NCBI RefSeq assembly: GCF_900102815.1
Contig: NZ_FNGF01000003.1
Location: 62,001 to 126,000, forward strand
Direction: 5' to 3'
Source of the DNA: Glycomyces sambucus
GTDB lineage: Bacteria; Actinomycetota; Actinomycetes; Mycobacteriales; Micromonosporaceae
Length of the DNA stretch: 64,000 nt
The notes under the pieces are model-generated. The model saw nothing but the letters and a program-made list of their open reading frames with translations, was not told the origin of the DNA and did no database searches. How positions within the stretch are numbered: the stretch's first letter is position 1; each line of letters begins with the position of its first letter. The translations under genes and the position numbers were made by a program. Of the stretch, positions 1 to 64,000 are shown piece by piece.

Positions 1-137
1 ACGCCAAGCTCGTCTGGGGCTGTCTGCAGCGGATCGCCGACTCCCGCAAGAACCCTCCCGAGACCGTCGACGATGTGCTGATGCAACTGGAGCGCTCAGG
101 CTTGATCGAGGCGACCGCCGAGCTTCGCGCAGGTTGA
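1..137 (+). CDS. C-terminal fragment of an unidentified protein
   Basis: The window opens inside this gene. The frame that starts at base 3 stays open and stops with TGA at 135-137, giving the last 44 residues (beginning AKLVWGCLQRIADS and ending ELRAG). The fragment is amphipathic and probably helical. The rest of the gene lies upstream of the window, so no family can be assigned. It converges on the phosphatase gene at 225-647, and a hairpin-rich spacer separates the two. The reading frame itself is likely real because codon use fits the genome and the stop is followed by terminator-like structure. Confidence 0.5.
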   Translation, partial: AKLVWGCLQRIADSRKNPPETVDDVLMQLERSGLIEATAELRAG

Positions 138-152
138 CCCGGCCGGAAAGTG

Positions 153-180
153 CGCTCCTCCGAACGTGTTCGCAGGAGCG
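153..180. terminator. Hairpin between two convergent genes
   Basis: CGCTCCT pairs with AGGAGCG and, inside it, GAAC pairs with GTTC around a GT loop. An outer imperfect pairing of CCGGAA (about 142) with TTCCGG (about 205) could enclose it. There is no U-tract, which is common for terminators in high-GC actinobacteria. It probably serves both converging genes. Confidence 0.45.
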
Positions 181-224
181 AAGAGCATCGAACCGCACAC
201 TTTCGTTCCGGCACCGCGGCGCGG

Positions 225-647
225 TCAGGCGAAACGGGAGGCGAAGCGGTGCTGCCAGGGGGTCTCGACGGCCTTCGGGGAGTAGTGGGTCCTGACGTAG
301 GCGACGGCTTCTGGGGCCGGGACGCCGTCGAGGACGGCGAGGCAGGCGAGGGCGGTGCCGGTGCGGCCGTGGCCGCCGTGGCAGGCGAGTTCGACGCGTT
401 CGGCGGCGGCCCGGTTCCAGGCGTCGTGGAGGGCGGTCTTGAAGGCGGCCTTGTCGGCGGGGAGGCGGAAGTCGGGCCAGCGGACCCAGGTGGCGTCCCA
501 TGCCACGGCCGGGGGTTCCTTGCCGAGGAGGTAGAGCGCGAACTGCGGTTCGGGGCCGTCGGGGAGCGGCCGGGCGAGGCCGCGGCCGCGGACGAGGCGT
601 CCGGAGGGGAGGCGGAGTACGCCGGGGTCGTCAGGGTTCCAGGTCAT
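225..647 (-). CDS. Small protein-tyrosine / dual-specificity phosphatase-like protein
   Basis: This is a 140-residue cytoplasmic protein with no signal peptide. The phosphatase signature C-x5-R-T/S is present as CHGGHGRTG (about residues 89-97), with the expected cysteine nucleophile and phosphate-binding arginine. An aspartate in WVRWPDFRLP could be the general acid. The size fits compact bacterial members of the PTP/DSP superfamily that lack extra domains. The usual histidine before the nucleophile is replaced by alanine (ACHGG), so activity may be modified. The start is the ATG at 647. The substrate is unknown. The adjacent MFS gene ends 25 bases upstream on the same strand, so the two may be cotranscribed. 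Confidence 0.75.
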   Translation of the reverse strand: MTWNPDDPGVLRLPSGRLVRGRGLARPLPDGPEPQFALYLLGKEPPAVAWDATWVRWPDFRLPADKAAFKTALHDAWNRAAAERVELACHGGHGRTGTALACLAVLDGVPAPEAVAYVRTHYSPKAVETPWQHRFASRFA

Positions 648-672
648 GGCCCGATGCTACTGCGGCGCAAGG

Positions 673-1914
673 CTATTTGGCCTCGACGAGGCCGGTGCCC
701 TCCTCGGGGAGATCGGTGAGGGTGCGGATCGGGGTCCTGAGGAGGGCGAGGCATCCGGCGAAGAGCATCGCGGCGGCGATGAGGAGCACGGTCCGGGCGC
801 CGGCGGCCTCGCCGGCGAGGCCGCCGAGGATCGAGCCGACGGCCATCGAGCCCCAGGTGATGACGCGCTGGGTGGCGTTGACGCGGCCTTGGATCGGGTC
901 GGGCGTGACGGCCTGGCGGTAGCTGACGACGTTGACGTTGTAGACGACGATCGAGGCGATGAACAGGACCTGCCCCAGGAACGCGACCGCGGCGCCCCAG
1001 CCCGGGCCCGAGAGCGCGACGACGGCCATCCCCGGGCCCGACAGCGCGAGGGCGACGAGTGCGGTGCGGCCCATGCCGAACCGCTGGGAGATCTTCCCGA
1101 CGAGCATCGCGCCGAGGACGCCGCCGACGCCGGACCCGGCGAGGACCAGGCCGACGACCGCGGTGGACTGGCCGGTGTCGCGGATGAGGAACACCACGAG
1201 CATCGCCTGGAACGCGCCGATCGAGAGGTTGCTCCAGGCGCTGGAGAGCGCCACGGTGCGGATGATCTGGTCCTTGAGGAGGAGGAACCTGATCCCCTGG
1301 GCGATCTCGCCGCGCAGGTTCGGGGTCGCGGACCGGACGGGTTCGGCCTCCTCGAAGCGGATGCGCCACACGCTGAACGCCGACACCACGAAACCGGCGA
1401 CGGCGACCGCGACGGCCGCCGGCGCCGTCAGCAGCGTCACGAGCGGGCCGGCGAGGAGCGGGCCGCCGGTGTCCGAGGCCGAGCGGATCCCCTGCATGTG
1501 GGAGTTCGCGCCGGTGAGCCGGTCGTTGTCGATGAGCATCGGGATGTAGCTGCCCTGCGCCACGTCGAAGCACACCGAGACGAGGCCGAGCAGGAACATG
1601 ACCGCGAAAATCTGCCACGCGGCGAGCGCGTCGAAGGCCCACGCGAGCGGGACGCTCAGCATGAGCAGCGCCCGCAGCGCCTCGCTGACGACGATGATCG
1701 GCTTGCGCCGCAACCGGTCCACCCAGGCGCCCACGAGGAGCCCGAAGATCACCAGCGCGATCTGGTCCATGGCGTTGAGGACGCCGATCTGCGCCTCGCT
1801 CAGGTCGAGGACCACGACGGCGATGATCGACACCGAGAAGTACGCGATCTGGAGGCCGACCTGGCTGGAGGCGACCGAGACGAGCAGCAGGCGGTGGTCG
1901 GGGTTGCGGAACAT
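673..1914 (-). CDS. MFS transporter, DHA3 / MefA-EntS-like exporter
   Basis: A 413-residue integral membrane protein with about twelve hydrophobic segments. The MFS motif A region appears after the second segment as GAWVDRLRRKP. The overall pattern, with MFRNPDHRLLLVSV at the N-terminus, resembles the MFS_3/enterobactin-exporter branch, which exports drugs, macrolides or siderophores. The substrate is not visible. The ATG at 1914 was chosen because the protein starts with a short cytoplasmic head directly before helix 1, and a GGAAAGG lies about 13 bases upstream. It starts 38 bases after the CHAT gene stops, on the same strand, and is probably the last or near-last cistron of that operon. 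Whether it works with the CHAT module or merely shares its transcript is unclear. Confidence 0.85.
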   Translation of the reverse strand: MFRNPDHRLLLVSVASSQVGLQIAYFSVSIIAVVVLDLSEAQIGVLNAMDQIALVIFGLLVGAWVDRLRRKPIIVVSEALRALLMLSVPLAWAFDALAAWQIFAVMFLLGLVSVCFDVAQGSYIPMLIDNDRLTGANSHMQGIRSASDTGGPLLAGPLVTLLTAPAAVAVAVAGFVVSAFSVWRIRFEEAEPVRSATPNLRGEIAQGIRFLLLKDQIIRTVALSSAWSNLSIGAFQAMLVVFLIRDTGQSTAVVGLVLAGSGVGGVLGAMLVGKISQRFGMGRTALVALALSGPGMAVVALSGPGWGAAVAFLGQVLFIASIVVYNVNVVSYRQAVTPDPIQGRVNATQRVITWGSMAVGSILGGLAGEAAGARTVLLIAAAMLFAGCLALLRTPIRTLTDLPEEGTGLVEAK

Positions 1915-1952
1915 CGGTTCGGGGAAGCCTTTCCGGGGGGTATCCGGGCAGC

Positions 1953-3107
1953 TTACGCCCCGAACGCGACGAACGGGTGCCACGGCCGGTGCTCCCCTAC
2001 GGCCGCAAGGGCTTCGGCGGGGGTGGCGCCGGCCGCGCAGCGGCGGTGGTACTCCAGCATCATGTCGGCGGCCATCGCGTCGGGGACCTTCGCGAGGCTG
2101 GAGACGACGGTCGAGGTGCCCGCGTGCAGGAGCGCCGCGGTGAAGCCCAGGGTCTCGTTCCCGACCTCCACAGTGGAACGTCCGAGGTCGCAGGCGGAGA
2201 GGACCACGTGCGCCGGGGGCTGGTCGAGGCTGAGGAGCTCGTACGCGTTCAGGGGCCCGAGTCCGAAGTCCAGGCGGGAGAACAGGACGTTGTCCGGCTC
2301 GTGGTGCCCGTGCGCGGCGAGGTGCGCGACGGCGGCGCCGTCGAGGGCCCGCAGCACCTCCTCGGGGTCGGACTTCTCGGCCTGCACGAGCGTCGCGTCG
2401 GGGTAGAGCGCGCCGATCGCGGCGACCTCGCTGTCGGCGCGCAGGAGCCGGGGCCCGGCGGCGACGAGCGCCGGGCGGGTCGCGGCGGGGCGGCGCACCG
2501 CGCGCCACCACGCCTCGGCCGAGGGCGCGACCGTGAGCGGGCGCCCGCGCAGCGGCGGCAGCAGCGGCCACGGCACCCAGGCGAGCTTGCTGTGCGGGAT
2601 GACGACGATCTGCCGGTCGCCGACGTAGTCCGCGACCGGGTCCCAGACGCCCTCGGCGAGCGCGGTCGCGTTGCGGCGCATGGCGCTCTCGACGCTCTGG
2701 CGCAGCCGCTCGGGGTGGTGGAACGTGCGGGTCAGGGCGTCGAGGTCGGCGCCGAGGCGGCGCTCCAGTTCGGACGCCGCGTCGAGGTCCATGAGCGGCA
2801 CGTGCCGGAGCCCGTCGCCGCCGGCGAGCAGGGCGCGCACGGTCCCGCCGACCTCGAACATGCTGACCACCACCGTGTCCCGCGACTCGGCGAGGTCGTG
2901 GATGTCGGCGGAGGCGATCCGCTCGGCCTGCTCCCCCGGGCCGGGCCGGGCCCGGTCGTAGTCGCGGATCTCGGCCTCCAGCCCGGAGACCCGCGCCAGC
3001 GCCTCGGCCGCCTCGCGGCCCTCGACCTGGAGCTCCCACAGCTCCTGGCGGGCCTGGCGCAGGCGCCCGAGCGCTTCGCGCGCACCGGGGTCGGAGGAGG
3101 ACTTCAC
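1953..3107 (-). CDS. CHAT-domain (caspase-like) protease, separate cistron from its TPR partner
   Basis: A 384-residue protein, counted from the GTG at 3107. Its C-terminal two thirds form a CHAT domain. The catalytic dyad is intact: His266 in HLAAHGHH and Cys306 in VLSACDLG, followed by the usual LGFTAALLHAG segment. The first 60 residues are charged helical sequence, normally found between TPR repeats and the CHAT domain. The GTG overlaps the TGA of the TPR gene as GTGA. In other actinobacteria TPR and CHAT are usually one polypeptide, and the sequence preceding the GTG in this frame has no good ribosome site, so either coupled re-initiation or a -1 slip on the CCCCC just before the stop would make the product. 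It acts in the cytoplasm. CHAT proteases cut partner proteins in conflict and cell-death systems; the target here is unknown. Confidence 0.85.
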   Translation of the reverse strand: MKSSSDPGAREALGRLRQARQELWELQVEGREAAEALARVSGLEAEIRDYDRARPGPGEQAERIASADIHDLAESRDTVVVSMFEVGGTVRALLAGGDGLRHVPLMDLDAASELERRLGADLDALTRTFHHPERLRQSVESAMRRNATALAEGVWDPVADYVGDRQIVVIPHSKLAWVPWPLLPPLRGRPLTVAPSAEAWWRAVRRPAATRPALVAAGPRLLRADSEVAAIGALYPDATLVQAEKSDPEEVLRALDGAAVAHLAAHGHHEPDNVLFSRLDFGLGPLNAYELLSLDQPPAHVVLSACDLGRSTVEVGNETLGFTAALLHAGTSTVVSSLAKVPDAMAADMMLEYHRRCAAGATPAEALAAVGEHRPWHPFVAFGA

Positions 3108-4465
3108 CGGGGGATGCGCAGCGCCTGGCCGCGGCAGCGCTCGGCCCACTGGAGCATCTCGGCGGGGCTGCCGTGGTTGGTGGTGTGGGTCAGGCCCTTG
3201 CTGGCGAGCTGGATGCCGAGCGCCGAGACCCCGGCCTGGAACTCGACGGAGCCGAACGTGGTGCGGTACTCGTCGAGCAGGTCGAGCCCGGCCCGCAGCT
3301 CGGGCATGGGGTCGCGGTCGAGCGCGATGGCGAGTTCGGCCTTCGCCAGGTACCGGGCCAGCCCCTCGGCGAGCGCGTCGTAGCCGGGGCCGCTGTGCTC
3401 GCCCTGGAGCAGGTCGGCGGCGCCGTCGAGGTCGCGCGCCCTGATCTTGGCGCGGGCGGCGAGGATGCGGGCCTGCTCGAGCCGGAGGGTCCAGCCGCGC
3501 TGCGCCAGCGCGTCGGAGAGCCGGACCACCTTCTCCGCGAAGTCCGGCCCGTCCTCGCCGGCGTCGAACTGCCCCTGGAGGATCAGCAGGCGGGCGAGGA
3601 ACGCCATCGGCTCGTTGCCCTGCTCGTAGAGGGAGTCCATGGCCTGCTGGGCCCAGGTCCCGGCCGTGGTGAACTGCCGGTCCTCGAAGGCCGCCACGGC
3701 CCGCCAGAACTCGTAGATCGCGGCGTTCCGGCGGTCGCCGGCGAGGCGGTGCGCGGCGATCGCGTCGGCCCAGCGCACCGCGGCCTGCCGGTGCATCCCG
3801 ACGTACAGGAGCGCGTCGCCGTACGAACCGTCCACATAGGATTCGAGAATGGGCGAATGGACTCGGAACTGATCGCGGACCTCATCGAGTTCGGAGAGCG
3901 CTTTGGTGACCTCTCCGAGATCGAGCCAGAGCTGCGCCCGCAGAAAGCGGGCCTTCGCGCGGTTCACGGGAATGTCGATGCGGTCGTACAGTTCGATCGC
4001 CCGCTGGATGTTCTCCATTCCCTTGCGGAGCTCGCCGAGATCGCGCCACACCATCGCGCGGTTGTGGAACAGCGCCGCATAGATGTTGTCGGGACCGTTC
4101 ACCGCCAGATGCGGCTCGGCCTCCGCGAACCATTGCAGCGCGTCGGAAAGGCGCCCGCTCTGCCACAGGTTGAACGCCCGCTGGTGCAGCAGCATGCCCC
4201 GGTCCCGGTGGAACACGAATCCGTCGGCGCTGTCGAGGAGCCGCAGTCCCTTTGCGGCATCGCCCATCTGGGCCAGATTGGTGGAGCGGATCATGAGCAC
4301 CTGGGCGGTCAGCCTCGCGCGCGCCGTTCCTGCCTCAGGCGGGTTCGCGGAGTCCCATTGCAGCGATTCGAGCGCCGCCACGAGTGCCTCTTCGGCATCC
4401 CTGATCCGGCCCCGACGGTGCAGTCGCTGGCCTCGATTGAACAGACGCCAGGCATCCTGAAGCAT
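3104..4465 (-). CDS. TPR-repeat protein, upstream half of a TPR-CHAT pair
   Basis: A 453-residue all-helical cytoplasmic protein of degenerate tetratricopeptide repeats. Recognisable repeat cores include ALFHNRAMVWRDLGELRKG and AKARFLRAQLWLDLGEVTKA. It ends with AERCRGQALRIPR, a segment that in fused homologues runs straight into the CHAT linker. The stop TGA is embedded in ATCCCCCGGTGA; reading one base back on the C run would continue in frame as PPVKSSSDPG into the CHAT protein. The ATG at 4465 lies 10 bases after the stop of the 178-residue unknown gene. TPR arrays in such pairs usually sense a ligand or partner and hold the CHAT domain inactive; that role here is inferred from the family. 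Confidence 0.8.
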   Translation of the reverse strand: MLQDAWRLFNRGQRLHRRGRIRDAEEALVAALESLQWDSANPPEAGTARARLTAQVLMIRSTNLAQMGDAAKGLRLLDSADGFVFHRDRGMLLHQRAFNLWQSGRLSDALQWFAEAEPHLAVNGPDNIYAALFHNRAMVWRDLGELRKGMENIQRAIELYDRIDIPVNRAKARFLRAQLWLDLGEVTKALSELDEVRDQFRVHSPILESYVDGSYGDALLYVGMHRQAAVRWADAIAAHRLAGDRRNAAIYEFWRAVAAFEDRQFTTAGTWAQQAMDSLYEQGNEPMAFLARLLILQGQFDAGEDGPDFAEKVVRLSDALAQRGWTLRLEQARILAARAKIRARDLDGAADLLQGEHSGPGYDALAEGLARYLAKAELAIALDRDPMPELRAGLDLLDEYRTTFGSVEFQAGVSALGIQLASKGLTHTTNHGSPAEMLQWAERCRGQALRIPR

Positions 4466-4475
4466 TCTTCACATG

Positions 4476-5012
4476 CTACAGCCGGACCGCCGGGGTCACG
4501 ACCACCGCGGGGAGGCCGTCCCGCTGCAACGCCTCGTCCGGTCGGATCACGAGCTGGAACATCTCGTTGTTCGGCAGTCCCTCCAGCACGAACCTCCCGC
4601 TCGCGTCGGTGGAGACCCGGCGGACGCCCTGCGGACTGCGCAGTTCGACCCCGTAAGTCCCCTCCGGACCTATCCACCCGTCGAGGCGCATCTCCTCCAG
4701 TGCCGAGGGCCGCGGCGTCACCATGACGGTGACGGTCTCGCAGTCGAAGGTGATGGAGGCGGGGTCCCCCTGGTTCACCGTCAGCTCGGCCTCCCCCCGG
4801 ACGAGGGTGAGCTCGGCCGGGCGGTAGACCGACGCGACCTTGGCGTCGAGCGCCGCCTCCAGTTCGAGCACGAAGTGCACCCGCTCGTTGAGGTCGTACG
4901 GCACCGGGTCGTCGCGCCGGTGGAGCTCGTTGATGACAGCGAGGATCCGCTCGTCGCAGGAGTCCAACGGTTCGAACTCGCCTTGGTCCCGATTGTCAGG
5001 TTCCATCTGCAT
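4476..5012 (-). CDS. Uncharacterised protein of the sigma/CHAT operon, possible anti-sigma or protease substrate
   Basis: About 178 residues, with no transmembrane segment or signal. The N-terminal 60 residues are acidic and helical (CDERILAVINELHRRDD, then VHFVLELEAALDAKV). The C-terminal 90 residues look like a beta-sandwich of the carboxypeptidase-regulatory type (VSTDASGRFVLEGLP). I do not recognise a named family. The ATG at 5012 has GAGGAG four bases upstream; ATG at 5006 (spacing 10) and GTG at 5024 are alternatives. The gene overlaps the end of the sigma gene, so the two are translationally coupled, as sigma/anti-sigma pairs often are. An anti-sigma or cleavable adaptor role is inference from this position only. 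Confidence 0.65.
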   Translation of the reverse strand: MQMEPDNRDQGEFEPLDSCDERILAVINELHRRDDPVPYDLNERVHFVLELEAALDAKVASVYRPAELTLVRGEAELTVNQGDPASITFDCETVTVMVTPRPSALEEMRLDGWIGPEGTYGVELRSPQGVRRVSTDASGRFVLEGLPNNEMFQLVIRPDEALQRDGLPAVVVTPAVRL

Positions 5013-5610
5013 TCCGCTCCTCACCTGCGCCCCAGGACGGGTCGTCCAGCAGGGTCCTTCTCAGCTTGTCCAGGCACCGGCCCCGAGTGGGTCCGATGCT
5101 CCCCCTTTTCATCCCGAGCTCTTCGGAGATGACGTCGTAATCCGGCCGGGCGAACGCCGCCACGTAGGCGAGCAGCGCCCGGCACTTGTCGTCCTGCGCG
5201 AGGAAGGCGCGGCGCACCGCCTCGCGCTCGGCGTCGCGGACCAGGTCGTCCTCGATGCCGTCGATGACCGGCTCCTTGATGTCGACCGGGTCCGAGACGA
5301 CCTCGCGCCGCGACTGGCCGGCCACGTTCCAGGCCTCGCGGCTGACCGTGGTGCGCAGCCACTTGGTCAGCGCGCGAGGCTGGTTCAGCCCGTCCCTGGT
5401 GCGCCACAGTCGAAGCCATGCCGTCTGCACCACGTCGGCGGCGCTCTCCCGGTCGAGGCCGGCCCGCCGGGCCACTCGCCAGAGCGGCTCGTTGAGCTCC
5501 TCGATCAGGGTGCGCTGCGCGATGCTGTCGCCGGCGCGCGCGGCGATGTAGAGCCGCGCGTACCGGTCGTAGTCCACCGCCGCCACCGAGTGAGCTGATA
5601 TCGCGTTCAT
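4996..5610 (-). CDS. Sigma-70 family (ECF-like) RNA polymerase sigma factor
   Basis: A 204-residue protein with region 2 (about residues 20-85, including DVVQTAWLRLWRTRD for the core-binding and -10 recognition helices) and region 4 (about 130-190, helix-turn-helix around YDVISEELGMKRGSIGPTRGRCLDKLRR). No region 1.1 or 3 is seen, and the length fits ECF-type factors. It sits 9 bases after the subtilase stop and overlaps the next gene, so it belongs to the protease operon. The ATG at 5610 has only a weak ribosome site, suggesting coupled translation from the subtilase. Its target promoters cannot be deduced. Regulation by proteolysis of a partner is plausible in this context. Confidence 0.85.
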   Translation of the reverse strand: MNAISAHSVAAVDYDRYARLYIAARAGDSIAQRTLIEELNEPLWRVARRAGLDRESAADVVQTAWLRLWRTRDGLNQPRALTKWLRTTVSREAWNVAGQSRREVVSDPVDIKEPVIDGIEDDLVRDAEREAVRRAFLAQDDKCRALLAYVAAFARPDYDVISEELGMKRGSIGPTRGRCLDKLRRTLLDDPSWGAGEERNADGT

Positions 5611-5619
5611 GTCTTCAGG

Positions 5620-7161
5620 CTAGCGACTCTTCAGCCGCGCGAGGGCCGCGTGAGCGCGCTCCGCGGCCTTGACCGAGTCCTGCACCTCCTCGACCCCCGA
5701 CTCGGCGATGGCGTTCAGCAGATAGGCCGCCGCGACCGGGGCCGCGAACGAGGTGCCGCTCCAGACCGCGAACCCCGACGAGAAGTCGTCGAAGTCGTAG
5801 CTCTCGCGGAACCGGTTGCGCACGCTCGACTTCGAGCGGCGCTCGGGCTCGCGGGAGCCCTCGGCCTCGCACGGGTACGTGCTCACCAGCCCGGCCCCGG
5901 TGGCGTAGCACGAGACCCACGGGCCCTCGTTGGAGAACATCGCGATCTCGAGGTTCGGGTTCAGCGCGCCCACGCTCACGATCGGCGCCGCGTTCGCGAG
6001 CGGCTCGTGCGCGGCGAACGCGGCGGGGTAGAACGGCCGGTCCGAGGACTGGTTCCCGGCCGCGGCGACGACGGGGATGCCCAGCGCCGCAAGGCGGTTC
6101 ACCGCGTCGCCGATCCACCCGCCCGGCTCGTCGTGCGGGTTCTCGTCGACGTAGCCCATCGCCAGGACCACCACGTCCACCGCGTACGCCTCGGCGTCGC
6201 CGCCGCGGGCGGCCTCGATCTGGTCCGCGAGGTGGTGGAGCGCGCCGATGACGTCGTGCTCGTACGCGAGGCCGTCGTTGTGGATGACCCGCAGCGAGTA
6301 GACCTGCACGTCGGGCGAGAGCTGCCGCAGCAGCCCGGTGATGAAGGTGCCGTGCCCGAAGTGGCTCGCGACCTCGCCGATGAGGGTCGGCTCGTGGACC
6401 GGCCCCTCCCACGGGTCGTCCAGCGGGATCGCCGGGGAGTCGGAGTGCTCGCCGAGCTTCACCTGGAAGGCGTGGTCGACCACGACGAAGGTGTCCTCGT
6501 CCTCGGACCGGTCCGAGACGTCGAACGCGGGGTGGCGGTTCGGGACGCCGGTGTCGAGCACCGCGACCCGCAGGCGGCGGTCGAGGCGCCGGCGCGAGGG
6601 CATGGGGTTGACCATGTCGACCGGGACGCGCCCGAGGGACGCCGCGCGCGGGCCCCCGGCCGGCGTCTCGCCGCCGCCGATGCCGATGCCGCCTTTGGAG
6701 CAGATCATCAGGTGCTCCAGGCGGACCTTGTCGAGGAGCTCCACCGGGAGGCTCTCCTCGCTGGTGTCGGTGCGCAGGCGCTGGAGCAGCGACCACGCGT
6801 CGACGCCGGCGTGGTCCCCGTGGGCGCTCACCACCGGGACGCGGTACGAGCCCTGGCCGGGCACGAGCGTGCTCGCGGGCTGGCTCTCGATCGTCATGCC
6901 GCTGGGCCGGATCGCCCCTTCGAGCCGGCGGAGGGCCGCCTCGTCGTTGATGACCGACTCGTCGACCAGCAGCCGGTCGTAGCGGTAGATAGTGCCGACG
7001 GGGGCCGAGCGGCCCGCGGTGCGGACGACCTGGCCCGGGGCGAGGACGCGGCCGCCGTGGCGGTCCAGAGTGGAGTAGGCGAGTTCGGGCACGCCGCTCA
7101 TGTGGTCGCGGCGCGGATTGGGCTTCAGATGGGGTTCGTTCTCGGCGAACACCAATCGCAT
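5620..7161 (-). CDS. Cytoplasmic S8 subtilisin-like serine protease
   Basis: A 513-residue protein with the full subtilase triad: Asp203 in AVLDTGVPNRHPAF, His270 in SHFGHGTF, Ser471 in SGTSFAAP, plus the oxyanion asparagine Asn370 in AAAGNQ. About 190 N-terminal residues precede the catalytic domain and have no signal peptide, transmembrane segment or classical inhibitor-I9 look, so it is predicted to stay in the cytoplasm. Most actinobacterial subtilases are secreted, which makes this one unusual. The ATG at 7161 has AGGAG at good spacing; an in-frame start at 7290 would add a low-complexity basic stretch and is rejected. It is the first gene of the sigma-TPR-CHAT operon and probably acts with it. 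Confidence 0.88.
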   Translation of the reverse strand: MRLVFAENEPHLKPNPRRDHMSGVPELAYSTLDRHGGRVLAPGQVVRTAGRSAPVGTIYRYDRLLVDESVINDEAALRRLEGAIRPSGMTIESQPASTLVPGQGSYRVPVVSAHGDHAGVDAWSLLQRLRTDTSEESLPVELLDKVRLEHLMICSKGGIGIGGGETPAGGPRAASLGRVPVDMVNPMPSRRRLDRRLRVAVLDTGVPNRHPAFDVSDRSEDEDTFVVVDHAFQVKLGEHSDSPAIPLDDPWEGPVHEPTLIGEVASHFGHGTFITGLLRQLSPDVQVYSLRVIHNDGLAYEHDVIGALHHLADQIEAARGGDAEAYAVDVVVLAMGYVDENPHDEPGGWIGDAVNRLAALGIPVVAAAGNQSSDRPFYPAAFAAHEPLANAAPIVSVGALNPNLEIAMFSNEGPWVSCYATGAGLVSTYPCEAEGSREPERRSKSSVRNRFRESYDFDDFSSGFAVWSGTSFAAPVAAAYLLNAIAESGVEEVQDSVKAAERAHAALARLKSR

Positions 7162-7465
7162 GGGAGCTCCTCTGGTCGTCTTCGGGGGTCTATGCGGTTG
7201 TCGGTGAGGAGGGGGATCTCTTCGATGCCGATTCTCCTCACCTTCTGCCGGGCGTGGGGTCCACGCCTGGTCCGATAGGTCGAAGGGCACTCAAGCCCGG
7301 AATGCCGCGAACGCCACGGGCTGACGGATATCGCGGCTTTCACCAGGGAAGAGGCAGGGCGTTCACCCGGGATACACACGGGAACGCGGATTCTCAGATT
7401 GGCACGTTCGAGGGACGCCGAACGCGCCCCGGAGGCGGACCTCCGGGGCGCGTCGAGTCGCGGTC
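7162..7465. other. Non-coding stretch upstream of the subtilase operon
   Basis: No believable gene. It must hold the promoter of the subtilase-sigma-CHAT operon on the minus strand, but no clear -35/-10 pair stands out; a TTGAGT-like element near 7287 is the best and is weak. GAGGAG at about 7204 and CTCCTC at about 7234 form a loose inverted repeat. The left end carries the terminator of the DUF397 gene. Confidence 0.4.
7423..7452. terminator. Terminator after the DUF397 gene
   Basis: A perfect 13-bp stem, CGCGCCCCGGAGG, with a CGGA loop lies 13 bases beyond the stop of the DUF397 gene. No U-tract follows on either strand. Confidence 0.7.
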
Positions 7466-7762
7466 TTACTGCTTGGCGGGCGCGTCCTCGCCGTCGTCGA
7501 TGACCTCGACGATCGGCTCGTCGTCCCAGGTCTCGATGTCGAACTCGCCGTCGCGCACGCCCTCGACGAACGCCTCCCACTCCGACGGGGTGTAGATGAG
7601 GATGTCGCCCTCGGGGTCCTCGGCCATGCGCAGGGCCACCAGGCCGTTGTCGGCGTAGCCGATCTCCAGGGCGGCGGGAGTGCCGTCCTCGTGCGTCGTG
7701 CGCTCCCAGCGCGCCTCGGCGGTGTCGAACTCGCCCTTGAGCGGATGCTCACGCTTCGTCAT
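7466..7762 (-). CDS. DUF397-domain small protein
   Basis: A 98-residue soluble acidic protein. The core LVALRMAEDPEGDILIYTP followed by SEWEAFVEGVRDGEFDI matches the DUF397 pattern (a D-P-x-G turn, then F/YTPxEWxAFxxGVxxGEF). DUF397 proteins are typical of actinobacteria and usually lie beside XRE-family WhiJ/BldB-like regulators that they modulate. No such regulator is nearby, so this is an orphan copy. The start is the ATG at 7762. It is flanked on both sides by strong hairpin terminators and is therefore likely monocistronic. Confidence 0.75.
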   Translation of the reverse strand: MTKREHPLKGEFDTAEARWERTTHEDGTPAALEIGYADNGLVALRMAEDPEGDILIYTPSEWEAFVEGVRDGEFDIETWDDEPIVEVIDDGEDAPAKQ

Positions 7763-7777
7763 CCCGTAAGCATAGAA

Positions 7778-7805
7778 AGGGCCCGGACCGCGTGGTCCGG
7801 GCCCT
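7778..7805. terminator. Terminator after pruA
   Basis: A perfect 12-bp stem, AGGGCCCGGACC, with a GCGT loop lies 13 bases past the pruA stop codon on the minus strand, just before the DUF397 gene start. Confidence 0.75.
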
Positions 7806-7818
7806 CCTCGCGGACGGG

Positions 7819-9444
<1,626 letters not shown>

Positions 9445-9645
9445 CGCACCCTCCCATTGATTCGACGGATATTGCGATAATCAGTCTTTGAACACGAGGT
9501 TACTCGACCCGTTTCGCTACCGCCATCCTCGCACAATCCGACCCCGGTGAACCGGTGCGATGCGAACAAAGGAGGGCACCGCGGCCGGTGGCCGCGCGCG
9601 GGCCACAACGGCGGCGCCGCGGACGGCGCGCGGGACCGGGGTCCG

Positions 9646-9651
9646 TACTCT
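9646..9651 (+). promoter_or_regulatory. -10 element of a leaderless transcript
   Basis: TACTCT lies six bases before the GTG start at 9658, so transcription would begin at or next to the start codon. No ribosome-binding site is present. No convincing -35 was seen. Confidence 0.5.
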
Positions 9652-9657
9652 GGGGTC

Positions 9658-10587
9658 GTGACCGATACGCAGGAGCAGCACGCCGAAACCGCCGCGACCG
9701 CGCCCGCCGCCCCCCGGCCGGGCCCCGCCGCGCTCTGGATCCTCGCCGTCGCCGCCGTCCTCTCCCTCGCCGGCGTCGTCTACTCGCTGTACCGCCTCAC
9801 CGGCATGGCCGACGGCCTCGACGACACCGGCGTCATGATCCTCGCGAACTCCCTGTTCAGCCCCATCATCGTCACCGTCTTCGCCGGCGCGGTCGCCGGC
9901 GTCGTCACCCCGCGCCTGGTCAAGGGCCCGCAGCAGGCCCTCACCGTGCTCGGCGCGCTCGTCCTCGGCCTCGCCGCCGGGGCCGCCGCCTACTTCTCCT
10001 TCAGCGCCGACGCCGACATCGCCCTGGCGGTGGGCCTGGTGCTGTTCGGCTCCGCGATCGCGGGCGGCCTGTTCGCGCTGCCGAAGCGGTCGGTCGCGGT
10101 GGTCGCCGGGCTCAGCGCCACGCTCCTGCTGCTCGCGTTCATGTTCGGCCGCGGGTTCTACGAGGCCGCGTCCTCGGTGAGCCTGTTCTCCGACCCTCTC
10201 GACGAGTACGGCGCGCTCGGCACCGCGATCCCGTTCGTCGCCGGCATCGCCTGCGGCATCGGCGCGTTCCTGTACCTGCGGGCCAAGAAGGCCGGCGTCA
10301 AGCTCCTCGGGCACCTGCTCGCCGGGGCCCTTCCCGGCGGGATCTGGCTCGCGGCCACGGTCATCGCGCAGGTCGGCGTCGAGGTCGTCCTGAACACCGG
10401 GCTGAACGAGGTGTCCCCGCTCGACGAGGCGTTCCTCGCCCTGAGCTTCCAGTGGCAGTACAACGGGTCGATGACCGCGATGTTCGCCGGGGCGCTGTGC
10501 GCGGTCCTCGCGTACGGGCTGCTCCTGCCCAAGCCCGCGAAGGCCGGGGCCGCGAAGCCTCAGTCCAAGGCCGCCAAGAAGTCCTGA
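9658..10587 (+). CDS. Polytopic membrane protein of unknown function
   Basis: A 309-residue protein with about eight hydrophobic segments (for example ALWILAVAAVLSLAGVVYSL near the N-terminus and MTAMFAGALCAVLAYGLLL near the C-terminus), an Ala/Pro-rich cytoplasmic head and a lysine-rich tail (KAGAAKPQSKAAKKS). I do not recognise a transporter or enzyme family. The GTG at 9658 is chosen because a -10 element lies just upstream and the longer frame from 9547 has no translation signal. Its last 28 bases overlap the end of the convergent DUF6912 gene. Confidence 0.75.
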   Translation: MTDTQEQHAETAATAPAAPRPGPAALWILAVAAVLSLAGVVYSLYRLTGMADGLDDTGVMILANSLFSPIIVTVFAGAVAGVVTPRLVKGPQQALTVLGALVLGLAAGAAAYFSFSADADIALAVGLVLFGSAIAGGLFALPKRSVAVVAGLSATLLLLAFMFGRGFYEAASSVSLFSDPLDEYGALGTAIPFVAGIACGIGAFLYLRAKKAGVKLLGHLLAGALPGGIWLAATVIAQVGVEVVLNTGLNEVSPLDEAFLALSFQWQYNGSMTAMFAGALCAVLAYGLLLPKPAKAGAAKPQSKAAKKS

Positions 10588-11015
10588 GCCTCGGAGGGCG
10601 CGTACCAGTCCAGGACGTGCGCCTCCACCGCGTCGAGGTCCGGCTCGTCCGCGGCGAGCGCCCGCGCGACCTCCTCGGCCGCCGACGCGTCGTCCGCGTG
10701 GAACGCCGCCACCCGCTTGAGCTTCACGACCCCGTCGAAGTCGGCGGCCGTGCCCTCGGCGTGCTCGGACAGCAGGTCGCCGGGGACGTCCGCGGAGACC
10801 ACGATCCGGCGCGGGACCCCGCCCGCCAGCAGCGGCAGCGAGTCCAGGGCCGCGTCGGCGAACGCCGTGTACTCCAGGTCCTCCTCGTCCGCGCCCGGCG
10901 CCTCGCGCCGGAGCCACGAGGTGACCGTGCGGACGGCCGACACCGGCTTGATCTCACCGGTGCCGGCCAGCGTCCGCAGGAGTGCCGCGTTCGCGGGTAC
11001 GTAGATGCGCGCCAT
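10560..11015 (-). CDS. DUF6912 family protein
   Basis: A 151-residue soluble protein beginning MARIYVPANAALLRTLAGTGE. This start and the SxxxVTSWLRREA, LEYTAFADAALDSL and RRIVVSADVP segments match a conserved actinobacterial family now called DUF6912, of unknown function. It starts four bases after the secA stop codon on the same strand, so it is probably cotranscribed with secA; I recall the two being neighbours in other actinobacteria. Its 3' end overlaps the convergent membrane-protein gene by 28 bases, so no terminator fits between them. The ATG at 11015 was preferred to an upstream in-frame start at 11033 inside the secA stop region. Confidence 0.75.
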   Translation of the reverse strand: MARIYVPANAALLRTLAGTGEIKPVSAVRTVTSWLRREAPGADEEDLEYTAFADAALDSLPLLAGGVPRRIVVSADVPGDLLSEHAEGTAADFDGVVKLKRVAAFHADDASAAEEVARALAADEPDLDAVEAHVLDWYAPSEAQDFLAALD

Positions 11016-11019
11016 GCCT

Positions 11020-13917
11020 CTAGTGTGCGGCACCGGGCGCGCCGTGGCAGCGCTTGTACTTCTTCCCCGAGCCGCACGGGCACAGCTCGTTGGGGCCGAC
11101 CTTCTCGACGCGGCGCTGCTGCGGGTTCGCCTGCTGCGCGGGCGGCGCGGTGGCGGCCTTGCGGGGCCCGGAGGCGCGCGCCGACTTCGAGGCGACCTTC
11201 GCGGCGCCCTTCTGGCCCGCGCCCGGGGTGCGCTTGACGTCGCGCTTCTGGCCGGCGACGGGCTTGGGCGGGCGCTTGAACACCGCGCCGTCCTCGGTCG
11301 TGGCCTGCTCCTGGACGCCCGACGCGGAGTCGATCGACGGCGCCGACTGGAGCAGCATCTCCGGCTTGCGCAGCGGTTCGAGCCCGCGGATCTCGGCCTC
11401 CGGCTCGGCGGCCCCGCCCTCGGGCTTGGTCTTGAGCTCGGCGTTCATGAGGAAGCGGACCGTGTCCTCCTTGATGCCGTCGAGCATCGTCTGGAACATG
11501 TCGAACGCCTCGCGCTGGTACTCGATGACCGGGTCGCGCTGGGCGTAGGCCCGCAGGCTGATGCCCTGCTTGAGGTAGTCGACCTCGTACAGGTGCTCGC
11601 GCCACTTCCGGTCGATCGTCTGGAGCAGCACGCGCCGCTCCAGCTTGCGCAGGACCTCTTCGCCGAACTCGGCCTCGCGGCCGGCGTAGACCTCGTGCGC
11701 GTCCTCCTTGACGGCCTTGAGGAGCGTCTCGGCGTCGAGCTCGTCGAGCCCGCCCGCCCGCTTCACGAGCTCCTTGTGGGTCAGGCCGATCGGGTAGAGC
11801 TGCTTGAAGGCCGACCACAGCTCGTCGAGGTCCCAGTCCTCGCCGTAGCCCTCGCTGGTCGCGCCCGCGACGTACGCCTCCAGGACGTCGTCGATGAAGT
11901 GCTCGATCTGCTCGGAGACGTCCGCGCCGTCGAGGACCTTGCGCCGCTCGTCGTAGATGACGGTGCGCTGGTTGTTCATGACCTCGTCGTACTTGAGGAC
12001 GTTCTTGCGGATCTCGGCGTTGTGGCCCTCGATCTGCGACTGCGCCGACTCGATCTGGCGGGTCACGAGCTTGGAGACGATCGGCACGTCGTCGGGCACG
12101 CGCATGCGGTTCATCATGGCGCGCACGGCGTCCGCGTTGAAGCGCTTCATGAGGTCGTCCGAGAGCGAGAGGTAGAACCGGGACTCGCCGGGGTCGCCCT
12201 GGCGCCCGGACCGGCCGCGGAGCTGGTTGTCGATGCGGCGGGACTCGTGGCGCTCGGTGCCGAGCACGTACAGGCCGCCGGCGTCCTTGACCTCCTCGCC
12301 CTCGCTCTCGCAGATCTCGTCGAACTTGGCCTTGGCCTCCTCGAAGGCCGCGGCGTACTCCGCCTCCTCGGCCTCGTCGACGCCGCGCGTGCGCAGCTCC
12401 TCGGCCGCCATGTACTCGGGGTTGCCGCCGAGCATGATGTCGGTGCCGCGCCCGGCCATGTTCGTGGCGACCGTGACCGCCCCGAGCTTGCCGGCCTGGG
12501 CGATGATGTCGGCCTCCTTCGCGTGGTTCTTCGCGTTGAGGACGTTGTGCTTGATGCCGCGGCGCTTGAGCAGGCCGGCGAGCATCTCGGACTTGTCGAC
12601 CGAGACGGTGCCGACGAGGACCGGCTGGCCGGTCTCGTGGCGCTCGGCGATGTCGTCGACGACCGCCTGGTACTTCGCCTCTTCGGTCTTGTAGATGACG
12701 TCGGGCTGGTCGCGGCGGATCATCGGCCGGTTCGTGGGGATCGGGATGACGCCCATGCCGTAGACGTTGTTGAACTCCGACGCCTCGGTCTGCGCGGTGC
12801 CGGTGATGCCCGCGAGCTTCTCGTAGAGGCGGAAGTAGTTCTGGAGCGTGGTGGTCGCGAAGGTCTGGTTCTCCTGCTTGATCTCCACCTTCTCCTTGGC
12901 CTCGATGGCCTGGTGGATGCCCTCGTTGAAGCGGCGCCCGGCGAGCACGCGGCCGGTGAACTCGTCGACGATGAGGACCTCGTCGGCGTCGGAGACGATG
13001 TACTCGCGGTTGCGCTCGAACAGCTCCTGCGCCTTGATGGCGTTGTTCAGGTAGCCGACCAGGGGGGTGTTCACCGAGTCGTAGAGGTTCTCGATGCCGA
13101 GGCGGTCCTCGACGCGGGCGACGCCGGCCTCGGTGATCGCGATGGTGCGCTTGCCCTCGTCGACCTCGTAGTGCTCGTCGCGCTTCATGGTGCGCACGAT
13201 GTTCGCGAACTCGGTGTACCAGCGCTTGGAGTGCTCGGCGGGGCCCGAGATGATGATCGGGGTCCGGGCCTCGTCGACCAGGATCGAGTCGACCTCGTCG
13301 ACGAGCGCGAAGTTGTGGCCGCGCTGCACGAGGTTGTCGGCCGAGCCGGTCATGTTGTCGCGCAGGTAGTCGAACGCGAGCTCGTTGTTCGTGGAGTAGG
13401 TGATGTCGGCGGCGTAGGCCGCGCGGTGCTTCTCCGAGCCCTCGCCCGGGAGCACGATGCCCACGCTCAGGCCGAGGAACCGGTGGATCTCGCCCATCCA
13501 CTCCGCGTCGCGTCGCACCAGGTAGTCGTTGACGGTGACCTGGTGCACGCCGTTGCCGGTGAGCGCGTTGAGGTAGACCGGGAGCGTCGAGACGAGGGTC
13601 TTGCCCTCGCCGGTCTTCATCTCGGCGATGTTGCCCTGGTGGAGGGCGGCCCCGCCCATGAGCTGCACGTGGTAGTGGCGCATCCCGCGGACGCGGTCGG
13701 CGGCCTCGCGGACGGTGGCGAACGCCTCGGGGAGCAGGTCGTCGGTGGTCTCGCCGTCCTTGAGCCGCTCCTTGTACTCGTCGGTGAGCGCGCGCAGCTC
13801 CGCGTCGGTCAGCGCCTTGTACTCGTCTTCCAAGGAGTCGACCGCGTCGGCGATCGCGTTGAGCCGCTTGAGCGCGCGGCCTTCGCCGGCCCGCAGTACC
13901 TTCTCGAACAAGGACAC
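11020..13917 (-). CDS. secA: Preprotein translocase ATPase SecA
   Basis: A 965-residue motor ATPase that drives unfolded preproteins through SecYEG. Nucleotide-binding domain 1 has Walker A in MKTGEGKTL (residues 100-108) and DEAD-like DEVDSI; the preprotein-crosslinking domain follows; NBD2 contains [16 protein letters not shown] and [10 protein letters not shown]; then the helical scaffold, a proline- and lysine-rich linker, and the C-terminal zinc finger [17 protein letters not shown] that binds SecB-like partners or ribosomes. The length is slightly above the 900-950 typical of actinobacterial SecA1 because of the linker. The start is the ATG at 13917. A TTGACC at 13970-13965 on the minus strand may be its -35, with no clear -10. 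Confidence 0.97.
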
Positions 13918-14014
13918 GGAAGATCAGCTCCCAGCAAGGTCGTACCAGAACGGGTGGAATTCCCGGTCAATACTACGCGTAGGCGGCGGCTGGCCCCGAT
14001 CGCAGCCGGTGGGG

Positions 14015-14020
14015 CACAAT
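14015..14020 (+). promoter_or_regulatory. -10 element of a leaderless transcript
   Basis: CACAAT, eight bases before the ATG at 14029, with no ribosome-binding site in between. It lies in the short divergent spacer with secA. Confidence 0.45.
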
Positions 14021-14028
14021 CGGGGGCT

Positions 14029-15147
14029 ATGGAACCGGTCACCCTCCACGCCGACGGCCTGCGGCTCGTCGCCTGGGAGCAGCGGCACCTGCCCGATCTC
14101 GCGCGGATCTACGCCGACCCGCTCATCGAGCGCTTCCTGGTCATGCCGCTCCCGTGGACCGGACCCGCGCGCGACCGGTACGTGGAGACCCAGCGCCGCC
14201 ACTGGGGCGGGGCGAACCCGCGGTGGGCGGTCGAGGAGGCGGGGCGCCTGGTCGGCTCGATGGCGCTGACCAAGTCCTTCCCCGGCGAGATGACCATCAC
14301 CTACGTCACCGCGCCGTGGGCGCGCGGGCGCGGGGTGGCCCAGCGCGGCATCCGCGCGGCCGTCGAGTTCGGGTTCGCGCGCCTCGGCGCGCGCCGCATC
14401 GCGTGGGACGCGATCGTCGGCAACCACGCCTCGCGCCTGGCCGCGCTGCGCACCGGGTTCACCGTCGAGGGGATCTCCCGCGGCGGCGTCAACCAGCGCG
14501 GGGTCTCGCGCGACTGCTGGATCGGCGGGATGCTCCCCGGGGACCTGCGCGGACCCGGCGACCCGCCGCCGCACTACGCGGCCATGAAGCTCCAGGCCGC
14601 GTTCTTCACCGCGCCGCAGCCGGTCCTGGAGACCGGCGCCCAGGGGCTGCGCCTGCGGGCCCTGCGCGAGTCGGACCTCGACGACCTCGCGGCGACCTGC
14701 GCCGACGAGCAGACCCAGCGGTACACGACGGTGCCGCGCGGCTACACCCGCGACGACGCCGCCGATTGGCTCGCCTCCAGCCGCAGGCGCCGCGACGAGG
14801 GGACCGCGGTCCTCTACGTCCTCGCCGACGCGCACGACCGGTACTCCGGCAGCGTCCAGCTCAGCCTCCGCGAGCCCGGCGAGGCCGAGATCGGGTTCCA
14901 CGCCGCGCCGTGGGCGCGGGGCCGCGGCTGGACCACCGCCGCCGTGACGCGCGTCGTCCGGCTCGGCTTCGACGCGCTGGGCCTGGAGAAGATCGACTGG
15001 CGGGCCGTGGTCGGCAACGAGGGCTCGCGCCGGGTCGCCGAGAAGGCCGGGTTCACCGTCGAGGGGGTCCGCCGGGGGCTGCGCCACGGCGCGGACGGGC
15101 GCGCCGACTCGTGGGTCGGGAGCCTGTTCCCGGACGACCTCGCCTGA
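14029..15147 (+). CDS. Tandem GNAT N-acetyltransferase (two RimJ/RimL-like domains)
   Basis: A 372-residue protein with two complete GNAT folds. Domain 1 (about 5-175) has the acetyl-CoA loop APWARGRGVAQRGIRAAVEFG and the RimJ-like GNHASRLAALRTGFTVEG. Domain 2 (about 205-370) repeats it as APWARGRGWTTAAVTRVVRLG and GNEGSRRVAEKAGFTVEG. Such domains transfer acetyl groups to protein N-termini or small amines; the substrate is unknown. The ATG at 14029 is probably leaderless. It is followed 81 bases later by a second double-GNAT gene, and divergence from secA suggests independent control. Confidence 0.85.
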   Translation: MEPVTLHADGLRLVAWEQRHLPDLARIYADPLIERFLVMPLPWTGPARDRYVETQRRHWGGANPRWAVEEAGRLVGSMALTKSFPGEMTITYVTAPWARGRGVAQRGIRAAVEFGFARLGARRIAWDAIVGNHASRLAALRTGFTVEGISRGGVNQRGVSRDCWIGGMLPGDLRGPGDPPPHYAAMKLQAAFFTAPQPVLETGAQGLRLRALRESDLDDLAATCADEQTQRYTTVPRGYTRDDAADWLASSRRRRDEGTAVLYVLADAHDRYSGSVQLSLREPGEAEIGFHAAPWARGRGWTTAAVTRVVRLGFDALGLEKIDWRAVVGNEGSRRVAEKAGFTVEGVRRGLRHGADGRADSWVGSLFPDDLA

Positions 15148-15193
15148 TCCGCCCGCATCGGCGCATCCTGCGCAATTCGAACTCCGCAAACGG

Positions 15194-15222
15194 TTGACGC
15201 ACCGCGCGCGGACTGCTTTTCT
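15194..15222 (+). promoter_or_regulatory. Promoter of the second double-GNAT gene
   Basis: TTGACG, a 17-base spacer and TTTTCT, ending six bases before the GTG at 15229, so the mRNA is probably leaderless. Confidence 0.5.
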
Positions 15223-15228
15223 GAGGAC

Positions 15229-16197
15229 GTGCAGTACTTCGAACCCGTCGAGACCACGGCGTTCGTGCTGCGCCCCGCCGATCCCGGTGCGACTGTGGAC
15301 TGCGGGTTCACCCCCGACGCGGTGGCCGTGTCGCCGGAGGGCGAGGCGGTCTGGGGCGCGCTGTCGTTCAGCGGCGCGCCCGTCGCCGGCGTCCGGTACT
15401 GGGTCGCCCCCGAGCGGCGCGGCAAGCGGCTCGCCTCGGCGATGCTGCGGGCCGTGTCACCGGTGATCTTCGACGCGGGCGCAACGCGCCTGGAGGCGCG
15501 GCCGCCGGTGCGCGACCAGGCGGCGATCCGCGCCGCGATGGGCGCGGGCCTGCGGCCCGACGGCGGCGTGTCCCGCGGCGCGGCCTGGGACGGGACCGAG
15601 GCGCTGACCCTGGGGCTGCTGCCGGGCGACGGCACGGGCCCGGCGCCGCGCGTGCTCCCCGACCTGCCGGGCGGGTCCCTGAGCGACGGCGTCATCGCCC
15701 TGCGCCCGCTCGTACCAGGGGATTTCGCGGCGCACCTGCGCCACCGCTCCAGCCCGGACGTGTACGCCGGGGCGGCCCTGCCGCTGCCGCCGAGCGCCGC
15801 GGAGGCGCGCGAGGTGTGCGAGTGGCGCGCGGCGGTCGACTGGCTCCGCGGGCGCAGCGCGCTCATGGCGATCGACGACGGCGAGGGCTACCAGGGGACG
15901 ATCGGGCTCTACGACGTGGCGCGGATCGTCGGCACCGGCATGATCGGGTACGACCTGCGGGCCGCGGTGCGCGGCCGCGGGTACGCGACGAGAGCGGTGA
16001 ACCTGTTGCGGCGCTGGGCGTTCCACGAGGTCGGGCTGGACCGGGTGTGGGCCGGGACCGACCTCCACAACACCGCGTCGCAGGCCGTCCTGCGCCGCGC
16101 GGGCTTCCGGCTGGAGGGCGTCGAGCGCGGCGGACTGCCGACGCTGGCGGGCCGCCGGCGCGACACGTTGGTGTGGGCTGTGTTGAGCAGCGATTGA
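15229..16197 (+). CDS. GNAT acetyltransferase with a degenerate N-terminal GNAT half
   Basis: A 322-residue protein. The C-terminal half (about 150-320) is a normal RimJ/RimL-type domain with the acetyl-CoA loop AAVRGRGYATRAVNLLRRWA and the downstream NTASQAVLRRAGFRLEGV. The N-terminal half (about 10-130) keeps the acetyl-CoA loop shape (VAPERRGKRLASAMLRAV) but is short and lacks the usual asparagine motif, so it is probably a pseudo-domain. It is a likely diverged relative of the neighbouring 14029-15147 gene. The start is the GTG at 15229, placed by the promoter directly upstream. The substrate is unknown. Confidence 0.8.
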   Translation: MQYFEPVETTAFVLRPADPGATVDCGFTPDAVAVSPEGEAVWGALSFSGAPVAGVRYWVAPERRGKRLASAMLRAVSPVIFDAGATRLEARPPVRDQAAIRAAMGAGLRPDGGVSRGAAWDGTEALTLGLLPGDGTGPAPRVLPDLPGGSLSDGVIALRPLVPGDFAAHLRHRSSPDVYAGAALPLPPSAAEAREVCEWRAAVDWLRGRSALMAIDDGEGYQGTIGLYDVARIVGTGMIGYDLRAAVRGRGYATRAVNLLRRWAFHEVGLDRVWAGTDLHNTASQAVLRRAGFRLEGVERGGLPTLAGRRRDTLVWAVLSSD

Positions 16198-16234
16198 GGT
16201 GCAACCCGAGGGGTGGTGCCGGGCGTCGAGGATA

Positions 16235-16240
16235 TAGTTA
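16235..16240 (+). promoter_or_regulatory. -10 element for the L,D-transpeptidase gene
   Basis: TATAGT in an unusually AT-rich spot, giving a leader of about 26 bases before the TTG start, with the ribosome site GTGGAGG in the leader. No clear -35. Confidence 0.45.
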
Positions 16241-16272
16241 TCGCGTCGCTTCGCTTTGTGGAGGAACCCCCT

Positions 16273-17427
16273 TTGAAACGCCGGACTCTCGTCGCTGCCT
16301 CGGCGACGTCCCTGCTGCCGCTGGCCGCGTGCGCCGAGCCCCAGCAGGGTACGTTCACGCCGGCCCCGATCGTGCCCGTGGTGTCGCTCGACGCCGTGGA
16401 CGACCACGATCCTTCCCAGCCGTTCAACCTGTCGGTGGTTGACGGCATCCTGGAGGAGGTCAACGTCACCTCCGACAGATCCAAGACCATCGAAGGCGAG
16501 TTCACCGAGGACCTCACCGCGTGGACCTCGAACGGCGTCCTCGACGCGGGGTCGGTGCACACCGTCGCCGCCAAGGCCGTCAGCTCCGACGGCACCGTCA
16601 CCGAGTTCGAGCAGACCTTCTCCACCGAGCGCCGCGACGGCAGCGGCTTCGCGGTGGCCGACGTGACGCCCATCGTGGAGGGGGAGACGGTCGGCGTCGG
16701 CGCACCGATCATCGTCTTCTTCACCGAGGACGCGCCCGACCGCGCCGAGGTCGAGAAGAACCTCAAGGTCGAGTCCGAGCACGGCCACGAGGGGGCCTGG
16801 AACTGGATCAGCGACTCCCAGGTCATCTACCGGACCAAGGAGTACTGGCAGCCGTACCAGAAGGTCACCTTCACGGCGAACTTCGACGGCGTGTTCCTGG
16901 GCGGCGACACCTGGGGCGACGAGAACCACGAGTCGGTCATGGAGATCGGCCGGGCCCAGACCTCCCACGCGGACCTGGAGACCCACACCATGACCGTGAA
17001 GTTCGACGGCGAGGTGGAGAAGGAGATCCCGATCTCCGGGGGCAACGGCGAGGAGTGGGAGTACTACACCGCGACCGGCGTGCACCTGGTCATGGAGAAG
17101 TTCGCCGACAAGGTCATGGTCTCGCCCGGGCGCGAGGAGGGCGACGAGGGCTACTACTCGACTCCGGTCAAGTGGGCCACCCGCATCAACGCCTCCGGCG
17201 AGTTCGTCCACGGCGCGCCGTGGAACGGGAGCCTGGGTTCGGCGAACCTCTCGCACGGGTGCCTGAACGCGAGCGACGCCAACGCGGAGTGGTTCTACGG
17301 GATCGCCCAGCGCGGCGACCCGGTCGACGTCAGCGGCTCCCCGCGCGAGATGCCGTGGGACAACGGCTGGGGCTTCTGGATCAAGTCCTGGGACGACTGG
17401 AAGTCCGGTTCGGCCCTGGAGGGCTAG
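16273..17427 (+). CDS. L,D-transpeptidase lipoprotein (YkuD family, actinobacterial LdtMt2-like)
   Basis: A 384-residue secreted lipoprotein. The TTG at 16273 (GTGGAGG upstream) begins a lipoprotein signal peptide KRRTLVAASATSLLPLAAC, with lipobox LAAC and the modified cysteine at about residue 22. Two Ig-like domains (about 50-250) precede the catalytic YkuD domain (about 250-370), whose motif HGAPWNGSLGSANLSHGCLN contains the essential His and Cys. The enzyme makes 3-3 cross-links in peptidoglycan outside the membrane and gives tolerance to some beta-lactams. It stands alone between a GNAT gene and the convergent hpf. A start at GTG 16213 would destroy the signal peptide geometry. Confidence 0.93.
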   Translation: MKRRTLVAASATSLLPLAACAEPQQGTFTPAPIVPVVSLDAVDDHDPSQPFNLSVVDGILEEVNVTSDRSKTIEGEFTEDLTAWTSNGVLDAGSVHTVAAKAVSSDGTVTEFEQTFSTERRDGSGFAVADVTPIVEGETVGVGAPIIVFFTEDAPDRAEVEKNLKVESEHGHEGAWNWISDSQVIYRTKEYWQPYQKVTFTANFDGVFLGGDTWGDENHESVMEIGRAQTSHADLETHTMTVKFDGEVEKEIPISGGNGEEWEYYTATGVHLVMEKFADKVMVSPGREEGDEGYYSTPVKWATRINASGEFVHGAPWNGSLGSANLSHGCLNASDANAEWFYGIAQRGDPVDVSGSPREMPWDNGWGFWIKSWDDWKSGSALEG

Positions 17428-17440
17428 CCCAGACGCGGAG

Positions 17441-17472
17441 CGGGGCCCGGGCGATCACTCGCCCGGGCCCCG
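17441..17472. terminator. Bidirectional terminator between ldt and hpf
   Basis: A perfect 14-bp stem, CGGGGCCCGGGCGA, with loop TCAC, placed 13 bases after the transpeptidase stop and 21 bases after the hpf stop on the other strand. Confidence 0.8.
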
Positions 17473-17493
17473 CCGCGTTCGCTGGAGCCGCCG

Positions 17494-18171
17494 CTACAGG
17501 TCGAGCCTGAGCAGCCCGTAGTCGAAGGCGCGGCGCCGGTACACCACCGAGGGGCGGCCGGTCTCCTTGTCGTGGAACAGGTAGAAGTCGTGGCCGACGA
17601 GCTCCATGTTCTGGAGGGCGTCGTCGACGGTCATCGGCTCGCCCGGGTGGATCTTCTCGCGGACGACGGTGCCCGGCAGGTGGTCCTCGACGAGGCCGTC
17701 GAAGTGGTCGACGTCCTCGGAGATGAAGCGGGCCTGGGCCGCCTTGGCCTCCAGGTCGGCTTCGGCCAGCGTGAGCGTGTTCCCGGACGGGATGAGGCCG
17801 CCGCCGTTCGCGGTCGCCTCCGCGACCGAGATGGGGGCCTTGGTGCCGCCGCGGCTGACGCGCTTGCGGTCGGAGGTCTTGCGGAGCTGGTGGCCGAGCT
17901 TGGTGGCGGCCAGTTCGAACGCGGATCGGAAGTCCCCGGCGCACGCCTCGGCGCGGATGACCGTCCCCTTGGGACGGCAGGTGATCTCGACGCGCTGCGC
18001 GTGGTCGGCCTGGCGGGGGTTGGGCTCGTGATAGAGCTCGACGTCGATCTTGATCGACTCCCCGTCGTAGCGGGCGAGGTACTTCGCGATCTTGCCTTCG
18101 ATCTTCTCTTCGACGAGCTCGCGGTAGTGGTCGGGAACCTCCACGTTGCGGCCCTTGACGACGATGTCCAC
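17494..18171 (-). CDS. hpf: Long-form ribosome hibernation promoting factor
   Basis: A 225-residue protein that dimerises 70S ribosomes into inactive 100S particles in stationary phase. The N-terminal domain (1-105), starting (M)DIVVKGRNVEVPDHYR, is the HPF/RaiA fold that sits in the decoding centre; a basic linker follows; the C-terminal domain (about 165-225, containing MTVDDALQNMELVGHDFYLFHD and VVYRRRAFDYGLL) is the dimerisation domain. The GTG at 18171 is chosen because GGGAGG sits seven bases upstream and the family normally starts with MDIVVKGR; the longer ATG at 18192 has poorly spaced signals. A long upstream leader contains paired short repeats. Confidence 0.95.
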   Translation of the reverse strand: MDIVVKGRNVEVPDHYRELVEEKIEGKIAKYLARYDGESIKIDVELYHEPNPRQADHAQRVEITCRPKGTVIRAEACAGDFRSAFELAATKLGHQLRKTSDRKRVSRGGTKAPISVAEATANGGGLIPSGNTLTLAEADLEAKAAQARFISEDVDHFDGLVEDHLPGTVVREKIHPGEPMTVDDALQNMELVGHDFYLFHDKETGRPSVVYRRRAFDYGLLRLDL

Positions 18172-18564
18172 CTCTGAACCTCCCAGGTGCATCCCTGCTG
18201 CGGCGATGCTGACGTAGTTGCGTGTGCTGGGTCCGGAGCCGAAGTTCCGGTACGGCGGATGGCGCTACCTCCCTTCACGGGTCAGGACGAATGGAGCGCC
18301 TCACTGCAAGGGGGCGTTCACTTCTGGGCCAACTGGCCTCTGCCGTCTCGTTACCGATCTGAGATTTCGAGACTAACCCTTCGGTCACCGAAAGTCGACC
18401 CTTCGGCTACCGGAATTCTCCAATGCGGGGGGCCTCCGCGCACGGTTTCCACCGGAAGCGAGATAAGTCTTCGCATTCTTGGGCGAACCTCCGATCGGCG
18501 CTGTCGGTATCACGACAGCAGTACGTGTACCCGACTCGCGCCCCACGAATCCCCTCCGCGGCGC
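18172..18564. other. Non-coding leader and promoter region of hpf
   Basis: No gene is seen. It carries the hpf promoter on the minus strand, though a clear -35/-10 pair is not evident; TTGCAG near 18307 is a weak candidate. Two 15-base copies of ACCCTTCGGNNACCG sit at 18376-18390 and 18398-18412; each can form a small TTCGG/CCGAA-type hairpin. Confidence 0.45.
18376..18412. repeat. Two short direct repeats with hairpin potential upstream of hpf
   Basis: ACCCTTCGGTCACCG and ACCCTTCGGCTACCG match at 13 of 15 positions and are 22 bases apart, two helical turns. TTCGGTCACCGAA in the first is itself an inverted repeat. Confidence 0.4.
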
Positions 18565-19212
18565 TCAAACCGCGGCGACCACGATCGCGGCGGGCACCGC
18601 GACCCCGGCACCGCGCAGGGCCAGCGCGGCCGCGCGGAGGGTCGCGCCCGTGGTCGCGACGTCGTCGACGAGGATCGCGGGCCGCCCGGAGGCGGCCAGG
18701 GCGCGGACCGCGCGGGCGGTGCGCAGGCTGCGCCTCGCGGCGGCCTCGCGCTGGGCCGGGGTGAGGCCGACCGAGTCGGGGCGGGGGCGGGCCCGCAGGC
18801 AGGGGCGCAGGTCGCCGAGCCCCGCGCAGGCGGCGGCGACGTGGTCGAAGCCGCGGGCGCGGCGGGCGGCCGCGGTGGGCGGGACGGGGACGAGCACGGC
18901 GCCGGGGACCTCGGGGGCGACGACGGCGAGCGCGCCGGCGAGGAGGGCGCCGAGGGCGGGGGCGAGTTCGCGCCGGGCGCGCTCCTTGTACTCGTTCAGG
19001 GCCTCGGCGAGCGCGCCCGCGTAGGGCCCGGCGGCGACCGTGGGCGGGGCGGCCTGGCGCAGCGCCGCCAGGCGGGGGCGCAGGGCCCGCAATTCGGCGG
19101 CGCAGTCGGGGCACAGGCCCCTCCAGACGCCGCCGCCCGCCGCCCGGGCGCTCCGGCAGGAGGCGCAGGCGGCGGGCAGGAACAGGTCCCGGGCGTCCTC
19201 GATGAGGTTCAC
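18565..19212 (-). CDS. ComF family phosphoribosyltransferase-like protein
   Basis: A 215-residue protein with the ComF layout: an N-terminal zinc-ribbon-like pair (CASC at about 16 and CPDC at about 34), then a phosphoribosyltransferase fold whose PRPP-binding loop reads AILVDDVATTGATL (about 180-193). ComF homologues assist DNA uptake or recombination; the actinobacterial role is not established. The GTG at 19212 has no strong ribosome site and lies 16 bases after the upstream permease gene, so it may be translated from that transcript. It is often found near hpf and secA in actinobacteria, as here. Confidence 0.85.
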   Translation of the reverse strand: MNLIEDARDLFLPAACASCRSARAAGGGVWRGLCPDCAAELRALRPRLAALRQAAPPTVAAGPYAGALAEALNEYKERARRELAPALGALLAGALAVVAPEVPGAVLVPVPPTAAARRARGFDHVAAACAGLGDLRPCLRARPRPDSVGLTPAQREAAARRSLRTARAVRALAASGRPAILVDDVATTGATLRAAALALRGAGVAVPAAIVVAAV

Positions 19213-19228
19213 GCCGGTCTAACGAGGA

Positions 19229-20614
19229 TCAGGTCCTCAGGGTGACCGCCGGCGGGACGCGGCTGGCGCGCCACGCGGGGTAGACCCCGGCGACGACGCC
19301 GACGACGGCGCCGATGACGGGCCCGGCGGCGAAGAGTCCGGGGTCGAAGACGATCTGCCAGTCCCGGTAGAGGGAGACGAGCGCGGTGACGTTGACGCCC
19401 AGGACCGTGCCGACGAGGCCGCCGATGAGGCCGATGAGCGTGGACTCCCAGACGAACTGCATCGCCACCGCCCGGCGGGCGGCGCCGACGGCGCGGCGCA
19501 GGCCGATCTCGGAGCGGCGCTCCATGACCGAGACGAGCGCGGTGTTGGAGACCGAGACGGCGCCGATGACGAGCGAGACGGCCGCGAGGCCGAGCAGGAG
19601 GGCCTGCATCTCGTTCTCGACGCCCTTGCGGAACGAGCGGAGGTCCGAGGGCTTGGACACCGAGAGGTTGTCGGGCCCTTCGGGGAAGACCGCGGTGGGG
19701 GCGGTGTCGGCGACCTTGTCGGCGGCGCCGAGGTCGGTGCGGATGAAGACCTGCGCGGGGGCGAAGCCGGCGTCGGCCTCCAGGCACGGGGCCGGCGGGA
19801 CGACGACGGCGCCGGTGAGCTTGGCCTCGCCCTCGGGGGCCTGGTAGACGCCGATGAGCGCGTACTCGCGGCCGTCGATGTAGATCATCGGGCCGCCTTC
19901 GAGCGAGTTGTAGCCCAGGTCGCGGGCGGCGGACTCGTCGATGACGGCGACCTGGTCGGCGCGGGCCACGTGGCCCTCGTCGAACGCCGCGCCCTGCGTG
20001 AACTCGAAGCCGTACGCCTCCATGGCGCCGGGCTCCATGCCGAAGACGGGGACCTCGCGGACGTAGTCCTGGCCCTCGGTGCGGGAGGCGGCGAGGTCCT
20101 CGGTGGACCCGCAGACGATCCCGGCGTCGAGGACGCCGTTGATGTCGCGGACCCGCTGGGAGGACTCGAGGGTCGGCGCGTACCCGGCGTCGCGCATGTT
20201 GTCGGAGAACGAGACCGTGACCTGGGTGGCCTCGGTCGCGTCGAAGCGCTCGGCGATGGCGGCGGCGGAGGTGGACGAGAGGCCGACGGTGGCCACGGTG
20301 GCGGCGATGCCCAGGGCGATGCCGATCGCGGTCATCCAGGTCCGCACCGAGCGCCCGCGCAGGGACTGGATCGCCTCGTAGGCGATGCCCAGGCTGCGGA
20401 CGCCGAAGCGGCCGCGGGCCTTGGGGATCTCGTCCCTCGCGTCCTCGGCGGCCCGCTTCGCCTCCCGCTTGGCGGCGCGGCGGGCCTTGCGGCCCTGGGG
20501 TTCGGGGGCGTCCTCGCCGGGCGCCGCGGCGGACGCCTCGTCCGGTTCGCCGCCGGGGGTGACGTAGCTGAGCAGTTCGGTGTCGGTCTCCGGCTTGCGC
20601 GGGCGGCGGGCCAT
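19229..20614 (-). CDS. MacB/FtsX-type ABC transporter permease
   Basis: A 461-residue protein. After a 65-residue basic cytoplasmic head (rich in RKARRAAKREAKRA) comes TM1 (about 92-115, MTAIGIALGIAATVATVGL), a large extracytoplasmic MacB periplasmic core-like domain (about 115-320) and three C-terminal helices around the FtsX domain with SNTALVSVMERRSEIGLRRAVGA. MacB-type permeases work mechanically and need an ATPase subunit. It starts at the ATG overlapping the adaptor's TGA as TGATG, so the two are coupled. No ATP-binding gene lies beside it, which is unusual. Confidence 0.88.
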   Translation of the reverse strand: MARRPRKPETDTELLSYVTPGGEPDEASAAAPGEDAPEPQGRKARRAAKREAKRAAEDARDEIPKARGRFGVRSLGIAYEAIQSLRGRSVRTWMTAIGIALGIAATVATVGLSSTSAAAIAERFDATEATQVTVSFSDNMRDAGYAPTLESSQRVRDINGVLDAGIVCGSTEDLAASRTEGQDYVREVPVFGMEPGAMEAYGFEFTQGAAFDEGHVARADQVAVIDESAARDLGYNSLEGGPMIYIDGREYALIGVYQAPEGEAKLTGAVVVPPAPCLEADAGFAPAQVFIRTDLGAADKVADTAPTAVFPEGPDNLSVSKPSDLRSFRKGVENEMQALLLGLAAVSLVIGAVSVSNTALVSVMERRSEIGLRRAVGAARRAVAMQFVWESTLIGLIGGLVGTVLGVNVTALVSLYRDWQIVFDPGLFAAGPVIGAVVGVVAGVYPAWRASRVPPAVTLRT

Positions 20615-21897
20615 CAGCCGTTCTCCCGGTCGCGCCAGGCGATCACGACCTCGTCGCCGGCGGCGAGCTCGCCCTCGACGGGCACGACCACGCCGCGGCC
20701 CTCGTGGCGCAGGGTCACGTCGACCTCGACGTGCCGCTCCTCCTTCCCGTCCTCGTCGAGGACGGTGATCATGGTGCGGTCCTCCGAGTCCGTCCACAGT
20801 GCCGAGAGGGGCACGATGAGGGCGTCCTCGGCGGAGCGGGCGCGCACGAGCGTGACCTCCTGCTCCTCGCCGGGGGCGAGGTCCTCGATGCCTTCGAGGG
20901 CTTCGGCGTCGAACTCGAAGACGGCGTAGGTGACCTCGACGGCCTCGCCCTCCTCGCCGGTCCACTCGTCGGTCTCGCCGGCCTCCTCGCGCACCTCCAG
21001 CTCGAAGCCGCCGACCGCCTGGCCCTCCATGGGGCCGTCGCCGTACTCCAGCTCGGCCTCGTCGCCGAGCTTGGACAGCTCCGAGGAGGTCTCCTCGTCG
21101 AGCTTGGCCTCCAGCTTCCAGTCGCCGGAGGCGAGCACGATGACGGGCTCCTCGGCGCTGACGGGCGCGGACTGCTGGGCGTTGACCTTGGAGACCTGCA
21201 TGGGCAGGTCGGGCAGGAACACGATCTCCGAGGCGGGCAGGACGACGCGCTCGACCGTGGTGGTCTGGGCGCCGCCGGTGTTCTCCTCGCCCTCGCCGGT
21301 GCCCTCGGTGTCCCCGGTGCCCTCGGTGTCGGTCTCGTCGTCCTCGGTGGCGACCTCCTCGGTGGTGGTCGCGTGGTCGTAGCCGGCGTGGTCGTAGAGC
21401 TTCTTCAGGTCCGAGACGGTGCGCGAGTCGAAGGTGCCGGTCTTGGGGGTGCCGTAGAGCTGCTGGAGCGCGAGCTGGAGCTGCTCGACGTCGGGCCCGG
21501 TGTCGCCCTCGGTGAGGTCCCGGTAGGCGGGCACGTCCCCTTCGAGCGCGATCATGGGCCGGCCGGACACCTCCAGGAGCACGGTCCCGGCCTCGACGTC
21601 GTCGCCGACGTCCAGGGGGATCTTCGAGGCCAGGGCGGTCTCGATGCCCTCGGGCGCGCTGGGCGCGGGGACGGCGAAGTCGCCGGTGCGGTCGAGGACC
21701 GCTTCGAAGTCGAGGGTGTCGACCAGTTGCTCCTGGTCGACCCTGACGGTGATGACGCTGTCGTCGGGTTCGGCCGTCTCCTCGGCCCGCTGGGCCGGGG
21801 TCCGCGCCTGCGCAGCGAAGTACCAGGCGGTGGCCGTCGCTCCGAGCAGAGCGACGGCGAGCACCCCGCTGACGACATGGCTTTTCGTGAGCCGCAT
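20614..21897 (-). CDS. ABC exporter membrane-fusion (adaptor) protein with peptidoglycan-binding domain
   Basis: A 427-residue protein with an N-terminal membrane anchor (about 8-27, VVSGVLAVALLGATATAWYF). The extracytoplasmic part holds a peptidoglycan-binding-type helical domain (about 130-180, GDTGPDVEQLQLALQQLYG and TFDSRTVSDLKKLYDHAGYD), an acidic Glu/Thr/Gly low-complexity linker, then HlyD-like beta domains with ALIVPLSALWTDSEDR. Such adaptors sit with MacB-like exporters of antimicrobial peptides. The ATG at 21897 has GGAGGAGG nine bases upstream; the longer frame to 21996 is rejected. It is the first gene of a short operon with the permease and probably comF. Confidence 0.85.
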   Translation of the reverse strand: MRLTKSHVVSGVLAVALLGATATAWYFAAQARTPAQRAEETAEPDDSVITVRVDQEQLVDTLDFEAVLDRTGDFAVPAPSAPEGIETALASKIPLDVGDDVEAGTVLLEVSGRPMIALEGDVPAYRDLTEGDTGPDVEQLQLALQQLYGTPKTGTFDSRTVSDLKKLYDHAGYDHATTTEEVATEDDETDTEGTGDTEGTGEGEENTGGAQTTTVERVVLPASEIVFLPDLPMQVSKVNAQQSAPVSAEEPVIVLASGDWKLEAKLDEETSSELSKLGDEAELEYGDGPMEGQAVGGFELEVREEAGETDEWTGEEGEAVEVTYAVFEFDAEALEGIEDLAPGEEQEVTLVRARSAEDALIVPLSALWTDSEDRTMITVLDEDGKEERHVEVDVTLRHEGRGVVVPVEGELAAGDEVVIAWRDRENG

Positions 21898-22009
21898 GTT
21901 GAAGTCCTCCTCCGCCCCGAAGACGCGCGGAGCGGAGGTTCCAGTTGCGGCCGGTTCGTCTCGATTCGGTAACGGCACTGGCGCGGACGTGCGCAAACGG
22001 TTACGGAGG

Positions 22010-22693
22010 CTAGTTGTTGAGGCCCACGGACTTCATGCGGTCCTGGTGGGCGCGGGTGAGGCGGCGCAGGAGCGCGTCGAGGGTGCCGCCGTCGCCGACG
22101 ATGATCCCGGTGAGCCGCTCGTTGGCCGCGGCCACGCCCTGGGCGCGGTTGATGCCCTCGCCGACGAGGCGGCGGGCCCACAGCGACAGGCGGCCGGTGA
22201 CCGACTCGTCGGCCTCGACGGCGGCGCGGATCTCCTCGGCGGCGAGGTCGGCGGCGCCGCTCTCGGCGAGGACGGTCTCGATGAGCTCGCGGTCGGCGTC
22301 CTCCAGGCCGGAGGAGACGGCGCGGAAGAAGTCGTCGGCGACGGCGTCGCCGAGGTAGACCTTCACCAGGGCCTCGAGCCAGTCGCGGGGCGAGGTGGAG
22401 GCGTCGAAGGAGCGGAACGCCTCGCGGAAGGGCGCCATGGCCGCGGCGGGATCGGCGCCGAGCGCGGTGAGGCGGTCGGCGATGAGCCGGTAGTTGCGAA
22501 TCTCACCCACGGCCGCTTCCGAGAGGGCGGCGCGTCGGCCGAGGTCAGGGGCGAGGCGGGCGTCGAAGACCATGCGCTCGAACGCGAGCAGCTCGCCGAG
22601 GGCAAGCAGCCCAAGGAGTTCGACGACGGCCTCGCGGCTGGGGGCCTCCGGCGCGGCGGCCGGGGTCACGGCGGGATCAGGAGTCTCGGACAC
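22010..22693 (-). CDS. Ferritin-like fold protein (MiaE_2 family)
   Basis: A 227-residue, mostly helical soluble protein with a Pro/Ala-rich head. The arrangement LLALGELLAFERMVFDARLAP, then AAVGEIRNYRLIADRLTALG and a third and fourth helix with RDWLEALVKVYLGDAVADDF, fits the ferritin-like MiaE_2 family (related to tRNA-(ms2io6A) hydroxylase). Candidate iron ligands are glutamates in GELLAFE and VGEIRNY. The activity in actinobacteria is not established. In Streptomyces this family sits divergent from a DEAD-box helicase gene, exactly as here. Confidence 0.8.
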   Translation of the reverse strand: MSETPDPAVTPAAAPEAPSREAVVELLGLLALGELLAFERMVFDARLAPDLGRRAALSEAAVGEIRNYRLIADRLTALGADPAAAMAPFREAFRSFDASTSPRDWLEALVKVYLGDAVADDFFRAVSSGLEDADRELIETVLAESGAADLAAEEIRAAVEADESVTGRLSLWARRLVGEGINRAQGVAAANERLTGIIVGDGGTLDALLRRLTRAHQDRMKSVGLNN

Positions 22694-23061
22694 CGGGGCA
22701 GGTTACCACTGGACGGATGCGGCCCTCGCCTTCACACGGGTGTCGCCGATCGGACGGATCCGCACGTCTTCGCAGGCCAGAAGGGCCGTTCGCGGGCGGG
22801 TCCCGAAACGGCGCGGCTCGCCCGGGAGCGGCGCACCGAGACGATGGGGCCGGGAGCGCGTAGGATGGACGGGAGGGACCGCGGCCCCGAAGGGGCATCC
22901 CTGTACCAGGCGGTCCTCAAGCGGTACCGGTTTCTGCACCGGGCCGCTCCTGCGAAGCGGCGACTCACCGAATCCGGCGGTCGTCGCCGCTGTGTAACGA
23001 GACTATATGTGGCGCCGAGTTCCCCGGATCTGGTGACGTCCTCCGCCACGAGGTGAACAGA
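22694..23061. other. Divergent spacer between the ferritin-fold gene and the DEAD-box helicase
   Basis: No gene. Toward the helicase it has an AT-rich TATATG at 23004-23009 that may be the -10 of its promoter, leaving a leader of about 45 bases. An 8-bp inverted repeat AGCGGCGA/TCGCCGCT (22956-22963 and 22984-22991) lies just upstream of it. The middle of the stretch shows nothing recognisable. Confidence 0.4.
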
Positions 23062-24741
23062 GTGAACGAATTGAACAACGACCGGCCCCACAACGACGGG
23101 CCGACCTTCGCAGCCCTGGGCGTTCGGGAAGAGACCGTAGAAGCGCTTGCGGCGCTTGGCATCGAACGGGCCTTCGCGATCCAGGAGTACGCGATCCCCA
23201 TCGCCCTGCGGGGCTCCGACATCATCGGGCGCGCCCCCACGGGCACCGGCAAGACCTTCGGGTTCGGCCTCCCGATCATCGACCGGATCACCTCCGCCGA
23301 GGAGGGCTCCGACGGGCTCCCCCAGGCGCTGATCCTGGTCCCGACCCGCGAGCTGGGCCTCCAGGTGGCCCGCGACCTCGAGGACGCGGGCAAGACCCGC
23401 TCCATCCGGGTCCTGCCGATCTACGGCGGCCGCGCCTACGAGCCCCAGGTGGAGGCGCTGAAGGCGGGCGTCGACATCATCGTCGGCACCCCCGGGCGCC
23501 TGCTCGACCTCTACAAGTCGAAGCACATCAAGCTCAACAAGATCGCGCACTGCGTCCTCGACGAGGCCGACCGCATGCTCGACCTCGGGTTCTCCGAGGA
23601 CGTCGAGAAGATCCTCAAGCTCCTGCCCGAGCAGCGCCAGACCATGCTGTTCTCGGCCACGATGCCCGACACGATCATGTCGCTCTCGCGCCGCCACATG
23701 AACCGGCCGATCACCGTGGCCGCCGACGTGAGCGCCCCCGACCTGGAGGCCGCGAACAACACCCGGCAGCTGGTCTACATGACCCACGCGATGAACAAGA
23801 TCGAGGTCGCCGCCCGCATCCTCCAGGCCAACGGCCGCGGTCTGACCATCATGTTCTGCCGCACCAAGCGCGCCGCCCAGAAGGTCGCCGACGAGCTCGA
23901 CTTCCGCGGCTTCGCGGTCGGCTCGGTCCACGGCGACCTGGGCCAGAACGCGCGCGAGCGGGCCCTGCGGGCCTTCCGCTCGGGGAAGATCGACGTGCTC
24001 GTGGCGACCGACGTGGCCGCGCGCGGCATCGACGTCCCCGACATCACGCACGTCATCAACTTCGACGCGCCCGAAGAGGCCGAGACCTACGTGCACCGCA
24101 TCGGCCGCACCGGCCGCGCGGGCGCGACCGGCATCGCCGTCACGTTCCTGACGTGGGAGGACCTGCCCCGCTGGAAGATCATCGTCAAGGCCAACGGCCT
24201 CGACCTGGGCGACCCGCTGGAGACCTACCACACCTCCGACCACCTGTACTCCGACCTGGACATCCCCGAGGGCGCCCCGCCGGCGCTCCCGAGCGAGCTC
24301 CGCAAGCGCGACGGCCTGAGCGCCGAGCGCGAGGAGAACGTCGAGGGCGAGCCGCGCAAGAAGGGCCGCGGACGCGGCGGCCCGCGCGGGCGCGGCGGAC
24401 GCGACGGGGGCCGTGAAGGCGGCCGCGTCCGCGGTGAGAGCGACCGCGGGCGCGGCGAGGGCCGTCGCGGTGAGCGCACCTCTGAGCGCGCCTCCGAGCG
24501 CCCCGAGAAGCGCGACGGCGAGCAGCGGTCCGACGCGGACCAGGGCGGGGACGCCCCGCGCAGCCGCCAGCGCCGCCGCATCCGCACCGACGAGGACAGC
24601 GCGCCGCGCGCGTCGGCGCCCCGCACCGAGCAGGCGCCGCGCGAGTCCGCCGACGCGGACGGGGACGCCCCCGCCCGCCGGCGCCGCCGCCGGCGCCGCC
24701 CGACCGGCGGCAACGACCGGCCCGCTCCCGCGCAGGACTAG
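23062..24741 (+). CDS. DEAD-box RNA helicase with basic RG-rich tail
   Basis: A 559-residue ATP-dependent RNA helicase. RecA domain 1 carries the Q motif (FAIQEYAIP), motif I APTGTGKT, Ib TPGR, motif II DEAD in VLDEADRML and motif III SAT in LFSATMP. Domain 2 carries ATDVAARGID and HRIGRTGRAG. After about residue 425 comes a disordered tail of Arg/Gly/Asp/Glu repeats that probably binds RNA. The role is likely RNA remodelling in ribosome assembly, decay or cold adaptation. The GTG at 23062 has GAGGTG six bases upstream; a GTG at 23053 is the alternative. It ends at a very strong terminator. Confidence 0.93.
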   Translation: MNELNNDRPHNDGPTFAALGVREETVEALAALGIERAFAIQEYAIPIALRGSDIIGRAPTGTGKTFGFGLPIIDRITSAEEGSDGLPQALILVPTRELGLQVARDLEDAGKTRSIRVLPIYGGRAYEPQVEALKAGVDIIVGTPGRLLDLYKSKHIKLNKIAHCVLDEADRMLDLGFSEDVEKILKLLPEQRQTMLFSATMPDTIMSLSRRHMNRPITVAADVSAPDLEAANNTRQLVYMTHAMNKIEVAARILQANGRGLTIMFCRTKRAAQKVADELDFRGFAVGSVHGDLGQNARERALRAFRSGKIDVLVATDVAARGIDVPDITHVINFDAPEEAETYVHRIGRTGRAGATGIAVTFLTWEDLPRWKIIVKANGLDLGDPLETYHTSDHLYSDLDIPEGAPPALPSELRKRDGLSAEREENVEGEPRKKGRGRGGPRGRGGRDGGREGGRVRGESDRGRGEGRRGERTSERASERPEKRDGEQRSDADQGGDAPRSRQRRRIRTDEDSAPRASAPRTEQAPRESADADGDAPARRRRRRRRPTGGNDRPAPAQD

Positions 24742-24760
24742 CGCACCGCGCTGAGCAGTG

Positions 24761-24810
24761 GAACGCCGCGGGCGGTGTCCCTCGATCGAGGGACACCGCC
24801 CGCGGCGTTC
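24761..24810. terminator. Perfect 50-bp palindrome, helicase terminator
   Basis: Bases 24761-24785 are the exact reverse complement of 24786-24810, so the hairpin has 23 pairs around a four-base loop CGAT-type tip. It begins 20 bases after the helicase stop codon. Confidence 0.85.
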
Positions 24811-24849
24811 CGCGTCCGGACGGCGGAGGCGCCCGCGCGCGTCCGGCGC

Positions 24850-24855
24850 TAGGCT
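24850..24855 (+). promoter_or_regulatory. -10 element of a leaderless transcript
   Basis: TAGGCT, six bases before the ATG at 24862; no ribosome site between them. Confidence 0.5.
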
Positions 24856-24861
24856 CTCCTC

Positions 24862-25092
24862 ATGAGCGACGAGCAGCCCGCCTACGAGGGCCCGCCGGTG
24901 AACGTCCCGCCGCCTCCGGGCTGGCGGGTCGAGGCGGTGGCCCTGACGGGGCCGCCGCGCCGGCTCCCGCCGCAGGACCACGCCGCGATCGACGCGGCCG
25001 AGCAGCGGGCCCGCCTCGTGACCCAGTGGCTCACGCTGGTCTCGGTGGCCCTCATGTTCGCGGTCCTCATCATCGGACTCGTGGAGTTCTAG
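24862..25092 (+). CDS. Small single-pass membrane protein
   Basis: A 76-residue protein. Residues 1-45 are proline-rich and cytoplasmic (GPPVNVPPPPGWRVEAV), and residues 54-74 form one hydrophobic helix (TLVSVALMFAVLIIGLVEF). I do not recognise a family. It lies between two strong hairpins and has a -10 element directly upstream, so it is a separate, leaderless transcription unit. Confidence 0.65.
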   Translation: MSDEQPAYEGPPVNVPPPPGWRVEAVALTGPPRRLPPQDHAAIDAAEQRARLVTQWLTLVSVALMFAVLIIGLVEF

Positions 25093-25095
25093 ACG

Positions 25096-25140
25096 ATGCG
25101 CAAGCCCCCGCACCCGGATCGGGTGCGGGGGCTTCCGCAT
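25096..25140. terminator. Terminator between convergent genes
   Basis: A 15-bp stem, AAGCCCCCGCACCCG, with a GAT loop, extended after one unpaired C on each side by ATGCG/CGCAT. It begins four bases after the stop of the small membrane protein. Confidence 0.8.
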
Positions 25141-25204
25141 GCGTGTCGCGAGGCGCGCTTCGCCGAGCGGCGCTCCTCAACGAGGGCTCTACTGAACAGC
25201 GCTG

Positions 25205-25759
25205 CTACTGAACGACGCCGCCCCAGACCATGTCGGCACCGGTGTGCCCGGTCTTGAAGAGCCACCAGGCCGCCAGGCCCAGGAGCGCGAGGGCGACCGC
25301 GCCGAGGATGAACATGATGACCTTGCGCCCGGCCGCGGCCGGGTCGTCGGAGCCGGTGGACGCGGTCTCGCCGTCCTCGGTGGGGGCGGGCTTGGGGGCG
25401 TCGCCGTTGCGCAGCAGCGCGGCGCGGCGGCCGCGGTCGAGCCCGGCGAAGAGGAACCACACCGGGACGAGGGCGACGAGCGTCCACAGGAGCCAGTACG
25501 CGTTGTCGTGGTGCTGCTGGACGGGGTCGGGCCACTCCCCGGCGCCGTAGGTGAAGTCGGCGAACTGCTCGCCGGTGAAGATCGAGCCGTAGACCGAGGC
25601 GGGGGCGAGGAGCACGAGGAGCGCCGCGGCCCAGCCGACGCGCTGGCGCAGCGGCGGGACGAAGAGGTAGCCGGCGCCGAGGAGCACCAGGAGCGCCTCG
25701 AGGATGATCGGCGCGTGCACGGCCAGCGGGTGCAGGGGCAGGTCGAGAACTGTCGTCAT
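25205..25759 (-). CDS. DUF2231-type membrane protein
   Basis: A 184-residue protein with four predicted helices: two near the N-terminus (APIILEALLVLLGAGYLF, VGWAAALLVLLAPASVYGSI), one central (AYWLLWTLVALVPVWFLFAG) and one C-terminal (VIMFILGAVALALLGLAAWW). The start LPLHPLAVHAPI with conserved His residues, and the HHDNAYW segment, match the DUF2231 family, whose histidines suggest metal or heme binding. The ATG at 25759 follows MarC by 23 bases, so the two form an operon. Confidence 0.75.
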   Translation of the reverse strand: MTTVLDLPLHPLAVHAPIILEALLVLLGAGYLFVPPLRQRVGWAAALLVLLAPASVYGSIFTGEQFADFTYGAGEWPDPVQQHHDNAYWLLWTLVALVPVWFLFAGLDRGRRAALLRNGDAPKPAPTEDGETASTGSDDPAAAGRKVIMFILGAVALALLGLAAWWLFKTGHTGADMVWGGVVQ

Positions 25760-25782
25760 GGGTTCATTGAACCCTAAAGCGA

Positions 25783-26415
25783 TCACCAACCGGTAGCGCC
25801 GGGTGAACTTTCGAACAGGGCCGCGTAGCTCATGACCGCGTCGGCGATGAGCTGCACCGCGATCGCGGCGAGCAGGACGCCCGCGATGCGGGTCAGGACC
25901 TCGATGCCGCCGCGCCGCAGGATCTTCACCAGCAGCCCCGAGAACCGCATCACCAGGTAGATCAGGAAGTGGATCACCACGATGGCGAGCGCGATCCACA
26001 GGTAGTCCCCTTGGGACGGCGCCTGCTTCACGAACAGGATCACCGCGACGATCGCGCCGGGCCCGGCCAGGAGCGGGGTCCCCAGCGGCACGAGCGCGAT
26101 GTTCGAGGTGGCCGCCTCGTTCGGGTCGTCGGCCTTGCCGGTGAGGAGCTGGAGGGCGACGAGCAGCAGCAGGAGCCCGCCGGCGCCCTGGAGCGCGGCG
26201 AGGTCGATGTGGAGGTACGAGATGATCTGCTGGCCCAGCAGGGCGAACAGCGAGATCACCCCGAGGGAGAGCAGGGTCGCCTGGAGCGCCGCCCGGTTGC
26301 GCTCGCGCTTGTCCATGGTCCCGGTCAGCGCCAGGTAGATCGGCACGATGCCGGGCGGGTCCATGATGACGAACAGCGTCACCATGACGGTCAGCAAGTA
26401 CTCGGTTCCACCCAC
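25783..26415 (-). CDS. MarC family (UPF0056) integral membrane protein
   Basis: A 210-residue protein with six hydrophobic segments. The N-terminal VTLFVIMDPPGIVPIYLALT with the DPPG turn and the NIALVPLGTPLLAGPGAIV segment are hallmarks of the MarC family. The molecular function is not established; a link to multiple antibiotic resistance was suggested and later withdrawn. The start is the GTG at 26415. It lies upstream of, and probably in one transcript with, the DUF2231 gene. Confidence 0.88.
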   Translation of the reverse strand: MGGTEYLLTVMVTLFVIMDPPGIVPIYLALTGTMDKRERNRAALQATLLSLGVISLFALLGQQIISYLHIDLAALQGAGGLLLLLVALQLLTGKADDPNEAATSNIALVPLGTPLLAGPGAIVAVILFVKQAPSQGDYLWIALAIVVIHFLIYLVMRFSGLLVKILRRGGIEVLTRIAGVLLAAIAVQLIADAVMSYAALFESSPGATGW

Positions 26416-26490
26416 GCAGCGAGTATGTCAAGTCCGCCAGGTCACAGCCGCCGAATCGGCCGCTCCTGTTACGTGCGGCTCAGACCGGGG

Positions 26491-27678
26491 TCACTCCGGG
26501 GGCCGGCAGTCGAGGACCGGCATGACCGCGCCCTCGGGCGGGGTCAGGATCGACACGGCCGGGTCGTCCCCGGTGTAGTCGACGAGGATCCACGTCGAGT
26601 CGCCGCGGCTGTAGCTCAGCTCCCAGCGCCCGCTCGGGTCGAGCTGGGAGTACTCGGCCTGGTAGTACTGGTCCTCGTAGTCGCCGAGGTCGGCGGGCTC
26701 GGAGTCGGCGTAGATCTGCGTGCCCTCGCCGGAGAACTCGGCGACGGCGGTGTCCACGAGGTCGGCGGCGGCCTCGTCGACCGCGGCGGCGCCGAGCGCC
26801 TCCTGGACGAACGGGGAGTCGACCCGGCCGCAGTCCTCGCCGACCTGCGCGAGCCCCGATCCGGGCTCCAGGTCGGCCACGCACACGAACGACGGGTCCT
26901 GCTGGTCGAGGATCACCGCGGACTGGTACCCGGCGTAGCCGACCGACTCAAGGTTCCACGAGTACTGCTCGTCGAAGAACCAGCGCTTCTCCTGCCCCGC
27001 GGTGGTCGACCACAGGTCGGCGGTGAAGACGGTGGTCGAGGCGGACCAGTCGGCGAGGGTGAGCTCGAAGTTGGTGGTGAACTCGATCGTGGTCGTCCGG
27101 TCGGCGATCACCGCGTCGTTGATCGCGTACGACTCCTCGGTGTAGTCCGCGTTCGAGGTCACCATCGCGAACTGGGTGGCCTCGCTGTTGACGACGTTGT
27201 AGGTCATCTCGGAGGGCCAGCTCATACCGCGGCCGGCGGCGCCGTCGAGGCCGATCAGCTCGGTGGTCTGCTCCTCGGCGGAGACGACCAGGTAGGCGTC
27301 GGCGAGGCGGTAGACGTCCTGGGGGGCGTAGTCCACGAGGGCGACGCGGTCGCCGTCGTCGTTGATGACCTGGTAGCCCTCGTCGTCCTGGATCAGGAAC
27401 TCCATGCCGAGCTCGTTGCGGACCTCGCTGGTGCTGGTGTCGGCCGCGAGCTGGCCCTGGTCCTCGGTCGCGAGCAGCGGCTGGAGCACGAACGCGCCCG
27501 CGCCGAGCACGAGCAGGCCGGCGCCGGTCGCGCCCGCGGCGGCGCGCCTGCGGCGGCGGATGCGGTGGGCCCCGGCGATGGCGAGGTCGGCCAGGGCGGG
27601 GTCGTCGACCGTCGCGGGCGCGCGCTCGGCCTGCTCGGCCAGCCCGCTGCGCAGGAGGGCCTCGATGTCCCCGTTCAC
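26491..27678 (-). CDS. Membrane-anchored partner of the ECF sigma factor (putative anti-sigma)
   Basis: A 395-residue protein. Residues 1-45 are cytoplasmic and end in IRRRRRAAAG, residues 46-70 form one helix (ATGAGLLVLGAGAFVLQPLLA), and about 325 acidic, Thr/Asp-rich residues face outside. The GTG at 27678 overlaps the sigma gene's TGA as GTGA, with GGAGG five bases upstream, which is the classic sigma/anti-sigma coupling. There is no zinc-binding HxxxCxxC motif, so it is not a ZAS-type anti-sigma. The extracellular part resembles no sensor I recognise. Confidence 0.7.
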   Translation of the reverse strand: MNGDIEALLRSGLAEQAERAPATVDDPALADLAIAGAHRIRRRRRAAAGATGAGLLVLGAGAFVLQPLLATEDQGQLAADTSTSEVRNELGMEFLIQDDEGYQVINDDGDRVALVDYAPQDVYRLADAYLVVSAEEQTTELIGLDGAAGRGMSWPSEMTYNVVNSEATQFAMVTSNADYTEESYAINDAVIADRTTTIEFTTNFELTLADWSASTTVFTADLWSTTAGQEKRWFFDEQYSWNLESVGYAGYQSAVILDQQDPSFVCVADLEPGSGLAQVGEDCGRVDSPFVQEALGAAAVDEAAADLVDTAVAEFSGEGTQIYADSEPADLGDYEDQYYQAEYSQLDPSGRWELSYSRGDSTWILVDYTGDDPAVSILTPPEGAVMPVLDCRPPE

Positions 27679-28220
27679 GCAGCCTCCCTCGGTTCCATCG
27701 CGACGCCCAGTGCGGACGCGGGGGTGCCGAGGCGCTTGCGCATGCCCGCGAGGGCGCGGGACGCCTGGCTCTTGACGGTGCCGATCGAGATGCCGAGGAT
27801 CTCGGCGATCTGGGCGTCGGAGCGGTTCTCGTAGTAGCGGAGGACGAGGACCGCGCGCTGGCGCTTGGGGAGGACCGCGATGTGGCGCCACATGGCGTCG
27901 CGGACGGCGGCGTGCTCGGTGAAGTCGCGGGAGAGGTCGGCCCGGTCCTCGAAGACCTCGGTGGGCTTCTCGCGGTTGGACCGCTTGCGCCACCAGGAGG
28001 CGTTGGTGTTGTAGAGGATGCGGCGCGCGTAGGCGTCGATCGAATCAGTCGTCCTGATCCGGCTCCACGCCAGGTAGGTCTTCGTCAACGTCGTCTGCAC
28101 CAGGTCCTCCGCTGTCGCCCAGTTTCCCGTGAGGAGATACGCCGCACGGTGGAGCGCGGCTGAGCGCGCCGCCACGTACTCGCGGAACTCCTCGTCCTGA
28201 GACGATTTGACCTCGCTCAC
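27675..28220 (-). CDS. SigE-family ECF RNA polymerase sigma factor
   Basis: A 181-residue protein with region 2 (about 15-85; LVQTTLTKTYLAWSRI) and region 4 (about 110-165; helix-turn-helix in SDAQIAEILGISIGTVKSQASRALAGM). The AYLLTGNWATAEDLVQTTL signature is typical of the SigE subfamily abundant in actinobacteria. The start is the GTG at 28220. It is followed, with a GTGA overlap, by its membrane partner. The likely autoregulated promoter lies just upstream. Confidence 0.9.
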   Translation of the reverse strand: MSEVKSSQDEEFREYVAARSAALHRAAYLLTGNWATAEDLVQTTLTKTYLAWSRIRTTDSIDAYARRILYNTNASWWRKRSNREKPTEVFEDRADLSRDFTEHAAVRDAMWRHIAVLPKRQRAVLVLRYYENRSDAQIAEILGISIGTVKSQASRALAGMRKRLGTPASALGVAMEPREAA

Positions 28221-28247
28221 GCGTCTCCCTGGGGGGTCCGAACAACA

Positions 28248-28275
28248 GACGACGTACCCCCGGTGGAAAGTTGCC
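28248..28275 (-). promoter_or_regulatory. Candidate ECF-type autoregulated promoter
   Basis: On the minus strand GGCAAC, 15 bases, then CGTCGTC, ending about 28 bases before the sigma start. The AAC/CGTC pair with this spacing is typical of ECF promoters; assignment to this sigma is inferred. Confidence 0.4.
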
Positions 28276-28415
28276 CCGCAGGGCGGAATTCTGCCAAAAG
28301 ATGGGTGTCATCGGCAACCGAGGGTTGGTGCAAAGGCGAGTATACGAAGTATCTGCAACCCGCCGCCTCCCGGATTCATGCCACGAGACGGGCGCCATGG
28401 GGCGCTCGGCGCGAA

Positions 28416-28443
28416 GCACCCGCCGGCGGCGGCCGGCGGGTGC
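28416..28443. terminator. Terminator after the PH-domain operon
   Basis: An 11-bp stem, GCACCCGCCGG, with loop CGGCGG, 31 bases past the PH-domain stop codon. Confidence 0.65.
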
Positions 28444-28473
28444 GGTGGTGACGGTTGCGGGCGGGAAGGGAGG

Positions 28474-29337
28474 TCAGGTGCCGTCGGACTTGGCCGGGAC
28501 GGCCTCCTCCTCGGGGATGAGGTCCTCCTCGGGCTCGGCCATGCGCTCGTCGACGGCCTCGGGCTCGTACATCTCCTCGCACATCTGGAGGTAGAGCTCG
28601 TTGGGGTTCGGCAGGTGCGGGACGTTCCGCAGCGCCTGGTCCTGGCCGGCGGACTCGATGATGAACTCGCCGTAGTTGAGCATCCGGCCCATCGGCGTCT
28701 GCGAGTACTTCATGTCGGTGACGCGGCCGAGCGGCATCATGGCGACCGAGCGGGTGATGACCCCCTGGATGAGCATGATCCGCTTGTTGGTGAGGATGAA
28801 CCGGTCCATGTACCAGTCGAGGATCTTCCAGCCGACGAAGCCGAGGATGAGCAGCCACACGATGACGGTGACCGACAGGGCGGTGTCGCGGTTCTCGTTG
28901 TCCCACTTCGTGAGCATGCCGGAGGCGAGGCCCATGATGAAGGTCGAGAGGGTGCCGATGATGTACCAGGGCATGAGGTGCACCCAGTGGCGGCGCCACT
29001 CGCCGCGGTACTTCTCGGTCGGGAAGAGGTAGCGGGCGGAGATCGGGGACGGGACGTCCGGGACCGCGGGGGCGCGCACGCCGGAGAGCAGGCCCCCGGC
29101 GGGGCTGTCGTCGTAGCGGACGCCGTCGATGTCGCCGGCGGCGGCAGCGGGGGCGCCTCCGGGCGGACCGGGCGTGGCGACGCCCGGGGGGCTGTGCTGC
29201 TCGAAAGCGGGGAACTCGCGCGTGGGGGACTCGGCGGCACCCGGGGCGGGGCCGTCGGACGGGGCGCGGGGGCTGGGAGGTTCCAGCGGCTCGGTGTCCT
29301 TCTTGTCCCCCGAGCCGCCTGCACCGGAATCGGTCAT
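28474..29337 (-). CDS. Bacterial PH-domain membrane protein
   Basis: A 287-residue protein. A proline- and glycine-rich head (1-100) is followed by two helices (about 125-145 WYIIGTLSTFIMGLASGM and 155-172 SVTVIVWLLILGFVGWKI) and a bacterial PH domain (PF03703-like, about 175-250; YMDRFILTNKRIMLIQGVI and GRVTDMKYSQTPMGRMLNYG). The C-terminus is acidic. Such proteins anchor to the inner face of the membrane; the function is unknown. The ATG at 29337 lies 13 bases after the stop of the upstream small membrane-protein gene. Confidence 0.82.
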   Translation of the reverse strand: MTDSGAGGSGDKKDTEPLEPPSPRAPSDGPAPGAAESPTREFPAFEQHSPPGVATPGPPGGAPAAAAGDIDGVRYDDSPAGGLLSGVRAPAVPDVPSPISARYLFPTEKYRGEWRRHWVHLMPWYIIGTLSTFIMGLASGMLTKWDNENRDTALSVTVIVWLLILGFVGWKILDWYMDRFILTNKRIMLIQGVITRSVAMMPLGRVTDMKYSQTPMGRMLNYGEFIIESAGQDQALRNVPHLPNPNELYLQMCEEMYEPEAVDERMAEPEEDLIPEEEAVPAKSDGT

Positions 29338-29350
29338 CGATCCGCCGACG

Positions 29351-29509
29351 TCAGGTCACGAGGTTCGTGAAGAACGCCGCGAAACCATTTGCGGCATCGA
29401 GGATTCCGCCTGCCAGCGAACCTACGACGCCACTGGCCTCGTCGGGCCTGAAGGCCACAAAGAATACTAGGAACGCAAGTCCGCCCCAGGTCAGAATCTT
29501 CTTCAACAT
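29351..29509 (-). CDS. 52-residue membrane protein in operon with PH-domain gene
   Basis: A very small protein with one helix (WGGLAFLVFFVAFRP) followed by an amphipathic tail (VVGSLAGGILDAANGFAAFF). Similar short proteins starting MLKKILTWGGLAFLVFFVAFRP recur in actinobacteria, with no known role. The ATG at 29509 has GGGAGG and GTGAGG upstream; a longer frame to 29671 adds non-conserved arginine-rich sequence and is rejected. Confidence 0.7.
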   Translation of the reverse strand: MLKKILTWGGLAFLVFFVAFRPDEASGVVGSLAGGILDAANGFAAFFTNLVT

Positions 29510-29819
29510 CCTCACCCCTCCCGTCAAAGGGTCCTGGCCGATCGTTCGTCTGGCGCAGGCTGGCACGAGTCTACCGTACGAGTATGACTCGGCTTTCAGT
29601 TTTGTGAGCGGCTCCGGCGGCGTGAACCGAGGGGCCGTTCGCCGGGGATCAGTGTAACGACATCGTTCCACTTTTGCCCGACTCCGCCTATCTACCAGCG
29701 GAATAACCTATTCGCTTATGACATCGGCGAGCTTACCCCAAGTCACGTTCCCTTGGCTCAATGTAGGCGCATCGCCCTCGTGAACCCCAGGGAAGCGTCA
29801 GGTATCCGACACTGGACGA
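29510..29819. other. Non-coding stretch upstream of the small membrane-protein operon
   Basis: This is more AT-rich than its surroundings. On the minus strand TAGACT (29573-29568) is a good -10 about 59 bases before the start of the small gene. Other TA-rich boxes occur near 29735 (TAAGCT on the minus strand). No gene or strong terminator for the TrmH gene was seen. Confidence 0.4.
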
Positions 29820-30467
29820 TCAGGAGTGAGACCGGGGGCCCTGTCCGAACACGTGTTCCCTCACCCAGGCGTGCATGGCGATCCCGCTGGCGACCCCGGC
29901 GTTGATGGAGCGGGTCGATCCGAACTGGGTGATCGAGCAGACCATCGCGCACGCCTCGCGGACCGGTTCGGACAGTCCGGGGCCCTCCTGGCCGAAGACC
30001 AGGACCGCCTTGCGGGGCAAGGAGGCCGTCTCGATGGGGACCGAGCCGGGGAGGTTGTCGATCCCGACGACGGCCAGGCCCTCGGCGCGGGCCCAGGCGG
30101 TGAAGTCCTCGACGGTGGCGTGGTGCTCGACGTGCTGGTAGCGGTCGGTGACCATCGCGCCGCGGCGGTTCCAGCGGCGCTTGCCGACGATGTGGACGGC
30201 GGAGGCGAGGAACGCGTTCGCGTTGCGCACGACGGTGCCGATGTTGAAGTCGTGCTGCCAGTTCTCGATCGCGACGTGGAAGTCGTGGCGGCGCTCGTCG
30301 AGGTCGGCGACGATGGCCTCGCGGGTCCAGTAGCGGTAGCCGTCGACCACGTTGCGGCGGTCGCCGCCGCGCAGCAGGTCCGGGTCGTACCGGTCGCCCT
30401 CGGGGAGCGGCCCCTCCCAGGGCCCGACCCCGACCTCCACCGCGTCCTCTTCGTTCACGCGGACCAT
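29820..30467 (-). CDS. TrmH/SpoU family RNA 2'-O-methyltransferase
   Basis: A 215-residue SPOUT methyltransferase. The three family motifs are clear: FNIGTVVRNANAFLA (motif 1), VLVFGQEGPGLSEPV (motif 2) and SINAGVASGIAMHAW (motif 3, SAM-binding knot). It methylates a ribose 2'-OH in tRNA or rRNA; which site is not evident. The ATG at 30467 is used; a GTG nine bases downstream is possible. The longer frame to 30599 is basic low-complexity sequence and is rejected. Confidence 0.9.
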   Translation of the reverse strand: MVRVNEEDAVEVGVGPWEGPLPEGDRYDPDLLRGGDRRNVVDGYRYWTREAIVADLDERRHDFHVAIENWQHDFNIGTVVRNANAFLASAVHIVGKRRWNRRGAMVTDRYQHVEHHATVEDFTAWARAEGLAVVGIDNLPGSVPIETASLPRKAVLVFGQEGPGLSEPVREACAMVCSITQFGSTRSINAGVASGIAMHAWVREHVFGQGPRSHS

Positions 30468-30690
30468 TGGAGCACAGGGCCCGGGCGGGCGGGCCGCGGA
30501 CGGGAGCGCCGGAGGCAGAGCGCCGCCCCGGCGGCTACGGGGGAAACCGACCGGGGCGACACGAAACATACTAACGACCCCACGTCTGCGACTGGGCACA
30601 CACCCATTTGAATTCCCTTGCCGCAGAAGGAAACCGGGTTACCAGTGGCCCCACGTCACTCCGAGTTCCACTCGTCCCAGCCGCACGGGA

Positions 30691-32625
30691 TCAGGCGCGC
30701 AGGAACGCGCGGAGCGCGTCGGGGTTGGCGAGGGCGTCGCGGGCGACGGCCTCCTCGGGCCGGACGCCCTTGAGGATCTTCTTCACGGGCACCTCGACCT
30801 TCTTCCCGCTCAGGGTCCGCGGCACCTCGGGCACCTGGCGGACCTCGTCGGGGACGTGCCGCGGCGACAGCTGCTCGCGCAGGGCCGCGACGATGCGCCG
30901 GCGCAGGTCCTCGTCGAGCTCGACGCCCTCCTGCAGCGCGACGTAGAGGAGGAGGCGGTCCTGGCCCGGGTCGTCGAGGTGGACCACGAGCGAGTCGGCG
31001 ACCCCCTCGACGCCCTCCACGACGGCGTAGAACTCGGCGGTGCCCATGCGGACCCCGCCGCGGTTCAGCGTCGCGTCCGAGCGCCCGGAGATGACCGCGG
31101 ACCCGCGGTCGGTGATGGTGATCCAGTCGCCGTGGCGCCAGATCCCGGGGAAGTCGGTGAGGTAGGTGTCCCGGTAGCGGTGCTTGAGCGGGTCGCCCCA
31201 CAGGCCCACCGGCATCGAGGGCATCGGGGAGGCGATGACGAGCTCGCCCTCGCGGCCGATCCCCGCGTGCCCCTCGGGGTCGAAGGACTGCACGTCGGCG
31301 CCCAGGCACCGGCACGACAGCTCGCCGCGCCAGACCGGGACGGTCGGCGCGCCGCCGATGAACCCGGTGCACAGGTCGGTGCCGCCCGACAGGGACTGGA
31401 GCTGCGCCGTGGGGCTCACCGACTCGTACACGTAGTCGAAGCCGACCGCCGGGAGCGGGGCGCCCGTGGAGCCGATGCCGCGCAGGCGCGAGAGGTCGGC
31501 CTCCTCGGACGGCTTGATCCCCCGGGCCCGGCAGGCCATGAGGAACGGCGCGCTGGTGCCGAAGTAGGTGGTGCCGGACGCCTCGGCGAGGCGCCACATG
31601 CCGGCCGGGTCGGGCATGCCGTCGAACAGGACCACGCCCGCGCCGACGATCGGCGCCGAGACCAGGTAGTTCCACATCATCCAGCCGGTCGTGGAGTACC
31701 AGAAGAACCGGTCGCCCACGCCGAGGTCGTGGTGCAGCGAGTGCATCTTGGCGTGCTCGATCGCCATGCCGCCGTGCGAGTGCACGATCGCCTTCGGCAG
31801 GCCCGTGGTGCCCGAGGAGTAGAGGATGTAGAGCGGGTGGTCGAACGTGAGCGGCTCGAAGGCCACCCCTTCGTCGTAGGCGCAGAAGCGGTCCCAGGTC
31901 TCGCCCTCGACCTCGCCCCCGGCGTCCGGGTCCAGGTACGGCAGGACCACGAGCGAGCCGAGCCCTTCGAGGCCGCGCACGACCCGGCGCACGTCCTCGG
32001 TGCGGTCGACCGCCTTGGGGCCGTACCGGTAGCCGTCGACGGCCACGAGGACCTTCGGCTCGATCTGCGCGAAGCGGTCGAGGACCGCTCTGGCGCCGAA
32101 CTCGGGGGCGCACGAGGAGAAGACCGCGCCGAGGCTCGCCGAGGCGAGCATGAGCGCGAAGGTCTCGGGGATGTTCGGCATCCACGCCGCGACGCGGTCG
32201 CCGCGGCGGACCCCGTGCGCGACGAGCCCCGCGCGGGCGCGGGCGACGTGCTCGCGCAGGTCGGCGAGGGTCCACTCGACCGGGGGCCGGGTGTCGGAGT
32301 AGGCGCGGACGATGACGTCGTCCTCGCCCACGCCCGGGGCGGTGAGGACGGCCCGCGCGTAGTTGAAGGCCTCGTCGGGGAACCAGACCGTGTCCGGCAT
32401 GGTCTCGTCGGCGAGCACGCGGTGCTCGGGGACCGTCGCGCCCAGGCCGAAGTACTCCCAGACCGCGCCCCAGAACGGTCGCAGTCGCTCGACCGAGTAC
32501 TGCCACAGCGCCGGGTACGAGGTGAGGTCCCGCTCCTCCCGGCGCGACAGCCACTGCCCGAAGCGGCCGATGTTCGTCGTCTCCACCGCGTCAGGGCGCG
32601 GCAGCCACAACACCTCGCTGGTCAC
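30691..32625 (-). CDS. aacS: Acetoacetate-CoA ligase (acetoacetyl-CoA synthetase)
   Basis: A 644-residue adenylate-forming enzyme activating acetoacetate to acetoacetyl-CoA with ATP. The N-terminal ACS cap (WEYFGLGATVPEHRVLADETMPDTVWFPDEAFNYA region), the phosphate loop YSSGTTGLPKAIVHSHGG split around residue 275, the STTGWMMWNY segment typical of the acetyl/acetoacetyl-CoA synthetase branch, and the C-terminal HGDWITITDRG and SGKKVEVPVKKIL (catalytic lysine) are present. The length fits the family. The start is the GTG at 32625. It is probably used in ketone-body, leucine or polyhydroxybutyrate metabolism. No partner genes are adjacent. Confidence 0.94.
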   Translation of the reverse strand: MTSEVLWLPRPDAVETTNIGRFGQWLSRREERDLTSYPALWQYSVERLRPFWGAVWEYFGLGATVPEHRVLADETMPDTVWFPDEAFNYARAVLTAPGVGEDDVIVRAYSDTRPPVEWTLADLREHVARARAGLVAHGVRRGDRVAAWMPNIPETFALMLASASLGAVFSSCAPEFGARAVLDRFAQIEPKVLVAVDGYRYGPKAVDRTEDVRRVVRGLEGLGSLVVLPYLDPDAGGEVEGETWDRFCAYDEGVAFEPLTFDHPLYILYSSGTTGLPKAIVHSHGGMAIEHAKMHSLHHDLGVGDRFFWYSTTGWMMWNYLVSAPIVGAGVVLFDGMPDPAGMWRLAEASGTTYFGTSAPFLMACRARGIKPSEEADLSRLRGIGSTGAPLPAVGFDYVYESVSPTAQLQSLSGGTDLCTGFIGGAPTVPVWRGELSCRCLGADVQSFDPEGHAGIGREGELVIASPMPSMPVGLWGDPLKHRYRDTYLTDFPGIWRHGDWITITDRGSAVISGRSDATLNRGGVRMGTAEFYAVVEGVEGVADSLVVHLDDPGQDRLLLYVALQEGVELDEDLRRRIVAALREQLSPRHVPDEVRQVPEVPRTLSGKKVEVPVKKILKGVRPEEAVARDALANPDALRAFLRA

Positions 32626-32729
32626 GATCGCCTCCCGATTTCCACCGCACTGTGGTCCACAGCACTATCGTGGCACGGCTCAGGTTCGGGCCCGCCCGCG
32701 GGGGATCGTTTGCACGCATTTGTCTGGAC

Positions 32730-34022
32730 TCACGGATTCGCTTGTCCCAGTTCGTCCTCGATGTACCGCTCGCGCGTCACGAACAGGCCCGTCACGAACA
32801 GCAGCAGCGTCAGCACCGACAGGAGCGTGAACGGCACCGCCCACGAGGCGGTCAACCCGTAGACCCACCCGACCGCCAGCGGACCGGACCCCGCCAGCAG
32901 GTACCCGCCCGACTGCGCGAACGACGACAGCGCGCTGGTCCCGGCCGGGGTCCGCGCCCGCAGCCCGAACAGGGTCAGGATCAGCGGGAACACCGAGGTG
33001 CCGACGCCGAACAGGACCATCCACAGCCAGGTGAGCGGGCCGCCGCCCGCCAGCCACAGCCCCGCGATCGCGGGCGGGTAGCAGGCCATGAGCACCAGGA
33101 ACGTCGGGCGCGGGCCCCAGCGGACGGTGAGGATCGGGACCGCCACCGAGACCGGGATCTGCACCAGCGTCAGCAGGCCGAGCATCGACCCGGCCGCGGC
33201 CGCCGACATGCCGTCCGCGGCGAGGATCGTCGTCGTCCAGCCCATGAGGATGTACGCGATGGCCGACTGCGCGCCGAAGAGCAGCAGCATCATCCACGCC
33301 AGGCGCGAGCGGCCCGCCCCGGGCAGGTGCGCGACCGGGTTCGCGCCCGCCGCGGCCGGGGCCGGGCGCCACAGCAGCCACGGCACGATCGCGATGAGCG
33401 CCGGCAGCGCCCACGCCGCCAGCGCGATCCGCCAGTCCCCCGCCAGGTGCTCGATCGGCGCCGTCGCGGCCGCCGCGACGGCCGTCCCGACCGCGAGCGT
33501 CGTGGAGTACAGCGTGGTCATGACCCCGATGCGGTTCGGGAAGTAGCGCTTGACGATGACCGGGACCGCCACGTTCCCGATCGCGCCCGCCGCGAGCGCG
33601 AACAGGCTGAAGAGCAGGAACAGCACGGTGCCCGGTGCGTACGCGCGTGCGACGAGGCCCGCGCTCATGACCACCAGGGCGCCGGTGAGGAGCATCCGGG
33701 GGCCGAAGCGGCGGGCCAGGCGCGGGGCGAGCGCGCCGAGGCCGGCGAACGCGAGGACCGGGAGGGTGGTGAGGAGCCCGGCGACGGCCTCGGACATGCC
33801 CAGGCCCTCGCGCAGTTCCGCGAGGATCGCGCCGACGCTAGTCACGGCGGTGCGGAAGTTGAAGGCGGCGAGGACGACCCCGGCGACGAGCATCCAGCCG
33901 GCCGCGACGGCGGCGCGGCCCGGGAGCGGGTCGGCGATCTCGGCCGCGGGCGGCGGGACGGGGTGCTCGAGCTCCTCGGCGAGGCCGCTCTCGGGCGGGC
34001 TGGCGCTGGCGTCGGTCGTCAC
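32730..34022 (-). CDS. CynX/NimT-type MFS transporter
   Basis: A 430-residue, twelve-helix MFS protein. An acidic Pro-rich head precedes helix 1 (VAAGWMLVAGVVLAAFNFRTA). The opening NFRTAVTSVGAILAELREGLGMSEAVAGLLTTLP is characteristic of the cyanate-permease/NimT branch. The substrate could be cyanate, nitroimidazole-like or another small molecule. The GTG at 34022 is chosen because GAAGGAG lies eight bases upstream; the TTG at 34073 has no such site. It is divergent from a FadR-type regulator, a pairing common in actinobacteria. Confidence 0.85.
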   Translation of the reverse strand: MTTDASASPPESGLAEELEHPVPPPAAEIADPLPGRAAVAAGWMLVAGVVLAAFNFRTAVTSVGAILAELREGLGMSEAVAGLLTTLPVLAFAGLGALAPRLARRFGPRMLLTGALVVMSAGLVARAYAPGTVLFLLFSLFALAAGAIGNVAVPVIVKRYFPNRIGVMTTLYSTTLAVGTAVAAAATAPIEHLAGDWRIALAAWALPALIAIVPWLLWRPAPAAAGANPVAHLPGAGRSRLAWMMLLLFGAQSAIAYILMGWTTTILAADGMSAAAAGSMLGLLTLVQIPVSVAVPILTVRWGPRPTFLVLMACYPPAIAGLWLAGGGPLTWLWMVLFGVGTSVFPLILTLFGLRARTPAGTSALSSFAQSGGYLLAGSGPLAVGWVYGLTASWAVPFTLLSVLTLLLFVTGLFVTRERYIEDELGQANP

Positions 34023-34168
34023 GGGGACGGCTCCTTCGAGGCCGGGGTGTTCGCGGTGGGCAGGTGCCGGCAATCGCTCTCATAACCGCCGGGAGGAGCA
34101 CCGGCGGATCGTGGCTGAACCGATTCACGGCAGTGGCCAAGGGGCCTCAGCAGCCGGGATAGAATCGA

Positions 34169-34191
34169 GTCAATTCATGGGATGAATTGAC
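34169..34191. promoter_or_regulatory. Inverted-repeat operator between transporter and FadR-type regulator
   Basis: GTCAATTCAT, spacer GGG, ATGAATTGAC: a perfect 10-bp inverted repeat in the divergent spacer, and the only strong palindrome there. It is likely the binding site of the 34314 regulator. Confidence 0.6.
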
Positions 34192-34313
34192 GGCCTGTCA
34201 ACGGTATCGCGACGGCTGTCTGCTTTAATCCTTCTAGTGTCAGGAAACACGCACACCCCCCATGGCGGGCCCCCGCAAGCCATGGCCGCGATCCGGGAAG
34301 GTCAGGTCCGCCA

Positions 34314-34982
34314 GTGGCATTGCAGTCGACACGCAAGTCCGCCCTCGTCGATCAGGTGATCGAGCAGCTGCGGCAGCAGATCAGCGACGGCGAGTGGGGC
34401 CTCGGATCGCGCATCCCGACCGAGAGCGAACTCGCCGAGCTCCTCGGCGTCGGCCGCAACACCATCCGCGAAGGCGTCCGCGCCCTCGCCCACGCCGGAC
34501 TCCTGGAGATCCGCCAGGGGGCCGGGACGTTCGTCGTCGGCCGCAGCGAGGTCACCGCCGCCGTCCGCCGCCGCATCGCCGCCAGCCCCGCCTCCGACGC
34601 CATGGAGGTCCGCCGCGGCCTGGAGGTCGAGGCCGCCCGCCTCGCCGCCCACCGCCGCACCGAGGCCGACATCACCCGCCTGCGCATCCTCCTGGCCGAG
34701 CGCGAGGCGACCCACGAGGTCGGCGACACCGAGTCGTTCGTCGCCGCCGACATCGCCCTGCACCAGGCCGTCGCCGAGGCCAGCCACAACAAGCTCCTCG
34801 CCGAGCTGTACTCCGAACTCGCCGAGTCGCTGCGCGAGACCGTGCGCGCCGGCCTGGGCCCGGTCCTCGCCGAGGAGCCCCACATCGACCACACCCGCGC
34901 GATCGAGGCGATCATCGCCGGCGACGCCGACCTGGCCGCCGCCGAGACCGCCGCGTACCTCCGGCTGCTCGTCGACGACTGA
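34314..34982 (+). CDS. FadR/GntR family transcriptional regulator (FCD domain)
   Basis: A 222-residue regulator. The winged helix-turn-helix (about 10-72) contains IPTESELAELLGVGRNTIREGV and LLEIRQGAGTFV. The C-terminal FCD domain (about 85-215) has MEVRRGLEVEAARLAAHR and FVAADIALHQAVAEASHN, with the His/Asp residues that bind metal and effector. The start is the GTG at 34314. It is divergent from the CynX-type transporter with a palindrome between them, so it probably represses that transporter and itself. The effector is unknown. Confidence 0.88.
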   Translation: MALQSTRKSALVDQVIEQLRQQISDGEWGLGSRIPTESELAELLGVGRNTIREGVRALAHAGLLEIRQGAGTFVVGRSEVTAAVRRRIAASPASDAMEVRRGLEVEAARLAAHRRTEADITRLRILLAEREATHEVGDTESFVAADIALHQAVAEASHNKLLAELYSELAESLRETVRAGLGPVLAEEPHIDHTRAIEAIIAGDADLAAAETAAYLRLLVDD

Positions 34983-35055
34983 ACCGCCGCGCGCCCGCCT
35001 CACAGCGGGACCGCGAACGGCCGGACCGCAGCGGCCCTAGAGATAGAGTCGATAC

Positions 35056-35075
35056 TGCCGCCCGAACCGGCGGCA
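35056..35075 (+). promoter_or_regulatory. Inverted repeat before the Rrf2 gene
   Basis: TGCCGCC, six bases, GGCGGCA, ending about 15 bases before the ATG at 35091 and next to the AGGAG ribosome site. A GATACT at 35051-35056 is a candidate -10. It could be an autoregulatory operator or a leader hairpin. Confidence 0.4.
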
Positions 35076-35090
35076 CCGAGAGGAGTCCCC

Positions 35091-35549
35091 ATGCGCCTGT
35101 CCGCCCGCGTCGACTACGCCCTGCGCGCCGCCGTCGCCATGGCCGGGTACGGGGACCGGTGGGTGTCGGCCGAGCAGATCGCCGAGGACCAGGCCATCCC
35201 CCGCAAGTTCCTGGAGTCGATCCTGCTCCAGCTGCGCCGCGGCGGCATCGCCTCGTCCAAGCGCGGCTCCGAGGGCGGCCACCAGCTCGCCAAGCCCGGC
35301 GACCAGATCAGCCTCGCCGACGTCATCCGCGCCGTCGACGGCCCCCTCGTGGGCGTCCGCGGCGAACGCCCCGAGCAGGTCTCCTACACCGGCACCGCCG
35401 CGGCCCTCACCAACGTGTGGATCGCGCTGCGCGTCTCGGAGCGCAACATCCTCGAATCGGTCTCGCTGGCCTCCGTGGCCGCCGACGACCTCCCGACCTC
35501 GGTCACCAAGCTCCTCGAAGACCCCGACGCGTGGGTCATCCGCGACTGA
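35091..35549 (+). CDS. Rrf2 family transcriptional regulator without Fe-S cysteines
   Basis: A 152-residue winged-helix regulator starting MRLSARVDYALRAAVAMAGYG, the standard Rrf2 opening. The recognition helix region reads IPRKFLESILLQLRRGGI and SKRGSEGGHQLAKPGDQ. The protein contains no cysteine, so unlike IscR or NsrR it cannot bind an iron-sulfur cluster; it resembles the CymR/cluster-free class, which usually senses metabolites or partner enzymes. The ATG at 35091 has AGGAG upstream. It is likely self-regulating; its targets are unknown. The YihY gene follows on the same strand after 37 bases but has its own -10. Confidence 0.87.
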   Translation: MRLSARVDYALRAAVAMAGYGDRWVSAEQIAEDQAIPRKFLESILLQLRRGGIASSKRGSEGGHQLAKPGDQISLADVIRAVDGPLVGVRGERPEQVSYTGTAAALTNVWIALRVSERNILESVSLASVAADDLPTSVTKLLEDPDAWVIRD

Positions 35550-35574
35550 GCGAGCGCCGCGCCGCGGCCTCTGC

Positions 35575-35580
35575 CAGAAT
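35575..35580 (+). promoter_or_regulatory. -10 element of a leaderless transcript
   Basis: CAGAAT, six bases before the GTG at 35587; no ribosome site. Confidence 0.4.
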
Positions 35581-35586
35581 CGGAGC

Positions 35587-36510
35587 GTGAAGTTCCCTGA
35601 CCTGGGGGCCTGGTGGGACCGGGTGCTCCTGTCCTCCCGCAGGCGGTCCAACCTGGTCGACCACGCCTGGCGCACCGGCGAGCGCTACGGCGAGGTCCAC
35701 GGCGGCCAGCTCGCGGCCGCGATCTCCTACTACGCGTTCTTCGCCGCGTTCTCCATGTCGCTGCTCGCGCTCGCGATCTTCGGCTACCTGCTCAACTCCC
35801 CCGACATCTACAACTCGGTGGAGCGGTGGCTCTCGACGAACCTCCCGGTGATCGACATCGGGGTGCTGGAGAGCTCGCGCAAGTCGGTGACGATCTTCGC
35901 GGCCATCGCGCTGGTCGTGGCCGGGGTGGCGTGGGTGCAGTCGGTGCGGGCGTCGATCCGGGTGGTGTGGGGGCTCGACGCGCAGCCGGGGAACCCGTTC
36001 CTGCGCTGGGCGATCGACCTCGGCATCCTCGTCGGGGTGTCGGTGCTGCTGCTCATCACCATCGGCGCCACCGCGGGCGCGGAGATCGTGCTCGCGTGGC
36101 TGCACTGGGACGAGGCGACCGGGAACTGGGCGCCGCTGGTGCGCTCGGTGTCGGTCGTGGTGGGCCTCATCGCGAACGCGATCCTGGCGGCGGTGCTGCT
36201 CCAGGCCCTGCCGCGGGTGGTGATGCCGCTGCGGCGGGTGGTCTGGGCGGCGCTGACAGTGGCGGTCGGGATGGAGCTGCTCAAGACCGTGGGCCGGATC
36301 TACGTCCTCCACGTCTCGGACCGGCCCGCGTACCAGGCGGTGACGACCGCGGTCGGCCTGCTGGTGTTCCTGTACCTGTTCGACGCGATGCTGCTGCTGG
36401 CCGCGGCCTGGACCGCGACCTCTCTGCGCGGCAAGGCGATCGACCTGTACGACCGCGAGCGCATCCCCAACGGGCACGGCCGCCTGTACAAGCCCTCCGG
36501 AAAATGGTGA
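35587..36510 (+). CDS. YihY/BrkB family membrane protein
   Basis: A 307-residue protein with six predicted helices. The conserved start of the family, GGQLAAAISYYAFFAAFSMSL, is present, as are the SVRASIRVVWGL and DAMLLLAAAWTA segments. The family was once called ribonuclease BN by mistake; a real function is not settled. The start is the GTG at 35587. Confidence 0.88.
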   Translation: MKFPDLGAWWDRVLLSSRRRSNLVDHAWRTGERYGEVHGGQLAAAISYYAFFAAFSMSLLALAIFGYLLNSPDIYNSVERWLSTNLPVIDIGVLESSRKSVTIFAAIALVVAGVAWVQSVRASIRVVWGLDAQPGNPFLRWAIDLGILVGVSVLLLITIGATAGAEIVLAWLHWDEATGNWAPLVRSVSVVVGLIANAILAAVLLQALPRVVMPLRRVVWAALTVAVGMELLKTVGRIYVLHVSDRPAYQAVTTAVGLLVFLYLFDAMLLLAAAWTATSLRGKAIDLYDRERIPNGHGRLYKPSGKW

Positions 36511-36540
36511 CGGCCCGGACGCGAACGCCCGGGCCGTTTG
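36510..36540. terminator. Terminator shared by yihY and the pectinase gene
   Basis: A 9-bp stem, ACGGCCCGG/CCGGGCCGT, with a ten-base loop and TTTG after it on the plus strand. It overlaps the yihY stop and lies 12 bases past the convergent pectinase stop. Confidence 0.65.
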
Positions 36541-36551
36541 CCGCAGTTCGG

Positions 36552-39500
36552 TTACGCGGTGGCGCAGACCTGTCCGTTCATCAGGAACATGCCGGGGTCG
36601 GCGGGGTCGCCGGTGCCCTGGAAGCCGATCTGCTTGGTGCGGCCGGGTTGCAGAGGGAAGTTCCAGAACGCCGGGTCGGCGGCCATGGCCCCGCCGTCGA
36701 TGGCGATCTCGCCGCCCCAGTCGTAGAGGACGGACTCGACCCCGCCGGACCTCCAGCGCAGGTCCCATTCGTCGATGTCCGAGGCACCGGTGTTGGTGAC
36801 CTTGATCTGGACGACGAAGCCGGTGCCCCAGTCGGCGGCGACGCGGTAGTCGACCTCGCAGGAGCCGGTGGCGTACGGTGCGGCGGCGGCGTCGCGGGTG
36901 GCCTCGGCGGCGACGGGGCGCCACGCGGGGTCGTCCATGCCGAAGCCGAGGAAGAAGCTCGGCCACGGCGGCTGGTTGTAGGAGATGTTCTGCCAGGCGA
37001 TGCCGAGGCGGTACTGCGGGTCCTGCATGAGCGTCGGGATCGTGTGCTCGGTGGGGACGGTCGTGGTGAAGATCCGGACGCCGTCGTTCGACTCCTTGCG
37101 CAGGACCACCTCCTCGCGCCAGTCGCCGAGCAGGTCGCCGGTGAGGACCGCGTTGCCCTTGGTGCCGTTGTTCGTCTGCACGCCTTCGGGGGTGAAGATC
37201 TCCTCCTGGGTGCCCGTGGCGGGGTCCCACTCGGCGATGAACGGGTAGACCGGCGTGTAGGAGGGCTCGTCGAACTCGTGGTCGAAGATCTCGCGGCCGA
37301 GGTCGCCGTCCCACCACACCATCGAGTTCGCCGACGGGATGGCGGTCCCGATGAGGGTGCCGTCGGCGGCGCGCAGCTCGCCTTCGCGCGAGTTCCAGGC
37401 GCCCGTGGCCGAGGCGGCCCAGCACTCGGCGCCCGCGTAGCCGGGGTCGATGTCGCCGCAGGTGCCGCGGCCGGTGTCGCGCGTGCCCGGCACCGACCAC
37501 AGGACCTCGCCGGTCTCGGCGTCGCGGAAGGCCGCGGCGCGGTTCCCGGAGGCACTCATGGACTCGAAGGGGCTGAAGACCTCCAGGCCCTCGCGGGACG
37601 GGTCGAGGTCGGCGACGTGCAGCGCGTCGCCGTGGCCCAGGCCCGCCGACTGGAGGATCGTCCCGTCGTCGTTGAGCGTCAGGGACCCGTAGACGATCTC
37701 GTCGCGCCCGTCGGCGTCCACGTCGGCCACCGACAGGTTGTGGTTGCCCTGGCCGGAGTACTGCGCGCCCCAGTCCTGGGAGCGGAACGCCCAGCGCTGC
37801 TCCAGCTGCGAGCCGTCCCAGTCCCAGGCGGTGAGCTCCATCTTGGTGTAGATGCCGCGGGTGGTCACCAGCGACGGCGTGTTCCCGTCGAGGTAGGCCA
37901 CGGCGGCCATGATGCGGTCGACGCGGTTGCCGTAGCCGTCGCCCCAGTCGGTGACCGCGCCGCGGTCGGGCTGGAAGTCGACGGACTGGATCGCCGCGCC
38001 GGTCAGGCCGTCGAAGACGGTGAGGAACTCGGGTCCGGTGAGGACGTACCCGCCGGAGTTGCGGTGGTCGGCGGCGGCGTCGCCGATCACGGCGCCGGTG
38101 CCGTCCACGGTGCCGTCGGCGGTCTTGAGGGCGACCTCGGCCCTGCCGTCGCCGTTCAGGTCGTAGGCCGTGAGGAAGGTGTAGTGGGCGCCCGCGCGGA
38201 CGTTCACGCCGAGGTCGATGCGCCACAGGCGTTCCCCGTCGAGCGTGTACGCGTCGACGTAGACGTTCCCGGTGTAGCCGGCCTGCGAGTTGTCCTTCGC
38301 GTTCGAGGGGTCCCACTTCTGGATCAGCTCATAGGCGCCGTCGCCGTCGAGGTCGGCCACGGTGGCGTCGTTGGGCCGGTACTCGTAGGCGACGCCGTCG
38401 GGGGTGGTGCCGCCCGCGGGCCGCTCCATGTCGACGTCCACGTACTGGTCGCCCCAGACCGCGAACGCGGCCGAGTAGCCGGTCTCGACGCCGCCCCGCA
38501 CCGTGGCGATCCAGTAGGTCGCGTTGGCGGTGCCGCCGTCGTCGGTGAGGTTGGTGAGCGCGGTCGGCTCGGGCGTGATGAGCCGGCCGTCGCGGTAGAC
38601 GTTGAAGGCCGTGCCCTCGGGGTCGGTGGCGAGGCGGCGCCAGGACAGGTAGTTCCCGCCCTCGGAGGCGACCGCGACCGGGGCCCGGTCGAGGTCCTCG
38701 ATGCGGGCGGCGCAGTCGGCGCACGGCTCGTCGGGGCCCTCGGTGCCGGAGCCGGGCACGTCGCCGATCCTGGTGAGCTCCAGGCCGTTCAGGTGCCCGG
38801 TCTGGCCGGAGACGTTGAGGTTGAGCTGCCCGTCCTCGACGACGATCCCCTCGAAGTCCTTCGTGAGGATCGTCCGCGATCCGGCGTTGGCCGCCCCGTA
38901 GTCGATCCCCTCGAACTTCAGGTTCGAGCGGGCCGAGCCGACGTAGTCGCCGGTGTGGACGCGGGCGGTGTACAGGCCGTCGGCGACGTCGACCGCGAAG
39001 TCGTAGGAGCCGCCGAACCAGGCCACGAAGTCGCTGCCGAGCGGGTCGGTCGCGACCCCGCGGTCGCGGTCGATCGCGGTGGACATGTCGGTGGTGAAGC
39101 CGTAGCCCTTCGCGGCGTCGTACGCGGTGCCGCGGTTGACCTCGGTGTAGCCGGGGGCCACGGTCTGGCTCGCGGGGCCGAAGTCGTACTTGAACCCGGC
39201 GGTCGCGGTGGTGGCGGTGAGCGTGTCGGAGTACGCGGACTCGCCGCGGCCGTTCACGGCGGCGACGGCGAACTCGTACGCCGTCTCCTCGGCGAGGCCC
39301 GCGACGCGGCCGACCCCGACGGTGGCCGTGGTGCCCAGGCGCCACTCGCCGCCCGGCTCGCGCACGTAGACGCGGTAGATGTCCGCATCCGCCTGCTCGG
39401 TCCAGTTCAGGGTGATGCTCGCGTTGGCGACGGTGGCGGCGACGAGGCCGCCCGGCGCGGCCGGCACGTCGGCGGGGGGCGCGACGTCGACCACGTGCCC

Positions 39501-40283
39501 GCTCAACGGGAGTCCGAGGGTGGCGGTCTCCTCGGCGACCAGGCGGGCCATCTGGATGGCGCCGTACTCCTGGAAGTGGGTGTCGTCGACGGTCCCGCTG
39601 GGCCGGTTCGGGTAGACCCCGGCAGGCACGTGCAGGAACACCGACTTGGCCTCTTCGGGGCCGATCTCGTTCAGGTACGCGCGGGACGAGGCCGAGAGGT
39701 CGACCATCGCGACGCCGGTCTCCTCGTGGAGTTCGTGGACCTTCTCGACGTACTCGGGGAAGGAGACGTTGAACTCACCGGTCGCGGCGTCGAAGCTGCG
39801 GCGCGAGACCGGGGTGACGAGGACGGGGACGGCGCCCTTCTCGATCGCGCCCGCGATGTAGTAGTCGCGCAGGTAGGTCTTGTAGTCGTCGGGCGAGGTG
39901 TAGCGCTCGGGGACCGAGACGGTGGCGTCGTTGTGCCCGAACTGGACGAACAGGTAGTCGCCCGGCTGGATCTCGCTCAGGATCGCGTCGAGGCGGCCCT
40001 GCTCGATGAACGAGCGGGAGGAGCGGCCGCCGATGGCGTGGTTGGCGATCGTCACGCTCTCGTCGAAGTAGCGGTCGATCACCTGGCCCCACCCGGCCTG
40101 CGGCTCGTAGTAGGGGTCGTAGGTCTGGACGGTTGAGTCGGAGGCGAGGTAGACGGTGATGCCGTCGTCGTCCTGGGCCTGCGAGGGGGCGCCCGCGGCG
40201 AGGACGCCCGCGAGGGCGGTGGCCCCGGCGGCGGCGAGCGCGAGGGCGCGGCGCCACCGGGATGGAGGAGTCATGGGCCTCAT
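36552..40283 (-). CDS. Secreted multidomain pectinase: rhamnogalacturonan acetylesterase, FN3, PL11 lyase, CBM2
   Basis: A 1243-residue protein with signal peptide (1-37, cleavage near AGAPSQAQ). Domain 1 (about 40-262) is an SGNH esterase of the CE12 type: ASDST with Ser50, FGHNDA with Asn118, DDTHFQEYG with His236. An FN3 domain (about 275-360) follows, then a galactose-binding-like module (365-505, KYDFGPASQTVAPGYTEV) that in CE12 enzymes normally precedes the esterase. Next is a PL11 rhamnogalacturonan lyase propeller (about 525-1135, starting ARIEDLDRAPVAV and rich in DxDGDG calcium turns) and a C-terminal CBM2 (about 1140-1243). It deacetylates and cleaves the RG-I pectin backbone outside the cell. 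The ATG at 40283 follows GGAAG by five bases. A LacI-type palindrome lies upstream. Confidence 0.9.
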   Translation of the reverse strand: MRPMTPPSRWRRALALAAAGATALAGVLAAGAPSQAQDDDGITVYLASDSTVQTYDPYYEPQAGWGQVIDRYFDESVTIANHAIGGRSSRSFIEQGRLDAILSEIQPGDYLFVQFGHNDATVSVPERYTSPDDYKTYLRDYYIAGAIEKGAVPVLVTPVSRRSFDAATGEFNVSFPEYVEKVHELHEETGVAMVDLSASSRAYLNEIGPEEAKSVFLHVPAGVYPNRPSGTVDDTHFQEYGAIQMARLVAEETATLGLPLSGHVVDVAPPADVPAAPGGLVAATVANASITLNWTEQADADIYRVYVREPGGEWRLGTTATVGVGRVAGLAEETAYEFAVAAVNGRGESAYSDTLTATTATAGFKYDFGPASQTVAPGYTEVNRGTAYDAAKGYGFTTDMSTAIDRDRGVATDPLGSDFVAWFGGSYDFAVDVADGLYTARVHTGDYVGSARSNLKFEGIDYGAANAGSRTILTKDFEGIVVEDGQLNLNVSGQTGHLNGLELTRIGDVPGSGTEGPDEPCADCAARIEDLDRAPVAVASEGGNYLSWRRLATDPEGTAFNVYRDGRLITPEPTALTNLTDDGGTANATYWIATVRGGVETGYSAAFAVWGDQYVDVDMERPAGGTTPDGVAYEYRPNDATVADLDGDGAYELIQKWDPSNAKDNSQAGYTGNVYVDAYTLDGERLWRIDLGVNVRAGAHYTFLTAYDLNGDGRAEVALKTADGTVDGTGAVIGDAAADHRNSGGYVLTGPEFLTVFDGLTGAAIQSVDFQPDRGAVTDWGDGYGNRVDRIMAAVAYLDGNTPSLVTTRGIYTKMELTAWDWDGSQLEQRWAFRSQDWGAQYSGQGNHNLSVADVDADGRDEIVYGSLTLNDDGTILQSAGLGHGDALHVADLDPSREGLEVFSPFESMSASGNRAAAFRDAETGEVLWSVPGTRDTGRGTCGDIDPGYAGAECWAASATGAWNSREGELRAADGTLIGTAIPSANSMVWWDGDLGREIFDHEFDEPSYTPVYPFIAEWDPATGTQEEIFTPEGVQTNNGTKGNAVLTGDLLGDWREEVVLRKESNDGVRIFTTTVPTEHTIPTLMQDPQYRLGIAWQNISYNQPPWPSFFLGFGMDDPAWRPVAAEATRDAAAAPYATGSCEVDYRVAADWGTGFVVQIKVTNTGASDIDEWDLRWRSGGVESVLYDWGGEIAIDGGAMAADPAFWNFPLQPGRTKQIGFQGTGDPADPGMFLMNGQVCATA

Positions 40284-40332
40284 GTTCACTTCCGTAGTGA
40301 GAGGAGGGTACCGGCCCGGCAAGCAGCATGAA

Positions 40333-40344
40333 TGAAACGTTTCA
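40333..40344. promoter_or_regulatory. LacI-family operator upstream of the pectinase gene
   Basis: TGAAACGTTTCA, a perfect 12-bp palindrome with the central CG typical of LacI-family sites, 50 bases upstream of the ATG at 40283. No LacI-family gene is within the window. Confidence 0.65.
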
Positions 40345-40530
40345 ATCAAGCTGGAGACTGCGAGGGCAAGCGTTTACTACTCCGGGGACGCTACCGAGTG
40401 GACCGCCGAATGTCAATACATGTCGATACCTGTGGGGAATCCCCACCCTCCCCGGGGCAGTACACCCGCCAGCCTCCCCCTGGGGAGCGACAGAAAACGC
40501 CTCCCGCGGCGCCGCCGTCACCCGAACGGG

Positions 40531-41601
40531 TCAGGCCGGCAGCAGCGGCGCCAGCCGCTCCGCCGCCGCGGCGAGGTCGATGCCCTGGGACTCGACCCAG
40601 TCGTCGTCGAAGTACGTGGCGCCGTAGCGCCGGCCGGAGTCGCACAGCAGCGTCACGATGCTGCCGCCGCGCCCGGCCTCGCGCATCTCGGCGATGAGGG
40701 CGAGGGCGGCGACGAGGTTGGTGCCGGTGGAGCCGCCGAGGCTGCGGCCCAGGCGCTCGGAGGCCCAGCGCATGCAGGCGATCGACTCGGCGTCGTCCAC
40801 TTTGACCATGCGGTCGACGAGCGCGGGGATGAACGAGGGCTCCACGCGCGGGCGCCCGATGCCCTCGATGCGCGAGCCGCGGTCGCTCGCCGCCTTCGGG
40901 TCGCGGTCGCGCCAGCCGGAGAAGAACGCCGAGTGCTCGGGATCGACCACGCACAGGTTCGTCTCGTGCCTGCGGTACCGCACGTACCGCCCGATCGTGG
41001 CCGAGGTGCCGCCGGTGCCCGCGCCGACCACGATCCAGGCCGGGACGGGGTGGCGCTCCAGGCGCATCTGCTCGAACACCGACTCGGCGATGTTGTTGTT
41101 CCCGCGCCAGTCGGTGGCCCGCTCGGCGTACGTGAACTGGTCCATGAAGTGCCCGCCGGTCTCGGCGGCGAGGCGCTCGGCCTCGGCGCAGACCGCGGCC
41201 GGGTCGCGGACCAGGTGGGCCCGGCCGCCGTAGAACTCGATCTGGGCGATCTTGGCCCGGCTGGTGGACTCGGGCATGACGGCGGTGAACGGCAGGCCGA
41301 GCATCCGCGCGAAGTACGCCTCGCTCACGGCCGTGGAGCCGCTGGACGCCTCGATGACCGGCGTGCCCTCGTCGATCCAGCCGTTGCAGACCGCGTACAG
41401 GAACAGCGAGCGGGCGAGGCGGTGCTTGAGCGAGCCGGTCGGGTGGGCCGACTCGTCCTTGAGGTAGAGGTCGACGCCCCACTCGGGCGGGAGGGGGAAC
41501 GGGAGCAGGTGGGTGTCGGCCGAGCGGTTCGCGTCGGCCTCCACGGTCGTGATCGCCCAGTTGGTCCAGAGCCTGTCGCGGGTGCGGTCAACCGACTCCA
41601 T
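40531..41601 (-). CDS. cds1: PLP-dependent cysteine synthase-like enzyme, L-cysteine desulfhydrase Cds1 type
   Basis: A 356-residue fold-type II PLP enzyme. The PLP lysine lies in [15 protein letters not shown], the substrate loop in [19 protein letters not shown], and the phosphate-binding glycine loop in [13 protein letters not shown]. The [24 protein letters not shown] start and the [14 protein letters not shown] segment distinguish the mycobacterial Cds1 group, which releases sulfide, ammonia and pyruvate from cysteine, from CysK. The ATG at 41601 overlaps the Lrp gene by 14 bases, so both are cotranscribed, and the regulator probably controls cysteine breakdown. Confidence 0.85.
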
Positions 41602-42061
41602 GGCCGTCCCCGTCCTCGGGGATCGGCTGCGGGCGGTCCTCCCATTTGGTGGAGAGGGTGATCGTGGTCCGGGTCTGGGCGACGCCGGGGATCGCGCCGA
41701 CGCGATGGATCAGGCGTTCGAGGTCGCCCATCTTGGGGACGCGCACCTTGAGCTGGTAGCACTCGACCCCGGCGAGGAAATAGCACGACTCGATCTGCGG
41801 AATGGCGCGGAGGCGTTCGCAGATGTCCAGGTGGTCGGCGGAATTGTCAGGGATGATACCGATAAGGGCGGTGATCCCGAGTCCGATCGCCTCGGAGTCG
41901 ATGACCGCCTTGTAACCAGCGATGACGCCGTTGCGCTCCAGTTTGACGACGCGGTCCTGCACCGAAGGCGCGGTGAGGCCGACCCTGCGCGCCAGTTCGG
42001 CGTAAGAGGTGCGCCCGTCGGCGCGCAGCAGGTTCACGATGGTCCGGTCGATCTCGTCCAC
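41588..42061 (-). CDS. Lrp/AsnC family regulator coupled to cysteine desulfhydrase
   Basis: A 157-residue protein. The N-terminal helix-turn-helix (1-60; [25 protein letters not shown]) is followed by the RAM effector domain (about 65-145; [11 protein letters not shown] and [16 protein letters not shown]). Lrp-type proteins form octamers and respond to amino acids. By coupling and by the known cysteine-responsive members, cysteine is the probable effector; that is inference. The start is the GTG at 42061. Confidence 0.88.
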
Positions 42062-42152
42062 TACACGAGGATAACGGGAGTTACTCCTTGGGTCTTGTGC
42101 CTACCTCATACCCGGGAACTCCTAGAGCGCCGGAATCAGCTCAGAGCGCCGT

Positions 42153-42181
42153 TGACATACGCGTGGTACGTTCAGGCAATA
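42153..42181 (+). promoter_or_regulatory. Candidate bldC promoter
   Basis: TTGACA followed after 17 bases by GGCAAT, leaving a leader of about 100 bases before the bldC start. The -35 is perfect and the -10 is poor. Confidence 0.4.
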
Positions 42182-42287
42182 CCTACCGACCGAAAGTATG
42201 TCCAAGAACTCATGGCAGGTTTGACTGAATAGTGGTGTAATGGGTTTAACGCACGAAGTGAGTCTTCATCACGGGGAGGAAGAAATC

Positions 42288-42503
42288 ATGGAGACCGAGG
42301 ACCGCCTACTCACACCCGGCGAAGTCGCCTCGCTGTTCCGCGTCGATCCGAAAACGGTGACGCGGTGGGCGGCGGCCGGCCGGATCGGGAGCATTCGCAC
42401 ACCGGGCGGCCACCGTCGGTTCCGCGAGTCAGAGGTCCGGGCCCTGCTCGAAGGGGACGCCGGAGCCCAGGCCACGTTCGAATCGGGCAACGCCCAGTCG
42501 TAG
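42288..42503 (+). CDS. bldC: Developmental regulator BldC (MerR-like DNA-binding protein)
   Basis: A 71-residue protein with a single MerR-type winged helix: LLTPGEVASLFRVDPKTVTRW (split around residue 20) and IRTPGGHRRFRESEVRALLEG. This is nearly the canonical BldC sequence. BldC binds cooperatively head-to-tail on direct repeats and controls the timing of differentiation in Streptomyces; it lacks the effector domain of normal MerR proteins. The ATG at 42288 has GGGGAGGA seven bases upstream; the longer in-frame start at 42240 is rejected. A U-tailed terminator follows. Confidence 0.93.
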   Translation: METEDRLLTPGEVASLFRVDPKTVTRWAAAGRIGSIRTPGGHRRFRESEVRALLEGDAGAQATFESGNAQS

Positions 42504-42555
42504 CGCGGCTCCGACCGCGGGGTCGCGACGAGGCGACCGCAGACCTGCCTGGCAC

Positions 42556-42624
42556 AAGCCGGTCCAGCGCAGCGCACCACGGCCCCGGGGGCCGAGGGGG
42601 GACGCGCGCACGGACCGGCTTTTT
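42556..42624 (+). terminator. U-tailed terminator after bldC
   Basis: AAGCCGGTCC pairs with GGACCGGCTT, followed by TTT. A smaller GGCCCC/GGGGCC hairpin (42581-42593) lies in its loop. It is one of the few hairpins here with a U-tract. Confidence 0.65.
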
Positions 42625-42799
42625 CGCGTGCCCGGATTCGAGCGCGATTCCGCGGGCCGCATTCGGCCGGGATCGATCCACATCGGAGTGGATTTGTTCC
42701 ATTTAGGGCAATTGCCCACTCTTTGAAGCCGGATCAATACCCTGAGTCGCCATCTAAGCCGCCAATCTGACTTTTCCGGATTCTCCGGTCGCAGACCCC

Positions 42800-42828
42800 T
42801 TGACATCACACTGATACATAGGCAAACT
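42800..42828 (+). promoter_or_regulatory. Promoter of the first GH6 cellulase
   Basis: TTGACA, 17 bases, CAAACT. The predicted start of transcription falls about six bases before the CebR-like box. Confidence 0.5.
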
Positions 42829-42840
42829 TCGATGTGATGT

Positions 42841-42854
42841 TGGGAGCGCTTCCG
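42841..42854. promoter_or_regulatory. CebR/CelR-like operator, first GH6 cellulase
   Basis: TGGGAGCGCTTCCG agrees at 12 of 14 positions with the known CebR/CelR box TGGGAGCGCTCCCA of Streptomyces and Thermobifida. Placed at the start of transcription, it would block the gene until cello-oligosaccharides release the repressor. Confidence 0.7.
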
Positions 42855-42942
42855 TGGGCACCCGGTACACGCGGAGCCGCACCCGGGCATCGACGTTCGA
42901 CGACGCCGTCGTTCGAACACACGTCGAGCAAAGGGAAGGCAC

Positions 42943-44367
42943 ATGACGAACCGAAGCAGACGACAACCCCGGCGGCTCGCCGCCCTGGCGGCCGCGGCCG
43001 CCGCGGTGGCCACCGTCAGCGGCCTGGCGGTCACCGCCGCCGGCGCGCAGGAGCCGGACCCCGGCGAGGTCGAGGCCGCCCAGGCCAAGGTCGACAACCC
43101 CTACGAGGGCGCCCAGGTCTACGTCAACCCGCAGTGGTCGGCGCAGGCGGCGGCCGAACCGGGCGGCGACGCGATCGCGGACCAGCCCACGGGCGTGTGG
43201 CTCGACCGGATCAGCGCCATCGAGGGCAACGACTCCCCCACCACCGGCTCCATGGGCGTGCGGGACCACCTCGACGAGGCCCTGGCGCAGGGCGCGGACG
43301 CGATCCAGTTCGTGATCTACAACCTGCCCGGCCGCGACTGCGCCGCGCTCGCCTCCAACGGCGAGCTCCCCGCGGACGCGATCGACCGGTACAAGAGCGA
43401 GTACATCGACCCGATCGTCGAGATCCAGTCGGACCCGGCCTACGCCGGCCTGCGGATCGTCAACGTCATCGAGATCGACTCGCTCCCGAACCTGGTCACC
43501 AACGTCTCCCCGCGGGAGACGGCGACCGCCAACTGCGACACCATGCTCGCGAACGGGAACTACGTCGACGGCGTCTCCTACGCCGCGGCCGAGCTCGGCG
43601 CCCTGCCGAACACCTACAACTACCTGGACGCCGGCCACCACGGCTGGATCGGGTGGGGCGACGCCAACCCGCAGTACGACAACTTCAACGCCTCCGCGGC
43701 GCTGTTCGGCTCGCTCATCGGCGAGAACGGCATGACCGCCGCCGACGTCCACGGGTTCATCACGAACACCGCGAACTACTCGGCGCTGGAGGAGCCGCAC
43801 TGGGAGGTCGACCAGGTCGTGGGCGGGCAGCCGCTCAACCAGAACCCGAACGTGAAGTGGGTGGACTGGAACGACTTCAACGGCGAGATCGACTTCTCGA
43901 CCGCGTTCCGGGACGAGCTGGTGGCGAACGGCTTCGACGAGTCGATCGGCATGCTCATCGACACCAGCCGCAACGGCTGGGGCGGCCCCGACCGCCCGGC
44001 CGGCCCCTCCACTTCGACGGACCCGGTGACGTTCGTGGACGAGTCGCGGATCGACCCGCGGTACCAGAAGGGCAACTGGTGCAACCAGGCCGGCGCCGGG
44101 CTCGGCGAGCGGCCGCAGGTGAACCCCGAGGCGGGCATCGACGCGTACGTGTGGATCAAGCCCCCGGGCGAGTCCGACGGCGCCTCCGAGGAGATCCCCA
44201 ACGACGAGGGCAAGGGCTTCGACCAGATGTGCGACCCCGCGTACGAGGGCAACATCCGCAACGGGTTCAACCCCAGCGGCGCGCGCGGTGAGATGCCGCT
44301 GTCGGGCCACTGGTCCTCCGAGCAGTTCGCCGAGCTCCTGGCGAACGCCTACCCGCCGCTGGACTAG
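42943..44367 (+). CDS. Secreted GH6 cellulase (cellobiohydrolase-like), no binding module
   Basis: A 474-residue enzyme with a long signal peptide (1-35; twin arginines in SRRQPRRLAALAAAAAA make Tat export possible). The rest (about 50-474) is a GH6 domain: general acid Asp132 in NLPGRDCAALASNGE and second catalytic Asp179 in VIEIDSLPNLVTN. The roughly 425-residue catalytic domain, with extra loops, fits exo-acting cellobiohydrolases rather than the shorter endoglucanases. There is no carbohydrate-binding module. It hydrolyses cellulose from the non-reducing end with inversion. It is expressed from a promoter with a CebR-like box and followed by a 17-bp stem terminator. It is close in sequence to the next gene. 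Confidence 0.93.
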   Translation: MTNRSRRQPRRLAALAAAAAAVATVSGLAVTAAGAQEPDPGEVEAAQAKVDNPYEGAQVYVNPQWSAQAAAEPGGDAIADQPTGVWLDRISAIEGNDSPTTGSMGVRDHLDEALAQGADAIQFVIYNLPGRDCAALASNGELPADAIDRYKSEYIDPIVEIQSDPAYAGLRIVNVIEIDSLPNLVTNVSPRETATANCDTMLANGNYVDGVSYAAAELGALPNTYNYLDAGHHGWIGWGDANPQYDNFNASAALFGSLIGENGMTAADVHGFITNTANYSALEEPHWEVDQVVGGQPLNQNPNVKWVDWNDFNGEIDFSTAFRDELVANGFDESIGMLIDTSRNGWGGPDRPAGPSTSTDPVTFVDESRIDPRYQKGNWCNQAGAGLGERPQVNPEAGIDAYVWIKPPGESDGASEEIPNDEGKGFDQMCDPAYEGNIRNGFNPSGARGEMPLSGHWSSEQFAELLANAYPPLD

Positions 44368-44428
44368 CGGGCGGACCGGGCGATCGACCACCCGCCGCGG
44401 GCGGGCGGGGCGGACCGGCACTCCGCTC

Positions 44429-44466
44429 CGGAAGCGGGGCCGCGCAGATGCGCGGCCCCGCTTCCG
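44429..44466. terminator. Terminator after the first GH6 gene
   Basis: A perfect 17-bp stem, CGGAAGCGGGGCCGCGC, with loop AGAT, 62 bases past the stop codon. Confidence 0.8.
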
Positions 44467-44576
44467 CGCGTCCGGCACGGCCGGGACCGCTCCGAGACGC
44501 CCGCCTCAGAGGCGTCCGGGCAGCGAAGTTTTTCTAAGCGACCCTTCGAGTGAGCGCGGGAGCGTTTTCACTGATT

Positions 44577-44586
44577 CAAGCGCTTG
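44577..44586. promoter_or_regulatory. CAAGCGCTTG palindrome upstream of the second GH6 gene
   Basis: A perfect 10-bp palindrome with central CG, about 70 bases upstream of the -35. It could be an additional LacI-family site. Confidence 0.35.
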
Positions 44587-44656
44587 CCGGTCGCCCGGTC
44601 ATCCGTGAAAGCGGTGGCCCGGGAGCGTTCATGCGTGAAATATCCTGGCGACCCTC

Positions 44657-44686
44657 TTGACAGTCCATCCATATATCGGAGATTAT
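44657..44686 (+). promoter_or_regulatory. Promoter of the second GH6 cellulase
   Basis: TTGACA, 18 bases, GATTAT, in AT-rich surroundings. Predicted transcription start about 44693. Confidence 0.6.
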
Positions 44687-44698
44687 CAATGCACATCT

Positions 44699-44712
44699 TG
44701 GGAGCGCTTCCC
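44699..44712. promoter_or_regulatory. CebR/CelR-like operator, second GH6 cellulase
   Basis: TGGGAGCGCTTCCC matches the CebR consensus at 12 of 14 positions and shares 13 of 14 bases with the box of the first cellulase. It lies within about ten bases of the predicted start of transcription. Confidence 0.72.
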
Positions 44713-44773
44713 TCGATGGACACCCGTTCCGGGCTGCCATCGGGCCGCCCATCGACCCCGAAGGACATCGAAC

Positions 44774-46534
44774 ATGCAAGTACCTCGACGAAGAAGGAGA
44801 CTGGCGATCGCCGGTGTCGCGGTCGCCGCGCTCGCCGCGACCGGGCTCACCTTCGCTTCGGCGAACCAGGCACTCGCCGAAGAAGGCTGCAAGGTCGACT
44901 ACAAGGTCGTCAGCAGCTGGGGCGGCGGCTTCCAGGCCAACGTCACGATCACCGCTCAGGAGGCCATCAACGGCTGGGACATCGAGTGGACCTTCCCCTC
45001 CGGGACCAGCGTCTCCAGCGCGTGGAACGTCAGCCACTCCCAGAGCGGCACCACCTTCCGGGGCTCGGACGTCGGCTGGAACGGCTCCATCGCCTCCGGC
45101 CAGAGCCGCGAGGTCTTCGGCTTCATCGGCTCGGGCTCCTCCGCGACGCCGACGCAGTTCAAGATCAACGGCGACCTCTGCAACGGCACCACGCAGCCGC
45201 CGACCAGTGAGCCCCCGACCTCCGAGGACCCGGGCAACCCCGGCGGCGGCGACAAGGTCGACAACCCCTACACCGGCGCCCAGGTCTACGTGAACCCGCA
45301 GTGGTCCGACCGCGCCGCGGCCGAGCCCGGCGGCGACGCGATCGCCGACGAGCCCACCGGCGTGTGGCTCGACCGCACCAGCGCGATCTACGGCAACAGC
45401 TCGCCGACCACCGGCTCGATGGGCCTGGAGGACCACCTGGACGAGGCGGTCGCCCAGGGCGCCGACGTCATCCAGATCGTCATCTACAACCTGCCCGGCC
45501 GCGACTGCGCCGCCCTCGCCTCCAACGGCGAGCTCGGTGCGACCGAGATCGCCGAGTACAAGAACGAGTACATCGACCCGATCGTCGACATCATGAGCCA
45601 GTCCAAGTACGCGGACCTCAAGATCGTCAACGTCATCGAGATCGACTCGCTGCCGAACCTGGTCACCAACGTCTCGCCGCGCGCGACCGCGGTCGCCAAC
45701 TGCGACACGATGAAGGCCAACGGCAACTACGTCGACGGCGTCTCGTACGCGACGGCCGAGCTCGGCGCCCTGCCGAACACGTACAACTACATCGACGCCG
45801 GCCACCACGGCTGGATCGGCTGGGGCGACACGAACCCGCAGTACGACAACTTCTTCGCCGCGGCCGAGCTCTTCGGCTCGCTCATCGGCGAGAACGGCAT
45901 GACCGCCGACGACGTGCACGGCTTCATCTCCAACACCGCGAACTACTCGGCGCTGGAGGAGCCCTACTGGGCGGTCAACCAGAACGTCGGCGGCCAGGCG
46001 CTGAACCAGAACCCGAACCTCCCGTGGGTGGACTGGAACGACTTCAACAACGAGAAGGACTTCACCGAGGCCATGCGCGACGAGCTCATCGCCAACGGGT
46101 TCAACGACGACATCGGCATGCTGATCGACACCAGCCGCAACGGCTGGGGCGGCGACTACCGCCCGACCGGCACCTCGACCTCGACCAACCCGGTGACCTT
46201 CGTGGACGAGTCCCGCATCGACCAGCGGTACCAGAAGGGCAACTGGTGCAACCAGGCCGGTGCCGGCCTCGGTGAGCGCCCGCAGGCCGACCCCGAGCCG
46301 TGGATCGACGCCTACGTCTGGATCAAGCCCCCGGGCGAGTCCGACGGCGCCTCGGAGGAGATCCCCAACGACGAGGGCAAGGGCTTCGACGAGATGTGCG
46401 ACCCGGACTACGGCGGCAACATCCGCAACGGGAACAACCCCTCCGGGGCCCGCGACGACATGCCGCTCTCCGGCCACTGGTCCTCGGAGCAGTTCCAGGA
46501 GCTGCTGGAGAACGCGTACCCGCCGGTGAACTGA
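44774..46534 (+). CDS. Secreted CBM2-GH6 cellulase (cellobiohydrolase-like)
   Basis: A 586-residue enzyme: signal peptide (1-35, PRRRRRLAIAGVAVAALAA core), CBM2 (39-136, closing cysteines at 39 and 136, exposed tryptophans in SSWGGGF, NGWDIEW and VGWNGS), Pro/Thr/Ser linker (137-160), GH6 catalytic domain (161-586) with the acid in NLPGRDCAALASNGE and the second Asp in VIEIDSLPNLVTN. The catalytic domain is very similar to that of the preceding gene. The CBM2 should keep it on crystalline cellulose. The ATG at 44774 follows AAGGA. The frame extends upstream to 44657 but that part covers the promoter and is not translated. Confidence 0.94.
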   Translation: MQVPRRRRRLAIAGVAVAALAATGLTFASANQALAEEGCKVDYKVVSSWGGGFQANVTITAQEAINGWDIEWTFPSGTSVSSAWNVSHSQSGTTFRGSDVGWNGSIASGQSREVFGFIGSGSSATPTQFKINGDLCNGTTQPPTSEPPTSEDPGNPGGGDKVDNPYTGAQVYVNPQWSDRAAAEPGGDAIADEPTGVWLDRTSAIYGNSSPTTGSMGLEDHLDEAVAQGADVIQIVIYNLPGRDCAALASNGELGATEIAEYKNEYIDPIVDIMSQSKYADLKIVNVIEIDSLPNLVTNVSPRATAVANCDTMKANGNYVDGVSYATAELGALPNTYNYIDAGHHGWIGWGDTNPQYDNFFAAAELFGSLIGENGMTADDVHGFISNTANYSALEEPYWAVNQNVGGQALNQNPNLPWVDWNDFNNEKDFTEAMRDELIANGFNDDIGMLIDTSRNGWGGDYRPTGTSTSTNPVTFVDESRIDQRYQKGNWCNQAGAGLGERPQADPEPWIDAYVWIKPPGESDGASEEIPNDEGKGFDEMCDPDYGGNIRNGNNPSGARDDMPLSGHWSSEQFQELLENAYPPVN

Positions 46535-46557
46535 CGACCGGCCGACCAGCAAGAGAC

Positions 46558-46589
46558 GCGGGCCCGGTGTCCCTCGACGCCGGGCCCGC
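46558..46589. terminator. First of three hairpins after the second GH6 gene
   Basis: GCGGGCCCGG pairs with CCGGGCCCGC around a 12-base loop, 23 bases after the stop codon. Confidence 0.7.
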
Positions 46590-46619
46590 CCGAAGACCAC
46601 ATCCTCGGTTCCTTCCGGA

Positions 46620-46651
46620 GGCCGGGCCCCGCGGGACGGCGGGGCCCGGCC
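46620..46651. terminator. Second hairpin after the second GH6 gene
   Basis: GGCCGGGCCCCGC pairs with GCGGGGCCCGGCC around loop GGGACG; AAAA follows three bases later on the plus strand. Confidence 0.65.
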
Positions 46652-46674
46652 GCAAAACCCGAGTGCGACGCGAA

Positions 46675-46710
46675 GCGGCCCCGGCCGGTCAGATGACCGG
46701 CCGGGGCCGC
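46675..46710. terminator. Third hairpin, shared with the convergent TetR gene
   Basis: GCGGCCCCGGCCGGTCA and its exact complement TGACCGGCCGGGGCCGC, separated by GA. It lies about 60 bases past the TetR stop codon on the other strand. Confidence 0.7.
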
Positions 46711-46770
46711 CGAGCGCTGCAGTGCTTCTTGCAGAGCTCCTTGCGGTGCTTCCTGCTTCGCTTCCCGCCC

Positions 46771-47436
46771 CTAGCGGGACTCGCAGAGCGGGCCGCCGAT
46801 GCCGCGCAGGAGGTGGTGGACGAAGCGCTCGACGGTGTCGTCGGCCTGGAGGTGCGCGTACTGCCCGTAGACGAAGATCGTCAGCAGCGGGCTGGTGAAC
46901 ATCGCCACCGCCAGGTCGAGGTCGAGGTCCGCGGCCACCTCGCCGCGTTCGGCCCAGTACTCGAAGGTGTCGCGCACGAACCGGCGCCGCTGGTCCACGA
47001 GCCGGTCGTGGTGGTGCTTGTACTCGGGGTCCTCGTGGAAGACCGTCATCATGCACCGCACCACCTTCATGTCGCGGGGCCCGTAGGTGCGGCGCATGCT
47101 GTGGCCGATGTGGACGAGGTCGTCGTGCAGCGAGGTGCGCGGCATCCCGTCCGGCTTGGGGGCCTTGATGCTCTCGAAGGCCGCGGCGATGAGCTCCTCC
47201 TTGGAGGACCAGCGCCGGTAGATCGTGGCCTTCGAGACGCCCGAGAGCTCCGCGACACCCTCGACGCTGACGTCGGTCACCGTCCCGTGCTCCGCGATGA
47301 GGTCCAGCGCGGCCTCCAGGATGGACTGGCTCACCGCCTCGCTGCGGGGACGGCCCTTCGCGGGGGCCGCCGCCGCAGAGGCCGTCGCCGCGGGGGCGCG
47401 GTGGTGGGCTGTCGCATCGCGGAGCTCGGGTCGCAT
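46771..47436 (-). CDS. TetR family repressor of the adjacent DHA2 exporter
   Basis: A 221-residue regulator. After an Ala-rich head, the helix-turn-helix (about 30-80) reads SILEAALDLIAEHG and VEGVAELSGVSKATIYRRWSSKEELI; the C-terminal ligand domain spans about 90-215. The ATG at 47436 lies 14 bases after the exporter stop codon, so it is the second gene of the exporter operon and probably autoregulates it through the 22-bp palindrome at 49265. The ligand is likely a substrate of the exporter. Confidence 0.88.
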   Translation of the reverse strand: MRPELRDATAHHRAPAATASAAAAPAKGRPRSEAVSQSILEAALDLIAEHGTVTDVSVEGVAELSGVSKATIYRRWSSKEELIAAAFESIKAPKPDGMPRTSLHDDLVHIGHSMRRTYGPRDMKVVRCMMTVFHEDPEYKHHHDRLVDQRRRFVRDTFEYWAERGEVAADLDLDLAVAMFTSPLLTIFVYGQYAHLQADDTVERFVHHLLRGIGGPLCESR

Positions 47437-47450
47437 GACTCGATTGTCCC

Positions 47451-49049
47451 TCAGACCTCGACGAGGGCGGGCTCGGCCGCCTCGGCGGGGGCCTCGGACC
47501 CGCCGCCGCGGCGCTTCCCGGGGAAGAACGCGGCGATGATGACGAGGCCGACCACGCCCACGGCGACCGCGGCGAACGCGGTGGTGTGCAGGGCGTGGAT
47601 GAAGGAGTCGTTCGCGGCCTGCGCGACCTGCGCGGCGGCGTCGGCCGGGAACTCCCCGGTCTCGAGCGCGCCGTACGTGGAGGCGTAGGACTCGCGGGCC
47701 GCGTCCGGCAGCTGCGGGGCGGCGTCGGTGATCTCGGTCCGGTAGACCTGGGCCATGACCGTGCCGAGGACCGCGACGCCGAGGGCGCCGCCGACCTGGC
47801 GCAGGGTGTTGGCGAGGGCCGAGCCGACGCCGGCCTTCTCCCTGGGGACCGAGGACATGAGCGTGTTCATCGCGGGCGGCATGAGGTTGGCCATGCCGGC
47901 GCCGGTGATGAAGAACAGCACGATGACGACCCAGATCGAGGTGTCGGCCTCCAGGACGAGCGCGGTGACGGCGAAGTTGGTGATGACCAGGAGCATCGCG
48001 ACGATGCCGACGGCCTTGGCGCCGAACTTGTTGACGAGCGTGTTCGAGAGCGGCGCGAAGACGAGCATCGAGGCGCCGAACGGCAGGAACAGCAGGCCGG
48101 TCTCCAGCGGCGAGTAGTCCTTCAGGATCTGGAGGTAGAAGGTCATGAAGAACATCAGGCCCATCATCCCGAAGAAGGTCAGGGTGATGATGGCCGAGGA
48201 GGCCGAGAAGCGGGTGCTCTTGAACAGCTTCATGTCGAGGGAGGCGTGCGGGGTGCGCCGCTCCCACAGGACGAAGCCGGCCAGGACGATCACGCCGAGG
48301 GCGATGGTGCCCCAGACCTCGATGCCGGCCCACGAGCCGGCGTCGCCGGCCTCGATGATGCCGTAGGTGAGGCTGACGAGGCCGATCATGGACAGGGCCA
48401 TGCCGACGAAGTCGGCCTTGGTCTGGCTGCCCTTGGACTCGGGGGCGAGGATCGCGATGGCGATGAGGCCGAAGACGACGATCGGCACGTTGATGAGGAA
48501 GACCGAGCCCCACCAGAAGTGGTCGAGGAGCGCGCCGCCGACGATCGGGCCGATGGCGCCGCCGATGCCGACGGCGCCGGTCCAGATGCCGAGGGCCTTC
48601 GGGAACTCCTTGGCGGAGAAGACGTTGCGCAGCAGCGACAGGGTCGAGGGCATCATGATTGCCGCACCGGCGCCCATGAGGGCGCGGTACCAGATGAGCT
48701 GGTCGGGCGTGGTCGAGTAGGCCGAGAGCAGTGAGGCGGCGCCGAAGACGACGAGGCCGGCCAGGAGCATGCGCTTGCGGCCGATGCGGTCGCCGATGAC
48801 GCCGGACGCGAACAGGAGGCCCGCGAAGACGAGCGTGTACGAGTTGATCATCCAGGCGAGGTCGCTCTGGGTGGCGCCGACGCCCTCTTCGGGGTCGGCG
48901 AGGGTCTTCATCGCGACGTTGAGCACGGTGTTGTCGAGGACGACCACGATGAGGCTGAGCACCAGGACGCTGAGGATGGCCCATCTGCGCGGGTGGCCTT
49001 GGTCGTCGGAGCCGGCCTCCAGGACCGGTTCGGAACGGGTATCGCTCAC
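47451..49049 (-). CDS. DHA2 family MFS drug exporter (EmrB/QacA type)
   Basis: A 532-residue, fourteen-helix transporter. Helix 1 carries VVLDNTVLNVAM with the DHA2 aspartate (motif D1), the loop motif A is GVIGDRIGRKRML, and motif C is in TGAVGIGGAIGPIVGGALLDHFWW. It exports cationic drugs, dyes or antibiotics with protons. The C-terminus is Glu/Ala-rich. The start is the ATG at 49049. The operator lies 215 bases upstream, so the mRNA has a long leader or an unseen promoter sits nearer. Confidence 0.93.
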   Translation of the reverse strand: MSDTRSEPVLEAGSDDQGHPRRWAILSVLVLSLIVVVLDNTVLNVAMKTLADPEEGVGATQSDLAWMINSYTLVFAGLLFASGVIGDRIGRKRMLLAGLVVFGAASLLSAYSTTPDQLIWYRALMGAGAAIMMPSTLSLLRNVFSAKEFPKALGIWTGAVGIGGAIGPIVGGALLDHFWWGSVFLINVPIVVFGLIAIAILAPESKGSQTKADFVGMALSMIGLVSLTYGIIEAGDAGSWAGIEVWGTIALGVIVLAGFVLWERRTPHASLDMKLFKSTRFSASSAIITLTFFGMMGLMFFMTFYLQILKDYSPLETGLLFLPFGASMLVFAPLSNTLVNKFGAKAVGIVAMLLVITNFAVTALVLEADTSIWVVIVLFFITGAGMANLMPPAMNTLMSSVPREKAGVGSALANTLRQVGGALGVAVLGTVMAQVYRTEITDAAPQLPDAARESYASTYGALETGEFPADAAAQVAQAANDSFIHALHTTAFAAVAVGVVGLVIIAAFFPGKRRGGGSEAPAEAAEPALVEV

Positions 49050-49264
49050 AGGGTTTCCGTTTCTGCGTTCGCACCGGGGCTAGTCGGTGCGGAGATGACG
49101 CCGCGGCGCCGATACCGCGGGTGGTGATTCGGATGTGGTGTCGTCTACGTCGACGTTCCGCGGGCGGGAGTTGTGACGGCCCGGGCGCGGCTGCCGCGAG
49201 ATCCCGGGGGCCGGTGGGCTCCGCGGGGCGGCACGGTGTTGGGAACGACGCTACGCCATTCCGA

Positions 49265-49286
49265 AACGATACGGTACCGTATCGTT
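49265..49286. promoter_or_regulatory. 22-bp perfect palindrome, TetR-type operator
   Basis: AACGATACGGT followed directly by its exact complement ACCGTATCGTT. Size and perfect symmetry fit TetR/QacR-type repressor sites. It lies between the exporter-tetR operon and mqnL. Confidence 0.75.
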
Positions 49287-49420
49287 AAGTAGATCACAGG
49301 GAATCGTACCGCCGGGGTGCGACACCCCCGCCGAGCCGGAGAAGGCGCCGCCGTGAACGCCGAGCGAAGGACCGTGTTCACTCCGTCTCGGGCTCGCCGG
49401 GCGGCCGGGGCCCCGGGTGG

Positions 49421-49426
49421 TTGAAT
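49421..49426 (+). promoter_or_regulatory. -10 element of a leaderless mqnL transcript
   Basis: TTGAAT, seven bases before the GTG at 49434. Confidence 0.45.
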
Positions 49427-49433
49427 GGGCCCC

Positions 49434-50894
49434 GTGGCACCCAAGTTCCCGTACGACGACCTCCAGTCGTTCCTGGCCGCCCTCGAAGCCGACGGCGACC
49501 TCAAGCGGATCTCCGCCGAGGTGGACCCCCACCTGGAGATCTCCGAGATCACGCAGCGGGTGATCCGCGAGGGCGGGCCCGCGCTCCTGTTCGAGAACCC
49601 CGCCGGCAGCGACATCCCGATCGCGATCAACCTCTTCGGCACCACCGAACGCACCGCCCGCGCCCTCGGCGTGGGCGACCTCGACGAGATCGGCCGGCGC
49701 ATCGGCGAGCTCGCCAAGCCCGAGCTCCCCGTCGGCTGGGCCGGCATCCGCGACGGCCTCGGCAAGCTCATGCAGCTCAAGTCCGTGCCGCCCAAGCGCA
49801 TCAAGAACGCCCCCTGCCAGGAGGTCGTCTTCACCGGCGACGACGTGGACCTGAGCATGCTCCCGGGCCTCCAGGTGTGGCCCGGCGACGGCGGGGTCTT
49901 CCACAACTTCGGGCTCACCCACACCAAGCACCCCGAGACCGGCAAGCGCAACGTCGGCCTCTACCGGCTCCAGCAGCACGACGAGCGCTCGATCGGCCTC
50001 CACTGGCAGATCCACAAGAACTCCACCTCGCACTACGCCGAGGCCGAGAAGCGCGGCGAGCGCCTGCCGGTGGCCGTCGCGATCGGCCCCGACCCCGTCA
50101 TGGCCTACGCCGCGACCGCGCCGCTCCCGCCGGACATCGACGAGTACCTGTTCGCGGGGTTCCTGCGCGGCGAGCGCGTCGAGATGGTCGACTGCCTCAC
50201 CGTGCCGCTCCAGGTCCCGGCGAACTCGCAGATCGTCCTCGAGGGCTGGGCCGAGCCCGGCGAGCGCCTGCCCGAGGGGCCCTTCGGGGACCACACCGGG
50301 TTCTACACGCCCGTGGAGCCGTTCCCGGTGATGCGCATCGAGGCGATGACCATGCGGCGCAAGCCGATCTACCACACCATCATCACCTCGGCCCCGCCCC
50401 AGGAGGACCACGGCCTGGGGAAGGCGACCGAGCGCACGTTCCTGCCGCTGGTGAAGATCATGATCCCCGAGATCGTGGACTACGACATGCCGGCCGCGGG
50501 GGTGTTCCACAACTGCGTGATCGTCTCGATCGACAAGAAGTTCCCGAAGCAGGCGCAGAAGGTCATGAGCGCCATCTGGGGGCTCCAGATGATGAGCCTG
50601 ACGAAGCTCATCGTGGTCGTCGACGCCGACTGCGACGTGCACGACTACCGCGAGGTGGCCTGGCGCGCACTGGGGAACGTGGACTACTCGCGGGACCTGC
50701 TGCTCACCGAGGGCCCGGTCGACCACCTCGACCACGCCTCGTACCACCAGTTCTGGGGCGGCAAGGCCGGGATCGACGCGACCGCGAAGTGGCCCGAGGA
50801 GGGCTACACGCGCGGCTGGCCCGAGGCGATGCGCATGAGCGCGTCGGTGCAGGCCACCGTGGACCGGCGCTGGAAAGAGTACGGGCTCGGCTAG
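49434..50894 (+). CDS. mqnL: UbiD-family decarboxylase of menaquinone synthesis
   Basis: A 486-residue prenylated-FMN-dependent decarboxylase. FPYDDLQSFLAALEADGDLKRI is the standard start, and the catalytic Glu lies in LPEGPFGDHTGFY. It should remove the carboxyl of 1,4-dihydroxy-6-naphthoate after prenylation in the futalosine pathway; the pairing with the UbiA-type gene 25 bases downstream (mqnP) supports this over phenolic-acid decarboxylation. The GTG at 49434 is chosen because a -10 ends seven bases before it; the ATG at 49425 would lie inside that -10 region. The UbiX partner and MqnA-E are not in the window. Confidence 0.9.
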   Translation: MAPKFPYDDLQSFLAALEADGDLKRISAEVDPHLEISEITQRVIREGGPALLFENPAGSDIPIAINLFGTTERTARALGVGDLDEIGRRIGELAKPELPVGWAGIRDGLGKLMQLKSVPPKRIKNAPCQEVVFTGDDVDLSMLPGLQVWPGDGGVFHNFGLTHTKHPETGKRNVGLYRLQQHDERSIGLHWQIHKNSTSHYAEAEKRGERLPVAVAIGPDPVMAYAATAPLPPDIDEYLFAGFLRGERVEMVDCLTVPLQVPANSQIVLEGWAEPGERLPEGPFGDHTGFYTPVEPFPVMRIEAMTMRRKPIYHTIITSAPPQEDHGLGKATERTFLPLVKIMIPEIVDYDMPAAGVFHNCVIVSIDKKFPKQAQKVMSAIWGLQMMSLTKLIVVVDADCDVHDYREVAWRALGNVDYSRDLLLTEGPVDHLDHASYHQFWGGKAGIDATAKWPEEGYTRGWPEAMRMSASVQATVDRRWKEYGLG

Positions 50895-50918
50895 CGCCGC
50901 CCGATTGAGGAGCACACC

Positions 50919-51803
50919 GTGACCGCCCTTGCCCCGCGCCCGAACCACGTGAAGGACTTCCTGAAGCTGGTCGCCTTCGAGCACTCGGTGTTCGCGCTGC
51001 CGTTCGCGTACCTGTCGACCCTGACGGTGATGGTGCTGGAGGACGCGTTCTCCTGGTGGGACCTGGTCCTGGTGACCGTGGCGATGGTCGCGGCCCGGAC
51101 GCTGGCGATGGCCGCGAACCGGATCATCGACCGCAGGATCGACGCGCAGAACCCGCGCACGGCCAAGCGCGAGCTGGTGACGGGCGCGGTGTCGCTGCGG
51201 ACGGCGTACACCGGCTGCGCGGTGAGCCTGGTGCTGCTGCTGGCCTCGGCGTTCGCGCTCAACCCGCTGTGCTTCTACCTGAGCCCCCTGGCCGTGGCGC
51301 CGCTGGTCGTCTACCCGTACGCGAAGCGGTTCACCGACTATCCGCACGCGGTCCTGGGCCTGGCCCAGATGGTGGCACCGGTGGGTGCGTGGCTGGCCGT
51401 CACCGGGACGTTCGCGGGCGCGGGCCCGGCGATCGTCCTCGGTGCGGCCGTGGGGCTGTGGATCGGCGCGTTCGACCTCATCTACGCGTGCCAGGACGTC
51501 GAGATCGACCGCGAGATCGGCGTGCACTCGACCCCGGCCCGGTGGGGCGTCAAGGCCGCGCTGCGCGCCTCCTCGATCGCGCACGTGGTCACGGTGGGCC
51601 TGTTCGCGTGGTTCGGGCTGCTCACCGGGTTCGGGCTGCTGTACTGGATCGGGCTCGGCCTGGTCTCGGCCGCCCTGGTCTACGAGCACTCGATCGTGCG
51701 GCCCGGCGACCTGTCCAAGGTCAACCGGGCCTTCTTCACCGCCAACGGCTTCGTGGCCGTGGCCCTGTTCGCGTTCGCGCTCGCGGACCTGCTGCTGCGC
51801 TAG
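50919..51803 (+). CDS. mqnP: UbiA-family prenyltransferase of the futalosine pathway
   Basis: A 294-residue membrane protein with eight to nine helices. The two Asp-rich motifs that bind the prenyl diphosphate are NRIIDRRIDAQNPRT and YACQDVEIDREIGVHSTP. The second matches the MqnP/4-hydroxybenzoate-prenyltransferase-like group that attaches the isoprenoid tail to 1,4-dihydroxy-6-naphthoate. The GTG at 50919 has TGAGGAG upstream. It is cotranscribed with mqnL. Confidence 0.9.
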   Translation: MTALAPRPNHVKDFLKLVAFEHSVFALPFAYLSTLTVMVLEDAFSWWDLVLVTVAMVAARTLAMAANRIIDRRIDAQNPRTAKRELVTGAVSLRTAYTGCAVSLVLLLASAFALNPLCFYLSPLAVAPLVVYPYAKRFTDYPHAVLGLAQMVAPVGAWLAVTGTFAGAGPAIVLGAAVGLWIGAFDLIYACQDVEIDREIGVHSTPARWGVKAALRASSIAHVVTVGLFAWFGLLTGFGLLYWIGLGLVSAALVYEHSIVRPGDLSKVNRAFFTANGFVAVALFAFALADLLLR

Positions 51804-51804
51804 C

Positions 51805-51818
51805 CGGAGCCGGCTCCG
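51805..51818. terminator. Small palindrome between convergent genes
   Basis: CGGAGCCGGCTCCG, a 14-bp perfect palindrome directly after the mqnP stop and four bases beyond the oxidoreductase stop on the other strand. A hairpin this short is a weak terminator at best. Confidence 0.3.
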
Positions 51819-51822
51819 ATCG

Positions 51823-52539
51823 CTAGACGGCGCCCTCGGCGTGGGCGATCGCGGAGGGGGTGAGCCGGCCGTTGATCGCGGGCGCCTCGCCGATGAGCGA
51901 GTCGTCTTCGATGGCGGCGACCATGAACAGCGCGAAGTCGGTGCGGCGGGTCAGGTTGCTCTCCAGGACCGGGTCGCCGACGTGGCGGCTCCAGACCGGC
52001 AGGCCCTCGCTGGGGCCCTCTTCGAGGTCGCTGCCGCGCACGACGGTCCACCTGGTGTCGCTGCTGAAGATCGCGTCGGTGGCGCGGTACTGGTCGGCGA
52101 TGTCGACCAGGCGCGTGATCTTCATGAACTTGGCGAAGGCGACGGCGGCCCTGATGCCGCGCTTGTAGCGGTCCCCGCCGTCGCGGGTGATGTGCCAGCC
52201 GCACGAGAAGATCAGGCGCGCATCAGGCTTCGCGAAGTCCATGACGGCCTTGGCGGTGCCCGAGGCGTAGTCGTGGACGCCCCAGGGGACGAGGACGGTG
52301 AGGACGGCGTCGCAGCCCGCGACGGCGCGCTCGATGACCGCGCGGTCGTCGGTGAAGGCGCCGTGGACGGTGATGCGGTCGGCGTACTCGGCGAGCTTGT
52401 GGACGCTCTTCTCGCGGCAGACGCCGACGACCTCGTAGCCGCGGTCCAGGGCGTGCTTGACCATGTACCGCCCGAGCTTGCCCGACGCGCCGACGATGCA
52501 GACCTTCTTGCCGACACCGGTCTGCGGGATGAGTTCCAT
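51823..52539 (-). CDS. NAD(P)-binding oxidoreductase, NmrA/atypical SDR type
   Basis: A 238-residue Rossmann protein. The dinucleotide loop is VCIVGASGKLGRYMVKHAL. The canonical SDR Tyr-x3-Lys is not clear, which places it with the atypical NmrA/flavin-reductase-like group. The substrate is unknown. The ATG at 52539 has GAGGAG upstream. It is divergent from a TetR regulator with palindromes between them, so that regulator probably represses it. Confidence 0.82.
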   Translation of the reverse strand: MELIPQTGVGKKVCIVGASGKLGRYMVKHALDRGYEVVGVCREKSVHKLAEYADRITVHGAFTDDRAVIERAVAGCDAVLTVLVPWGVHDYASGTAKAVMDFAKPDARLIFSCGWHITRDGGDRYKRGIRAAVAFAKFMKITRLVDIADQYRATDAIFSSDTRWTVVRGSDLEEGPSEGLPVWSRHVGDPVLESNLTRRTDFALFMVAAIEDDSLIGEAPAINGRLTPSAIAHAEGAV

Positions 52540-52577
52540 GACGTTGCTCCTCAGTCGAAGGGTGCTTGCTCCTTTAC

Positions 52578-52607
52578 ACTGTACAGGAAAACTGTACGGT
52601 GTACAGT
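52578..52607. promoter_or_regulatory. Multiple ACTGTAC operator half-sites between oxidoreductase and TetR gene
   Basis: ACTGTAC occurs at 52578 and 52591 and its complement GTACAGT at 52601. The second and third form a 17-bp inverted repeat with spacer GGT; the first has a TGTACA core with partial symmetry. Confidence 0.65.
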
Positions 52608-52642
52608 ACAACCGCCCGCCTACCGGACGAACAGGAGCCCAC

Positions 52643-53317
52643 GTGAGCGACGAACCCGCGACGCAGTCCGCCCGAGGGACCTTGAGCAGGGAGAAGGTCC
52701 TGCTCGCGGCCGTGGCGATGGCCGACGCGGCGGGCGGCGCGGTGCCGAGCACCCGCAAGCTCGCCGAGCGCCTGGGCGTGCGGGCCATGGCGCTCTACCA
52801 CCACTTCAAGAACAAGGACGAACTGCTCGACGGCATGGTGGACCTCGTGTTCGCCGAAGTCGAGCTGCCGGAGCCGGGGCAGGACTGGCGGGAGGGGATG
52901 CGCCTGCGCGCCGGGTCGATGCGGGCGGCGCTGAACCGCCACCCGTGGGCGGTCGGGCTCATGGACTCGCGGCTGGACGCGGGGACGGCGACGCTGCGCC
53001 ACCACGACGCGGTGCTCGGGTGCCTGCGCCGGGACGGCTTCTCCGTCGCCGGTGCGGCCCATTCGATCTCGCTGCTGGACAGCTACGTGTACGGGTTCGC
53101 GATCCAGGAGGCGGCACTGCCGTTCGACTCCGCGGGCGGCGACGACATGGAGGAGCTGGCCGCCGGGATCATGGCGCGGGCCGCCGAGGCGTTCCCGTAC
53201 CTCGCCGAGATCGCCGTCGAGCACGCCATGAAGCCCGGGTACGCGTACGGCGACGAGTTCGCGATCGGGCTCGACCTCATCCTCGACGGCATGGAGCGGC
53301 GCCGCGAGCAGTGGTGA
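52643..53317 (+). CDS. TetR family regulator with TetR_C_1-type ligand domain
   Basis: A 224-residue regulator. The helix-turn-helix reads VPSTRKLAERLGVRAMALYHHF followed by KNKDELLDGMVDLVF (split here), typical of the tetracycline-repressor C-terminal class in which the DNA-binding head ends with LYHHFKNKDELLD. The GTG at 52643 follows CAGGAG; the frame open to 52457 covers the operators and is not translated. It likely represses itself and the divergent oxidoreductase. Confidence 0.88.
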   Translation: MSDEPATQSARGTLSREKVLLAAVAMADAAGGAVPSTRKLAERLGVRAMALYHHFKNKDELLDGMVDLVFAEVELPEPGQDWREGMRLRAGSMRAALNRHPWAVGLMDSRLDAGTATLRHHDAVLGCLRRDGFSVAGAAHSISLLDSYVYGFAIQEAALPFDSAGGDDMEELAAGIMARAAEAFPYLAEIAVEHAMKPGYAYGDEFAIGLDLILDGMERRREQW

Positions 53318-53318
53318 G

Positions 53319-53355
53319 CGGCGGCCCGGTGCCCGACAAGGGCACCGGGCCGCCG
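53319..53355. terminator. Bidirectional terminator
   Basis: A perfect 16-bp stem, CGGCGGCCCGGTGCCC, with loop GACAA, directly after the TetR stop codon and 17 bases past the beta-lactamase-like stop on the other strand. Confidence 0.85.
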
Positions 53356-53371
53356 CGTCCGGGGAGCGGGG

Positions 53372-55273
53372 CTAGAAGGCCGCGAGGTTGAGGCTGACGA
53401 GGATCGCGGCGAACGCGAGGCCGCCGAGGACCACGAAGCCCTGGCCGGTCGCGGTGCGCGCCGTCCACTGCCGCTTGGCGGCCGCGGCGGCGTAGAGGAC
53501 GAGGGCGGCGGCGGCGAGCCCGACCGCGGCGTACGACAGGACCAGGACCGCCGGGAGGACCCCGGCGCCGGTGACGACCTGCTGGACGAGCAGGTTCCCG
53601 TCGGCGACGGCGGTCGCGAGGAGCACGAGGACCGCGGCGGCGGTGCCGCCGGTGAGCCACGCGGCCCAGGCCGTCGCGGTGCGCAGGAGCGGTTTGCGCT
53701 CGCCGCGGCGGAAGGCCCGCGCGATCCCGGTGGCGGTGAGCGCCAGGAATCCGGCGGCGAGCGCGACCGCGCCGAAGCCGAGTGCGGCGAGGTGGACCGC
53801 GGTCGAGTCGTACCGCGGGACGGGCTCGTACGCGGCGGTCGGGCTCATGCTGGTGAGCAGGTACCCGTCGGCGGTGAAGGCGATGGTGGCGGTGCCGTCG
53901 CGCTCCTGGAACAGGCCGTCGCCGACGGGGGTCCAGTGCTGCTCGGGGACGGCCGGGTCGCCGGAGAGGCCGGTGGTGGTGAGCCCGCCGTCGGCGGCCT
54001 CGACCGTGACCGGGGCGAACACGCGGGTCAGCTCGGTAAAGTCGGAGCGGGTGGTGCGGACGCTGGTGTACTCCCCCGTGTAGGCGTCGAGGTCGTCCCG
54101 GGCCGCTTCGCGTTCCGGGGCGGCGGGCAGCGCGTCGAGATCGGCGAGCACGTCGTGGACGATCGCCTCGGCGGCGGCGACGGTGGCCGCGGCGTCCTCC
54201 CCGTCGCCGTTGACGGCGATGTGGACGCCGATGCCGCGGGCGGGGACGACCGCGAGCGAGGTGTGGTAGCCGGAGAGGTCCCCGGCCTTGAACCAGACGC
54301 CGTCGCCGGGCCCGGCGAGCTCCTGGAAGCTGAAGCCCATGCCGGGCATGCGGTCGTCCATGCCGAACTGGCGGGTCGTCATCTGCTCGGCGACGCCCTC
54401 CCCGAGCCGCGGGTCGCCGGTGGCGAGCGCGGTCATGAAGGCGCTCATGTCCTCCGCGGTGGTGAGGACGCCCGGTCCGGCGGGGGTCGCGGGGGCGAGC
54501 CGGCCCGCCGTGGGGACCTGGCCGCCATCGGCGTACCGGTACCCCTCGGCGGCCGCGGGGCCCTTGGCGGGCTCCTCGCGCACGGCGGCGGTGGCGTCCA
54601 TGCCGAGCGGCGCGAACACGTGCTCGGCCACGTAGTCGGCGTACGGCAGCCCGGAGGCGTCCTCGACGAGGAGGCCGGCGAGCGCCATGTCGTAGTTGTT
54701 GTAGGCGGTCACGGTCCCGGGTTCGCGGAGGCGCTCGGGCATCTCGTCGGCGGCGAACTCGGCGAGCGTCGGCATCTCCGCGGGCGCCCAGCGGGCCCAG
54801 CCGGCGATGCGGTCCTCGAAGCCGGAGGTGTGGGTCAGCAGGTGCCGCAGGGTGACCGGCTCGCCCGGGAAGGTGTCGGGGACCTCGACGTCGGCGAGGA
54901 CGTCGTTGACGTCGGCGTCGAGGTCGAGGGCGCCTTCGCCGACGAGCCGCAGGGCCGCGGCGGTGGTGAAGAGCTTCGCGACGGAGCCGGTGTAGTAGGC
55001 GGTGCCCGTGCCGAAGTCCGCGGCGCCGACGACGGCCTCGCCGTAGCCCGCGGTGAGGACGGGTGCGCCGTCCACGACGAGCGCGACGGCGGCGCCGGGG
55101 ACCTTCTGCTCGTCGAGGAGTTCGGCGACGCGGGTCTCGATGAGGTCGGCCGCGGACTCGGCGGTGCCGGCCCGGGCGGTCGGGGCGGGGGCGGGGTGCG
55201 CGAACGCGGGGGCGGCGAGGAGTGCGGCGGTCGCGGCGAGCGCCGGGACCAGGAGGAGCAGGGGCTTGTTCAT
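53372..55273 (-). CDS. Membrane-anchored class C beta-lactamase / DD-peptidase-like serine hydrolase
   Basis: A 633-residue secreted protein. Signal peptide (1-25, ending PAFAHPAP), serine hydrolase domain (about 40-370) with the active Ser in TGSVAKLF (S-x-x-K) and YNN in AYNNYDMAL, then a lipocalin-like beta region (about 400-500), and a C-terminal membrane part with about four helices (for example LAALGFGAVALAAGFLALTA). The third motif is modified (KAGDLSGYH). Members include penicillin-binding esterases and PbpX-like proteins; real beta-lactamase activity is not implied. The ATG at 55273 is leaderless, with TAGTGT seven bases upstream. Confidence 0.85.
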   Translation of the reverse strand: MNKPLLLLVPALAATAALLAAPAFAHPAPAPTARAGTAESAADLIETRVAELLDEQKVPGAAVALVVDGAPVLTAGYGEAVVGAADFGTGTAYYTGSVAKLFTTAAALRLVGEGALDLDADVNDVLADVEVPDTFPGEPVTLRHLLTHTSGFEDRIAGWARWAPAEMPTLAEFAADEMPERLREPGTVTAYNNYDMALAGLLVEDASGLPYADYVAEHVFAPLGMDATAAVREEPAKGPAAAEGYRYADGGQVPTAGRLAPATPAGPGVLTTAEDMSAFMTALATGDPRLGEGVAEQMTTRQFGMDDRMPGMGFSFQELAGPGDGVWFKAGDLSGYHTSLAVVPARGIGVHIAVNGDGEDAAATVAAAEAIVHDVLADLDALPAAPEREAARDDLDAYTGEYTSVRTTRSDFTELTRVFAPVTVEAADGGLTTTGLSGDPAVPEQHWTPVGDGLFQERDGTATIAFTADGYLLTSMSPTAAYEPVPRYDSTAVHLAALGFGAVALAAGFLALTATGIARAFRRGERKPLLRTATAWAAWLTGGTAAAVLVLLATAVADGNLLVQQVVTGAGVLPAVLVLSYAAVGLAAAALVLYAAAAAKRQWTARTATGQGFVVLGGLAFAAILVSLNLAAF

Positions 55274-55280
55274 GGTGTGA

Positions 55281-55286
55281 ACACTA
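55281..55286 (-). promoter_or_regulatory. -10 element of a leaderless transcript
   Basis: TAGTGT on the minus strand, seven bases before the ATG at 55273. Confidence 0.5.
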
Positions 55287-55359
55287 TTGGCGCGCAACGG
55301 CGTTCCCAATGAGGAAGCCCGGTCGGTCCGGGGTGGGGCCCGCCCTACCCCCGGAGCGG

Positions 55360-57402
55360 CTACCAGCCGGTGACCTCGCGGACCAGGTCCCCGACGTACG
55401 GGGCGAGGGTCGCCGAGTAGGTCGCGGTCAGGTGGGAGTGGTCCCGGAAGGTGAGGACGTTGCCCGTGACGGCCGGGCAGGTCCCGTCCGGGCACACGTA
55501 CTCCACGAGGTCACCGAAGGCCACGTTCGCCGGCACGTCCGGGTACTCCCCTGCGGGGTCCGCGTCGGACCGCGACAGGCCGACGGGGGTCGTGCACGCG
55601 GCGACCGATTCGCGCTCGACGCACTCGGGCAGGGGCTCCTCAAGGCGCGGCAGGTCGCGCAGGGCCAGGACCTGAACGCCCCAGTCGTCGAGCATGCGCC
55701 AGCGGTCGGCGAAGCCGGGGTAGGTGTTCTCGCCGGTGAGGAACGCCCGCGAGGACAGGGTGACGACCAAATCGGGGCGCAGCTCGTCGAGGACGCCGAC
55801 GACCTGCTCGTTCCACTCGACGCAGGAGGCGGCCTCCTCGGCGTCGTCGTTGCGGGGCGTCTCGGTCGAGAACTGGCAGCCGGACTTGGTGATCGACACC
55901 AGGCGCCAGCCCGCGTCGAGCGCGGCGCCGTGGAACGCTGGGAACCAGTGCGCGATCCGCGAGCCGCCGACGATCGCGACCGTGTGCTCGGCGTCCGGGT
56001 CGCCGTAGGAGCAGGGCACGGCCTCGGTGCCGTCCAGGCCCGCGTCGCAGCCCTCGGCGTATATCACCGGGAGGTCGAGGACGTCGTCGAGCGGCGGCAG
56101 GAACGGCGCGTCCTCCAGGCCGGCGGCGAGCGCCGGATCGGTGAGGACTGCCGCGCCCGGGTACGCGGCGCGGTCGGCGGCGAGCTCGCGCCAGTCGGGG
56201 CCGTGGCGCTGCGCGTACACGTACTGGGCCCCGAGGGTCGCCACCAGCAGCGGGACCGCGAACACCGCCGCGGCGGCGAGCGACCAGCGCCTGCCCTTGC
56301 GGCGCTTCATGAACGCGTTCACGCGGCCCTCCACGAGCCAGGTCGTGGCCGCCGCGAGCACCAGCGCGGCGGCGAGGACGGCCGCGCCGCCCGCGAGCGT
56401 CGCCGTCTCGCGGCCGGTCCGGTGCAGGTAGACCACGAGGATCGGCCAGTGCCACAGGTACAGCGCGTAGGACCACGCCCCCAGGCGCATCACCGGCCGC
56501 CACGTCAGCAGCCGGTCCGCCGCGAACGGCAGCCCCGTCGACCCCGCCAGGACCACGCACGCCGCCGCCCCGACCGGCCACAGCGCCACCGCGCCCGGGA
56601 ACAGCGTCGAGACCTCCAGCAGCGCACCGCACGACAGCAGGGCGGCGAGCCCGAACCAGCCCAGCGGGACCCGGACCGCGCGCGGCAGCCGCAGGTACGG
56701 CAGCGCCAGCGCGAACATGCCGCCGAGCGCGAGCTCCCACAGCCGCGCCCCCGTGTCGAAGTACGCCCACGCCTGCCGGGTGCCCGTGGTGACCACCGAG
56801 TACGTCAGCGACACCGCGAACACCATGGCGCACAGCAGGAGCACCGCCTCGCGCAGCCGCACCCCGCGGGTGCGGACCAGGACCGCCGCGAACGCCACCA
56901 GCACCGTCCACAGCAGGTAGAACTGGCCCTGGATCGACAGGGACCAGAAGTGCTGGAGCGGACTCGGCGCGCCGTCCCGCGCCAGGTAGTCGACGGCCTT
57001 CGCCGCCAGTGCCCAGTTCTCGTAGTACAGCAGTGAAGCGGTCGTCTCGTCGAACACCGCGGGCCAGCGCGAGGCCGGCAGCCAAAGGTACGCGGCGGCG
57101 AGCGTCCCGGCCATGACGACCGCGGCCGTCGGCAGGAGCCGGTGGGCGAGGCGGGAGAGGAAGTACGCGGCGCGGACGCTCCCGGTGCGCTCGACCGACC
57201 TGGTGAGCGAGCCGGTGATGAAGAACCCGGTCAGGAACAGGAAGACGTCGACGCCGCCGGAGACCCGGTTGAACCAGACGTGGTAGACCGCGACGAGCAG
57301 GACCGCGACCGCGCGCAGGCCCTCGACCTCGGGCCGGAACCCGGTGTCGGGGCGGGCCGGGGCGGGGGTCGGGACCGGCGGTGCGGTGGTGAGAGTGGAC
57401 AT
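55360..57402 (-). CDS. Acyltransferase-3 / SGNH O-acetyltransferase (OafA/OatA-like)
   Basis: A 680-residue protein. Residues about 20-390 form the acyltransferase-3 membrane domain (ten or so helices; start FRPEVEGLRAVAVLLVAVYH with the catalytic-type His, then SGGVDVFLFLTGFFITGSL and QHFWSLSIQGQFYL). The C-terminal part (about 410-680) is an extracellular SGNH-like domain (VAIVGGSRIAHWFPAF, where Gly-Gly-Ser replaces the usual Gly-Asp-Ser, and FRDHSHLTATYSATLAP with the D-x-x-H). It should move acetyl groups across the membrane to a cell-wall polymer or glycan. The ATG at 57402 lacks a good ribosome site. Confidence 0.87.
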   Translation of the reverse strand: MSTLTTAPPVPTPAPARPDTGFRPEVEGLRAVAVLLVAVYHVWFNRVSGGVDVFLFLTGFFITGSLTRSVERTGSVRAAYFLSRLAHRLLPTAAVVMAGTLAAAYLWLPASRWPAVFDETTASLLYYENWALAAKAVDYLARDGAPSPLQHFWSLSIQGQFYLLWTVLVAFAAVLVRTRGVRLREAVLLLCAMVFAVSLTYSVVTTGTRQAWAYFDTGARLWELALGGMFALALPYLRLPRAVRVPLGWFGLAALLSCGALLEVSTLFPGAVALWPVGAAACVVLAGSTGLPFAADRLLTWRPVMRLGAWSYALYLWHWPILVVYLHRTGRETATLAGGAAVLAAALVLAAATTWLVEGRVNAFMKRRKGRRWSLAAAAVFAVPLLVATLGAQYVYAQRHGPDWRELAADRAAYPGAAVLTDPALAAGLEDAPFLPPLDDVLDLPVIYAEGCDAGLDGTEAVPCSYGDPDAEHTVAIVGGSRIAHWFPAFHGAALDAGWRLVSITKSGCQFSTETPRNDDAEEAASCVEWNEQVVGVLDELRPDLVVTLSSRAFLTGENTYPGFADRWRMLDDWGVQVLALRDLPRLEEPLPECVERESVAACTTPVGLSRSDADPAGEYPDVPANVAFGDLVEYVCPDGTCPAVTGNVLTFRDHSHLTATYSATLAPYVGDLVREVTGW

Positions 57403-57715
57403 GCTCGCATCGATGAGGAGGGTCGGCGGGGTACCTGCGGAGCGTAGAGACGCCCCGCGACCCGGCGCCGACGCGGAAGGGCCGCCCGGGTGGCCGCCCG
57501 GTGAACACCCCGTGAACCGGGCCCGCGGCGCCGGGCCGGGCGGGGGCCGAGTGTCCGGTGGGGTCCCGGGGACGCGTCGGGCGCGGGCCGCGGGGCCCGG
57601 GGGCCGTTCCGACCGGATCGACACGGCGCCGGGTCTGGACTTTCCCAGGCCGCGTGGTCCAAGATGGGGCCATGTGGCCCCGATCGACCGATCCCGTCCC
57701 CGCGGGGAGGATCCA
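57403..57715. other. Divergent GC-rich spacer before nuoK
   Basis: No gene is seen. GGGGCCA/TGGCCCC (57666-57681) is a near-perfect palindrome about 35 bases before nuoK and could be an operator or leader hairpin. No clear promoter for either side. Confidence 0.4.
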
Positions 57716-58030
57716 GTGCATCCGCTGATCGGGTACCTGATCGCCGCGGGCCTCTTCGCGATCGGCCTCTACGGGGTCCTCACCCGGCGCAACGCCGTCC
57801 TCCAGCTCGCCGCCGCCGAGCTCATGCTCGGCGGCGTGCACCTCGTCCTCGTCACCACCGACCTCGTCGCCGGTTCGCTCACCGGGCAGAGCTTCGCGCT
57901 GTTCATCGTGGTCATCGCCGCCGCCGAGGTCGGGGTCGGGCTCGCGCTCGTGCTCAACCTGTGGCGCGAGCGCGCCTCGATCGACACCGACGCACTGCCC
58001 GAAGAGGACGAAGCGGAGGCCCGCCGGTGA
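57716..58030 (+). CDS. nuoK: NADH-quinone oxidoreductase subunit K-like protein
   Basis: A 104-residue protein with three helices (LIAAGLFAIGLYGVLTRRN, ELMLGGVHLVLVTTDLVA, FALFIVVIAAAEVGVGLALV). The glutamates in AAAELMLGG and AAAEVGVG occupy the membrane positions that carry protons in NuoK/MnhC proteins. The GTG at 57716 has GGGGAGG upstream. It starts a run of four genes K-L-M-N; no nuoA-J precedes it. Confidence 0.88.
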   Translation: MHPLIGYLIAAGLFAIGLYGVLTRRNAVLQLAAAELMLGGVHLVLVTTDLVAGSLTGQSFALFIVVIAAAEVGVGLALVLNLWRERASIDTDALPEEDEAEARR

Positions 58031-59820
58031 ACGCCCTCGCCTGGCTCCTCATCGCCGCCCCGGCCGCCGCCGGACTCGCCGGGCTCCTGGTGCGCCACCG
58101 CCCGGCCGCGCTCATACTCGCGTACGCGGGACCGGCCGCGGCGCTGGCGTGCGCGGTGGGGGCGGCGTTCGGGAACCCGCGCACCGCGTACACGCTCGCG
58201 GACTTCGGAACCGTCACCGTGGACGCGGCCCTGGACCTCTCCCCCGCGGCGTGCGCCGTCGCGGTGGCGACGGCGGCCGTGTCGCTCCTGGTGCAGCTCT
58301 ACTCGGCCGCGTACCTGCGCGACGACCCGCGCTACGCGCCGTTCGCGGCCCAGGTCAACCTGTTCTGCGCGGCGATGCTCCTCGTGGTCGCCGCCGACGA
58401 CCTCGTGTTCCTCCTCGTCGGGTGGGAGGTCATGGGCGCGTGCTCGTACCTCCTCATCGCCCACTACGCGAAGCTCCCGCAGGCGCCGGGCGCGGCGGCG
58501 AAGGCGTTCCTGGTCACCAGGTTCGGCGACGTCGCGTTCGTCCTGGGCGTCATGATCCTCGGGGTCTCGGCGGGGACGTTCCGCATCGGCGGGCTCGGCG
58601 AGGCGCCCGCGGCCGGGGCGGCGGTGCTGCTGATCCTGTTCGGCTGCATCGGGAAGTCGGCGCAGTTCCCGCTCCAGGTGTGGCTGCCGCCCGCGATGGC
58701 CGGGCCGACCCCGGTGAGCGCGCTCATCCACGCGGCGACGATGGTCGCGGCCGGGGCGTACGTGCTCACGCGGCTGCTGCCGGTGTGGCCGCCGCGGCTG
58801 CTCCTGGTGGTCGCGGTGACGGCGGCGGTGACGATGGTCGGCGCGGGCCTGTGCGCGCTCGCGGCCCGCGACGTCAAGGGCGTGCTGGCGTGGTCGACGG
58901 TGAGCCAGGTCGGGTTCATGTTCGCGGCCGTGGCGGTCGCGGCGCCGGGCGCGGCGCTGTTCCACCTGGTGTCGCACGCGGCGTTCAAGGGGCTGCTGTT
59001 CCTGACCGCGGGTGTGGTGATCGCGCTGGCGGGGACGGACGGGTCGCTGGCGGGCACGCGGCTGCGGCCGGGCGACTCGCGGCTGGCGTTCTGGGCCATG
59101 ACGATCGGGCTCGCGGCGATGGCGGGGCTGCCGCCGCTGGGCGGGTTCTACTCCAAGGAGGCGGTGCTCAGCGCGGCCTACGAGGCGGGGACGCCCGCGG
59201 GGGTGGTCGTGTTCTGGGCCGGGGTCGGGGCGAGCATCCTGACGGCGGCGTACGCGGCGCGGCTGTGGCTGCTGGTGTTCTGGCGCGGCCGGGGCCCGGC
59301 GGCGCGGTCCGCGGTGCCGCGCGCGGAGTCGTTCAGCCTGTGGGCGTTGACGATCGCAACAATGGGAGTCGGGGCGGTGTACTACTTCGGGCCGTTCTCG
59401 TTGCCCGCCTTGCACTTGGACCTCATGGCCCTGCTCCTGCTGGCGACGCTCGGCGGGTTCGCGGTGATCGCCGACTCGTGGTGGCGCGACCGGCCCCGGC
59501 GCACGGGGGCGGCCCCCGACCGCGACCCGGCCCGGGTGCTCGGGCGCGCGCGGGACGCGTTCGCGGAGGGCCTGTACGGCGAGCGCTTGGCGGCCAAGGC
59601 GACTCGCGGGGCCGCGGCGGCGGCGAGCGCGGCGGCGACGGCGCTCGACGTGCGCCTGGTGGACCGCGGCGCCATCGAGGGCTCGGCCCGGGCGACGCTC
59701 GCGGCGGCCGAGGGGACGGCGGCGGGGCACCGGGGCGGCCTGGTGCGGTACCTGCGCCTGAGCGCGGCCGGAACGCTGGTGGTCGCCGTGGTCGCGATCG
59801 GGGTGAGCCTGTGGAGCTGA
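58027..59820 (+). CDS. nuoL: NADH-quinone oxidoreductase subunit L-like antiporter subunit
   Basis: A 597-residue polytopic protein. The family motif VGWEVMGACSYLLIAHY (with the proton-channel Glu), the LPPAMAGPTPVSALIHAATMVAAG segment (split in two) and FHLVSHAAFKGLLFL (channel Lys) are present. The C-terminus ends in a last helix (AAGTLVVAVVAIGVSLW) after an Ala-rich amphipathic stretch that may correspond to the lateral helix of NuoL. The GTG at 58027 overlaps the nuoK TGA as GTGA. Confidence 0.93.
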   Translation: MNALAWLLIAAPAAAGLAGLLVRHRPAALILAYAGPAAALACAVGAAFGNPRTAYTLADFGTVTVDAALDLSPAACAVAVATAAVSLLVQLYSAAYLRDDPRYAPFAAQVNLFCAAMLLVVAADDLVFLLVGWEVMGACSYLLIAHYAKLPQAPGAAAKAFLVTRFGDVAFVLGVMILGVSAGTFRIGGLGEAPAAGAAVLLILFGCIGKSAQFPLQVWLPPAMAGPTPVSALIHAATMVAAGAYVLTRLLPVWPPRLLLVVAVTAAVTMVGAGLCALAARDVKGVLAWSTVSQVGFMFAAVAVAAPGAALFHLVSHAAFKGLLFLTAGVVIALAGTDGSLAGTRLRPGDSRLAFWAMTIGLAAMAGLPPLGGFYSKEAVLSAAYEAGTPAGVVVFWAGVGASILTAAYAARLWLLVFWRGRGPAARSAVPRAESFSLWALTIATMGVGAVYYFGPFSLPALHLDLMALLLLATLGGFAVIADSWWRDRPRRTGAAPDRDPARVLGRARDAFAEGLYGERLAAKATRGAAAAASAAATALDVRLVDRGAIEGSARATLAAAEGTAAGHRGGLVRYLRLSAAGTLVVAVVAIGVSLWS

Positions 59821-59860
59821 TGGGGACGGTCGCCGCGGACCTCGTCAGGGGGGCGGGCTC

Positions 59861-61591
59861 GTGGGCGTGATGCTGATCCTGGCCGCAGCGCTCCCGGCCG
59901 CCGGGGCGCTCGCCGTGTGGCGGTTGCGGCGGCGGCCGTACGCGCACTGGATCGGGGCCGGGGCGGCGGCGCTCGCGTTCGCGGCGGTGGCGATGCTGCC
60001 GGTCGGACGCGGGAGCGGCGCCTGGCTGGTCGCGGACGGCGAGCTCACCGGCGCGTGGTGGCACCAGGTCTCGATCGAGTGGGCCCCGTCGCTCCACCTC
60101 GAGTTCTCGCTCGCGGTCGACGGCGTCTCGTGGACCCTCGCACTCCTCACCGCGCTCCTCGGGGTCCTGTGCTGCGTCCACAACGCGGTCGGCGCGGAGC
60201 AGCGCGCCGCCGACCTCCTCGGCGCCGACCGGGCCGCTTCAGCTCCCCTTCAGGTCCCCGCGGGTAGCTTCGAAACCGGGGGCCCTTCCCCGGCCGCGCG
60301 CCGGGTCCGAGGCGTGCCCGCCGACGGCGCATCAGGCAGCGCTTCAGGTTCCCTTCAGGAACCTCCGGGTAGCTTCGAAACCGGGGGCCCTTTCCCAGCG
60401 GCGGCGCCGGTCCACGGCGTGCCCTCCGGGGCCGGCGGCGGTGAGCCCGAAGGGGACCGGTGGCAGTCGCCGATTCTCACCGCGCTGCTCCTCGCCGTCC
60501 AGGCCGCGTCGACGCTGGTGTTCCTCACCGACAACCTCGTGCTGTTCTTCATCGCGTTCGAGGCGGTCCTGCTCCCGATGTGGGCGATCATCCACCGCTA
60601 CGGCGACCCCGCCGCGCGGCGGCGGGCCGCCGCGAAGTTCGCGCTGTTCACCGTCGCCGGGTCGCTCCTCATGGCCACCGGCCTGTTCATCGCGATCGCC
60701 GACACCGGCACCGCCGACCTCGGCGCGATCCTCCTCCACGGCGGCGTGGGCGACGACCGCTCACTCCTGGTCTTCGCGCTCCTCGCCCTCGGGTTCGCCG
60801 TCAAAGCACCCCTGTGGCCCTTCCACTCCTGGCTGCCCGACGCCCACACCGCCGCGCCCACCGTCGGCTCGGTGCTCCTCGCGGGCGTCCTCCTCAAGCT
60901 CGGCACGTACGGCCTCATCCGGGTCGCCGGGGGCCTCGCCCCCGACGGCGCCGCCGACGCCGCGCCCGTGCTCGCCGCCCTCGCCGCGCTCGGCATCCTC
61001 GTCGCGGGGCTCGTGTGCCTGCGCCTCCCCGAGATCAAGCGGCTCATCGCCTACTCCTCGGTGGGCCACATGGGGTTCGTGGTCCTCGCGTTCGCGGCCG
61101 GCACCGAGGCCGGCGTCCGCGCCGCCCTGTTCGGCAACCTCGCGCACGGCCTCGTCACGCCCCTCCTGTTCTTCCTCGCCGGGGCCCTCAAGGCCCGCAC
61201 CCACACCGGCAGCCTCGGCGCCCTCGGCGGCCTCCGCCTCGCCGCGCCCGCGCTCGCCGGGCTCCTCGGCTTCGCGGCCCTCGCCTCCCTCGGCCTGCCC
61301 GGCCTCGCCGGGTTCTGGGGCGAGGCGTTCACCGTGTACGCGGCGGCCGAACGCGGCGGCGCCTGGCTCGGCCTCGCCGCGGCCGCGGCGTTCGGGGCGT
61401 TCCTCGCCGCGGCGTACCTGCTGCGCATGCTCAGACGCGTCAGCCACGGCCCGGTCGCGCCCGCCGTGTACGGCATCGGCGACGTCTCGGCCGCCGAGGC
61501 CGCGGTCTGGGCCCCGCTCGTGGCCGGGACGCTGCTCCTCGGGCTCGTCCCGGGCCCGCTCCTGGCCCTGTTCTCGGAGGGGCTGCTCTGA
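59861..61591 (+). CDS. nuoM: NADH-quinone oxidoreductase subunit M-like protein with a repeat-built insertion
   Basis: A 576-residue polytopic protein. Channel residues are seen in FIAFEAVLLPMWAIIHRYG and FAVKAPLWPFHSWLPDAHT followed by AAPTVGSVLLAGVLLKLGTYG. Between helix 3 (ending LGVLCCVHN) and helix 4 (ILTALLLAVQAASTLVFL) there is an insertion of about 90 residues (112-203), absent from ordinary NuoM, made of two 35-residue units with the shared core GSFETGGP. The GTG at 59861 has AGGGGGG upstream and lies 40 bases after nuoL. Its TGA overlaps the nuoN ATG. Confidence 0.9.
   Translation: MGVMLILAAALPAAGALAVWRLRRRPYAHWIGAGAAALAFAAVAMLPVGRGSGAWLVADGELTGAWWHQVSIEWAPSLHLEFSLAVDGVSWTLALLTALLGVLCCVHNAVGAEQRAADLLGADRAASAPLQVPAGSFETGGPSPAARRVRGVPADGASGSASGSLQEPPGSFETGGPFPAAAPVHGVPSGAGGGEPEGDRWQSPILTALLLAVQAASTLVFLTDNLVLFFIAFEAVLLPMWAIIHRYGDPAARRRAAAKFALFTVAGSLLMATGLFIAIADTGTADLGAILLHGGVGDDRSLLVFALLALGFAVKAPLWPFHSWLPDAHTAAPTVGSVLLAGVLLKLGTYGLIRVAGGLAPDGAADAAPVLAALAALGILVAGLVCLRLPEIKRLIAYSSVGHMGFVVLAFAAGTEAGVRAALFGNLAHGLVTPLLFFLAGALKARTHTGSLGALGGLRLAAPALAGLLGFAALASLGLPGLAGFWGEAFTVYAAAERGGAWLGLAAAAAFGAFLAAAYLLRMLRRVSHGPVAPAVYGIGDVSAAEAAVWAPLVAGTLLLGLVPGPLLALFSEGLL
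60235..60444 (+). repeat. 105-bp in-frame tandem repeat inside nuoM
   Basis: Copy 1 is 60235-60339 and copy 2 is 60340-60444. A 27-base block beginning CGGGTAGCTTCGAAACCGGG is identical at 60261 and 60366; about 85 bases align in all. A TTCGAA palindrome sits in the core. The period is exactly 35 codons. Confidence 0.85.
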
Positions 61592-63243
61592 TGCGGGTCC
61601 AGGACATCGACCACGCGGCCCTGCTGCCGCTGTACCTCGCGGCCGCCGCCGCGGTGCTCGCCCTGCTCGCGGGCCGCTTCGCGAAGGGCGCCGCCATGAC
61701 CGGGCTCGCCGCCGCCGCGGGCGCCGCCGTCTGGGTCGGCCTCGGGCCGGACCGGGCCACGTTCGCGGTCGGCGAGTGGCACTCCTACGTCGCCGACGAC
61801 GCCGCCATGGGCACCGCCGCCCTCTTCGCGGGCCTCGCGGTCCTCGTCGCGGCTGTGAGCGGGCGCCAGGCCGGGGAGTACTGGTTCCTCCTCGCGGCCT
61901 CCGCCGCGGGCGGGATCGCGCTCGCCGGGGCACGGGACCTCGTGACGCTCGTCGTCGCCGTCGAGACGCTCACCCTGCCCCTGTACGTCCTGGTGGCGCG
62001 CCCCGGCCGCGCCGGGGCGGAGGCCGGGACGACCTTCCTCATCGCCTCGGTGACCGCATCGGCGACCGCGCTCATGGGCGCGGCGCTCCTGTACGCCGCG
62101 AGCGGGACCGTGCACCTCGCCGGCCTCGGCGCGGGCCTCGCGGACGCGCACGCGGGCCTCACCGCCGCCGGAGTCGCGCTCCTGCTCGCCGGACTCGCCT
62201 TCAAACTCGCCGCCGCGCCGCTGCACTCGTGGGCGCCGCTGGTCCTCGAACGCGCCCCGCTGCCGGTCGCCACATACCTCGCGAGCGCGTCGAAGCTCGG
62301 CGGGGCCGCGGCCGTCACCTGGGTCGTCTACTTCGGACTCGCGGGCGAGGCGAGCGCCGGGATCACCGCCGCGGTCCTCAGCGTCGCCTCGATCCTCATC
62401 GGGAACCTGGGCGCGCTCGTGCAGCGCCGCACGGTGCCGCTGCTCGCCTGGTCGGGCATCGCCCACGCCGGGTACGCGCTCGCCCCGCTGGCGGTCCTCG
62501 CCACGGCGGCCGGACGCGAGCAGGCCGGCCCCGCCGCCTCCGCGACCCTCGCCTACGCGGTCTTCTTCGTCCTCCTGGAGGCGGGCGCGTTCGCCGCCTT
62601 GACGGCCGTCCGGCCCGAGACCGCCGACCTCTTCGCCGCGGACCCCGCACCGGAACCCGGACCCGGCCCCGCGCCGGCCACCGGAATCGGGGCCGCACCA
62701 GCCCCCGGAACCGAGGCCGCAACCAGGGCCGCAACCGATACCGCAACCGACCGCGAAACCGGAGCCCAGGTCGCGTCGGCGGAGCGTCGGACCCCCAAGG
62801 CAGACTTGCAATCGGGGGGTCCCCGGGGGTCCGTTTTGAAGGCTGACGCCGGAAATGCCGGACTCCAGCGCCGCGACGACGACCCCGGCGGGCGGATCGC
62901 GGAGCTCTCCGGGCTGTGGAAGGCCGCGCCGCTGCCAGCGGCGGTGCTCCTGACGGCCGTCATCGGGCTCGCCGGGCTGCCGCCCGCGCTCGCGGGGACG
63001 TTCGCCAAGGTCGCCGTCCTCGAAGTGCTCGCCTCCTCGGCCGTGTGGCTCGCCGTCGTGGTCGCGGCCGGGGCCGTGGTCGGGCTCGCGTACTACCTGC
63101 CGCTCGCCCGGGTCCTCCTGACCGGCCGCGCCGCGGCCGCCCCGCGCCGGTACGCGGTGGCGCTCGTCCTGGCCGGCCTCGCCCTCGCCGCGGTCTCGCT
63201 CGCGCCGCAGCTCGTGTTGGACTTCACGTCCGTTTCACGGTGA
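61591..63243 (+). CDS. nuoN: NADH-quinone oxidoreductase subunit N-like protein with an inserted loop
   Basis: A 550-residue polytopic protein. Features include VTLVVAVETLTLPLYVLVA (channel Glu), LAFKLAAAPLHSWAPLVLE (channel Lys) and PVATYLASASKLGGAAAV. Near residues 349-430 a hydrophilic Pro/Ala/Thr-rich insertion interrupts two helices. It contains low-complexity repeats and a piece coding RRTPKADLQSGGPRGSVLK with codons unlike the rest of the gene. The ATG at 61591 overlaps the nuoM TGA as TGATG. Confidence 0.9.
   Translation: MRVQDIDHAALLPLYLAAAAAVLALLAGRFAKGAAMTGLAAAAGAAVWVGLGPDRATFAVGEWHSYVADDAAMGTAALFAGLAVLVAAVSGRQAGEYWFLLAASAAGGIALAGARDLVTLVVAVETLTLPLYVLVARPGRAGAEAGTTFLIASVTASATALMGAALLYAASGTVHLAGLGAGLADAHAGLTAAGVALLLAGLAFKLAAAPLHSWAPLVLERAPLPVATYLASASKLGGAAAVTWVVYFGLAGEASAGITAAVLSVASILIGNLGALVQRRTVPLLAWSGIAHAGYALAPLAVLATAAGREQAGPAASATLAYAVFFVLLEAGAFAALTAVRPETADLFAADPAPEPGPGPAPATGIGAAPAPGTEAATRAATDTATDRETGAQVASAERRTPKADLQSGGPRGSVLKADAGNAGLQRRDDDPGGRIAELSGLWKAAPLPAAVLLTAVIGLAGLPPALAGTFAKVAVLEVLASSAVWLAVVVAAGAVVGLAYYLPLARVLLTGRAAAAPRRYAVALVLAGLALAAVSLAPQLVLDFTSVSR
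62789..62832 (+). repeat. Palindromic element inside the nuoN insertion
   Basis: GGACCCCC (62789-62796) pairs with GGGGGTCC at 62815-62822, and a second GGGGGTCC follows at 62825-62832. The following bases CGTTTTGAAGG are unusually AT-rich for a coding region here. Confidence 0.5.
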
Positions 63244-63315
63244 AGTCCCGGTTCGTCCGGAAATACTGGGTGTGACCGGGACGTTGCATTTCCCATAGGA
63301 GGGAATCCGACCACC

Positions 63316-64000
63316 ATGAAGCACCACAACGGCCTCAAGACGGCCGTGCTGCTCGGCGCGATGTCGGCGATCGTGATCGCCGTCGGCTACGCGCTCGGCG
63401 GCTCCACGGGCGTCGTCATCGCCGCGGTCATCGCCGTGGGCATGAACGCCTACGCCTACTTCAACTCCGACAAGATCGCGCTGCGCTCGATGCGGGCCCG
63501 GCCCGTCACCGAGGCCGAGGCGCCGCAGCTCTACGCCACGGTCCGCGAGCTCTCGCAGCGCGCCGAGCAGCCGATGCCGCGCCTGTACGTCTCGCCGACC
63601 ATGCAGCCCAACGCGTTCGCCACCGGCCGCAACCCCGAGCACGCGGCCGTCGCGGTCACCGACGGCATCCTGCGGCTGCTCACGCCCGCCGAGCTGCGGG
63701 CCGTCCTCGGGCACGAGCTGTCGCACGTCTACAACCGCGACATCCTCATCTCCTCGGTCGCGGGCGCGCTCGCCGGCATCATCACGATGCTCGCCAACCT
63801 CGCGATCTTCATCCCGCTGGGCAACGCCGACGACGACCGGCCGAACCCGCTCGTGCTGCTGCTGACGATGATCCTCGGCCCGCTCGCGGCCGGGCTCATC
63901 CAGATGGCCGTCTCGCGCTCGCGCGAGTACGAGGCCGACGCGGACGGCGCCCGCCTCACCGGCGACCCGCTCGCGCTCGCGAGCGCCCTGGAGAAGATCT
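63316..64000 (+). CDS. htpX: Membrane zinc metalloprotease HtpX (cut by window end)
   Basis: The first 228 residues of an M48B peptidase. Two N-terminal helices ([20 protein letters not shown] and [20 protein letters not shown]) precede the zinc site HELSH in [15 protein letters not shown] (about 140-144). Two further helices follow, and the third zinc ligand Glu lies in [15 protein letters not shown]. It degrades misfolded membrane proteins in quality control. The ATG at 63316 follows AGGAGGG by about 12 bases. The gene runs off the window at 64000, so its C-terminus is not seen. Confidence 0.93.

Follow-up and report, generated by a model that had tools for sequence, protein, structure and literature searches.

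Csx29, which belongs to the type III-E CRISPR Craspase (8EEY, 7ZOQ), combines a TPR arm with a following CHAT protease bearing a His/Cys dyad. The available part of PMC10028731 describes it as being activated via its TPR domain to cleave an inhibitor of a sigma factor. A structural model of an intact relative of the gene described here was matched to Csx29 by Foldseek with E-values of 1.6e-13 and 5.1e-13, albeit with a loose superposition (rmsd about 13 Å, TM about 0.4) and only 13–14% identity. The best Foldseek match was separase (9hm7, 7nj0; E 4.9e-15), which likewise joins a helical-repeat arm to a caspase-like protease, but is eukaryotic, shares 12–14% identity in another loose superposition, and is represented among the eight top matches listed by chains of 1141–1684 residues. 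Finally, in the bacterial EACC2 systems, a caspase-like protease, an ECF sigma factor and a TPR protein are encoded together, although the accessible part of the source describes caspase domains with EACC2 and DUF1822 TPR proteins rather than CHAT, and the three matches to the string “chat” in that part are fragments of author names (PMC8195603).

The locus that we analysed lies in a stretch of 64,000 nucleotides (hereafter “the window”), which corresponds to positions 62001–126000 of its contig (C9) in a 5.6-Mb genome, and the closest named matches of its CHAT protein are from Glycomyces species. Its features are collected in Table 1. As with Csx29 and its target, there is a connection to sigma factors, since the operon encodes one of the ECF type. 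However, the neighbors identified by Pfam and tblastn are an S8 peptidase, a sigma factor and a small protein, and the chain that is continuous in Csx29 is broken in the window. Against the Csx29 family NF041237 (NCBIfam), the CHAT protein of the window scored 21.5 bits and the intact relative 19.1, both far below the cut-off of 300, which places them outside that family.

Table 1. Features of the TPR/CHAT locus and its operon (window coordinates)
Feature	Position	Strand	Remarks
TPR ORF, 453 aa	4465-3104	minus	Probable N-terminal portion of the ancestral TPR-CHAT gene; last codons ATC CCC CGG TGA; TPR_2 match
CHAT ORF, 384 aa from GTG	3107-1953	minus	Probable C-terminal part of the ancestral gene; PF12770 at residues 145-369
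C5 run	3113-3109	minus	Window one base short compared with aligned relatives, in or beside the run
GTGA stop/start overlap, 4 bases	3107-3104	minus	By-product of Val GTG and Lys AAG
Putative catalytic His codon, His266 of CHAT ORF	2310..2312	minus	Near-invariant column H719 (alignment A1); role by analogy with Csx29 H615 (available part of PMC10028731)
Putative catalytic Cys codon, Cys306 of CHAT ORF	2190..2192	minus	Near-invariant column C759 (alignment A1); role by analogy with Csx29 C658 (available part of PMC10028731)
Small protein, 182 aa	4476..5024	minus	No Pfam match; third gene of the operon; ORF shares 29 nt with the sigma ORF
ECF-type sigma-70 factor, 204 aa	4996..5610	minus	TIGR02937, 57.4 bits (cut-off 42.9)
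S8 (subtilase) serine peptidase	5620..7161	minus	PF00082, 63.3 bits; start codon inferred

On the minus strand, the junction between the two ORFs reads CGC ATC CCC CGG TGA AGT, which in the CHAT frame is CCC CCG GTG AAG. The original prediction had described a run of five Cs here, together with a TPR gene whose stop codon is overlapped by the GTG start of the CHAT gene, and the sequence agrees with that description to the base. Each half is recognizable in its own right. The TPR ORF matches PF07719 with 31.7 bits (Pfam cut-off 27), and the CHAT ORF matches PF12770 with 101.8 bits against a curated Pfam cut-off of 24, a score that supports its assignment to the TPR-CHAT family. Moreover, the putative catalytic pair is intact in its motifs AAHGHH (His266) and LSACDLG (Cys306). 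What had been proposed on this basis was a control layer, in which the locus would switch between separate and fused proteins or make both in a fixed ratio, with a recent frameshift as the alternative.

We searched for the CHAT protein of the window in 61 genomes, including its own. A match was found in all 21 other genomes of the genus (68–87% identity), and in every one of them a single frame crosses the junction, where it reads PPVK. The typical frame in these relatives encodes an 838-aa TPR-CHAT protein, in agreement with the length that the original prediction gave as usual for the family. In 20 of the 21, the whole TPR half (query residues 1–452) shares the frame of CHAT; in the remaining one (G011), a contig end cuts the gene 59 residues upstream of the junction, and the frame is unbroken from there on. 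The two domains are thus found in one polypeptide in the genus, and in the window they are not. According to the alignment, the window lacks one base that its relatives have, either within the C run or next to it, and neither the frame break nor the GTGA stop/start overlap occurs in any of the 21.

Because a long open frame in GC-rich DNA is not in itself proof of a fusion, we consider it stronger evidence that the two halves were found in the same frame in all 68 loci (out of 80; many of them the same gene fetched from two collections) in which both were matched. Ten of the other loci have CHAT without a TPR match, six of which reach the end of the available stretch, and two have no match at all. 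In a search across the order, 143 of 397 genomes had a match at E 1e-20, and among the best 150 places listed, 145 have frames of 837 aa or more. In the remaining five the frame is shorter: the window itself (642 aa), three places that reach contig ends (G011, G089:C472, and G180, whose junction is outside the visible sequence), and one 312-aa CHAT protein without a TPR match. Other short frames in the 61-genome search belong to G026, G035, G044:C97, the second pieces of G003 and G022, a second place in G024 that lacks a TPR match, and some weak matches. At G022:C1:3542444-3543600, the window CHAT protein matches two overlapping pieces (residues 3–288 and 279–384, in open frames of 787 and 226 aa), which looks like a frame break within the CHAT domain of another genome.

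Based on these comparisons, we conclude, with a probability of about 0.87, that this locus represents a single, conserved TPR-CHAT gene, the last in an operon of S8 peptidase, ECF sigma factor, small protein and TPR-CHAT, that carries a one-base frame break in one genome, and that the break is either a recent slippage mutation or an assembly error rather than a programmed switch. Between mutation and error we see about even chances. The alignment of relatives had been named beforehand as the test that could refute the proposed switch, and with an uninterrupted junction in 21 of 21 (in one case with sequence only from 59 residues upstream onward), it spoke against a separate/fused control mechanism, whereas the suggestion of a recent frameshift fits a break confined to one genome.

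The neatness of the junction can be accounted for by the codons that surround it. In the 21 relatives, the junction Val codon is GTG in nine, GTC in 11 and GTT in one. In all nine with GTG, the +1 frame runs straight into the overlapping TGA, while in the other 12 it remains open for 39–213 codons. Consequently, the loss of one base just upstream of a Val-Lys GTG AAR creates a GTGA stop/start without any selection for coupling. Nor is the C run itself unusual: there are four G/C runs of five or more in the gene, one of them in the linker between the two domains, and the conserved coding DNA of the same contig (183 kb) contains 425 such runs. At the corresponding site in the 21 relatives, the longest C run is two bases in 11, three in eight and six in two. 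The C run and the overlap are not beyond chance.

A programmed −1 ribosomal frameshift on the C run, which would yield a fixed ratio of truncated TPR protein to full TPR-CHAT, has in its favor that the junction sequence of the family, PPVKSS, arises in the −1 frame, and that a CCC codon in the P-site might re-pair one base back. However, the canonical slippery heptamer has the form X XXY YYZ, which by inspection C CCC CGG does not fit, and the 76 nt downstream fold no more stably than shuffled sequences (hairpins only; z +1.07, with 174 of 200 shuffles at least as good). In addition, neither the C run, which varies as described above, nor the break is conserved. With no heptamer, no unusual structure and no conserved run or break, little is left of the slip that had been envisaged to set a ratio of free to fused protease, and we judge programmed frameshifting to be very unlikely. 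Phase variation, in which slippage of the C run would toggle the fused gene on and off, draws on the position of the break in or beside a homopolymer, and is in our judgment scarcely credible: five bases are short for a contingency tract, the run at this site is no longer than three bases in 19 of the 21 relatives, and it is one of four comparable G/C runs in the gene.

As an independent start for CHAT, the GTG had a Shine-Dalgarno energy of −2.5 kcal/mol, which was equaled or bettered by 56% of 400 random positions, and the in-frame GTG at 3149 had one of −3.0, compared with a random mean of −3.29. Hence, we rejected such a start. The energies elsewhere in the operon are also poor (−1.8 for the TPR ATG and −2.4 for the sigma ATG), and as these starts lack a Shine-Dalgarno sequence by the same measure, the test is a weak one when taken alone.

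Neither half shows visible decay. Among positions that are invariant in the 20 complete relatives, the window has changed one of 149 in CHAT and two of 116 in TPR, within the ranges given by leave-one-out controls (0–6 and 0–9, respectively). The three nearest relatives tested gave CHAT dN/dS values of 0.14, 0.15 and 0.30. Likewise, 17–20 lineage-specific amino acid changes were counted for the window and 14–18 for its relative L004, in comparisons that used L004 and three outgroups. With the invariant positions kept in both halves and a low dN/dS in CHAT, pseudogene decay was not seen. A break of recent origin, an error and a split still under selection would all be compatible with this.

We also considered whether a generally poor assembly could explain the break, and discarded the idea, given that the contig of the window was no worse than the control contigs. 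Under a stricter filter, 400 kb of the contig contained one clean frame break peculiar to this genome in the 183 kb of conserved coding DNA. The places listed were the TPR-CHAT gene, found with both references, and C9:46015, which was found from G008 alone, is listed for G014 too, and according to the ORF list appears to be a pair of distinct genes. In G014 this filter gave four distinct places, including the shared one, and in G008 two (230 and 150 kb, respectively), of which perhaps only some are true breaks. A looser filter gave three and four candidate breaks on the window contig (in 167 and 91 testable genes) and five to six in each of four control comparisons; judged by reading, most of these are probably start extensions or overlapping alignments in alternative frames. 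The break is within the background of comparable assemblies. Nevertheless, a contig with a single such event in 183 kb and 425 G/C runs is not one with frequent frame errors, which weakens the explanation by error alone. In the available part of PMC3711429, a survey of frame transitions in prokaryotes, singletons are taken to be probable indels or errors of sequencing, and the window resembles such cases in that a conserved ORF is broken in one genome only; we noted no point in which it differs from them. A recombination breakpoint at the junction was rejected as well. In sliding identities with seven chosen relatives (L008 was excluded because of a contig end), the N-terminal part of TPR is nearest to L015, and others are nearer beyond approximately aligned residue 325–375, which puts the change of ancestry upstream of the junction.

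The position of the break within the protein was assessed on the intact relative L042, modeled with AlphaFold2 (mean pLDDT 86). Residues 452–457, the junction PPVKSS, have a pLDDT below 50 and lie between helices 434–448 and 460–481, which would place the break in a disordered linker, after the final helix of the TPR part and before the CHAT helices begin. A break in such a low-confidence linker would do the least harm if two separate chains were made. With just six of 837 residues, the linker would seldom be hit by a break placed uniformly at random; yet it holds one of the four G/C runs of at least five in the gene, and C runs may be favored in proline-rich linkers of GC-rich DNA.

These considerations bear on the idea of a recent functional fission, in which the break would be real and fixed, with TPR and CHAT being made by termination-reinitiation at the GTGA and associating non-covalently. 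Besides the location in a disordered linker, it is in keeping with the conserved residues retained in both halves, as a working split also predicts constraint, and with the available part of PMC10666635, in which an overlap of 4 nt is one of the most frequent spacings between paired genes on the same strand and is said to support coupling. There is also a second TPR/CHAT pair in the same genome (L143; G000:C16:6639-9585) that consists of two genes, with a 400-aa CHAT protein encoded directly after a separate TPR gene at a gap of 7 nt. Among 19 loci related to this second pair that were fetched (of 49 places listed), 13 are two-gene loci (L145–L157), 12 with the genes in different frames and one in the same frame with an intervening stop, while in the six more distant ones (L158–L163) both matches are in one frame. 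In the two-gene loci, TPR precedes CHAT, and the spacing between them ranges from −16 nt (an overlap) to +170 nt. Fusion and fission thus look labile in this group, and the second pair and its 13 relatives imply that a two-gene form is possible in principle. Although the second pair resembles the window in having a TPR gene followed by a CHAT gene, its CHAT protein is more distant (tblastn at E 1e-5 did not match it to the window CHAT), and its split is common to related genomes, whereas that of the window is found in one. Against functional fission are the absence of the break from every relative examined, the fact that the overlap follows automatically from a GTG Val codon, the lack of a Shine-Dalgarno sequence at that GTG, and the fact that decay would be just as scant if the break were very young or an error. 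Overall, we think it unlikely. We regard as quite unlikely, too, the more specific outcome that a very recent, real fission at the flexible linker has turned a tethered separase-like protease into two coupled proteins, a free CHAT protease and a TPR regulator in fixed ratio, with the GTGA as the reinitiation site; a fixed ratio of this kind may perhaps apply also to the separate two-gene pair.

The operon around the junction is well conserved. The S8 peptidase, the sigma factor, the small protein and TPR-CHAT occur in this order on the same strand in all 18 same-genus loci with full flanks, and the order recurs in five loci from other genera (25 loci were given, two of them truncated, L038 and L056). 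A CHAT protein of 312 aa that has no TPR match (L137:4001-4939; G416:C58) is located near ORFs with matches to sigma-70 region 2 and S8 peptidase, and may represent this operon in a form that lacks TPR. In the window, the ORFs of the sigma factor and the small protein overlap by 29 nt (4996–5024), and the corresponding matches overlap by ~20–26 nt in the 18 same-genus loci. Conserved coupling is more plausible here than at the TPR/CHAT junction.

The TPR half has diverged far more than the rest of the operon, with a mean identity of 63.5% over 19 genomes compared with 76.1% for CHAT. For example, L035 and L036 share 93% identity in CHAT and 94% in the sigma factor, but only 63% in TPR. The TPR half of the window is nearest to L015 (77%), and the CHAT half to L004 (87%). 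Judged from these identities, an exchange of the sensor arm is suggested. PADLOC returned no match for the TPR, CHAT, small or sigma proteins, or for the intact relative, and only a weak subtilase match for the S8 protein. Searching the literature, we recognized no publication on the operon from titles and the starts of abstracts, which does not prove that none exists, and found none in the collection searched that combines CHAT, frameshift, TPR and split; the available part of PMC7159879 contains no occurrence of “chat”.

In the conserved single-gene reading that we favor, the ancestral state is probably one chain consisting of a TPR sensor arm, a flexible linker and a caspase/separase-like CHAT protease. 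Should the break be real, ribosomes would stop after the TPR arm, the CHAT part would be made only by reinitiation at the overlapping GTG, and the protease would presumably be reduced or uncoupled from its sensor arm. In the intact gene, we envisage that the TPR arm would sense a signal and re-set the CHAT active site allosterically, and that the protease would then act on a partner tied to the ECF sigma factor, in the manner of Csx29 of the Craspase and its sigma-factor inhibitor. By analogy with that system, intact TPR-CHAT is likely to be a sensor-gated protease that feeds into an ECF sigma factor.

The regulatory switch proposed for this locus loses support, and a broken or mis-assembled TPR-CHAT gene is the better annotation. 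The case also illustrates a general trap, in that the loss of a single base before a Val-Lys GTG AAR mimics a neat “coupled gene pair” in the absence of selection. The finding to retain is the conserved operon that joins an S8 protease, an ECF sigma factor, a small protein and TPR-CHAT, and whose TPR arm varies much more than its neighbors.
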